From a virus, in IMG/VR virus record IMGVR_UViG_3300046010_010941, positions 1-34,194 of that record: a stretch of DNA of 34,194 nucleotides, one strand, 5' to 3'. The position numbers were made by a program, and so were the translations under genes. The notes under the pieces were generated by a model. It was not told the origin of the DNA and did not search any database. It worked only from the letters and a program-made list of their open reading frames with translations. Positions 1-34,194 of the stretch are shown piece by piece. Each line of letters opens with the position of its first letter. The stretch's first letter is position 1.

Positions 1-744
1 AAAATCATTTGCTCGGTCTTCATAGTCAATGTAGCCACGAGGGTTGCATAGAATTCTAGTAGATCCAACCATGTAGTCAAACACTTCATGAGTGTGCCCA
101 TGAGTCCACAATTTAATTTGTGGGCGGTCCATAATGAATTCTGACAAATCACTAGAGTATGCACCATTCGTCAATACATCTTTTTGATAACGAGGTTTGA
201 TCGAAAGCTTGGAAGGAGCATGATGCCCAACGACAACAAATTTATCTTCTTTGTTTTCATCAACAACCGACTTGATAAACTCCACCATTCTCAAATGGTC
301 GGAATAAACTTCCTCAGGGATCAGATCATATCTTCCACCGTTACTAACAATTCGAAAATCATTCATAACACGACGAACATGCCAAAGAGTATTTGGATCA
401 TTTTTGTTCATGTCAGTCCATAGCGTACCACCTATGAAGGTATGGTCTTGAATTTTAACTACTTCTTTTTCAAGAAGATAAACGTTTTCGAAACTTGAAA
501 GTTCATCTTTCAAAAGTTGGTAACTCAGTTGATAATCTCCACCATAATGTTCATGATTTCCCATGATGTAAATCACATGAGAAAATCTTTCTGAGCATTC
601 ACGAAAGAAGTTAAAGACACGAGCATCAAACTTGTTTGCTACACAAATATCACCTGATAAAATCAAAACATCGGCATCCTCTTTATTTTCAAGAGAAATC
701 GGTCCAAACTCAAGGTGAATATCTGAAGCAAGAGCAATTTTCAT
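1..744 (-). CDS. Calcineurin-like metallophosphoesterase, C-terminus cut by window edge
   Basis: The frame stays open from an ATG at 744 to the window edge, giving 248 residues without a stop, so the 3' end lies outside. The protein starts MKIALASDIH. It shows the metallophosphoesterase metal-binding motifs in order: SDIH (residues 7-10), SGDICV (30-35), GNHEH (62-66), then GHH and THGHTH towards the visible end. Such enzymes hydrolyse phosphomonoesters or phosphodiesters with a two-metal centre; the substrate cannot be read here. It is distinct from gp47 in this window, which has a longer Mre11-type sequence. Its ATG overlaps the stop of the preceding 63-residue gene (ATGA), so the two are probably translationally coupled. 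Confidence 0.9.
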   Translation of the reverse strand, partial: MKIALASDIHLEFGPISLENKEDADVLILSGDICVANKFDARVFNFFRECSERFSHVIYIMGNHEHYGGDYQLSYQLLKDELSSFENVYLLEKEVVKIQDHTFIGGTLWTDMNKNDPNTLWHVRRVMNDFRIVSNGGRYDLIPEEVYSDHLRMVEFIKSVVDENKEDKFVVVGHHAPSKLSIKPRYQKDVLTNGAYSSDLSEFIMDRPQIKLWTHGHTHEVFDYMVGSTRILCNPRGYIDYEDRANDF

Positions 745-932
745 TTTGTTTTTTCCAAAGAATCTTTACGAATATAATGAACTGTTTGTGTTTTTGAGGA
801 GGGATATTCTTTTACAACAGATAAAAAAATAACACCATCAATCTCTTTTGTTGACCAGTGATCATAAGTGTAATAAACGTCAGTTAAATTTACACGATTA
901 CGCATTTTTATAGGTTGATTTTTTGTTTTCAT
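741..932 (-). CDS. Small phage protein of unknown function (63 aa)
   Basis: I do not recognise this protein. It starts MKTKNQPIKM and is moderately basic with a central hydrophobic strand-like stretch (GVIFLSVV). The frame can be extended upstream to a TTG at 974, but that codon has no ribosome binding site. The ATG at 932 overlaps the TGA of the 43-residue membrane gene (ATGA), and the gene's own stop overlaps the ATG of the metallophosphoesterase in the same way. This double coupling supports both the start and the reality of the gene. An alternative start is the ATG at 905. Confidence 0.6.
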   Translation of the reverse strand: MKTKNQPIKMRNRVNLTDVYYTYDHWSTKEIDGVIFLSVVKEYPSSKTQTVHYIRKDSLEKTK

Positions 933-1060
933 GTTGTGAAAATTAATACTAAAAAGCAAATGGACATTATACAAAAAGTTAACAGACGCCCAACTAGAGC
1001 ACCAAAAAATGCTCCTAGCATAAAGATACTAAAGTTTGTGAAGGTGAGATAACTTTCCAT
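929..1060 (-). CDS. Small single-span membrane protein (43 aa)
   Basis: An ATG at 1060 opens a 43-codon frame that ends in TGA at 929-931, overlapping the next start. The product begins MESYLTFTNF and is mostly hydrophobic, with a glycine-rich run (LGAFFGALVG) and a second hydrophobic run (ICFLVLIFTT). This suggests one long or two short membrane segments. There is no known domain. A GGAG ribosome binding site ends 9 bases upstream, placed at the edge of a 9-bp hairpin that ends exactly at the start codon. A sigma70-like promoter lies just upstream. Small coupled membrane proteins in phages often act in lysis or superinfection exclusion, but nothing here proves that. Confidence 0.6.
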   Translation of the reverse strand: MESYLTFTNFSIFMLGAFFGALVGRLLTFCIMSICFLVLIFTT

Positions 1061-1096
1061 AGTGTAGGACTCCAGTCATTTTTAGAATCCTACACT
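1061..1096 (-). promoter_or_regulatory. Hairpin spanning the ribosome binding site of the 43-aa gene
   Basis: A perfect 9-bp inverted repeat, AGTGTAGGA (1096-1088 on the minus strand) and TCCTACACT (1069-1061), surrounds an 18-base loop. The 3' arm ends directly before the ATG at 1060, and the GGAG Shine-Dalgarno sequence sits in the loop next to this arm. In a transcript carrying both arms the start region would be structured. In a transcript begun at the promoter at 1087-1115 the 5' arm would be missing. T4 uses similar hairpins to set early versus late expression of some genes. Confidence 0.55.
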
Positions 1097-1115
1097 ACTT
1101 TTTTTACTGTGTCAA
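1087..1115 (-). promoter_or_regulatory. Sigma70-like promoter upstream of the 43-aa gene
   Basis: On the minus strand a perfect -35 box TTGACA (1115-1110) is followed by a 17-base spacer and TAGGAT (1092-1087), which matches the -10 consensus at 4 of 6 positions including the key first TA and last T. Transcription would start near 1080, between hsp20 and the 43-residue membrane gene. The -35 box lies in the last codons of hsp20. Confidence 0.45.
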
Positions 1116-1550
1116 GAGATTTTCGGCATTATTACCAATTTGAATTTTGCGTGGTTTTCTTTCATCAGGAATAACGTTCTCCAACTTAACCACAAGTGTA
1201 CCATCTTGTAGTTCTGCTCCTTTAACAACAACAGTCTCGGCTAAAATAAATTTATGTGAGAAACTTCTTTTAGCGATTCCACGATGAACATATTCACGTT
1301 TTTCTTTTTCTTCGGCAATCGCTCCAGAAATAATTAGTTTGCAATTTTCGTAAGTGATATCGATCTCTTCACGTTTGAATCCTGAAAGAGCAACTTCAAT
1401 AGTCCAATTGAAGTCATTTTCTCTAATAAGATTGTATGGAGGATAAGTCTGAGGTTTAAATTGTAGGGTATCAAACTCTTCAAAAGTGCTAAGAAGTCGA
1501 TCAAAACCTACAGTGGAAGGAAGCAATGATTTTCCGTATGATAGAGTCAT
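1104..1550 (-). CDS. hsp20: Small heat shock protein, Hsp20/IbpA family
   Basis: The 148-residue product has a YPPYN segment (about 37-41), an alpha-crystallin domain core (ALSGFKREEIDI, GTLVVKLENV) and a C-terminal I-x-I tail motif (IQI). This is the IbpA-type layout. Such proteins hold unfolding proteins as an ATP-independent chaperone; in T4-like marine phages they are a common accessory gene. A good AAGGAG ribosome binding site lies 7 bases before the ATG at 1550. Upstream is a structured region with an intrinsic terminator and a late-promoter match, so expression probably depends on a promoter at 1669-1676 and on read-through, or on an unrecognised promoter. The 43-residue membrane gene follows. 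Confidence 0.92.
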   Translation of the reverse strand: MTLSYGKSLLPSTVGFDRLLSTFEEFDTLQFKPQTYPPYNLIRENDFNWTIEVALSGFKREEIDITYENCKLIISGAIAEEKEKREYVHRGIAKRSFSHKFILAETVVVKGAELQDGTLVVKLENVIPDERKPRKIQIGNNAENLLTQ

Positions 1551-1580
1551 ATTAGTTCTCCTTGAATTAAGCGAGTTAAT

Positions 1581-1606
1581 AAAAAAACCAACCCAAAAGG
1601 CATTGG
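1581..1606 (-). terminator. Intrinsic terminator downstream of regA
   Basis: On the minus strand the sequence CCAATGCC, TTTT, GGGTTGG forms a stem of about 7 bp with one bulged G and a four-base loop (1606-1588). It is directly followed by seven T (1587-1581). This is a standard Rho-independent terminator for transcripts coming from the clamp-regA operon. It lies before hsp20. Confidence 0.75.
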
Positions 1607-1647
1607 TCCGAGGAATTGTTAACCAGCCTTAACCTCGGACTGCTGGT
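1606..1647 (-). ncRNA. Probable H-type RNA pseudoknot between regA and hsp20
   Basis: In the minus-strand RNA four arms occur in the interleaved order A-B-A'-B': ACCAGC (1647-1642), GUCCGAGG (1640-1633), GCUGGU (1627-1622) and CCUCGGAC (1613-1606). A pairs with A' over 6 bp and B with B' over 8 bp. The helices cross, so together they make an H-type pseudoknot with connectors of 1, 5 and 8 bases. The 3' end abuts the terminator. A separate small hairpin (UCCC-UUC-GGGA or a UUCG loop) lies just upstream at about 1651-1661. Function is unknown; it may be a leader of hsp20 or a 3' structure of the regA transcript. Confidence 0.55.
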
Positions 1648-1668
1648 CCCATCCCGAAGGGAGGATTA

Positions 1669-1676
1669 TATTTATT
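1669..1676 (-). promoter_or_regulatory. T4-type late promoter match before hsp20
   Basis: The minus strand reads AATAAATA, which fits the NATAAATA form of the T4 late promoter recognised by gp55. It overlaps the stop codon of regA. The transcript would start near 1662, pass through the pseudoknot and terminator, then reach hsp20 at 1550. Confidence 0.45.
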
Positions 1677-2082
1677 TAGCCGTGGTTTGAGTTTTTTTGC
1701 CAATATTATATTTGGCAATTAATTCCCAATCATCCTTCTCTTTATGAGACAAGATTTTTATTTGAGACAGAGAAACTGTCGGTTCCTTTGTCGCATCTTT
1801 GTTTACAATTTTCAACAGTTCCCAATCTTCCAATAAATTGGTAATTGTATTTCTTCTTGCGATATCATTTTCTGTAATGTCGGTGGGTTTTCCATCTAAA
1901 GAAAACAATTCTTTAAAGTGTACGATATAATAATTACCCCTCTTGTGTAGAATGTGGCAAGATTGATAAAGAACTTTTTCTTTTTTAGACGCTACTCCAA
2001 TACGAGTCAGTGTTTCTCTAACTTTAAGAAAGTCATCTTTTTCTTGTAATGATACTTCAACCATATCTTCTATTCTGATCAT
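1672..2082 (-). CDS. regA: RegA translational repressor of early genes
   Basis: The 136-residue product aligns by eye with T4 RegA (122 residues) over its whole length: DFLKVRETLTRIG, KVLYQSCHILHKRG and YYIVHFKELF near the N-terminus, and LLEDWELL about residue 85, ending near KYNIGK. RegA binds early-mRNA start regions, including those of the clamp genes, and blocks translation. The small extra length is an N-terminal MIRIEDMV segment and a short C-terminal tail. The ATG at 2082 overlaps the end of gene 62 (ATGA), as in the T4 order 45-44-62-regA. A pseudoknot and a terminator follow the stop. Confidence 0.95.
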   Translation of the reverse strand: MIRIEDMVEVSLQEKDDFLKVRETLTRIGVASKKEKVLYQSCHILHKRGNYYIVHFKELFSLDGKPTDITENDIARRNTITNLLEDWELLKIVNKDATKEPTVSLSQIKILSHKEKDDWELIAKYNIGKKTQTTAK

Positions 2083-2462
2083 TTTTTTGTCACTCCGCCT
2101 TTATCTAGTTTTTCTTTTATCAAAGCGATTTGGTCATCGGTCAGAATACGCAAGGCTTCCTTAGCTTTTTCATTGGAGTAACCAAAATATTCTTTAACGC
2201 ATTCCAAATTTTTGACGACCTCCTGTTTCTGCCAGGGCTGAAACTTCCGTTTCATAGGTCTGATACTATTTAGAAAATATTGGTATTGTAATTTTCCAGA
2301 AATTCCAGGATTCTTGTTCATTTCGTTAGCATAAAAAATACAATCGATATGATAAGAGAGTGCTCGATTCACGACATAGGCGTTATATTGTTTCTCCTCA
2401 TCTAAAACATTCTTTTTATTTTCAAGTATGCTGGGTATAATTTCTTTAAATAGATCGGCCAT
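2079..2462 (-). CDS. gp62: Clamp loader small subunit gp62
   Basis: This is the small subunit of the sliding-clamp loader; with gp44 it opens the gp45 ring and places it on primed DNA. The 127-residue protein is shorter than T4 gp62 (187) but has the cyanophage-type pattern: YVVNRALSYHIDCIFYANEM near residue 30, QYQYFLNSIRPMKR, then YFGYSNEKAKEAL near 93-105. Identification also rests on position between gene 44 and regA. Its start overlaps the stop of the inserted nuclease-like gene by one base, and it overlaps regA by four. Confidence 0.88.
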   Translation of the reverse strand: MADLFKEIIPSILENKKNVLDEEKQYNAYVVNRALSYHIDCIFYANEMNKNPGISGKLQYQYFLNSIRPMKRKFQPWQKQEVVKNLECVKEYFGYSNEKAKEALRILTDDQIALIKEKLDKGGVTKK

Positions 2463-2929
2463 TATTTGTAATCCGTGTTGCTATATTTCATCAGCTCACG
2501 AATTTCCTCATCTGACATTTTATATACTGGAATAACGGCTTCTTGTTTGATTGGAATACCAACCATTTTTACGCCATAGTTTGTTACATACTCGAAAGTT
2601 TTGAATTCGATGGGTACAAGACGATAGATCCAACCATCAGAAAAATGTCTAAACTTTACATGCGGTACCGAAACAATATAAAGAACATCCACATTTCTAC
2701 ATTTTTTCAACTGATTGGGTCTAAACGAAAAACAATTTTTAAAAACATATGGTGATTCAGTCTTAACTTCAACTTTTTTACCATCTACCAACATGTCTTT
2801 TTCAGAATCAAATTTGTTAATAGAATGCTCAATGACCAGACCAGGATGTTCTCGATTCAACATATTCGTTACAATTTTTTCACCCATCAAACCGAGTTCA
2901 TTCATCTTCTCTTCTTTAGACATAGACAT
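2462..2929 (-). CDS. PD-(D/E)XK nuclease-like protein inserted in the clamp-loader operon
   Basis: The 155-residue protein is not present between genes 44 and 62 in T4. Its N-terminal half shows the order of a PD-(D/E)XK nuclease core: a helix with GEKIVTNML (about 16-24), an acidic residue in EKDMLVDG (about 44-51) and the EVKTE strand (about 54-58) giving the E-x-K signature. This fold occurs in resolvases, restriction enzymes and repair nucleases. The C-terminal half is unrecognised. A clear AAGGAA ribosome binding site precedes the ATG at 2929; a second ATG lies at 2923. Nuclease activity is an inference from motif spacing only. Confidence 0.6.
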   Translation of the reverse strand: MSMSKEEKMNELGLMGEKIVTNMLNREHPGLVIEHSINKFDSEKDMLVDGKKVEVKTESPYVFKNCFSFRPNQLKKCRNVDVLYIVSVPHVKFRHFSDGWIYRLVPIEFKTFEYVTNYGVKMVGIPIKQEAVIPVYKMSDEEIRELMKYSNTDYK

Positions 2930-2940
2930 AATACATTCCT

Positions 2941-3882
2941 TTATTTAAAACTACACTCAATCATAAATTCTGTCAGACATGCCATCAAATTAATCTCCTG
3001 ATCCGCCACGAAAGCGGATTGGTATTGATACTTTGCGAGAATCAATACAGCAGGAGGGATACTTTCTGGCTTAAGAAAATCGTACATTGAATCGTAGATT
3101 TTTCTGAGAATTGTTGAGGTATCATTATCAAGATTGTTTGTCACCCATTTTCTTGCAGAGGTGAAATCTTTTTCTTTGATAAATTTAACTAGATTGGAAA
3201 TGTTTATATCTAGAAGATTTGATAAAATGCCTTTGTCAATTTTACCCGATACAGAATATCGTTGTAGTTCATTGAGAACACGGCGATTGTCTGGAAAATA
3301 TTTTGTTATGATTGATGCTACCACATCTTTCTCATAAGGAACATTTTCTTCTTTGAGAATCCATTCAACTCTCTTCATAAAATGAGCCGCCATTTTGGCT
3401 TTTTGCCCATTTTGTAGCTTGAATTCTACAACAGAACACCTTGAATGTAGAGGCTCAATGATTCGATTTTTAAAATTACAGGTGAAGATAAACGAACAGT
3501 TTACTGAAAACTCTTCGATTGCTCCGCGTAAAGCGGGTTGAGTAGAATTGGGATTGAGATAATCTGCCTCATCGATGATGATGACCTTTCGGCCACCAGA
3601 AAGACTCATCGATGAAGCATAGTTTTTGATTTTGTTTCGAAAAGTGTCGATCCCGCTTTCATCTGAGCCGTTGATGACAATAAAATCGCAACCGACCTCT
3701 TCGCAGAGGGCCTTTGCAATCGTGGTTTTACCGACGCCTGCGGGTCCAGCAAGTAACAAATTGGGTATTTCTTTTCTGTTGACATATTCTTGAAAGGTTC
3801 CTTTAATAGTATCGGGCAAAATACAATCTTCAACTTTATGTGGGCGATACTTCTCTACCCACAACATATGCGTATCGTTCAT
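2941..3882 (-). CDS. gp44: Clamp loader large subunit gp44 (AAA+ ATPase)
   Basis: The 313-residue protein starts MNDTHMLWVEKYRPHKVEDC, typical of clamp-loader ATPases. It has a Walker A motif GPAGVGKT (46-53), a Walker B/DEAD-type motif IIIDEADYL (101-109) and the SRC arginine-finger motif (147-149). The length is close to T4 gp44 (319). Four copies with one gp62 load the gp45 clamp. The ATG at 3882 has a GGAG site 7 bases upstream in a 32-base gap after the Tat-signal gene. Confidence 0.97.
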   Translation of the reverse strand: MNDTHMLWVEKYRPHKVEDCILPDTIKGTFQEYVNRKEIPNLLLAGPAGVGKTTIAKALCEEVGCDFIVINGSDESGIDTFRNKIKNYASSMSLSGGRKVIIIDEADYLNPNSTQPALRGAIEEFSVNCSFIFTCNFKNRIIEPLHSRCSVVEFKLQNGQKAKMAAHFMKRVEWILKEENVPYEKDVVASIITKYFPDNRRVLNELQRYSVSGKIDKGILSNLLDINISNLVKFIKEKDFTSARKWVTNNLDNDTSTILRKIYDSMYDFLKPESIPPAVLILAKYQYQSAFVADQEINLMACLTEFMIECSFK

Positions 3883-3914
3883 TCAACAACTCCATAATAT
3901 AAAATACAAGTATA

Positions 3915-4262
3915 TCAGATTTTACGCCAAGTGTCATTTTCTTTGACGTAAAGTTTACCATCAGGACCAGGAACAATGTTCACTTTAACATTAATTTCTG
4001 TTCCCTCTTTATACCTAGGTGTAAATCCTGTGATAATAAAACCATTTGAACAGGAAAAAGGTGCTGGAGGTAATTCTTCGCCGTATGTTGCTTGTAATTG
4101 AAGCACGGGTTTTCCATCAAGTTGTTTCTCCAACTCAGCAGTTGGAAGTTCATCTTGCTTATAAACAATACGTTCCTTTACTTCTTTATAACCGGCAACT
4201 CCAGCTAGAGCAATACCTGCAAGCCCAAAACCTTTGACAAAGTTTCTTCGCAAGATACTCAT
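3915..4262 (-). CDS. Small protein with a twin-arginine (Tat) type signal sequence
   Basis: The 115-residue product begins MSILRRNFVKGFGLAGIALAGVAGY. The RRNFVK segment (5-10) fits the Tat consensus R-R-x-F-L-K, followed by a mildly hydrophobic, glycine- and alanine-rich h-region. There is no clear A-x-A cleavage site, so it may remain as an N-terminal anchor. The remainder (about 30-115) is soluble, beta-rich and not recognised. The start at 4262 overlaps the stop of the DsbA-like gene (ATGA), so it is co-translated with the clamp genes. Export of a phage protein by the host Tat system is an inference from the signal. Confidence 0.7.
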   Translation of the reverse strand: MSILRRNFVKGFGLAGIALAGVAGYKEVKERIVYKQDELPTAELEKQLDGKPVLQLQATYGEELPPAPFSCSNGFIITGFTPRYKEGTEINVKVNIVPGPDGKLYVKENDTWRKI

Positions 4263-4540
4263 TTTGCGTCTTTTAGCCCAGTGTAAAGAGCTTCAAATTC
4301 ATTATCAAGACTAACTTCTTCTTGGAAAGAATTTTTGTGATGAGTTTTTGCCAAACGACGGAGAACTTTTTTTGGAATTTTATAATTGTCGTACAGAACA
4401 TTTAGAACATCTTTAATAGATTCTTTATGACTTTGAATGACATGCATTTCGTTAGAAATTTCATTGAGAGCATCGTGAATAGCCCTCAAATCTTCAACTT
4501 TAAAATTACCAAACATCGTGTTAACAGCGGTATTGTTCAT
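4259..4540 (-). CDS. DsbA-like double-stranded DNA-binding protein
   Basis: The 93-residue, all-helical protein resembles T4 DsbA (89 residues): the segment SIKDVLNVLYDNYKIPKKVL (about 42-61) followed by RRLAKTHHK corresponds to the helix-turn-helix pattern of DsbA, and the end (FEALYTGL) matches its final helix. The same pattern occurs in the GapR/DUF2312 family. T4 DsbA binds DNA near late promoters and modestly helps late transcription. Here the gene sits between gp45, itself part of the late-transcription activator, and the Tat-signal gene. The assignment is by eye and could be another small helical DNA binder. Confidence 0.55.
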   Translation of the reverse strand: MNNTAVNTMFGNFKVEDLRAIHDALNEISNEMHVIQSHKESIKDVLNVLYDNYKIPKKVLRRLAKTHHKNSFQEEVSLDNEFEALYTGLKDAK

Positions 4541-4543
4541 GAT

Positions 4544-5221
4544 TTAAGCCTCGTATTTCGAACCAGTTTCAGTTGTGATCCAATATTCAACAGGAAGAGT
4601 ATTGTTTTTAAAGTGCCCGATACCTTTCGACGAGATGGTTACAGAGTATGATCCAGGAAGAAGCCTCAAATTTTCTGATGAAAAGATCATTCGAAACTTT
4701 TTATCATTTTTACCAAGATTAGTAGAATTTACATGAGAAGAATCATCCTTTGCATCAAAGGTTTCAACATTCAAGTTGTCACCATCACACACGAATGCTA
4801 TATTAGGAGAACCAAGAGCAGATGCTACTTTTGAAATCCATTCAAAATCTTCCGACTGAATAACAAAAGAAATTTCCGCATTATCCATGTTAACTTTTTT
4901 ATCAGGCGGTGTTAGAATAGTTTCTTTTGCAGCCTTTCGATATTTTGTGCTGCTTCGACCCGCCAAACTTTTGATCAAAATGTTTTTATCTTCAATTTCA
5001 ATCTCGGGAGAATTATCCCGAGAAAGTGTCAACTGAGCCAAAAAATTATTGAGATCATGGATACCAAACTCTTTATCAAACTGTTCTGTCAATTGAGCTT
5101 TTGCGAGAATGTTTTTTTGTTTGGAAATAGTTTCAATTACATTTCCAGGTTTCACAAAAATGCCTTCGTTAATAGTCGCAAAGTTCTTCAGAACGCTCAT
5201 AGTATTACTTGAAAGTTTCAT
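4544..5221 (-). CDS. gp45: Sliding clamp gp45
   Basis: The clamp is a trimeric ring that gives the phage polymerase processivity and, on DNA, activates late transcription with gp55. The N-terminus MKLSSNTMSVLKNFATINEG matches T4 gp45 (MKLSKDTTALLKNFATINSG). Further matches are HDLNNFLAQL near residue 56 and the LRLLPGSYSVTISSKG strand pair near the C-terminus. I use the ATG at 5221 (225 residues; T4 has 228): it has GGAG 7 bases upstream and the T4 N-terminus, whereas the in-frame GTG one codon earlier does not. Genes for gp44, gp62 and RegA follow. Confidence 0.96.
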   Translation of the reverse strand: MKLSSNTMSVLKNFATINEGIFVKPGNVIETISKQKNILAKAQLTEQFDKEFGIHDLNNFLAQLTLSRDNSPEIEIEDKNILIKSLAGRSSTKYRKAAKETILTPPDKKVNMDNAEISFVIQSEDFEWISKVASALGSPNIAFVCDGDNLNVETFDAKDDSSHVNSTNLGKNDKKFRMIFSSENLRLLPGSYSVTISSKGIGHFKNNTLPVEYWITTETGSKYEA

Positions 5222-5233
5222 CACATTACTCCA

Positions 5234-5863
5234 TCAAAAAACATAACTTAGTAGGATATTTGAAATTTTATCATTCAAATCATTCAAATCAGAATCATTG
5301 TCGATCACATGATCAAAGTTGTACCCTATCCACCTCCATTCAGATTCATGTATTCCAGACTCTTTCAACATATATTCTTCAGCCTTTTTTGAACCTCGAT
5401 TAGCTTCGGCTGCAATCGTGTACCATGAAGGTTTAAATCCTCTCCGTACTTCTATTAGTACGCCTCCCTTTGATGTCATCCATTCAATTTCATTTTTAAA
5501 TCTTACATCTGTGACGACAACATTTTTACCTTTTAATTTCTGAAGATTCATTTCTAGCGCATGAATCCAAAAATCTTCATGAAATACATTTCTTACCGAC
5601 TCAGTACCGAGAAGTTGTAAAGCTGATCTTGGTGTAAAAGGTTTATTGAATTTTTCTGCCCAAAAATTGTCTGATTGTTCACGAAAAATTCTTGATTCTT
5701 CTGTGTCACCTTCCAACAATTTTCTTTCCCAGCCAAATAGAACTGCCGCAACATCTTTTAAATGAGATGCGAAACTGACTTTTTGAAAGTCGTACTCTTC
5801 ATTTAAAATGTCTCCAACAGTTCCTTTTCCTGACCCAATAAAACCTAACACACCAATCAACAT
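5234..5863 (-). CDS. gp1: Deoxynucleoside monophosphate kinase (T4 gp1-like)
   Basis: The protein (209 residues from the ATG at 5863) begins MLIGVLGFIGSGKGTVGDIL with a P-loop GFIGSGKGT (7-15), as in T4 gene 1 dNMP kinase (241 residues). It would phosphorylate dNMPs for phage DNA synthesis. Later features are the LLGTESVR segment and VVVTDVRFKNEIEW, typical of the family. The frame is open further upstream to 5926, but the 5863 ATG has GGAGAG 7 bases before it and gives the family N-terminus; it starts one base after the stop of the preceding glycosyltransferase gene. gp45 follows 13 bases downstream. Confidence 0.88.
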   Translation of the reverse strand: MLIGVLGFIGSGKGTVGDILNEEYDFQKVSFASHLKDVAAVLFGWERKLLEGDTEESRIFREQSDNFWAEKFNKPFTPRSALQLLGTESVRNVFHEDFWIHALEMNLQKLKGKNVVVTDVRFKNEIEWMTSKGGVLIEVRRGFKPSWYTIAAEANRGSKKAEEYMLKESGIHESEWRWIGYNFDHVIDNDSDLNDLNDKISNILLSYVF

Positions 5864-5864
5864 T

Positions 5865-6683
5865 TTACATCTCTCCGACGAAATTGGCAACAGCCGGCAT
5901 GTCACCTTGAAAGTGATATGTACCAATGTGTTGAGTTCTCATCCATGGGCACAGCCAAATTTGCCCACCGATTTTCCTCCATAGTTGGCAAAACATATAA
6001 TCTTCTGATAGATAACGATCAGAACCACCACCGGTTGCACTATCTACAGTATCGATAATCGTATCAAAAAATGCATGAATGTACCTAGAACCATCAAAGT
6101 GTTGCTGACCCACATGATCGGGTTTATAGCGAAGCTGAGGATATGCTTTTTCCATTTGAGGGAAAACATCACGATTTACAAGCATGAACCCGGTACCAAT
6201 TTCTAATACTTCTAACGGCTCAGAAACAGAGAATTGTGCAGTTCCTTTTACTGGATTAAAAACATAATCTCCTGTCACCTTTTCAAGCATATGTGGTTCA
6301 ATATCTGGTTTTCTAAGAACTGCTTTTTTTACAGAAGCCCATTTCAAAGCTTTCTTAGGGTAAGGTCCACCGATAACATCTTTGTTCAAAGCCAACATTG
6401 CAATAACATCTTGTGGGTTAAAGTTAATATCAGAATCTATAAACAAAAGATGTGTGCAATCAGAGCGATTCAGAAATTCATCGACCAAATAATTTCTTGC
6501 TCTAGTAATCAGTGATTCGTTAAAAAGAAAAGAAAATTTAATATTGATGCCATATTGAATACACATACCTTGTAGGTCAAGACATGCTTTCATGTACAAA
6601 CCGTGGTTCATACCACCATACATTGGTGTGGCTACAAACAGACTTTTTTTCCTTAATTCTTCAGTTTTTATTTGAATTTCCAT
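5865..6683 (-). CDS. GT-A type glycosyltransferase-like protein
   Basis: The 272-residue protein has an N-terminal Rossmann-like start (KSLFVATPMYGG, 13-24), a LITRARNYLVDEFL helix and LLFIDSDINFNPQDV near 85-98, where DSD is the D-x-D metal and sugar-nucleotide site of GT-A enzymes. A second half contains a variable acceptor region and LSEDYMFCQLW near residue 230 (ED of the catalytic helix). The acceptor is unknown: DNA bases, virion proteins and host surface sugars are all possible. It follows a strong terminator and uses a CGGAG site 6 bases before the ATG. dNMP kinase follows one base after its stop. Confidence 0.75.
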   Translation of the reverse strand: MEIQIKTEELRKKSLFVATPMYGGMNHGLYMKACLDLQGMCIQYGINIKFSFLFNESLITRARNYLVDEFLNRSDCTHLLFIDSDINFNPQDVIAMLALNKDVIGGPYPKKALKWASVKKAVLRKPDIEPHMLEKVTGDYVFNPVKGTAQFSVSEPLEVLEIGTGFMLVNRDVFPQMEKAYPQLRYKPDHVGQQHFDGSRYIHAFFDTIIDTVDSATGGGSDRYLSEDYMFCQLWRKIGGQIWLCPWMRTQHIGTYHFQGDMPAVANFVGEM

Positions 6684-6700
6684 TTGCGCTCCGTTGATAA

Positions 6701-6732
6701 TAAAAAAGGAGAGCCATTAAAAATGGCCCTCC
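6701..6732 (-). terminator. Strong intrinsic terminator after the helix-turn-helix gene
   Basis: On the minus strand GGAGGGCCATT (6732-6722) and AATGGCTCTCC (6718-6708) form an 11-bp stem with one G-T pair and a three- to four-base loop. TTTTTTA follows (6707-6701). It separates the helix-turn-helix gene from the glycosyltransferase gene. Confidence 0.88.
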
Positions 6733-6750
6733 TCAACTCAAGAGTTTATA

Positions 6751-7023
6751 TTAGACTGCTTGAGGGCGGACACCCATTGAACGGCAACGGGCTTTAAAAC
6801 TGCGAGAAGGTTTACCTAGACGATAAACTGCAACTTTGGTGCCATTACCACGATTACGAAGATTCGTATAGATTGCATAGCCTTCTTTTCGAAGTTCAGC
6901 AATACGAGCGGCAACGTTTTTAATACCAAATCGGCTGCGAGCCTGAGCGGTACTAAAAGTGTTATAGCCGGTGGTTTTCGTTAGGGTTTCCAACATGCGC
7001 TGTTTAGCAGAGACTTTTTTCAT
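6751..7023 (-). CDS. Small basic helix-turn-helix protein
   Basis: The 90-residue, arginine- and lysine-rich protein has a winged-helix type segment: FSTAQARSRFGIKNVAARIAELRKEGYAIYT split into a first helix (about 23-32), a turn at FGIKN and a recognition helix (about 36-47), then a wing (NRGNGTKVAVYRLG). It resembles the phage helix-turn-helix family often called HTH_39. It probably binds DNA as a regulator; targets are unknown. It is a one-gene transcription unit, with a consensus sigma70 promoter (7075-7103), a 5' hairpin, an AGGAG site 6 bases before the ATG at 7023, and a strong terminator after the stop. That isolation suggests high, independent, probably early expression. Confidence 0.75.
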   Translation of the reverse strand: MKKVSAKQRMLETLTKTTGYNTFSTAQARSRFGIKNVAARIAELRKEGYAIYTNLRNRGNGTKVAVYRLGKPSRSFKARCRSMGVRPQAV

Positions 7024-7040
7024 AACAACTCCTATTTTAT

Positions 7041-7069
7041 AAAATAAAAAATAACTCGATTAACGAGTT
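7041..7069 (-). terminator. Hairpin with T-run: terminator for the upstream gene or 5' leader hairpin
   Basis: AACTCG (7069-7064) and CGAGTT (7058-7053) form a 6-bp stem with a five-base loop, followed by ATTTTTTATTTT on the minus strand. It lies downstream of the 453-residue gene, and also immediately at the predicted transcription start of the promoter at 7075-7103. It could end read-through transcription, or cap the 5' end of the helix-turn-helix mRNA. Confidence 0.6.
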
Positions 7070-7074
7070 TCAAC

Positions 7075-7103
7075 ATCATACTATTATATATGTACGTTGT
7101 CAA
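7075..7103 (-). promoter_or_regulatory. Consensus sigma70 promoter for the helix-turn-helix gene
   Basis: Minus strand: TTGACA (7103-7098), a 17-base spacer, then TATGAT (7080-7075), a 6/6 and 5/6 match to the bacterial consensus. The start would be near 7068, where a hairpin begins. Host RNA polymerase should read it without phage factors, as for T4 early genes. Confidence 0.8.
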
Positions 7104-7118
7104 CAAAAAACAACAATA

Positions 7119-8480
7119 TTACCGCCCTACTTGAGGTAAATATTTCTGTTTTGTTTCTTCCCAGGTCAAGAAAATCAAATCATCATAGAACAAAGTTTCT
7201 TTCGATACTTGATTTTTCTTTTTCAACATTGAAATCCTACCTTTTGCATACTTTGTTTTCCAGATTTCACTTAAAGAATGACAACTAGTATCGAAAGATT
7301 TTTTCAACTGTGATTCGTTGATTTCACTACGCAAAAATTCACGAGTGTTATCATACAAAGGAGAAAAGTAAATTCCTCTTTGATGATCTGTTTTCGTTAT
7401 TTCTTTTGGAATATTAAGCTTAGGATATGCAAAATGTAGTGAACGGTTTTTATGGTCGCGTTTCAAAGGAAGCCCTTGAGCATTTTTTGCTTCCCACCAT
7501 TCAAAATATTTTTCTGTGTGATTTTCTTTCAACCAATCCCACACCATGTTAAGTGTGTTTTTTCTTGGCTCAAATGCTACAGAGCCAGAAGAAAAGCCCA
7601 TTTTTTGCCAATACTCAAGCCCATCATACTGACTCAAACCACCAGATTTTGTATTACCATACAGTGATGTGGTTGTAACTCCGACTAGAGTATCACCATA
7701 TTTTTGTTTCCATAATCTTTGAACATCATCAGATAGACACAGAAGCGCGAGAAGTTTACCACCCATATAATTATAGCCAAGTGGTTGAAAAGGTACGATA
7801 GAAGAACCAATTGCAGTATAGTTAATCATCTTACCTTGTGTTTTCTTTTCTCTTTCCCAACCAATATATTTGTCTCTCGGTGTCAAATCAAGAAAGTCGG
7901 AAGAAATACAAACAACACCAAGATATTTCCCAGTCACTTCATCGCGTACCATGAAGTTCAAATTTCTTCCGATATTTGAATTATTTTTCATTGTAGAAAT
8001 AAAAGTTCTTGCCACATTCCAGATGACAGGCAAATCTTTTGTTCTTTTTTTGTTCACTTTTACAGTAGAACCATCAAGCCCTACTGATGACAGTTGTGAT
8101 GAATCATCAGTGTATTCCATAAAGGGTTTCAGCTTTGCATAATCATCTGGATTTTCTGGTACCCAGATGTTATTTTTTACATAGTCGATATATTCTTGTT
8201 GAGTTTGATCAAGCAAACTTTTTTCAACGTCACCAAAAATAGTCGATGTTTCTCTAGTTGGAAACTTTTCCTGAACTTCACACCATTTTTGATATAGCGT
8301 ATATTCTTTAACGTCCATTTTTGACGCATATGTCAATTCATCAACAAGAACTTTTTTCAGATTATCGGTATCGATGTGATTAAACGTTTCTTTTGGATTT
8401 CTTAGACTCCAAGAATCCCATTGTTTTTGTACAAAATCAGGCCATTTATCATTGTCCAAGGTTTCGATGTCGGTTTGCAT
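7119..8480 (-). CDS. Large conserved phage protein of the DUF4338/DruA type
   Basis: The 453-residue protein has a central region with RNLNFMVRDEVTGKYLGVVC (about 168-187), an IGWE segment, GGKLLALLCLSD (about 240-251), YGDTLVGVTTTSLYG (about 259-273) and SGSVAFEP. This fits my memory of DUF4338, the family that includes DruA of the Druantia defence system, and of uncharacterised proteins in marine myoviruses. No catalytic residues are established for the family as far as I know. It is not a Druantia locus: no helicase DruE is near. The start overlaps peptide deformylase by 32 bases, with AGGA close to the ATG. The family name needs a profile search. Confidence 0.6.
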   Translation of the reverse strand: MQTDIETLDNDKWPDFVQKQWDSWSLRNPKETFNHIDTDNLKKVLVDELTYASKMDVKEYTLYQKWCEVQEKFPTRETSTIFGDVEKSLLDQTQQEYIDYVKNNIWVPENPDDYAKLKPFMEYTDDSSQLSSVGLDGSTVKVNKKRTKDLPVIWNVARTFISTMKNNSNIGRNLNFMVRDEVTGKYLGVVCISSDFLDLTPRDKYIGWEREKKTQGKMINYTAIGSSIVPFQPLGYNYMGGKLLALLCLSDDVQRLWKQKYGDTLVGVTTTSLYGNTKSGGLSQYDGLEYWQKMGFSSGSVAFEPRKNTLNMVWDWLKENHTEKYFEWWEAKNAQGLPLKRDHKNRSLHFAYPKLNIPKEITKTDHQRGIYFSPLYDNTREFLRSEINESQLKKSFDTSCHSLSEIWKTKYAKGRISMLKKKNQVSKETLFYDDLIFLTWEETKQKYLPQVGR

Positions 8481-9102
8481 TTTCCTGTTCTTTCACTTTT
8501 TTGGCAATATGTTTTTCTATTTGCTTACGCTTCAATTTAAGCCCAACTCTTCGCTTCTCTGCCATTTTCAATGACAAAGGTTTCACATATGTATGATACA
8601 CTATTCCGTTCATATGGTCAAGCTCATGTAGAAAACATCGTGCAGTTAAACCGGTAAACATGCTCTGTCTTGTTTGCCCGTTGAAATCTTGGTATTCTAC
8701 CTTTATTGTTTTTGGTCTTTCAATGTGAAGGAATAAATCTTTGAAGCTTAAACATCCTTCTTCCATTTTCATTGTTTCTTCCGAAACTTCAATTACTTTT
8801 GGATTAAAAAAGGCCACATAGTTATCATCCATACCCATTACAAAAACGCGATAATTAAATCCACATTGATTGGCTGAAAGCCCTAGCCCGTTATGTTTCT
8901 TACATGTTTCGACCAAGGAACTTGCAAAACTATTTGGGTTCACTGGAGGGTTACTAAAATCAAATTCGGGCAACTTTTGTTTAAGTATCTCTGAGTTTTC
9001 TGGAACAAGGTCAAAAATTTCAATTTTCACTTCAATTGTTGTTGTTTTTAAATCTTCTTTCCATGAATCTGTATTGATAACTAGTGTTTGATTTTCTTTC
9101 AT
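8449..9102 (-). CDS. def: Peptide deformylase
   Basis: The 217-residue product carries all three deformylase motifs: GLGLSANQCG (72-81), EGCLS (115-119) and HELDH (159-163), whose Cys and two His bind the metal. The enzyme removes the formyl group from new N-termini. Marine phages often carry one, apparently to support host or phage protein turnover. An N-terminal extension before motif I and a basic C-terminal tail (about 185-217) make it longer than typical phage forms. The ATG at 9102 overlaps the stop of gene 46 (ATGA), so it belongs to the recombination operon. Confidence 0.93.
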   Translation of the reverse strand: MKENQTLVINTDSWKEDLKTTTIEVKIEIFDLVPENSEILKQKLPEFDFSNPPVNPNSFASSLVETCKKHNGLGLSANQCGFNYRVFVMGMDDNYVAFFNPKVIEVSEETMKMEEGCLSFKDLFLHIERPKTIKVEYQDFNGQTRQSMFTGLTARCFLHELDHMNGIVYHTYVKPLSLKMAEKRRVGLKLKRKQIEKHIAKKVKEQENANRHRNLGQ

Positions 9103-10814
9103 TTATCCACCTGTGAAAAATTATTAGTTTTTTTGAACTTAATCACACTTCTAAATTTGTCAAACAACTGATCACCTTTGTGTGATATTACGAATACGTT
9201 TGTTTTGCTATCTAAGGTATTGAGAATTTTTAAAAATTCTTCTGTACCAACTGCATCTAGAGAAGAATCGAACACCTCATCAAGTATTAAAAGATTGGTG
9301 TTTGTGGAGTTTTTAAGCTTTGCCACTTGTCTCCAAGTAAACAGAAGTGCTAAATCAATACGCATTTTTTCACCTTCAGAAAACGATGCGTATGAAAAAA
9401 CATCTCGATGCCTTGATTTAATAGTTTCTTCAAAATTTTCATTCAAGTTGAAGTTGACAAAAAAGTCCATTGCAGAAAGATATTTGTTGATTAACTTGTT
9501 CATTACTGGAAGATATTGTTTGATGATCTTTGTTTTGATGCCAGTATCTTTCAACAAAGTTGCCGCAAATTCATAATACTGTTTTTCAACAGAAAGTTCC
9601 TTTGCTTTTTCTACCAAAGACTCAAGTTCTTTTTTCAACTCTTTTAATTTACTATCATCAGTTTCTAAAATATTGGTTGAATTGTTTAATGATTGAATTT
9701 CGTCAATGATAGTTAAATTGTATTTTGTGGTCTGTGTGACCTGTGTATTCAATTTAATTATTTCCGATTGATGTTCATTAATTCTTTTTTGAACATCATT
9801 TATAGCTTCAATTCTATTATTGATTCGAAGAATTTCTTCGTCAAGTTTTTTTGAAGCTGCACTGATTTGAATTAGCTTTTCATTTTTTTCTGATATATGT
9901 TTTTCTTTATGTTCGTTTCCAATGACTTGTTGACACGTTGGGCAATTATCATTTTTTTCATAGAATTCAATTTCTTTTTTTAATTTCTTTGTATTGTTTT
10001 CAAATTTAGCTTCTATTTGAAACAACTTTTTATTTTTATTTTCCTGAGATTCCCGGTCTTGAATACCTTTTAACAATACGTCGATATGTTTTTGTATCAG
10101 AGACACATCAACATTTGTTTTTTCAATAAACGTGGTATTGTCTTCCAGTTCTTTTTGTTTTTTAGCAAGTAAGTCTTTTGTATTCTTTTTATTGTCTTCG
10201 ACATTTTGCTTCTGCAATTTAATTTTTTCTGCGGTCAATTTCATTTCATATTCAGAATCTTTTTGATCATCTTTGATTGATGACAATTTAATTTTCACCA
10301 CATTGTTCATTGAAGAAAAGATTTGAATATCAAGTAGGTCCTCAATAATCGCTCGCCTGTCTGCTGGAGATAATTGCATGAACGGGACAAAAGAAGCCGA
10401 ACCAAGAATGACAACTTGAGTAAATGATTTATAATTCAGTTTTAATATATTTTTTTCTAAATGTTCTTGATAATCTTTTGATTTGGCGTCTTGGTTGACC
10501 AATACTCCGTCACAAAAAATTTCAAATAGATTAGGTTTAATGCCTCTGACAACTTTGTAATTCTTTTTACCAATCTTGAATTCAACTTCTACAACACAGT
10601 TTGCATTATTGATAGAATTTAACAATTGAGGTTTGTTAATTTTTCTAAAAGGTTTACCAAACAAGCCGAAAGTCAAAGCATCCAAAATGGTAGATTTACC
10701 TGCACCATTTTGCCCAATGATAAGCGTGTTTGTGGACTTTGTTAAAAGCAATTCCGTAAAAGAATTGCCCGTGGAAAGAAAGTTTTTCCACCTGCACTTT
10801 TCAAATGTAATCAT
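9099..10814 (-). CDS. gp46: Recombination endonuclease subunit gp46 (Rad50/SbcC-like)
   Basis: The 571-residue ATPase has Walker A GQNGAGKST (34-42), a long coiled coil on both sides of a zinc hook CPTC (291-294), an ABC signature FSEGEK near 480 and Walker B LLILDEVFDSS near 515. With gp47 it forms the Mre11-Rad50 type nuclease that resects DNA ends for recombination-dependent replication and host DNA breakdown. Length is close to T4 gp46 (560). Start and stop overlap gp47 and deformylase by four bases each. Confidence 0.97.
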   Translation of the reverse strand: MITFEKCRWKNFLSTGNSFTELLLTKSTNTLIIGQNGAGKSTILDALTFGLFGKPFRKINKPQLLNSINNANCVVEVEFKIGKKNYKVVRGIKPNLFEIFCDGVLVNQDAKSKDYQEHLEKNILKLNYKSFTQVVILGSASFVPFMQLSPADRRAIIEDLLDIQIFSSMNNVVKIKLSSIKDDQKDSEYEMKLTAEKIKLQKQNVEDNKKNTKDLLAKKQKELEDNTTFIEKTNVDVSLIQKHIDVLLKGIQDRESQENKNKKLFQIEAKFENNTKKLKKEIEFYEKNDNCPTCQQVIGNEHKEKHISEKNEKLIQISAASKKLDEEILRINNRIEAINDVQKRINEHQSEIIKLNTQVTQTTKYNLTIIDEIQSLNNSTNILETDDSKLKELKKELESLVEKAKELSVEKQYYEFAATLLKDTGIKTKIIKQYLPVMNKLINKYLSAMDFFVNFNLNENFEETIKSRHRDVFSYASFSEGEKMRIDLALLFTWRQVAKLKNSTNTNLLILDEVFDSSLDAVGTEEFLKILNTLDSKTNVFVISHKGDQLFDKFRSVIKFKKTNNFSQVDK

Positions 10815-11869
10815 ACTGTATCGTCCAATGCTTCGACGTATAATTCTTTAAAAATATGTTTGAGTTTGTCTTTGTCTAGGTTTGTTGTAAGATTATCCAC
10901 ATACCGATTAAGTATTGATGTGGTATCTTCAGCCTGATCGACATTTACCTCATCCAAGTCTTCAATATCAGTAAAATCTTCCGTAATAGTTACATCGATA
11001 GGATTTACTTGGTAAAGTTTGTTCACCAACATATCAAAAAGATATGGATTCGTTTTGTTGACGACTACGATTTTTACATAAGTTGCACTATACGGAGATA
11101 AATTCATTTCTTGAATGGTTTTCATATCATCTTTTTTGTCATCATAAAAGATTTTATGAAACATTTCATAAGGATTTTTTATGAATTCAATTTCACTCGT
11201 TTTTAAATCGAAGATATGAAACCCCCTAGGATCATCATAGTCTTGCCAAGTCAACTCATACGGATTACCAAGATAATGTATATTCTTGTATGATGATTTG
11301 TGATGATAGTGCCCAGAAAAAACTGTATCAAATTTATCAAAAACCCTTGGCTCAAGCCCCTCATTTGAAGGTGCACCTCTGTACATTTGAAATCCCTGTA
11401 TTTCAAAGTGTCCCATACAGATAGTGCTTTCTGTATCTTTTAGTTCTTTCATCGATGCTTCATAATTTTCTGAACAGATCCAGGGCATCATGCAAATCTT
11501 TACACCAGCAACTTCTATTGTTTTTGGATCGTTGATGACCGTGATATTATCATAGTCTTGCAGCATCAGTTCAGGAGAGTTAACTTCATTTGTATTCTTG
11601 TAATACGTGTCGTGGTTTCCAACCAGCATATACACTTGAATGTTTCTTACTTTCAGTCTGTCGAAGAACATGCTCTTTGCTCGATGCAAAGAATAAAAGT
11701 TAACATATTTCCTACGATCAAAAGTGTCACCCAAAATCAGAACTGTATCGATATTACGATCATCTAGTTCTAGAAAAAACAGATTATAGAATTTTTCATA
11801 GAAGTCCAAGAAATGATTCGAATCATTTCTTGCTCCAAAATGTTGATCTGTGATCAGTGCTACTTTCAT
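10811..11869 (-). CDS. gp47: Recombination endonuclease subunit gp47 (Mre11/SbcD-like)
   Basis: The 352-residue protein starts MKVALITDQHFGARND, then shows LILGDTFDRR (about 44-53), a GNHDTYY motif near 104-110 and GHYHHKSS near 197-204, the metal-binding set of Mre11-type nucleases. T4 gp47 has 339 residues. It works with gp46 at DNA ends. The ATG at 11869 overlaps the stop of the nucleotidyltransferase gene by four bases. Confidence 0.97.
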   Translation of the reverse strand: MKVALITDQHFGARNDSNHFLDFYEKFYNLFFLELDDRNIDTVLILGDTFDRRKYVNFYSLHRAKSMFFDRLKVRNIQVYMLVGNHDTYYKNTNEVNSPELMLQDYDNITVINDPKTIEVAGVKICMMPWICSENYEASMKELKDTESTICMGHFEIQGFQMYRGAPSNEGLEPRVFDKFDTVFSGHYHHKSSYKNIHYLGNPYELTWQDYDDPRGFHIFDLKTSEIEFIKNPYEMFHKIFYDDKKDDMKTIQEMNLSPYSATYVKIVVVNKTNPYLFDMLVNKLYQVNPIDVTITEDFTDIEDLDEVNVDQAEDTTSILNRYVDNLTTNLDKDKLKHIFKELYVEALDDTV

Positions 11870-12291
11870 TGTGCCTGTTGATATAAGTTTGCGATTCTCG
11901 TTCGCAGTTCCGTTGAACTAAAACTATGCTTCCGAGAGTTATAGTAGATGGGTATTGAAAGACTCTTGCCCGTAAAGTCTTTGTCTTTATATTCTTCACC
12001 AATGATTCTAACATCAATGTTATGAGAAGTCAATATGTCAAGAAGGTCTTTTTCAGTGGAATATGGTATAATTTGATCGACGTATTTACAAGCTTCGAGT
12101 TGTAGGTATCTTTCCAAAATGGTCTGAACAGGTTTGTTCTTTTGTGGGCGATCAATTGTCGGATCGGTTTGCAGCCCGACAATCAACAAATCACATTGCG
12201 TTTTTGCCTCTTTCAACATCATTACATGCCCAGCATGGAATAAATCAAAACATGAACATGTGAATCCTATTTTTTTGTCATAACTAAACAT
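11866..12291 (-). CDS. TagD-like cytidylyltransferase (HxGH nucleotidyltransferase)
   Basis: The 141-residue single-domain protein has the nucleotide-binding motif CFDLFHAGH (14-22; H-x-G-H), a DRPQKNKP loop and the C-terminal FSSTELRTRI helix start. This is the layout of glycerol-3-phosphate cytidylyltransferases and related transferases. It would transfer a nucleotide from CTP or ATP to a small phosphorylated alcohol or sugar; the substrate cannot be read. A similar gene between 55 and 47 occurs in marine T4-like phages. GGAG lies 8 bases before the ATG at 12291, just after the stop of gene 55. Confidence 0.85.
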   Translation of the reverse strand: MFSYDKKIGFTCSCFDLFHAGHVMMLKEAKTQCDLLIVGLQTDPTIDRPQKNKPVQTILERYLQLEACKYVDQIIPYSTEKDLLDILTSHNIDVRIIGEEYKDKDFTGKSLSIPIYYNSRKHSFSSTELRTRIANLYQQAQ

Positions 12292-12293
12292 CT

Positions 12294-12842
12294 TTATTGC
12301 TCCAAAAATTTTTCAATACCTTTTTCTTTTTTTATAGCTTTCTTTTTCTTTTTGGTTTCCTCAAAGTTTTCAATGAACTCAGAGATGTTGTCGTAAAGTT
12401 CAAAGGGTTTTGAATTGATTTCATCAAAGCCCAATAACTCCATTTCTTCCATAATACCAAAATTCTCTGTGGATTTGTACTTTACATAAGTCTGCTTTTT
12501 TTCTTTTTGAATTCTTCTGAGGAACGCATAGTAAATGATTTGTGTAAAGTATGCAAAAGCATTATTTGATTTGGAAGTGTCGAAGTTTTCGAAGTACATC
12601 AGACAGTTTTCAATACCATCTGCCACCATTTCATCTCTATAGGTATAATTGATGAAATTTGGTTTGTGTGATAAACCTTCAGCAATTTTCATAAAACATT
12701 CACCAATGTAATTGGGTATCCTTGGTTTATCTAGATTTTCTGTTTTTGCTTTTTCTACGGCATCTTTGTAATCGACGAGTGCTTTGCAAAAGTCTGCGTT
12801 ATTAATGTAGTGTTTTTTGGTATTTGTATTCATGTTCACCAT
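12294..12842 (-). CDS. gp55: Late sigma factor gp55
   Basis: gp55 replaces the host sigma factor and recognises the TATAAATA late promoter; here it would read the NATAAATA sites in front of the virion genes. The 182-residue length matches T4 gp55 (185). Recognisable parts are IPNYIGECFMKIAEGLSHKP near 42-61, YRDEMVADGIENCL near 68-81 and FDTSKSNNAFAYFTQIIYYA near 86-105, the sigma region 2-like core that binds the -10 element. The tail is lysine-rich and should contact the clamp. A second ATG at 12833 is possible; neither has a strong ribosome binding site. Confidence 0.93.
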   Translation of the reverse strand: MVNMNTNTKKHYINNADFCKALVDYKDAVEKAKTENLDKPRIPNYIGECFMKIAEGLSHKPNFINYTYRDEMVADGIENCLMYFENFDTSKSNNAFAYFTQIIYYAFLRRIQKEKKQTYVKYKSTENFGIMEEMELLGFDEINSKPFELYDNISEFIENFEETKKKKKAIKKEKGIEKFLEQ

Positions 12843-12904
12843 TATTTTGCTTGATTTCCACTTGACAAAGGGCTATACTCCACTATGTACCCTCTGCATG
12901 TTAA

Positions 12905-13297
12905 TTAATTAATGTATTTGGAACTAGGTGGATCTATAGTCTCTAGTAACAGTTTCATCTCTTCTTGTGTCAACGACACATCTTCTTCTAAGATACTTTC
13001 CTTCTCTTTCTTTCTCTTTTCCACGGATTGTAAAACAGCATTTTGATAATACTCTGTAAATACAGAGGAAGGAGTCATCTTTGCCAAGATATCTTCATTC
13101 TTAATGATAGTATCATTATGCTCTAAGATTGGTACCGGTAACCAATAATCAATCGATACCGATTGTCTGCCAGACTTTTCATCTGTAAAAATATAAACTA
13201 AGAAAGGTTCTTTTAAGATGTAGCCTCCATCAGTTGGTTCCATAGTGGCTATAACCATCTCATCGTTATGCAATCTTAGCAGTTTAATTGTTTGCAT
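12905..13297 (-). CDS. Conserved phage protein of unknown function (130 aa)
   Basis: I do not recognise a defined domain. The N-terminal half (about 1-65) is beta-rich: KLLRLHNDEMVIATMEPTDGG split into two strands and a turn, then KEPFLVYIF. This recalls an Sm/Lsm-type barrel, but the match is weak. The C-terminal half is charged and helical (EKRKKEKES, then LTQEEMKLLLE). It overlaps the end of uvsW by 14 bases and lies before gene 55, a place where marine T4-like phages often have a hypothetical gene. Confidence 0.7.
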   Translation of the reverse strand: MQTIKLLRLHNDEMVIATMEPTDGGYILKEPFLVYIFTDEKSGRQSVSIDYWLPVPILEHNDTIIKNEDILAKMTPSSVFTEYYQNAVLQSVEKRKKEKESILEEDVSLTQEEMKLLLETIDPPSSKYIN

Positions 13298-14795
13298 TTT
13301 TGAGCCCTATTTTATATAGTTTGTAGAGGAACTTCTCTTCATTATATAGTTTTGTTCTTTCTACAAAGTGTTTGAGTGTATGATTCATGTGATTACCGTG
13401 TCTCATGTCATCAGCAATATCATACAGAACGGCCTTTTCTTTATTATCACCCAGTCTTAATGCTCTACCTATTGATTGCAGGTTTCGTATCCTAGACTTT
13501 GAAGGAGATGCAAACACTACATTATGTAAGTTTCTTATATTAATACCGGTAGAAAAGGTGCCATATGATGCGATAATGATTGCATCGTTTTCTTTTTCTG
13601 TTATACTCCTCACTTCTTCTCTTATTTCAACTTCAGTTTTTCCTGAAATGAAAAAGATTTGTCTGTCTTTATTATTGTTTGAATTACAAATCAAATCATA
13701 CAATAATTTTCCATGTTTGTCAACATATTGGTAGAGTATGAGAGTATTTCCTTTGAGTGAAATGGTTAAGTTTTTGATGAATTTGTTTCTTGATTCATTT
13801 AGAATCAGGTATTCAATCTCTTGTTGGTACGTACACTTTTTAAGTTTCTCACAGATTTCTTCTGAATGTTTCAACACTAAACATTTGATTTCAAAATCTG
13901 CTAATCTTTTTTTGTCGATCAATTCTTTGGTTGTAGCAACCTTTTCACTAATACCAAAAAGCCCTTCAAGGACTAATTTATGGGTATGTGTGCCGTCTAA
14001 GCTTCCTGTAAGCCCTATGCGATATTTTGCATTGATGCAATTTGTAAGAATTGAAGTTAATGATTGTGCTTTGAAACGGTGTGCCTCATCACCAATAACG
14101 AAATCGAATTGCTCAAAGTATTCTTTTGGTTGTTTGTAAATTGACTGCCATGTTGATATGATCAAAGGAAGTTTTGTATTTTTGTCTCTTCCTTCGTATA
14201 TTTTGTGTATGTTTTCAGAAACATTCCATTCGTTTTTAGATGAGTAATCTTTAAAGTCTGAATAAAGTTGTTCAACAAGTGATGTTGTTGGTACTATTAT
14301 CAAACCTTTTTTGCAATGATAATTCAAAAATTGTCTAATCAAAAGATAAATTATAAGTGATTTACCTGAAGCTGTTGGTGATACAAGCAATGCTCTCTTA
14401 TTTCGCATTGCATATAAAAAAGCATTCTTTTGATGATCATCAACAGTGAGAGATTTCTTATTTGATTGCGGTTCTATTTGTTGAAAGAATTTATTTGCTA
14501 AAGTTTCTGAAAAATCATCAGTCAAATCTGGGCGAGGATCTTGATAATCGACTGTGTAATTTCTTTCTATTGCAAAGCTTTCTATATAATTGAGTAGCCC
14601 ATGATAGATTAAATTGGTACGCAAGTCATACAATCTAATGCGCCCATCCCAAATTTTGTTTCTGTACGCAGGAACGAATTGATAGCCGGGCACATAGAAG
14701 GTAAAATAGTCAGACAATTCTTGTGCTGTGCTTCTTTCGCATAGAACTTTAACGTATGCTTCGTTTTCTTTTTTAATTATTAAATTAGTTTCCAC
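13284..14795 (-). CDS. uvsW: UvsW recombination helicase
   Basis: UvsW is a superfamily 2 helicase that unwinds branched DNA and R-loops and turns off origin-dependent replication. The 503 residues equal T4 UvsW. Motifs are PTASGKS (140-146, Walker A), IGDEAHR (234-240, motif II), a motif VI-type QSIGRALR and the N-terminal KIWDGRIRLYD. The frame has no ATG near the start; the best start is GTG at 14795, overlapping uvsY by 11 bases. The region before it matches the T4 N-terminus only loosely. Confidence 0.95.
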   Translation of the reverse strand: METNLIIKKENEAYVKVLCERSTAQELSDYFTFYVPGYQFVPAYRNKIWDGRIRLYDLRTNLIYHGLLNYIESFAIERNYTVDYQDPRPDLTDDFSETLANKFFQQIEPQSNKKSLTVDDHQKNAFLYAMRNKRALLVSPTASGKSLIIYLLIRQFLNYHCKKGLIIVPTTSLVEQLYSDFKDYSSKNEWNVSENIHKIYEGRDKNTKLPLIISTWQSIYKQPKEYFEQFDFVIGDEAHRFKAQSLTSILTNCINAKYRIGLTGSLDGTHTHKLVLEGLFGISEKVATTKELIDKKRLADFEIKCLVLKHSEEICEKLKKCTYQQEIEYLILNESRNKFIKNLTISLKGNTLILYQYVDKHGKLLYDLICNSNNNKDRQIFFISGKTEVEIREEVRSITEKENDAIIIASYGTFSTGINIRNLHNVVFASPSKSRIRNLQSIGRALRLGDNKEKAVLYDIADDMRHGNHMNHTLKHFVERTKLYNEEKFLYKLYKIGLKNANN

Positions 14796-15225
14796 CTATA
14801 AATCTTTCCCATGAAATATAATCTCGCAATTGAAACGTTCTGCTTTTTAATTCTTGTAGTATAGATTCGCACGCCGCAACGGCTTCATCATGATACATTT
14901 TCTTTTCAAGGAGACGAATTAGTTCTTTGTCTGAATCTATATAGCGTTCAATTCCTTGCTTTGTTTTCAGATTTAGTAGAAAAGGTTCCCATCCTCGTTC
15001 CTGCAATTCTTCTTGAGAAAGTGTACCGTTATAGTATTCTTCTTTTATTCTTTTCAATTTAACATAATCAAAGTTTGATTTTTTGGCTGCAAACCTATGT
15101 GAAATCAGTATCTTTAGGTATTTGTTGTGAAGCTTTGGTATTTTAAGAAGTTCTTTTCCAGGTTCGGTTGAATCAATGTTCGAATCGATATCCCACAATT
15201 TAATTATTTGTTCAAGGTTTTCCAT
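14785..15225 (-). CDS. uvsY: UvsY recombination mediator
   Basis: UvsY loads the UvsX recombinase on gp32-coated single-stranded DNA. The 146-residue protein resembles T4 UvsY (137): LHNKYLKILISHR (about 33-45), LKRIKEEYYNGTLS (about 57-70), a SDKELIRLLEK helix and a C-terminal ILQELKSRTFQLRDYISWERF that corresponds to the KSRGFAIKHIQDMRAFE end of T4. A perfect sigma70 promoter lies 24 bases upstream. The ribosome binding site (GGAT) is weak. Confidence 0.92.
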   Translation of the reverse strand: MENLEQIIKLWDIDSNIDSTEPGKELLKIPKLHNKYLKILISHRFAAKKSNFDYVKLKRIKEEYYNGTLSQEELQERGWEPFLLNLKTKQGIERYIDSDKELIRLLEKKMYHDEAVAACESILQELKSRTFQLRDYISWERFIGGN

Positions 15226-15248
15226 AATGTATCCAATGTTAAACCTAT

Positions 15249-15277
15249 ATTATAGCATCACAATCTTTCAATGTCAA
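15249..15277 (-). promoter_or_regulatory. Perfect-consensus sigma70 promoter for the uvsY-uvsW operon
   Basis: Minus strand: TTGACA (15277-15272), a 17-base spacer, TATAAT (15254-15249), a full match to both boxes. It sits in the last codons of the tail gene (stop at 15258). Transcription would start near 15242 and cover uvsY, uvsW, gene 55 and probably 47 and 46. Confidence 0.88.
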
Positions 15278-15740
15278 AATAATTAATTTTGAAAGATGCT
15301 GTAGCATACATATGTTCTTCGGCGGATTGTGTTGTGTCAAACTGAATATCGGATACACTTAATGGAAAAATGCCTTGGTATTTGATTCTAATTTTTGGAT
15401 TGTTTTGATTTGAAAATACGGTAAGAATGGCTTCAGCTTTTGGTTGCGTTCGATACCCCATATCTGTAGTGATACCACGCATCCAATTATGTATGAATAG
15501 CCAAGAAGATAAATCTTCATTGACTAAAAACTCCATATCAAAATTGCCGTAAGCTATTTTGGTACCTGGTACAAATAAGTCTAGATTTGGTGTAACTTGT
15601 GTAAGTTCCGTTATTGTGACACCAGGAATATTTACTTTTTGACAGAAGTAAATTGTATCTGAAATCTCTGGAAAACTTACCGTATACTTGGTAGGTTGAA
15701 GAAGATTTGTATTTTTTGGTTTGGTTATTAGCCCACTCAT
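15258..15740 (-). CDS. gp19-like tail protein (tail tube or tail completion)
   Basis: The 160-residue protein resembles the tail tube family: KYTVSFP, then FCQKVNIPGVTI (about 32-43), VPGTKIAYGNFDMEFLVNED (about 57-76), SWLFIHNWMRGI. The order matches gp19 of this window (FLCKSAQLPGTT, FGRELKFAG, ESWMNGI), so the two are paralogues by eye. In marine T4-like phages the gene after 23 is usually named gene 3 (tail completion); position fits, sequence identity to T4 gp3 was not established. The ribosome binding site AGGAG is 7 bases from the ATG, and a terminator separates it from gene 23. Confidence 0.7.
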   Translation of the reverse strand: MSGLITKPKNTNLLQPTKYTVSFPEISDTIYFCQKVNIPGVTITELTQVTPNLDLFVPGTKIAYGNFDMEFLVNEDLSSWLFIHNWMRGITTDMGYRTQPKAEAILTVFSNQNNPKIRIKYQGIFPLSVSDIQFDTTQSAEEHMYATASFKINYFDIERL

Positions 15741-15759
15741 TGATTTCTCCTATGTCCAT

Positions 15760-15767
15760 TATTTAGG
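15760..15767 (-). promoter_or_regulatory. Degenerate late promoter before the gp19-like gene
   Basis: CCTAAATA on the minus strand matches NATAAATA except at one position. It lies 20 bases before the ATG at 15740 and just after the terminator of gene 23, where a promoter would be expected. Confidence 0.3.
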
Positions 15768-15770
15768 AAT

Positions 15771-15797
15771 AAAAAAAGAGGAGCCCGAAGGCCCCTC
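15771..15797 (-). terminator. Strong UUCG-loop terminator after gene 23
   Basis: GAGGGGCC (15797-15790), loop TTCG and GGCTCCTC (15785-15778) form an 8-bp stem with one G-T pair, directly followed by seven T (15777-15771). UUCG tetraloops are typical of T4 terminators. Confidence 0.93.
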
Positions 15798-15826
15798 CAA
15801 ACCACTCTTAATGGTGGCTACATCAA

Positions 15827-17173
15827 TTACATAAGATTTGCGACACGGAAGATACGATAGTACGTGTTACGCTTCGAATATAGCTGACCAAGATCGGCGT
15901 TTGGACCACCAGCAAATGGGTTTGCTACCATTCCGTAACGAGTCTTGAAGCCAATCTTTGGCTGGAACGTATACTGATCAACCGCACGAACCATCTGGAG
16001 AGGAACGTATGGGCAGTAGAACAGACCAGCGTCATAAGGTGAAGAACCCTTATAACCGATTGTGACAAGCTCTTGATTGCTTGTATAACCACCGAAATAT
16101 GGATCGATGTAAACCTTGATACGCCCATGCAGGAGACCAGCAAAGGTGTTACCAGTGTCATCAACTTGTAGATCAGTAGAAAGAGCAGGCGTATAAGAAA
16201 GAACACCAGCCATAGCCATTGCTGAAGCAACGTCTGAAGAAACGATCAGAACGTTACCTTTACCTCTACGAGTTTCTTTGGCAATCACGTTAGCATCGCG
16301 TTCGATTTGGAAAATCAGACCTTTGAAACGCTCAACTGACCAACGACCATTTGAATCTGTGTCGAGATCGAAAACGCCAGCCGTTGTTGTACCATACTGA
16401 GCACCGTTTTTAGCAACAGTGTAGATTGTACGAATAACTTCACGGTTGATCTCAGCAAGAATCTCTGTTGACAGAATGTTTGACAGTTCTGTCTCTGCAT
16501 CAAGCCCGTGAATTGCTTTCAGGTCTTGTGCAAGTTCTAGTGAGTATTCAGCTTTGAGCGCACGGCTTTGTGCTGTAACAGTCACTTTCTCAATCGAGAA
16601 TGCCATTTGAGCAAATGCTGTATTTGAGTTTGAACCCAAGAATTCAGCCGTTGATGTTGGCATACCGATACCAGTTGTGAATGTATTGGCTGTTGTGAAG
16701 CCATTACCAACTGGGTTAGTGAGCGTGTCGCCTGTGGTGTTGTTAGCAAAACCAAAACGGTTTGTACTTGAACCGATACCAGAGAACTGTGTATTAGCTT
16801 CGTTGTAGAAAGCTTCAGTTCCTGCTGCCATATTCTCACCAAAACGTGCGCGCATTGCGAAGATAAGCCCTGTAGGACCTGTCATTGGCTGAACGCCTGC
16901 AACGTCATAAGCGATTAAGTTTGGAAGCGCACGACGAACGAGACTGATAAGAATTGGGTCAAAGTTCTGAACACCAGCACCAGTTACGTTTGATGGTCCG
17001 CCTGTTGTCTCAAGAAGCATACCCATTTGAGCGCGATCAGATGCCATGGCTTGAGATTGATTCTCAAGAACCATTGCTGTGACTGCCTTACGATATGGAT
17101 CCTTGATTCCGTCCAGTTCTGGATGATCAAGAACTGGTTTCCATTTTGCTTGAAGTTCTTCAGATAGATACAT
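15827..17173 (-). CDS. gp23: Major capsid protein gp23
   Basis: The 448-residue precursor forms the hexamers of the head. Diagnostic parts are FDPILISLVRRALPNLIAYD (about 67-86), VQPMTGPTGLIFAMRARF and a C-terminal NPFAGGPN. T4 gp23 has 521 residues; marine forms are shorter. gp21 cleaves after [L/I]-x-E; LLE at residues 53-55 is the best site, leaving a mature N-terminus TTGG. A late promoter (AATAAATA) lies 30 bases before the ATG, with AGGAG at 8 bases, and a strong terminator follows. Confidence 0.97.
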   Translation of the reverse strand: MYLSEELQAKWKPVLDHPELDGIKDPYRKAVTAMVLENQSQAMASDRAQMGMLLETTGGPSNVTGAGVQNFDPILISLVRRALPNLIAYDVAGVQPMTGPTGLIFAMRARFGENMAAGTEAFYNEANTQFSGIGSSTNRFGFANNTTGDTLTNPVGNGFTTANTFTTGIGMPTSTAEFLGSNSNTAFAQMAFSIEKVTVTAQSRALKAEYSLELAQDLKAIHGLDAETELSNILSTEILAEINREVIRTIYTVAKNGAQYGTTTAGVFDLDTDSNGRWSVERFKGLIFQIERDANVIAKETRRGKGNVLIVSSDVASAMAMAGVLSYTPALSTDLQVDDTGNTFAGLLHGRIKVYIDPYFGGYTSNQELVTIGYKGSSPYDAGLFYCPYVPLQMVRAVDQYTFQPKIGFKTRYGMVANPFAGGPNADLGQLYSKRNTYYRIFRVANLM

Positions 17174-17202
17174 TTAAGTAACTCCTATTGTTATTAATGG
17201 TA

Positions 17203-17210
17203 TATTTATT
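17203..17210 (-). promoter_or_regulatory. Late promoter of gene 23
   Basis: AATAAATA on the minus strand, matching NATAAATA, 30 bases before the gp23 start; it overlaps the 3' end of gene 22. Confidence 0.75.
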
Positions 17211-18402
17211 TTAATACCGATTTTGAGATTGTTCTTGCTACGGCGTCTACGAGAGGGTCAGTTGAAATTTTTGTTGGCTTATCTTCTGGCACCTCGACAC
17301 CTTCTTCTAGAGCAGACTTTTCGGCAGTCTTAACAGAAGATGGCACATATGCATCTTTCAGTGTGTTAAGTTTTACTGCGAAATCTTCCTCAGAAGTAAA
17401 CTCGACACTCTCTGCGAGTGATTTAAGCTTTTCTACCTGAGTCTGCGTTAGGCCTTCGCAAACTGCTTGCACGGCCTCAAACTTTTTATGCTCGTTGATT
17501 TGTTTTTTCAACTCGATTGATCGAGCAATTTGTTCGTTTAGTTTTTCTTCCAGTTCTTCAACGGTTTGTGTGAGTTCTTCAACTACATCAACCTTTTCTT
17601 CTGGAATATCGATATAGTGTTCTGCGAATAGATTACGTAGCCCACCAATGAAGTCTTCTACAATTTCTGAACGCAATCCACTTTCGATGGCAAGTTTGTT
17701 TTCTTCCATCCATTCTTCGACCATGTAGTTTAGATAATCATCAACTTTCGATGCAAAATCTTCTCTGAGTTCGGAGATGGCATTTTCAAACTGTTCTGCG
17801 TATTCTTGTTCCATTTCTTCAGCAATTTCTTCTACGCGAGACATGACTGCTGCTTCAAAAATGGTAGTTGCTTTTTGAACAAATTCTTCTGAAAGGTTTT
17901 CGCCATCGACAAGAGCGTCGATATCTTCTTTCATTTTTTTCTTGATCATCTTAGCCATAAGCTTTTTATCTTTGGCTTCATCTTCATGATCTTTGTCATC
18001 ATCTTTTTCTTCTTCGATTAGGTCTTCTTCATCTTCTTTCACATCTTCATGATATGTTTCAAATGTGGCACCTTTGTTTTTGTCCATCATTTGACGCCCA
18101 GGTTTACCTTCTGGATGTTCAACTGAACCGGCTTCAGCAGGTTGACCTTTTAGCTTTTTCATTGGCTCAGCACCAACAGGTGGTGTTGCGCCAGGTGGTG
18201 TTGCTGTTGCGACACCTTTCGTTGCATCTGGACCGGCATCAGTAGTTTTTGTGACTTCTGTACCAATGTCACCAACTTCTTTTTGCCCGGCAACAACTGA
18301 AGTCGGAAGGCGTGATGGTCCTTCCTGTTTTGCTCTTGCTGTACTGATGCTTTTATTCAGAACGTCAGCGGCAGCTTCAGATAGATTGAACTTCTTAACC
18401 AT
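17206..18402 (-). CDS. gp22: Prohead core scaffold gp22
   Basis: The 398-residue scaffold is rich in Glu, Lys and Ala. It has a low-complexity Pro/Ala/Gly region (about 25-105), an acidic stretch (about 118-145) and a long coiled coil (about 165-320), which fit the main core protein that gp21 degrades during head maturation. T4 gp22 has 269 residues, so this form carries an extended N-terminal half. Several [L/I]-x-E cleavage sites are present. It lies between genes 21 and 23 as in T4. A perfect late promoter precedes it; the GGAG site is 8 bases before the ATG. Confidence 0.92.
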   Translation of the reverse strand: MVKKFNLSEAAADVLNKSISTARAKQEGPSRLPTSVVAGQKEVGDIGTEVTKTTDAGPDATKGVATATPPGATPPVGAEPMKKLKGQPAEAGSVEHPEGKPGRQMMDKNKGATFETYHEDVKEDEEDLIEEEKDDDKDHEDEAKDKKLMAKMIKKKMKEDIDALVDGENLSEEFVQKATTIFEAAVMSRVEEIAEEMEQEYAEQFENAISELREDFASKVDDYLNYMVEEWMEENKLAIESGLRSEIVEDFIGGLRNLFAEHYIDIPEEKVDVVEELTQTVEELEEKLNEQIARSIELKKQINEHKKFEAVQAVCEGLTQTQVEKLKSLAESVEFTSEEDFAVKLNTLKDAYVPSSVKTAEKSALEEGVEVPEDKPTKISTDPLVDAVARTISKSVLK

Positions 18403-18432
18403 TTAGAAATCTCCTTGGTTTTGTATTTGGAA

Positions 18433-18440
18433 TATTTATA
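18433..18440 (-). promoter_or_regulatory. Late promoter of gene 22
   Basis: TATAAATA on the minus strand, an exact match to the T4 late promoter, 31 bases before the gp22 start. Confidence 0.85.
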
Positions 18441-18443
18441 ATA

Positions 18444-19088
18444 TTATAATTTTTTAAGAAAGTTTTCGAAGATTTGTAAACTTACTTGTTCAATTTCTTT
18501 TCTTGAAGCTTTACGAATTTGCTGTCTAGCTTCTGTATAGTGAACTTCTGTCCATTTACCTTCTACTAACATCCACTCTTTGCCCTCCATAATGCCCTGT
18601 ACAAAAGCTCCAGGAGCAGAAGGATCGGCTACAATATCTGCCGCTGTGGCAAGATAAAAGTCGGGCTGAACAACATTTACGCCGTTGATCATTTTAAGTG
18701 AACCCATACCTCTTGATGATACACCCAACATTGCACCACCTTCAATCAAATTTCTTGCAATGTTACCCATTGGAGTATCAAGAATTTTTGCTTTACCGAT
18801 CCATTGTGTACCATCTTCAGACAAACCGGTAACCATATGTGAAACGCGGTCAAGATTAATTGTTGGGGTATCAGGATGCCCCAATTCACCAAATGCTCGA
18901 TTCTTATTAATGTAATCTTGTGTATAACGATCAACTTCTTTTTTCATCGTAGCATACTCATACAATCTTTTATTTTTGTTTTGTCTTTCTGCTACAAGAA
19001 AGGGGCCTTGAATGAAAAGATTTTTCTTTCCATTATCTTCCTCTGTCAGATAACGTACTTGTTCCGTTATTTCTTTTATTAGTTTCAT
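18444..19088 (-). CDS. gp21: Prohead protease gp21
   Basis: gp21 is the serine protease that cuts scaffold and capsid proteins in the prohead. The 214-residue protein has IQGPFLVAERQNKNKRLY near the N-terminus, the catalytic His in FGELGHP (His71) and the catalytic Ser within GVSSRGMGS (Ser124 or 125), as in herpesvirus-type assembly proteases. Length matches T4 gp21 (212). The ATG at 19088 overlaps the stop of the basic head-locus protein (ATGA). Confidence 0.96.
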   Translation of the reverse strand: MKLIKEITEQVRYLTEEDNGKKNLFIQGPFLVAERQNKNKRLYEYATMKKEVDRYTQDYINKNRAFGELGHPDTPTINLDRVSHMVTGLSEDGTQWIGKAKILDTPMGNIARNLIEGGAMLGVSSRGMGSLKMINGVNVVQPDFYLATAADIVADPSAPGAFVQGIMEGKEWMLVEGKWTEVHYTEARQQIRKASRKEIEQVSLQIFENFLKKL

Positions 19089-19402
19089 CTTACCCCCATT
19101 GAAGCTCTTTTTCTTAGAGACATTCTTCTTTTTCTTAAAATTTGGTTTAACTTACTTCTTCTTTTTATTTTTGCTCGTCTAGCACCAATTTTTCGCCTTC
19201 TCACTTCATGAGGAGACATTCGTATCAATCTACCACCTCTAAAAGTATAACCTTTTACTGTCGATAATCGTTTGCGCCTTTGTATCTTACCGCCTCTCAC
19301 TCTTACGCGAACAATTTTTGTTCGCCCCATCTTCTGAACATTAGCCTCTAACAAATTCTCTAGTAAATTTTGTAGTCTTTCTTTGATTATAAGTGAAAGC
19401 AT
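19085..19402 (-). CDS. Very basic head-locus protein (105 aa)
   Basis: The last 80 residues are dominated by Arg and Lys (for example RRRKIGARRAKIKRRSK and RKRRMSLRKR), with a conserved-looking GYTFRGGRLIRMSPHEVRRR core (about 51-70). Similar short basic proteins sit beside the prohead protease in marine T4-like phages, but no function is known to me. It could bind the acidic scaffold (gp22, gp67) or DNA inside the head. The ATG at 19402 has no clear ribosome binding site and lies one base after the previous stop; an internal ATG at 19330 follows AGAAG and is an alternative. Confidence 0.7.
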   Translation of the reverse strand: MLSLIIKERLQNLLENLLEANVQKMGRTKIVRVRVRGGKIQRRKRLSTVKGYTFRGGRLIRMSPHEVRRRKIGARRAKIKRRSKLNQILRKRRMSLRKRASMGVR

Positions 19403-19403
19403 T

Positions 19404-19949
19404 TTACGGCTTCAGACTATACGCACCATAGTTAAATGCAGCAGGATCATTAAATTGCCCGCGCTGGTAGTAAGCATTATCTTTTCTCAATTCTAAAATA
19501 ACCGTGTAAGAAGAATTTGCAATTTGACCTTTTGTATAAATTCCTATGTCCCCGTTGTTATTTGCACCTACTGATGGATTTCTTATTGTTATCCAGCTGC
19601 CTGATGCATCATACTCTCCGTTCCCATGTAAGAGCAAAAGAGGAACTCCGCTATTGGCTGATGCAAATGCTGTATTGGACCAATATAATTGCACAGTACC
19701 GTTAGTACCATATGTATCATACCAAATTTTATTTACGGTTAATCCATAATATGGCAAAGGAGTATTGGCAGAACCTCCCCATACATTCGCAACTGGAAAA
19801 CCATTTGTTGCTAATGCACCATACAGAGTATTCGCTTGAATTCTATGTAGATTGTCTTCCTGACCACTTCCATCAAAATCTGCTGTAATTTTGATGACTG
19901 CATATTGTGTTTCATCTTTTAGGACTTGATAAGAATATTGATTTGCCAT
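19404..19949 (-). CDS. Probable virion structural protein (181 aa)
   Basis: I do not recognise a T4 counterpart. The protein is beta-rich, low in Lys and Cys-free, with many Asn, Gly and aromatic residues (NTLYGALATNG, VPLLLLHGNG, NNNGDIGIYTKG), a composition common in head decoration or fibre-like structural proteins. It begins MANQYSYQVLKDET, similar to structural proteins of marine phages as I remember them. It lies inside the head-assembly locus between the EF-hand protein and the basic protein, with AAGGAA 7 bases before its ATG. Confidence 0.65.
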   Translation of the reverse strand: MANQYSYQVLKDETQYAVIKITADFDGSGQEDNLHRIQANTLYGALATNGFPVANVWGGSANTPLPYYGLTVNKIWYDTYGTNGTVQLYWSNTAFASANSGVPLLLLHGNGEYDASGSWITIRNPSVGANNNGDIGIYTKGQIANSSYTVILELRKDNAYYQRGQFNDPAAFNYGAYSLKP

Positions 19950-19952
19950 TTT

Positions 19953-20663
19953 TTATTCCTTGGAAAACTTTACAATAGTTTGAAAATGTTTAGAACTTGC
20001 CTCTAACATATCGACCAGTTTTTGTCTGTTAGTTTCATTAATTTTTTTATAGAGTTGCATGATATCATTTGCAACTTTTGGCGTAACTTCTGTTGTTGAT
20101 CCGTCTAAATGTTCAACAACAACTGGCTTTTTATTTTCTTTGACCTGTTTAACCTTTTCAAATATTGTTTCTTCTTTTATTGCCGCCCATTGCATACCTT
20201 CGTATGGTACGGTTACATATTTGTTGATTTTGTCCACATAGTAAAGTGCAACTCTCTGCCCATTTGGAAATTGTCGAATAGATTTTCTTCTCATTACCAA
20301 CATTGCAGGAGGATCTAATTCACTTTCTTTTCCCTCTTTTCCTTCATAAACAGGATATGAAGTTGCTTTGAGTGCCATGTCACCTTTAATTTTTTTCATA
20401 ACTGAATCATGCTCACACATTTCTTCACCTGCGGCATGTCTCTTTTGTACATCATTAAAAGTTTCTGCTACATGAGCAAGATATTCTGGATGATGAGCAT
20501 GAAACATTATGTGTGCCGCATAATCACCCAAATCTACCATACCTCTTTTTTGTATATCTAGATGTTGATGCAGTTCCGAAGGAGATAGTAATCCGTCTCC
20601 GTTGGTGTCAGGAGAACCGTCTTCTTTTATTTGTTTCTGAAGAAAATCTTTTAAACTTTTCAT
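19953..20663 (-). CDS. Head-locus protein with an EF-hand type loop (236 aa)
   Basis: The N-terminal part carries a 12-residue EF-hand calcium loop, DTNGDGLLSPSE (19-30), with Asp at 1, Asn at 3, Asp at 5, Ser at 9 and Glu at 12. A helix follows it (LHQHLDIQ). The middle is His- and acidic-rich (HIMFHAHHPEYLAHV), and the C-terminal half is helical with ETIFEKVKQVKENKK. I know no T4 homologue; T4 has gene 68 here, but sequence does not match my memory of it. Start overlaps gene 67 (ATGA). Role in head assembly is inferred from position. Confidence 0.75.
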   Translation of the reverse strand: MKSLKDFLQKQIKEDGSPDTNGDGLLSPSELHQHLDIQKRGMVDLGDYAAHIMFHAHHPEYLAHVAETFNDVQKRHAAGEEMCEHDSVMKKIKGDMALKATSYPVYEGKEGKESELDPPAMLVMRRKSIRQFPNGQRVALYYVDKINKYVTVPYEGMQWAAIKEETIFEKVKQVKENKKPVVVEHLDGSTTEVTPKVANDIMQLYKKINETNRQKLVDMLEASSKHFQTIVKFSKE

Positions 20664-20923
20664 TGTTCTTCTTTGGTATCTTCCACACTTTCTTCTGATT
20701 CGTCTTCTACAGTTTCTTCTGATTCGTCTTCTACAGTTTCTTCTGTGTTTTCATCCTCTTGATCATCATATTGCGCTAAAAAGTTTCTAGCAACTTCTTG
20801 TTTTCTCTGATCAAGAGCAGCGAAAATTTTATCATTAATTGCATTATACAATGCATTTCTCATTTCGACAGCATTATCCGTAAATGCATTATCAATAACT
20901 GAAGTAATATTTTCATCTGGCAT
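20660..20923 (-). CDS. gp67: Prohead core protein gp67
   Basis: The protein (87 residues from the ATG at 20923) ends in a strongly acidic tail, and its QEVARNFLAQYDD segment (about 46-58) matches the IARNFL block before the acidic tail of T4 gp67 (80 residues). In T4 this scaffold protein is cut by gp21 into internal peptides. The acidic tail is a tandem repeat, TVEDESEE twice then SVEDTKEE. An upstream TTG would add four residues, but the ATG at 20923 has GGAG 7 bases before it. A perfect late promoter precedes it. Confidence 0.82.
   Translation of the reverse strand: MPDENITSVIDNAFTDNAVEMRNALYNAINDKIFAALDQRKQEVARNFLAQYDDQEDENTEETVEDESEETVEDESEESVEDTKEEQ
20691..20738 (-). repeat. 24-bp tandem repeat in the acidic tail of gp67
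   Basis: Two identical 24-base units (20691-20714 and 20715-20738), with partial copies on both sides, encode the TVEDESEE repeats. Length is a multiple of three, so copy changes keep the frame. Confidence 0.85.
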
Positions 20924-20946
20924 TTTACTCTCCAATAAACATTAAA

Positions 20947-20954
20947 TATTTATA
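20947..20954 (-). promoter_or_regulatory. Late promoter of gene 67
   Basis: TATAAATA on the minus strand, an exact T4 late promoter, 24 bases before the gene 67 ATG; it overlaps the end of gene 20. Confidence 0.82.
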
Positions 20955-22647
20955 CCACTCGTTTCATCATACGAATTGCTGGATTGTATGACTCTTTTAA
21001 ACTCAAATCACCTTTAATTGGCTTATTGTCTGCTGTGTCTCCCGATTCTGATGATGCATTTGAAATTGCAGGAGATGTTGGAGCATTATCCGTTTTTGCT
21101 CCTGCCGTATCTGCGGCTAATTCTGCCTGCCCTTGTTGTGCAATCTGCATTGGATCCATAATTAATCCGGCGGCTTTTTCAGCATCAATTTGTTCACGCA
21201 TTTGTTTGAGATCATCCTCTGTCATGCGTAGAACATTTCTTTGAATCCATTCCATTGAATAATAACGCCCAACATAAGGATCAACAGCACCCAACAACGA
21301 TAATCTTTCTCTGACTAATTCTGCTTCTTTTAATTCGGCAAAATTATTGTCTTTAATAAAATCATAATAGATATGTTCTTTAAACTCTTCGAATTCATCT
21401 GCTGTACAAATACCCTTTAGAACGCATTGAACGCGAAGCGACTGATCAAATATCTCTGAAAACTTTTGTCGTAACCTGTCAACAAATTTAGAAAACTTGA
21501 CCTCATCTCTTGTGATTTCTCCAACTCTACCAAGCGAAAATCCGGTTTGATTTGGATCAAGGCGAGAGATGGGTACATTGAGTGCTTTATATAATTTCTT
21601 TTCGAAATACTTTACATCTTCCAATTCACCTAAATTTTGCCCACCAGGTAATGTCGTGATCTCTGTACCTTTACCACCTTCTCGGCGTGGCAGCCAAAAG
21701 TCTTCCATCATGGAAAGAAATTTTCTGTCGTCACGGACTTCACCTGTTTGCGCATCATACACAAGTTTGTTTTTATACTTGACCATAATATCACGAAGGT
21801 ATTGTTCAGCCTTCAGTTTAGGTAAATTACCTACGTCAATATAGAAAATTCTTCTTTCAGGTGCTCTTGAAATTCTATAAATAACCGTGGCATCTTCAAT
21901 CATTCTAAGTTGATTGAGAGGCTTGATTGCTTTATGTAGATAAGAAAGAACAACTGCTCGGCGAGAATCCATCAAACCTGAATTGACGTTGATGATTGCG
22001 TCTTTTGCAATCCTAGTTCCAACCGGACCATAACTAGAAGATGTTCCAGAAACTACTTTATCATTATAGATGTAATATTCGTTTACTGTTGACACTACAT
22101 CTGATGCTGTCGTGGCATCTTTTTGTTTTTTAACTTCTCGGACTTTTCTTATTTTTCTTGGATCAATATACCGAAGTTCTTTGATACCAGTTTGTGGAGC
22201 TTTTTCATCGATAATAATATGGTAAAATAAACGCCCATCGACATAGAACCTTCTGAATATATCGGTTCCCATATTTTGATAATTTAGTATACGAAGAAGT
22301 ATGCCGAACTCTTCTTCGATAGCTTTCTTAATTTTTTCTGGTTGCTTTAGATCATCCAGTATCAATCGAATTGATTTTCCGTTATCGTTTTGAACAATTG
22401 CTTCGTTAACAATATCTTCGATTGCAGATTCAATTTCTGGTTGCATTGACATTTCACGATAACGGGAAATCAACTCAACTTCGTTTTTGGCGGTACCATC
22501 GAGATCAACATAGGTTCCATAATATGCAGCAGCCGAAATAGTTAACGCACCATCTTCATTTGATGGTGCGATAAAAGTTTTCTCTGACTGCTGTTGTAAG
22601 TCAGTTTTTTGTCTCGATATTTGAAAACCGAACAAATTAAAAGCCAT
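20950..22647 (-). CDS. gp20: Portal protein gp20
   Basis: The portal ring is the head entrance through which DNA is packed. The 565-residue protein has NLFGFQISRQ at the start, RYREMSMQPEIESAIEDIVN (about 62-81), KELRYIDPRKIRKVR, LPKLKAEQYLRDIM, DFWLPRREGGKGTEI and LPGGQNLGELEDV, all of which are characteristic gp20 blocks. The length is near T4 (524) with a variable C-terminal tail (about 490-565). A GC-rich hairpin lies upstream; no late promoter was found, so it may be read from the gene 19 or 18 promoter. Confidence 0.97.
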   Translation of the reverse strand: MAFNLFGFQISRQKTDLQQQSEKTFIAPSNEDGALTISAAAYYGTYVDLDGTAKNEVELISRYREMSMQPEIESAIEDIVNEAIVQNDNGKSIRLILDDLKQPEKIKKAIEEEFGILLRILNYQNMGTDIFRRFYVDGRLFYHIIIDEKAPQTGIKELRYIDPRKIRKVREVKKQKDATTASDVVSTVNEYYIYNDKVVSGTSSSYGPVGTRIAKDAIINVNSGLMDSRRAVVLSYLHKAIKPLNQLRMIEDATVIYRISRAPERRIFYIDVGNLPKLKAEQYLRDIMVKYKNKLVYDAQTGEVRDDRKFLSMMEDFWLPRREGGKGTEITTLPGGQNLGELEDVKYFEKKLYKALNVPISRLDPNQTGFSLGRVGEITRDEVKFSKFVDRLRQKFSEIFDQSLRVQCVLKGICTADEFEEFKEHIYYDFIKDNNFAELKEAELVRERLSLLGAVDPYVGRYYSMEWIQRNVLRMTEDDLKQMREQIDAEKAAGLIMDPMQIAQQGQAELAADTAGAKTDNAPTSPAISNASSESGDTADNKPIKGDLSLKESYNPAIRMMKRVV

Positions 22648-22675
22648 TGATTTTCCTTTTCAAATTAATCATAAT

Positions 22676-22693
22676 GAGGGGCAAAAGCCCCTC
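22676..22693 (-). terminator. GC-rich hairpin between genes 19 and 20
   Basis: GAGGGGC, loop TTTT, GCCCCTC form a perfect 7-bp stem on the minus strand directly after gene 19. The following ATTATGATTAA is not a proper T-run, so it may be a weak terminator or an RNA processing or stabilising hairpin that leaves some read-through into gene 20. Confidence 0.6.
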
Positions 22694-22697
22694 TATA

Positions 22698-23240
22698 TTA
22701 GGTCGTTGTTGCCGATTCCCACCACTGATATGCTAGGGTCACAGAAAACTCTTCAATTGAATCATTTGAACCCCAATCAAGATCAATAGGTGACAAATCT
22801 ACAGGAAAAGCTCCGACAAATTTGTATGCTTTAATTACATCTCCGGTTTTTCCATATTGGTTGACGTTGCCGTCAACAGAATAACCTGTTGGAGTTGCAG
22901 CGGAACCGTTTCTTAAGTTAGCTGCATGAGAATTAATGCCATTCATCCAAGATTCAAAAGCTTTGCGAACTTTAAAATTTTCATCATTGATGATTGTAAT
23001 TGTCCAGTCTGCAAAGTTCCTGTTTCCGGCAAACTTCAATTCACGCCCAAAATAGAACAGTGGTACTGTTCCTAGTGTCGTGCCTGGAAGCTGTGCGCTT
23101 TTGCACAAGAAGGTTAATGCTTGTGAAGAACTAACTGCATCTTGTGTATATGTTGGAAAAGGCATTGTGACTTGGAACAGGTTAGGGCGAGCACCATCTC
23201 CTACAAGATTTGCTCTAAACTCTGTTACGTTAAAAGCCAT
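22698..23240 (-). CDS. gp19: Tail tube protein gp19
   Basis: The 180-residue protein forms the inner tail tube inside the gp18 sheath. It starts MAFNVTEFRANL, with LFQVTMPFP (about 21-29), FLCKSAQLPGTT (about 44-55), GRELKFAGNRNFADWTITI and ESWMNGINSH, the standard T4 gp19 (163 residues) order. It lies between sheath and portal genes. A late promoter (AATAAATA) is 21 bases before the ATG. Confidence 0.96.
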   Translation of the reverse strand: MAFNVTEFRANLVGDGARPNLFQVTMPFPTYTQDAVSSSQALTFLCKSAQLPGTTLGTVPLFYFGRELKFAGNRNFADWTITIINDENFKVRKAFESWMNGINSHAANLRNGSAATPTGYSVDGNVNQYGKTGDVIKAYKFVGAFPVDLSPIDLDWGSNDSIEEFSVTLAYQWWESATTT

Positions 23241-23260
23241 TGTTTTCTCCTATTTTTTAT

Positions 23261-23268
23261 TATTTATT
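23261..23268 (-). promoter_or_regulatory. Late promoter of gene 19
   Basis: AATAAATA on the minus strand, 21 bases before the gp19 start and overlapping the stop of gene 18. Confidence 0.72.
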
Positions 23269-24958
23269 AGACAGCACCAACAATTTCACTAAACGCAACA
23301 CCTGTTCTTACGGCAACAAAGTTCAACTGAATATAATTAATTGATCTTGCGGGTTTGATATAAATGTCACCAACGAATCTATTGTTGTCAATAACTTGTG
23401 GTGTATTGTTTGTTGTGTCGCATACAACTCTATAGTCATAGACACCACGACGCCCTTTTACATCACGCAAGAAAGGATCAACTAATGCTACAAATTGCGC
23501 TCTTGTAAATTCATCATTGAGTTCAAAGAGAGAAAACTTTGCGGCAGTAGAAATGGCTTTTTCAAGGACGATGAACAGGCGACGAACATTGATTCTACTG
23601 AATGCAGAAGGCTGTGTAATCAGAGTTTTATCACCATACAGTAGTGTGCCTTGCCCAGGGAATGAAACAACCGGATTGACACCAATTGAATAGATTGTAT
23701 CACGTTCTGCTTGTGTTGGATTCCAAGCTAGTTTGACAACATTCTTGATTGCTCCACGGTTTGGACCAGCAGGTGAGAACCACGGATCATTAGTTTGGTC
23801 TGTACGAACGCAAAGCCCAGCAATGTCACCGTTCAGAGGAATCCAACGATAGACGTTATTGTACTTATCAAACTGATATTTCCAACCAGAGTCAGCAACA
23901 GCAAATGTTGATGCTCTTGATAAGGTATTTACCCAAGAAGTGATTGCTGTTGAAGGTGTTGTACCGCCTACGATACCAGTCTGTGGCGGAGAAATGAAAG
24001 CCATGCAATCTTTTCTAGAACTTACAATACTATCAATTACATATTGTTGAACTGTATTTACAATGCCTGAACCACCAGCATCTCCTGTAACAACAAGAGA
24101 AATGTCAACAACATCAGGATTTGAAAATTGTGTGAATGCAGAAGTGTAATCACCTGAAGTTAGAACTTGTGTGGCACCATTAGCCAGAGAAATATCTGTT
24201 GCTGCAAGTAGCGCAAAGCTTCTATTTGATGCTGTTTGCCCCCAAGTTGTGCTCGTTGTTGCAGGGTCAACTGGACCTAAAGCATACAAATATCTGGATT
24301 GATCTCTTAGAACCGTTCTATAGTAAGCTGATGAACCATCATCATTGATAGCGTCAGAAGCTTTTGACAAGAAAGGAAATACTTCAAGAACTGTATTTTT
24401 TGCACCACCACTAAACAATCCGTCTTCATCGATAACGATTACATGCATTTGGTCGTTTGTTCCACCAGCATTTGCAACATAGGTAGAAGTATTTGGACCA
24501 GCCGGGAAAAATGATTTATATGTCCAAGCTGAGAATCCTGTGTTTGAAGCAAGCACCGAAACTTTCAATGAGTTTCCAATTGCTCCGGGATAACGTGCAA
24601 CAAATGAAATTGAGTTAGAGTCGGAAATATATGAAGTGTCATATACGTCTTCGTTAGCAATTTGAACGCCAGTGTTCGAAGAAGCGTTTAATGTACCAGA
24701 GTTTGCAGCACGAGAAACTTGAAGATTGTTACCATACGCTAAAAAGTTTGCTGCCGAGAAAAACGATACAGCAGTATTTGAATCGGGATTGCCAAATTTG
24801 TTGGCTAGATCAGATTCACTTGTTACTAGAGTTCTAATACCCGCTGGACCCCATTGAAATGGTCCAGCGAATGCACCGGCCGTAGTTGACACTGAAGGTA
24901 CGACAGTAGTTAGGTCGACTTCAGATACATTTACGCCTGGAGAAATTTGAAATGCCAT
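23267..24958 (-). CDS. gp18: Contractile tail sheath gp18
   Basis: The 563-residue protein starts MAFQISPGVNVSEVDLT, followed by AGAFAGPFQWGP (about 28-39) and LVTSESDLANKFG, the conserved sheath N-terminus. C-terminal marks are INVRRLFIVLEKAI, an aromatic FELNDEFTRAQF block and the ARSINYIQLNFVAVRTG strand that donates to neighbouring subunits. T4 gp18 has 659 residues; the shorter length points to a smaller outer domain. A late promoter lies 50 bases before the ATG. Confidence 0.97.
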   Translation of the reverse strand: MAFQISPGVNVSEVDLTTVVPSVSTTAGAFAGPFQWGPAGIRTLVTSESDLANKFGNPDSNTAVSFFSAANFLAYGNNLQVSRAANSGTLNASSNTGVQIANEDVYDTSYISDSNSISFVARYPGAIGNSLKVSVLASNTGFSAWTYKSFFPAGPNTSTYVANAGGTNDQMHVIVIDEDGLFSGGAKNTVLEVFPFLSKASDAINDDGSSAYYRTVLRDQSRYLYALGPVDPATTSTTWGQTASNRSFALLAATDISLANGATQVLTSGDYTSAFTQFSNPDVVDISLVVTGDAGGSGIVNTVQQYVIDSIVSSRKDCMAFISPPQTGIVGGTTPSTAITSWVNTLSRASTFAVADSGWKYQFDKYNNVYRWIPLNGDIAGLCVRTDQTNDPWFSPAGPNRGAIKNVVKLAWNPTQAERDTIYSIGVNPVVSFPGQGTLLYGDKTLITQPSAFSRINVRRLFIVLEKAISTAAKFSLFELNDEFTRAQFVALVDPFLRDVKGRRGVYDYRVVCDTTNNTPQVIDNNRFVGDIYIKPARSINYIQLNFVAVRTGVAFSEIVGAV

Positions 24959-25007
24959 TTTAATCTCCTTGTTTTTATAATACTACTTTGGCAATTAACC
25001 TATCTTA

Positions 25008-25015
25008 TATTTATC
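25008..25015 (-). promoter_or_regulatory. Late promoter of gene 18
   Basis: GATAAATA on the minus strand, matching NATAAATA, 50 bases before the gp18 start and overlapping the stop of gene 17. Confidence 0.68.
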
Positions 25016-26669
25016 AAACGAAGAATTTGTAATCTTCATCCTTGGACATCCAAACATCTCCACCTTCCACTTGATAATTCTCATTTTTACCGTCATCGTA
25101 TATACCAAATGATGGAATTTCATCATCTCTTTGATTCATCATTTCTAATTGCATCTGTTTCCTAAGGTCGTGATTCACTATTTCTTTAAAATATTGTTGT
25201 GTCGTCATCCAAGCAAACATAACCAAAGTCATAACCAAATCATCGGTTGATCCTTCTTCTGCTTTGAATGTGTTGTGTGTAGATACAAACGTTGTGAGTT
25301 CCGAAATAGTATCAAAATCATTGATTATCAGTTTATCAGATTCAATTAGTGTTTTAAGGTTCGAACACCCAATACGTTTGACTTGACTTGACATTTTAAT
25401 ACCGAGCTGTATGCCTCTACCAAAACCTGTACCCATAGCTTGGGCTTTTTTGTTTCCCGTTTCAATCTTGACCACATTTTCATACTCTAAATCTTGATGT
25501 AAAGTGTCGGCTATCTGTGGAGTATTATTTATTTCCACCAAAACATACGCATCGTTGTACAGTTTTGCTGTATTATATATGACCGTTGGAAATAAGATCG
25601 GTGAAATTGATGAACTTGCATATTTTGCGACTTGTTTGTACGGTACAGTAGAAATATCAAAAACGGAAAAGGTCGAGTTGTCTAAGTTTCTACCTTCAGA
25701 TGGATCCACACACATTGCATAGATGTGATCTTTGGTCGTTTCCTCATCACCTTTGATTGGTGGCTCATAGATATGAATTAACTCATGTTTAATTATCGGG
25801 TCTTGATAAACCAATTGAGCAAGTTTGGAGCCTGAAATTAAAGTATTGGTTGAACCTAAGAATTCACATTCAAATTCCTGTCTGAATTGTTCCAATGAAG
25901 TGTTTTTAATTGTTTGTTCTTTCCATTCCTGATTTCTTCCGGGCACCATTGACCAGTGAATTTGAAAAGGTTTGTAACCGTTCTTTTTACCAATGGCATC
26001 CATCCAAAGTTTATAGAACAGATTCATACCGTTTGGTGTAGATACGATGATAATCTTTGTGGTCGTACCGGAAGAAATAACTGGGTAAACTGAGTTAAAG
26101 AATTCGTTTGCAATGTTTGCTGGAACGAAAGCGAATTCGTCCAAGAAAACTACATTAAAAGATCCCCCACGAACCGCAGATGATGATGTGGAAGCTGCAA
26201 TAATCTTAGAACCGTTTTCAAGTTCAACATTACCTTTGTTCCAAGTGACGACACCTTGTTGAAGCCACATTGGAAGGTTTTCGTATGCCAGTTGATATTT
26301 ACCTAGAATCTCTCTTGCCAAAGAACCTTTGTTTGCCAGAACGGCTATGTTCTGTGAGTCGGTAAAAAGTGTTAACCATAAAAGGTAAGCAACTGAGGTG
26401 GTTGTTTTACCTACCTGTCGAGGGCATTTTGTAATTACAAAACGATTTTCATGAAACAAACGTATCATTTCCTCTTGAAAATCCCACATTTCAAAAGGTA
26501 TCAAACCTTTATCTACGTTTACAATTTTGATATATTTTGCGGAAAAATACACAGGATCCTGTGAACACTTGATGTATTCTTGAACTTGTTCTTCCGTGTA
26601 AGAAAGTTCTACACCGGCTCGTTTTAGGAGTGGATTGTCCCTGTATGAGTCTTTATTAATCAATGGCAT
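25014..26669 (-). CDS. gp17: Large terminase gp17
   Basis: gp17 is the packaging motor and nuclease that cuts concatemers and drives DNA through the portal. The 551-residue protein has Walker A CPRQVGKTT (82-90), Walker B with catalytic Glu VVFLDEFAF (173-181), a coupling motif IIIVSTPNG and an RNase H-type nuclease start CVDPSEG with Asp322. T4 gp17 has 610 residues. Its ATG at 26669 lies 14 bases inside the end of gene 16. Confidence 0.97.
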   Translation of the reverse strand: MPLINKDSYRDNPLLKRAGVELSYTEEQVQEYIKCSQDPVYFSAKYIKIVNVDKGLIPFEMWDFQEEMIRLFHENRFVITKCPRQVGKTTTSVAYLLWLTLFTDSQNIAVLANKGSLAREILGKYQLAYENLPMWLQQGVVTWNKGNVELENGSKIIAASTSSSAVRGGSFNVVFLDEFAFVPANIANEFFNSVYPVISSGTTTKIIIVSTPNGMNLFYKLWMDAIGKKNGYKPFQIHWSMVPGRNQEWKEQTIKNTSLEQFRQEFECEFLGSTNTLISGSKLAQLVYQDPIIKHELIHIYEPPIKGDEETTKDHIYAMCVDPSEGRNLDNSTFSVFDISTVPYKQVAKYASSSISPILFPTVIYNTAKLYNDAYVLVEINNTPQIADTLHQDLEYENVVKIETGNKKAQAMGTGFGRGIQLGIKMSSQVKRIGCSNLKTLIESDKLIINDFDTISELTTFVSTHNTFKAEEGSTDDLVMTLVMFAWMTTQQYFKEIVNHDLRKQMQLEMMNQRDDEIPSFGIYDDGKNENYQVEGGDVWMSKDEDYKFFV

Positions 26670-27078
26670 TTTTACCCTTGATTAGTTTAGACAGTTCGGA
26701 AGTTGAACCAACAAAGATAGCTTTATCAACTGTAACTTTTGATTCTGAATTTTTCATACCTTTCATTTCACGCATAAGTTTTTGCATGTTGAGAAGTTTT
26801 TCATTTGCTTCGGAGGTATTCTTGATAAGTGTGGCAACAACTTCAAATGCTCTTGGATGTTCCGTCTCAGAAGCAATAGCCAGAAGGTGATCAATTGCTT
26901 GATTACCTTTTTCAATTAATTCTTTGTATGTTTGTCTTGATTCTCGATAATCAGCATCAAGGTCTAGTTCAAGCCCTTTTGAAATGATTGATTCTGTAGC
27001 AATAGGTAAAGATGGTTTTTCAATAACTTTTGCCGATACATCAAATATTTCAGACATATTTTTTTCAAAGTTTGACAT
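26656..27078 (-). CDS. gp16: Small terminase gp16
   Basis: The 140-residue small terminase binds DNA and regulates gp17. It contains DYRESRQTYKELIEKGNQAI (about 43-62), the coiled helical core of T4-type gp16, then HPRAFEVVATLIKNTSEANEK (about 74-94) split across the second core helix, and a charged C-terminal tail. T4 gp16 has 164 residues. The gene overlaps gene 17 by 14 bases and begins two bases after gene 15 ends. Confidence 0.94.
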   Translation of the reverse strand: MSNFEKNMSEIFDVSAKVIEKPSLPIATESIISKGLELDLDADYRESRQTYKELIEKGNQAIDHLLAIASETEHPRAFEVVATLIKNTSEANEKLLNMQKLMREMKGMKNSESKVTVDKAIFVGSTSELSKLIKGKNAID

Positions 27079-27080
27079 GT

Positions 27081-28085
27081 TTATAATGTGTTAGGATATT
27101 CAGTTATCACTGTTGTGTAAGTGTAATTATTTGGTAGAATAACATTCGATGGATTTGGAGTAATGGTGATGTTTACAAGGTTGGAAGAATTTTCTGAGAA
27201 AGAAGAAACGACCCAATTTGAATTTGTGCTTGATCCTATAACATTTTGCCCGGCTACAAAATGACCATTCAATTTATTGATTTGAAGTTGTCTTGTAGCA
27301 GGCAACCAATTTGACACATTTGCCGTAGCTGTGGCAGTTTCATAAGAATAACCTTGATATACAATTTCATTATACTTATAATTTCCGTTTCCACCGGCGC
27401 TCATTGTTGCTGTAATGTTTTTATTTTTTAAAGAGTTATCGTCGAAAATATTTGTTATTGAGGTCCTGATGATTTTAGGCTCACTTATCGCACCATATAT
27501 GTAACCTTTTATGGTGAAATTAAGTGTCCAAATAATTGTTCTAACATTACTTTCCCAGTTACCTTCATAGTCAATATCATGAGTAATATCTTTCATTATG
27601 ATTGGCAACTGTTTTACAAGGTTCATTTCAGGTATTAAATTAACTGAAACTGTATAATCGGGAGCAAAATATGGTATAATCTTTTCAATTATTTGTGCGC
27701 TATCTTCAAAATTTCTGACATACAAATAGAGCGAAAAATCGAAATCAAAAGGTACTGGATTCCATACTGCAAGAGTTGTTGTTGACGCATCACCTGGATA
27801 AATTATTCTTTGATTTGTGTTTAGTTTCCTACCTGCATCATATGACATGTTAGTCATTTCATATGACATAACGGGTAATGTGATTTGAACTTTTTTATCT
27901 AAGTTTGGATCACCTTCAAGTCTTGAAACGTATTTTTCTTTTCCACCATATAGAATGGGAACCAGAAAATGTTCAAGTTCTTGCCCATTATCATCATAAC
28001 GTACTAAATTAATTTGATTGAAAAGATCGCCAAATGCGACAATCATTTTTCTGATTATTCTATGATAAGAGTATCCAATTGTCAT
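27081..28085 (-). CDS. gp15: Tail completion and sheath stabiliser gp15
   Basis: gp15 caps the tail and binds the head neck. The 334-residue protein starts MTIGYSYHRIIRKMIVAFGD, then NLVRYD, VPILYGGKEKYVSRL (about 42-56), ITLPVMSYEMT and FDFDFSLYLYVRNFEDSAQI, typical of T4-like gp15 (272 residues). The C-terminal 90 residues are Asn- and Ser-rich and look like an added domain, so it is longer than T4. It overlaps gene 14 by four bases. Confidence 0.94.
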   Translation of the reverse strand: MTIGYSYHRIIRKMIVAFGDLFNQINLVRYDDNGQELEHFLVPILYGGKEKYVSRLEGDPNLDKKVQITLPVMSYEMTNMSYDAGRKLNTNQRIIYPGDASTTTLAVWNPVPFDFDFSLYLYVRNFEDSAQIIEKIIPYFAPDYTVSVNLIPEMNLVKQLPIIMKDITHDIDYEGNWESNVRTIIWTLNFTIKGYIYGAISEPKIIRTSITNIFDDNSLKNKNITATMSAGGNGNYKYNEIVYQGYSYETATATANVSNWLPATRQLQINKLNGHFVAGQNVIGSSTNSNWVVSSFSENSSNLVNITITPNPSNVILPNNYTYTTVITEYPNTL

Positions 28086-28954
28086 GATATTCTACCAAAA
28101 GGATTTGATTCTGATGTGTCGATGATAACGTCGGCTTCTGTTTGAATAATTTTGTTATCATACATTTCTCTGATTTCATTATCTTTTAATGGATCAGGAG
28201 TATTTGCTGTGGTATAAGAGGCGTTGCTTGTATTTCCACGCAGAAGCATGTTGTTAGCGAAAGTTCCATAGATATCGGTAACTCTCAACTTTGCTTCACT
28301 ATAATCCCAGTAAGTTACTGTACCATACACTGTGTTTGCTGTGTTATGTACAGACTCACCTTGTATAAAGTTACCGTTACCTGTCGCAATGTTAACGTCA
28401 AGTTCTATTGAATATGCATCTTGTGCAACAAGATCATCGATAATTGGAATACCAACATCAATGGTCTCTTGTGAATACTTGAATTTCTCCAACTCAAGCT
28501 TATAGAAAAATGGATACTTATTACCTAATACATAGAAAGCCTCAGAGAAATTTACATATTTGATTTCATACATTTCACCAGTTTGTGCAAAAAATGGTAT
28601 GTAAATCAAATCACCTTCTCTGGGTCTTACATATGTCTGTGGCACCCATCGAGAAAAGGATCTTTTTGATATGATGATTGACATATTGTTACGTATTTCA
28701 AGCCCAAACTTTGAGAAGAATTCTCTTTCACCTTCGTAACCATCAACGTTTGTTATGTAAAGTTCTAACGGATATGCAGCAGTGAATTTTTTTAGTGGGT
28801 CTTCACCGTATAATAGGTCTCTTGCTTCTTCGTTTATGTTTGGAATGTAATAGCAATCAACACCATTTATTTTAATGGTTTCAATCATCAAGTCTTCGAC
28901 CAGTCTTTGTTCTGGTGAAGAGTTGAAATTATTAAAATATAGATTCGTAGCCAT
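28082..28954 (-). CDS. gp14: Neck protein gp14
   Basis: gp14 joins the head to the tail with gp13. The 290-residue protein has QRLVEDLMIETIKINGVDCYY split over 16-36, a LYGEDPLKKF segment (about 48-57), YGEDP-type acidic loop, and GDLIYIPF with YEIKYVNFSEAFYVLGNKYP (about 130-150), known gp14 blocks. T4 gp14 has 256 residues. Its ATG shares one base with the stop of gene 13 (TAATG), and its end overlaps gene 15. Confidence 0.94.
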   Translation of the reverse strand: MATNLYFNNFNSSPEQRLVEDLMIETIKINGVDCYYIPNINEEARDLLYGEDPLKKFTAAYPLELYITNVDGYEGEREFFSKFGLEIRNNMSIIISKRSFSRWVPQTYVRPREGDLIYIPFFAQTGEMYEIKYVNFSEAFYVLGNKYPFFYKLELEKFKYSQETIDVGIPIIDDLVAQDAYSIELDVNIATGNGNFIQGESVHNTANTVYGTVTYWDYSEAKLRVTDIYGTFANNMLLRGNTSNASYTTANTPDPLKDNEIREMYDNKIIQTEADVIIDTSESNPFGRIS

Positions 28955-29730
28955 TAGTTTAGATAGAAGTCCACTGGAAGTTCATATTTGCTCTGCATTT
29001 CTTCTTCAAGAGCCTTGATTTCTTCGATGGACTCATCGAATATTTTTTGCCCATTAAGAACAACTCCTCCTGGAAGTTGTACACCAGCAAACTTTTTGAG
29101 GTTATTACCCCAAGTTCTTTTGATTAAAGCTGTAGCATACTCTTTTAACCATCGGTCATTCCAAACTGAAATGAAATCTTGTGGGCGAATCAATGCATAA
29201 CACTCTGCAATAATTACTGTACCAGAATTAACTGCTGTACCCCATCCCCAATCACAATAAAGTCTATGCATATGTCTTTGAAATCTAATTGGAACTTCTC
29301 CTGTAAACATAAGTTCCAATGACCTCAAGTGCTGCATCGTAAGCGTATAATTAATATAAGATGCTGATGTAAAGTCATAGAGTTCGTTCAATCTAAGCTG
29401 ATAGCGTAAGTCAAACATATTGTTTTGATTGATTGAATCGTTTATAGGAAATATTCGAGTAACACCGATAATGTTTACAGTATTTCCACTTGAATCCAAC
29501 GTTACGGAAGGGTCCAAATTGATATATTTGTTGGACATATCCGTTGTATTAAGTGCTTTGATGTAATAAACTTTTTGAAGCGCATCAAAGTGGTAGTCCT
29601 GCCAGTATTGAAGGGCATCGTCTATACGATCTTCGACTTGGTCGTCATCTATATTAATTTCGATTGTAGGAAATCCAAGCCTGCGTAGACAGTAGTCTTT
29701 AAAAGTTGATCTATTTGTTACGGAAGGCAT
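28954..29730 (-). CDS. gp13: Neck protein gp13
   Basis: The 258-residue protein shows the N-terminal DYCLRRLGFPTIEINIDDDQ (12-31), DRIDDALQYWQDYHFDAL (35-52) and the C-terminal WLKEYATALIKRTWGNNLKK (about 201-220) and GVVLNGQKIFDE blocks of T4-like gp13 (309 residues in T4). It forms the connector between portal and tail. A late promoter (GATAAATA) lies 31 bases before the ATG. Confidence 0.94.
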   Translation of the reverse strand: MPSVTNRSTFKDYCLRRLGFPTIEINIDDDQVEDRIDDALQYWQDYHFDALQKVYYIKALNTTDMSNKYINLDPSVTLDSSGNTVNIIGVTRIFPINDSINQNNMFDLRYQLRLNELYDFTSASYINYTLTMQHLRSLELMFTGEVPIRFQRHMHRLYCDWGWGTAVNSGTVIIAECYALIRPQDFISVWNDRWLKEYATALIKRTWGNNLKKFAGVQLPGGVVLNGQKIFDESIEEIKALEEEMQSKYELPVDFYLN

Positions 29731-29759
29731 TTTTGAACCTTATTTTGGTAGTTATTCAC

Positions 29760-30614
29760 CTATTTATCAAAACCCATTTCTTTTCTTATTTTGGTAGCAG
29801 AAATCGTGTGAACATTATCGTCAAAAACTTCTTGATCTATTTTGTAACCCACATCTCGCCCATAGGTAATATTTACGATGTTGGGTACCACTTGTATTTC
29901 GTATTGCCCTTGGTACAGAGCGTCTAAATCTCTACGAATATAATTTTCAACCTGTTCGATAGCAAAAGGATTGCTGCCTTGCCAGCCTTGACAGTCACGA
30001 ATTTGTATGACAACTTGCCCAGTTTTCTTGATAGCTCTTTCAAATAATGCCCTGTGCCCTTGATGCCATGGCTGCCACCTACCTAGCATTTGAACAGTTT
30101 CTTTTTTCCAATCGAAAACAGGTCTACGCTGATTTGCTAAAATTTTATCTCCTACAAATGGTATCCATTTTTCTGCATTCTGTTCCGTAATACGGAAGTC
30201 GTAAATATCTGGAGAAATGAAAGCTTTATTGGTGTCTTCATACCTACCTGCATCAATTGTGTCCATCCAGATTGTCCAGTCAGCCTTAAAGTTGTGACGC
30301 ATTTCTGGAAGAGGAGCCACAAAATCACAAATGACAAAATCCGCTTGGCACTTCATTGCAAACTCCGCCATTCTTAAACTTTGTCTAATTCTTCCTTCTC
30401 GACTGAAATCCCAATCATTATATTTTTTTCTTACTTCATCGGCATTAAACCATTGAACTGTAAACTTATAGGTTTTTGGAGCACTTTCTAACGAAGGCAT
30501 TCTTTCAATGGGCATATTGTGTAGCCCGCCGTTTTTTTCCAAATAAATTTTTAGTTTTTCTGCAAAAAAAGTTTTACCTGCTCCAGGCAGGCCCATAATC
30601 AATATCTTCTTCAT
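29760..30614 (-). CDS. APS kinase-like and nucleotidyltransferase fusion protein
   Basis: Two domains are visible in 284 residues. The N-terminal one (about 1-165) is like adenylylsulfate kinase CysC: P-loop GLPGAGKT (8-15), NADEVRKKYNDWDFSREGRI near 57-76 and an APLPEMR loop. The C-terminal one (about 175-284) is a cytidylyltransferase-type domain with GRWQPWHQGH (H-x-G-H) and ISATKIRKEM. Marine T4-like phages carry such a gene near gene 13. The joint product may activate a phosphorylated small molecule. The ATG lies 41 bases inside the end of the epimerase gene; the stop TAG is part of the late promoter GATAAATA. Confidence 0.78.
   Translation of the reverse strand: MKKILIMGLPGAGKTFFAEKLKIYLEKNGGLHNMPIERMPSLESAPKTYKFTVQWFNADEVRKKYNDWDFSREGRIRQSLRMAEFAMKCQADFVICDFVAPLPEMRHNFKADWTIWMDTIDAGRYEDTNKAFISPDIYDFRITEQNAEKWIPFVGDKILANQRRPVFDWKKETVQMLGRWQPWHQGHRALFERAIKKTGQVVIQIRDCQGWQGSNPFAIEQVENYIRRDLDALYQGQYEIQVVPNIVNITYGRDVGYKIDQEVFDDNVHTISATKIRKEMGFDK
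29761..29768 (-). promoter_or_regulatory. Late promoter of the neck gene cluster
   Basis: GATAAATA on the minus strand, 31 bases before gene 13. It overlaps the last codons and stop of the upstream fusion gene (GAT AAA TAG), so this is both coding and promoter sequence. Confidence 0.7.
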
Positions 30615-31401
30615 AAAGCCCCCATAATTTTAATGTAGAATTAGTTTTTTTCATATCAGCACAGGTGTATTCTTGATACGAGTTCACTAATTGTTCTGGC
30701 ATTTTAATTGTTTTGAACTGACAAGGATATAAAGAGTTCACTTCTCTTGCTACTTGCAAAAAAGATTTAGCTTTACCAGTACCAAAATTCCAAATACCAC
30801 TTTCTTTTATTTGTAAAAATTTTAAATGTAAATCTATGATTTGATCAACGTAAATAAAATCTCTTTTATAGTTCTCACTTTTTTTGAACAATGTTATGTA
30901 ATTTGTTTCTCTCGCTTCTTTGAGAAATTTGAAGTAAGGGCTAGATTGGTTTAACTTATGATCTTCTCCAAATTCTGCCCATACATTAAAATATCTAAAA
31001 CCTTGTATTGTAATTCCTACTTTTTGTTGTATAGCTTTATTTGCTTGTCTTTCAAATAGGTATTTAGACCATGCGTAAGGAGTTCTAGGGTCAACAGAAG
31101 AATTTTCATTAAATTCTTTGTTCAAGCCATACACTGAAGCTGAGGATGCATATTGTAAATCTATTTTATTTTCGATACACAAATTGAGCAGTTCGACCGA
31201 AAAGTCATAGTTCTGTGTCAGAACTTTTTCAACATCTTTTTCGGTTGTTGATGAGATAGCACCTAGGTGCATGACGGTTTTTACACCGTCTAGATTTAAT
31301 TTATCACCCCATTCAAAACAACGTATTCGATAATTTAATTGAATTAGTCTATGAACTAAAAAACTACCAATGAATCCTTTGTACCCAGTAACAAGAATCA
31401 T
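30574..31401 (-). CDS. hldD: HldD-like ADP-heptose 6-epimerase (NAD-dependent epimerase)
   Basis: The 275-residue short-chain epimerase starts with the NAD loop TGYKGFIGS (5-13). Resemblance to HldD (RfaD) is strong: HLGAISSTTEKD near 45-56, a YASSASVYG strand, the catalytic YAWSK (Y-x3-K), GFRYFNVW, the KSENYKRDFIYVDQ block and WNFGTGKAKSF, ending in NSYQEYTCADM. HldD converts ADP-D-glycero- to ADP-L-glycero-manno-heptose. It is somewhat shorter than cellular HldD (about 310). The start overlaps the cupin gene by four bases and its end overlaps the fusion gene by 41. Confidence 0.82.
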   Translation of the reverse strand: MILVTGYKGFIGSFLVHRLIQLNYRIRCFEWGDKLNLDGVKTVMHLGAISSTTEKDVEKVLTQNYDFSVELLNLCIENKIDLQYASSASVYGLNKEFNENSSVDPRTPYAWSKYLFERQANKAIQQKVGITIQGFRYFNVWAEFGEDHKLNQSSPYFKFLKEARETNYITLFKKSENYKRDFIYVDQIIDLHLKFLQIKESGIWNFGTGKAKSFLQVAREVNSLYPCQFKTIKMPEQLVNSYQEYTCADMKKTNSTLKLWGLYEEDIDYGPAWSR

Positions 31402-31745
31402 TTCTGACTATCTCCTGGGAGAATTCTATAGTTATCTTGATAATTGTCTTTGGTACTTACTTCTATAATTGTACCTTCTTCTACACAAATCAGTTGATGG
31501 GGTTCCAAAATTTTATTTCGCCAAGTATCTCCGACATTTAAAATTTGTTCACTTATTTCGGCATTCTCAGTATCAATTGTTTTTAAAACAAATTTACCTT
31601 CAAGTACGTACCACGTTTCATCTTTCTCTGCATGAAAGTGCATACTGAAAGCTCCACCTTTATTAAATTTCAAAAACTTTCCACAATATTTTTCTGTGTC
31701 TGCCCAGATGAGTTCTCGCCCCCATCCTTTTTCAATTTTTAGCAT
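31398..31745 (-). CDS. Cupin protein, phosphomannose isomerase type II-like
   Basis: The 115-residue protein is a single cupin barrel. It opens with KGWGRELIWADTEKYCGKFL (6-25), the conserved WG-type opening of type II phosphomannose isomerase cupins. Then comes the metal motif H-x-H-x4-E-x6-G (HFHAEKDETWYVLEG, about 36-50) and a second motif PHQL near 82. It could isomerise or epimerise a sugar phosphate, or act as a lectin-like partner. An AGGAG site is 7 bases before the ATG, and it overlaps both neighbours, which places it in the sugar operon. Confidence 0.8.
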   Translation of the reverse strand: MLKIEKGWGRELIWADTEKYCGKFLKFNKGGAFSMHFHAEKDETWYVLEGKFVLKTIDTENAEISEQILNVGDTWRNKILEPHQLICVEEGTIIEVSTKDNYQDNYRILPGDSQK

Positions 31746-32527
31746 AATATTTCTCCTAAATCTGGAGAGTAAACTCCAACATGTTGAATAGTAATTGACG
31801 AGGCCTTGATTGCAAATTCAATTGCAATATCTATGTCTTTTGAAAGTAGATGCGCAAAAGAAAAAGCGGAGAGGAATGTGTCTCCTGCTCCGCAAACATC
31901 AAACGCTTTAATTTTTGGTACTGAAAACTTTTTATTTTTATATTGTACGTGTGAAGAACCAAAAGTTACTATGACATCCTGCCCATCTGATACACGATTC
32001 GAATACTCAAATTCATTTATCTTAATAAAACAATTTTTAAACTTTTGTAGGTCTCTTTTTTTGGTGTCGATATAAATGGGTATTTTTGGTGAATATCTTT
32101 GTATAATTTCTCCAATCAACTCATATGAAACAAAGCCCTTTTCGTAATCGGAGATAACGATACCATCAATATCTTTTGGTAAATCTATGTTAGTTTTAAG
32201 AGGTTCCGAAACAATGTCTTCATCTATACGAAGCAGGTGTTGATTTGATTTTTCATCGATGTAACGTATCTTTTTTGATTCTTTGCTGAGATATGAAATG
32301 ACCTCCACACCCAAAGCTTCAAGATTATTTTTGACATTACTTGCCATTCCATTTTTTTGTTCTTTTCTTTTGAACTTAAAAATTGGAACAGGGGCTTCTG
32401 GGCTTAATTTATCACATGAGCCATAATGATATTCGTCAACACAACTGTCTCCTATTAATAAAATCTTCAAGGATTTTTGTCGTTGAGTAGCGAGGGTCTC
32501 TATCAAAGAATACAAATTGTTTAGCAT
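31739..32527 (-). CDS. hldE: HldE-type heptose 7-phosphate kinase domain (PfkB/ribokinase family)
   Basis: From the ATG at 32527 the protein has 262 residues. LIGDSCVDEYHYG (about 24-36) and KLSPEAPVPIFKF (about 40-52) match the start of HldE domain I; further on are a shortened lid (NGMASNVKNNLEALG), VISDYEKG and the anion-hole/catalytic motif AFDVCGAGDTFLSAF (about 210-224). About 25 residues of the usual lid region are missing, but the catalytic motif is intact. It would phosphorylate heptose 7-phosphate at C1. The open frame extends to a TTG at 32569; I prefer the ATG. Its first 92 bases lie inside the nucleotidyltransferase gene in another frame. Confidence 0.78.
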   Translation of the reverse strand: MLNNLYSLIETLATQRQKSLKILLIGDSCVDEYHYGSCDKLSPEAPVPIFKFKRKEQKNGMASNVKNNLEALGVEVISYLSKESKKIRYIDEKSNQHLLRIDEDIVSEPLKTNIDLPKDIDGIVISDYEKGFVSYELIGEIIQRYSPKIPIYIDTKKRDLQKFKNCFIKINEFEYSNRVSDGQDVIVTFGSSHVQYKNKKFSVPKIKAFDVCGAGDTFLSAFSFAHLLSKDIDIAIEFAIKASSITIQHVGVYSPDLGEILC

Positions 32528-32846
32528 ATTCAAAACCAATAATTTTTTTACCTTTCCAATCGGAACCAATTACCATTATATCTGGAGAATAATCTTTAAT
32601 CAAGCTTTTTAATTCATCATCAGTATTAAAAATGGTAACTTTATCAACCCATTTAATATTTTCTAAAATACACTGGCGAGTTATTTCATCGTTAAAGGGT
32701 CTATCGATTCCTTTTTTTTCTCTAACTCGTTCATCGGAATCGATAGATACCATTAGATAAGTGCCTAATTTTTTTGCTGTTTTAAGTAAAGCCATGTGCC
32801 CAGGATGTAGCACATCAAAAGTACCATTGACAAAAATTTTAATCAT
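32436..32846 (-). CDS. HldE-type nucleotidyltransferase domain (heptose 1-phosphate adenylyltransferase-like)
   Basis: The 136-residue protein begins IFVNGTFDVLHPGHMALL (4-21) with the H-x-G-H motif, followed by VSIDSDERVREKKG (about 33-46) and DRPFN, as in HldE domain II. The closing segment has a YSTTKILEDF signature (S-T-T). It would transfer AMP to heptose 1-phosphate, though related enzymes use CTP and glycerol 3-phosphate. In bacteria this domain follows the kinase in one HldE polypeptide; here it is a separate gene before the kinase. It overlaps the methyltransferase by four bases. Confidence 0.78.
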   Translation of the reverse strand: MIKIFVNGTFDVLHPGHMALLKTAKKLGTYLMVSIDSDERVREKKGIDRPFNDEITRQCILENIKWVDKVTIFNTDDELKSLIKDYSPDIMVIGSDWKGKKIIGFEYAKQFVFFDRDPRYSTTKILEDFINRRQLC

Positions 32847-33448
32847 GATGAAAGGTAGTCTTTAAATCTTCCTGGTTTATGCACACGAATGAAAATGTTT
32901 ACAGATTCGCAAACATTAGACATAGTGTTTAGATTGATATCAAGTTGTTTACCTCCTAACATTCCTTCTTGTAGTAAATCTTTCCAATATCCTACTAAAT
33001 TATATGTAACATCATAGACTTCTAAATCAACATCGTGCATAATACCGAAAGTGCTATCACTTAACCCTCTTCTAATCGAATCAATATTGGCAGATTGATC
33101 AAACATTCGAAAAGTTTTTGGTGTCAACACTCTAACATGTGTGTAATCATCCCAGTGTAAATCGCACCTATGATGAGGTACATTAATATACCATTCTGCT
33201 TGATCACGGCTCACTCGATACATTTCTTTGATGATACTTGTAAATTTTCTTGGTGATTGCCCAAGATGTTCAAGAATGTTGTCGGCTGTAATCTTTTCAA
33301 AAAAATCATCTTCATATGGCCATGGTGTTTCTTCTAAATCTAGAACTTGATCGGGATTACATTTTGCTTCGAAGTCCACGTTCCAATGATCAAATAATTT
33401 TTTAAAGCCACAACCCATATTTAATTTTTTGTGTTCGGGAGTAATCAT
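32843..33448 (-). CDS. SAM-dependent methyltransferase-like protein
   Basis: The 201-residue protein has a class I methyltransferase layout: motif I LNMGCGFKK (9-17), an acidic motif VLDLEETPWPYEDD (about 35-48) and ITADNILEHLGQSP (about 53-66), where the NILEHL segment is the usual post-motif II. The region WYINVPHHRCDLHWDDYTHV (about 87-106) is typical of methyltransferases near glycan clusters. The target is unknown: a sugar, a lipid or the glycosyl acceptor. An AAGGAA site is 7 bases before the ATG. It overlaps the glycosyltransferase by four bases. Confidence 0.8.
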   Translation of the reverse strand: MITPEHKKLNMGCGFKKLFDHWNVDFEAKCNPDQVLDLEETPWPYEDDFFEKITADNILEHLGQSPRKFTSIIKEMYRVSRDQAEWYINVPHHRCDLHWDDYTHVRVLTPKTFRMFDQSANIDSIRRGLSDSTFGIMHDVDLEVYDVTYNLVGYWKDLLQEGMLGGKQLDINLNTMSNVCESVNIFIRVHKPGRFKDYLSS

Positions 33449-34194
33449 ATTTTTTCCTTTTCAATCAAATCAGAAATTAATTGTTCACATTTATTTAAAG
33501 AGCCTTTCCAATCGCAAGGTAAATCTTGGTGAATACACCAAGCATTTTCATACCAAATAGTTTTGCTCATATCTTCATTATGATTCCATGTAAAATATGC
33601 AGCGGCATGCATTAACACTATCGTAGTTTTACCCATGCTTGCGGCCGCATGTGATACACCTGTATCACAGGTTACTATAATATCACAGGTGTCCAATAAT
33701 GCAAGAGTATCTTCCCAAGTTTCAAAAGGTATATATTTTACTCTAGAATCCTTTTCAATTACGTCTTTTTCTAAATTGACAACTTCACCAAATTTTATTA
33801 AATGATCCACAGTTTCCTTTAATGGTAAAGTTCTCAAATTTGTTTCAACATGTGTTTTGTCTCCTTGGACGCAAAGCCCTATTCGTAGTTGTTTTTTTGG
33901 AAATTCTTCGTCGTACCTTTTTTTTATATTTAATTCACAGTTTAGATATTTGATAGGGTCAGGTTTTTCCACTGAAAGATGATAAGCTAAACTCATAATG
34001 GGAACTGCGTGAATACTTTTTGTTTCTTTCCAAGAGCTTATATCTTTAATGTTGAAAACCCTACAAAAGGTAGGAGATAGTGCTTTGCCATCATAATACA
34101 CATTTTGACATAGAGTTTTTAATAATGGTAACCATCTTGAAAAAATAATTTGGTCTCCGAACCCAGATTCTGCCAAAACTACTAGATTTTCGGC
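33445..34194 (-). CDS. GT9 heptosyltransferase-like protein, N-terminus cut by window edge
   Basis: The frame is open to the last base, so the N-terminus lies outside; 249 residues are visible. The first visible ones (VVLAESGFGDQIIFSRWLPL, without a credible start) are the E-x-G-x-GD-x-I-x-F-x-R motif of TPR/GT9-type glycosyltransferases. A later CDTGVSHAAASMGKTTIVLM (about residues 185-204) is the GT9 C-terminal motif that binds the nucleotide-sugar. GT9 enzymes include the ADP-heptose:LPS heptosyltransferases, which fits the HldE/HldD genes downstream. It may also be an unrelated surface-glycan glycosyltransferase. Confidence 0.78.
   Translation of the reverse strand, partial: AENLVVLAESGFGDQIIFSRWLPLLKTLCQNVYYDGKALSPTFCRVFNIKDISSWKETKSIHAVPIMSLAYHLSVEKPDPIKYLNCELNIKKRYDEEFPKKQLRIGLCVQGDKTHVETNLRTLPLKETVDHLIKFGEVVNLEKDVIEKDSRVKYIPFETWEDTLALLDTCDIIVTCDTGVSHAAASMGKTTIVLMHAAAYFTWNHNEDMSKTIWYENAWCIHQDLPCDWKGSLNKCEQLISDLIEKEKI

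Follow-up and report, generated by a model that had tools for sequence, protein, structure and literature searches.

A covarying pseudoknot and a ROSE-like element in the putative leader of a late hsp20 gene in phages

The ROSE elements of Pseudomonas, which have been proven in the laboratory, are composed of two hairpins with a U(U/C)GCU motif in front of a small heat-shock protein gene, and hairpin II melts on heating; mRNA stabilisation was proposed for hairpin I by the authors of that study (PMC3669281). A stem-loop at the extreme 5' end can stabilise a transcript, as discussed in the same work, where a role in folding or stability is also attributed to the 5' hairpins of ROSE elements (PMC3669281). 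In T4, the gene 32 mRNA carries a pseudoknot close to its 5' end, in the leader, where an unstructured UUAAA/UAAA stretch follows it and the ribosome-binding site lies downstream (PMC535899). The manA RNA motif (RF01745) is a complex RNA that has been reported to lie upstream of ibpA chaperone genes and that also occurs in T4-like cyanophages (PMC2864571).

The window considered here is the whole stretch of viral DNA that was analysed (34,194 nucleotides, IMG/VR record IMGVR_UViG_3300046010_010941). On its minus strand, 1672 is the last position of regA and 1550 the first of hsp20. From 5' to 3', the RNA between the two genes can form a hairpin, an H-type pseudoknot, a second hairpin from which a G bulges and, after a U-rich stretch, a weak hairpin. 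The features of this locus, all on the minus strand, are given below.

Positions 1672 to 2082, minus strand: regA, the upstream gene, encoding a translational repressor (Pfam PF01818, E 4.7e-46; PHROG 242).
Positions 1669 to 1676, minus strand: AATAAATA, a late promoter motif of the T4 type that lies 21 nt before GGGATGGG, found in the sequence.
Positions 1649 to 1664, minus strand: 5'-terminal hairpin CCUCCC-UUC-GGGA-U-GG, which contains UUCG, from the predicted fold.
Positions 1642 to 1647, minus strand: 5' arm of stem S1, ACCAGC, covarying with 1622-1627.
Positions 1633 to 1640, minus strand: 5' arm of stem S2, GUCCGAGG, covarying with 1606-1613.
Positions 1622 to 1627, minus strand: 3' arm of stem S1, GCUGGU, covarying with 1642-1647.
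Positions 1614 to 1621, minus strand: loop 3, UAACAAUU; in relatives this loop is rich in A, which makes up 67% of its letters summed over 102 cores.
Positions 1606 to 1613, minus strand: 3' arm of stem S2, CCUCGGAC, directly adjoining the next hairpin and covarying with 1633-1640.
Positions 1588 to 1606, minus strand: ROSE-like hairpin I, CCAAU-G-CC-UUUU-GG-GUUGG, with bulged G1601, from covariation and alignment to ROSE_3 hairpin I.
Positions 1558 to 1575, minus strand: ROSE-like hairpin II, CUC-G-CUU-AAUUC-AAGGAG, from alignment to ROSE_3.
Positions 1104 to 1550, minus strand: hsp20, the gene under control in the reading given here, encoding an IbpA-type small heat-shock protein (Pfam PF00011, E 9.4e-18).

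An inverted repeat, TAGTGTAGGA...TCCTACACTA followed by CTTTTTTT, was also observed on the plus strand at 1058-1104, and is a possible terminator aimed into the 3' end of hsp20.

The crossing of S1 and S2 is that of an H-type pseudoknot with loops of 1, 5 and 8 nt. An A-rich loop 3 is common among H-type pseudoknots that dock this loop in the minor groove. The nested fold of the 96 nt in the window is unremarkable (z -1.23) and a single sequence proves nothing, so that the evidence has to come from relatives. A RegA search retrieved 80 viral contigs, and in the DNA 3' of their regA genes the layout was found to be kept while the letters of the arms differ. Two pattern scans of the viral collection added at least 120 stretches each, and a profile search placed hsp20 in 272 loci. 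With a crossing-helix search, 86% of 142 distinct relatives reach a pseudoknot score of at least 24, against 5.6% of dinucleotide shuffles. When 5' and 3' halves of different relatives were joined, only 12% of the chimeras reached this score, the 100% from which this fall is counted being true by selection of the cores. The 102 distinct cores contain 49 different S1 helices and 67 different S2 helices.

Thirty-two cores that share the geometry of the window were aligned. In this alignment 95.7% of the possible S1 and S2 pairs form, compared with 27-44% when the partner is slid, although selection of cores by a pairing search inflates the percentage paired and not the variety of compensating changes. 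That variety is large: in 116 cells both partners have changed, where shuffles give 39 ± 5, and the covariation score is 0.676 against 0.168 ± 0.020. S1 alone and S2 alone each pass the covariation test, so both crossing helices of the H-type fold have their own support, and the pseudoknot is real. The first-pass annotation had read these arms, and a small UUCG hairpin next to them, from the window alone. The predicted hairpin is present at 1664-1649, the pseudoknot elements all lie on the minus strand where they had been placed, covariation is far above both shuffle and slide controls, and the compensatory changes on which the proposal had been made to depend were found in about a hundred distinct cores. 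Few bases within the knot are invariant in the 32-core alignment, which argues against a small-molecule pocket.

No Rfam family was found to cover the pseudoknot. The Rfam searches matched tRNAs and a sub-threshold ROSE_3 element and no other family, and the covariance model of manA (RF01745) matched none of 22 records, the window included, at E values up to 10. A blastn search with the leader of a relative against named phages returned short matches only, at the ribosome site or by chance, and the pseudoknot was not found in any cultured phage. A bacterial origin of the leader was considered and rejected, as CGGGATGGGAAC-N50-80-AACTCGCTT, a narrow pattern, had no match in a genome search across 84,980 species of bacteria and archaea.

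The late promoter motif places the pseudoknot in the mRNA of hsp20. AAUAAAUA at 1676-1669 overlaps the regA stop codon, and 89 of 141 distinct leaders have a late motif of the form NATAAATA no more than 45 nt upstream of GGGATGGG, compared with 3.9% of shuffles. Its start lies 18-22 nt upstream of GGGATGGG in 63 of the 141 and 29-30 nt upstream in another 14, and this fixed spacing in 77 distinct leaders bears out the earlier suggestion that a late promoter precedes an hsp20 leader. From the spacing of T4 late promoters we infer that transcription begins near 1663, at the base of the 5' hairpin; TTGACA-17-TATACT, observed in some relatives, indicates a similar start. The 3' side of the 5' hairpin is the GGGAUGGG box, which is common to relatives, the RegA-selected ones included. 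As GGGATGGG and AACTCGCTT were preset in some searches, their conservation is partly due to selection, and both also occur in many RegA-selected loci. Two other GGGATGGG boxes of the window (29248 and 14650, minus strand) were examined as a second copy of the leader and rejected, since they fall within coding sequence. The best reading of the region is that of a 5' untranslated leader of a late-transcribed hsp20 mRNA. In leaders that lack a further domain, described below as domain B, the pseudoknot begins at most about 20 nt from the predicted 5' end and lies near hairpin I, which it abuts in the window.

The 3' part of this leader resembles a two-hairpin ROSE RNA thermometer. The best Rfam match of the leader is ROSE_3 (RF02523; 26.4 bits, E 0.0011), and the match spans the hairpin, the linker, the ribosome-binding site and the start codon. 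All ROSE_3 scores lie below the Rfam gathering score of 43, with 31.7 bits for the best relative, and the leader is therefore not filed as a member of ROSE_3. As in ROSE_3 and Pseudomonas ibpA (RF02523; PMC3669281), two hairpins precede a small heat-shock gene: hairpin I carries AUGCC...GGGU with an unpaired G, and the U(U/C)GCU motif (CUCGCUU, 1575-1569) lies opposite the Shine-Dalgarno sequence (AAGGAG, 1563-1558) in hairpin II. The gene directly 3' of the element, hsp20 (PF00011), is itself a small heat-shock protein gene. The stable hairpin I, 5' of the thermosensing hairpin, also covaries, with 96.8% of its pairs formed in relatives against 33-56% when slid. Unlike the Pseudomonas elements, the leader belongs to a phage gene and has a late promoter motif instead of sigma-32, and unlike ROSE_3 it scores below gathering, adds a 5' hairpin and a pseudoknot, and its thermoregulation is predicted.

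With the ROSE_3 model, 10 of 26 records of the group of the window gave a match at the hsp20 leader (E 4e-7 to 7e-5), and in the cyanophages S-ShM2, S-RIM44, S-CAM1 and P-SSM4 the best match of the whole genome lies just 5' of hsp20 (E 0.005-0.28). Of 280 phage hsp20 leaders, 261 contain hairpin I together with [CT]T[CT]GC[TG]...GGAG, among them leaders from Pelagibacter phage, cyanophage and Pseudomonas jumbo phage genomes. CUCGCU occurs in 247 of these 261 and CTCGCT, CTTGCT or TTTGCT in 260, where the search expression admitted [CT]T[CT]GC[TG] only. The ROSE-like element precedes hsp20 in freshwater phages, marine cyanophages, pelagiphages and jumbo phages. With such an RNA before hsp20 the phage probably makes the chaperone when warm, and heat, which had been named earlier as a possible input, is plausible by the resemblance to ROSE. 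By nearest-neighbour folding, which ignores the non-canonical pairs that make up part of the ROSE pairing, the Shine-Dalgarno sequence is predicted to be no better hidden than with shuffled upstream sequence. As in FourU thermometers, the predicted fold allows the U7 of the window to base-pair with AGGAGAAC; unlike in those, the U-run is not conserved among the phage leaders.

Among named phages (L322-L329), cyanophages, pelagiphages and a Pseudomonas jumbo phage were observed to have short ROSE-like leaders that lack the GGGATGGG box upstream of hsp20, apparently unreported so far. In Pelagibacter phage HTVC008M (L322, about 460-600) hairpins with CUCGUAAAU loops lie upstream of the thermometer and might be a different structured leader.

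Taken together, the region is probably a late hsp20 leader with a 5' hairpin, a pseudoknot and a ROSE-like thermometer, in which the knot and the 5' hairpin may form a cap. The hsp20 mRNA leader would be transcribed from the late promoter that overlaps regA at its 3' end. At low temperature the weak hairpin II, with CUCGCUU facing AAGGAG, would hide the Shine-Dalgarno sequence, and on warming it would open and Hsp20 would be made; we infer this temperature control from the anatomy of the leader. The 5' hairpin and the pseudoknot, stacked directly on the thermometer, may act as a rigid cap or scaffold, protecting the mRNA at its 5' end and preventing mispairing of the thermometer. This role of the pseudoknot is the weakest step and is offered tentatively, as somewhat less probable than not; it is favoured because 5' stem-loops can stabilise transcripts and because the 5' hairpins of ROSE elements are credited with a part in folding or stability (PMC3669281).

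The pseudoknot may instead be a translational operator to which Hsp20, gp32 or RegA binds and represses hsp20, as gp32 does on T4 gene 32; this is the main rival reading, which we regard as unlikely. The gene 32 leader provides the precedent of a 5'-terminal pseudoknot with a downstream ribosome-binding site (PMC535899), and the knot studied here, whose shape is preserved while its letters vary, likewise sits close to the 5' terminus in the mRNA of a T4-like phage, with the ribosome-binding site downstream. However, the gene is a different one, and a structured thermometer follows the knot where T4 has the unstructured stretch. The comparison with gene 32, already drawn in the first-pass annotation, holds for the architecture only; a link to gp32 was not found, nor was one to RegA, which had been put forward as the input and gains no support. 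Hsp20 itself is a candidate ligand, because E. coli IbpA binds its own 5' UTR and represses its own mRNA through it, for which Arg93 is required (PMC10474464), and the equivalent arginine is invariant in phage Hsp20 (198 of the 198 proteins readable at that position). The equivalent of Tyr34 is aromatic in 203 of 203. In contrast, the equivalent of Lys98, which is also required in E. coli IbpA, is not conserved among phage Hsp20 proteins, and the known target of IbpA is its ROSE-bearing 5' UTR and is not a pseudoknot.

A transcription attenuator or riboswitch, with the pseudoknot as the sensor and a hairpin plus U-run as the terminator, is very unlikely, although this layout had been suggested for the window. 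There a hairpin at about 1606-1588 is indeed followed by U7, a late promoter motif lies upstream, and GACCAGC pairs with the 3' arm of hairpin I in the minimum-energy fold. Yet U-runs of at least six follow hairpin I in only 2 of 159 leaders, and a terminator scan of the window did not report the hairpin and U7 site, so the hairpin and the U7 stand as observed while the terminator does not. Since the U-run is nearly unique to the window, termination is not a conserved role. The alternative pairing of the S1 arm with the hairpin I arm was found to be impossible in relatives inspected by eye, for example L016 and L008. The arms vary freely, and few bases are invariant that could make a ligand pocket. 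The lesson is that the hairpin and U-run of one genome may pass for a terminator while relatives show another role.

It is extremely unlikely that the element is a separate small stable RNA that ends at the U-run and has no bearing on hsp20: in the window, a separate promoter motif, a compact fold and the U7 would suit one, but the U-run is not conserved, and in the hsp20 loci what directly follows the element is either the thermometer with hsp20 or a small ORF with hsp20. Equally improbable is a plain 3' end of regA, whose structures merely protect or end that message, as the location directly after regA would allow, because the leader is also found in hsp20 loci selected by RNA pattern regardless of regA and has the promoter motif at fixed spacing directly upstream.

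Four types of leader were observed, namely the thermometer only, the pseudoknot with the thermometer, domain B with the thermometer, and all three. Neither the pseudoknot nor domain B is present in 26 of 72 RegA-selected loci. Many hsp20 leaders thus do without the pseudoknot, which is therefore dispensable for thermometer function in general. Domain B is an RNA of 60-120 nt that follows the GGGATGGG box or the pseudoknot and precedes the thermometer in about 110 leaders (for example L248:247-339 and L049:1932-1994). Its conserved letters are ACCUUAGG, GGCGUCCG and GUAA, it has a covarying pseudoknot of its own, and an Rfam search gave no match to it. The conserved unpaired letters of its loops make domain B a candidate riboswitch or protein-binding domain, and it looks more like a binding domain than does the knot of the window. 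A conserved ORF of about 61-75 aa was also found between the leader and hsp20 in 48 of 269 loci (L215, L104, L093 and others), with the consensus ..IDTIQGAKTxFVKTFVxNEExxKPLQTYIDAQxxFAK..; the members scanned showed no significant Pfam, NCBIfam or PHROGs family.

The thermometer leader is ROSE-like and of a known kind, and the pseudoknot module is new. The latter is a well-supported structural RNA missing from Rfam, of which dozens of natural variants are available. In a literature search that was mostly without subscription papers and without bioRxiv preprints, control of phage Hsp20 by an RNA thermometer was not found. More speculatively, and with a good deal of doubt, the leaders might form a two-sensor family that is widespread in phages, in which a ROSE-type thermometer is joined to the unreported pseudoknot module, with or without domain B, which would respond to a further input, for instance free Hsp20 or a different phage protein, and set the dose of chaperone during virion assembly. 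In the cyanophages compared in PMC3037559, hsp20 belongs to the core genes. If the proposed reading is true, phage chaperone control would be independent of the host heat-shock sigma factor, and T4-like phages of lakes and seas would time or dose their chaperone by temperature within the mRNA itself.
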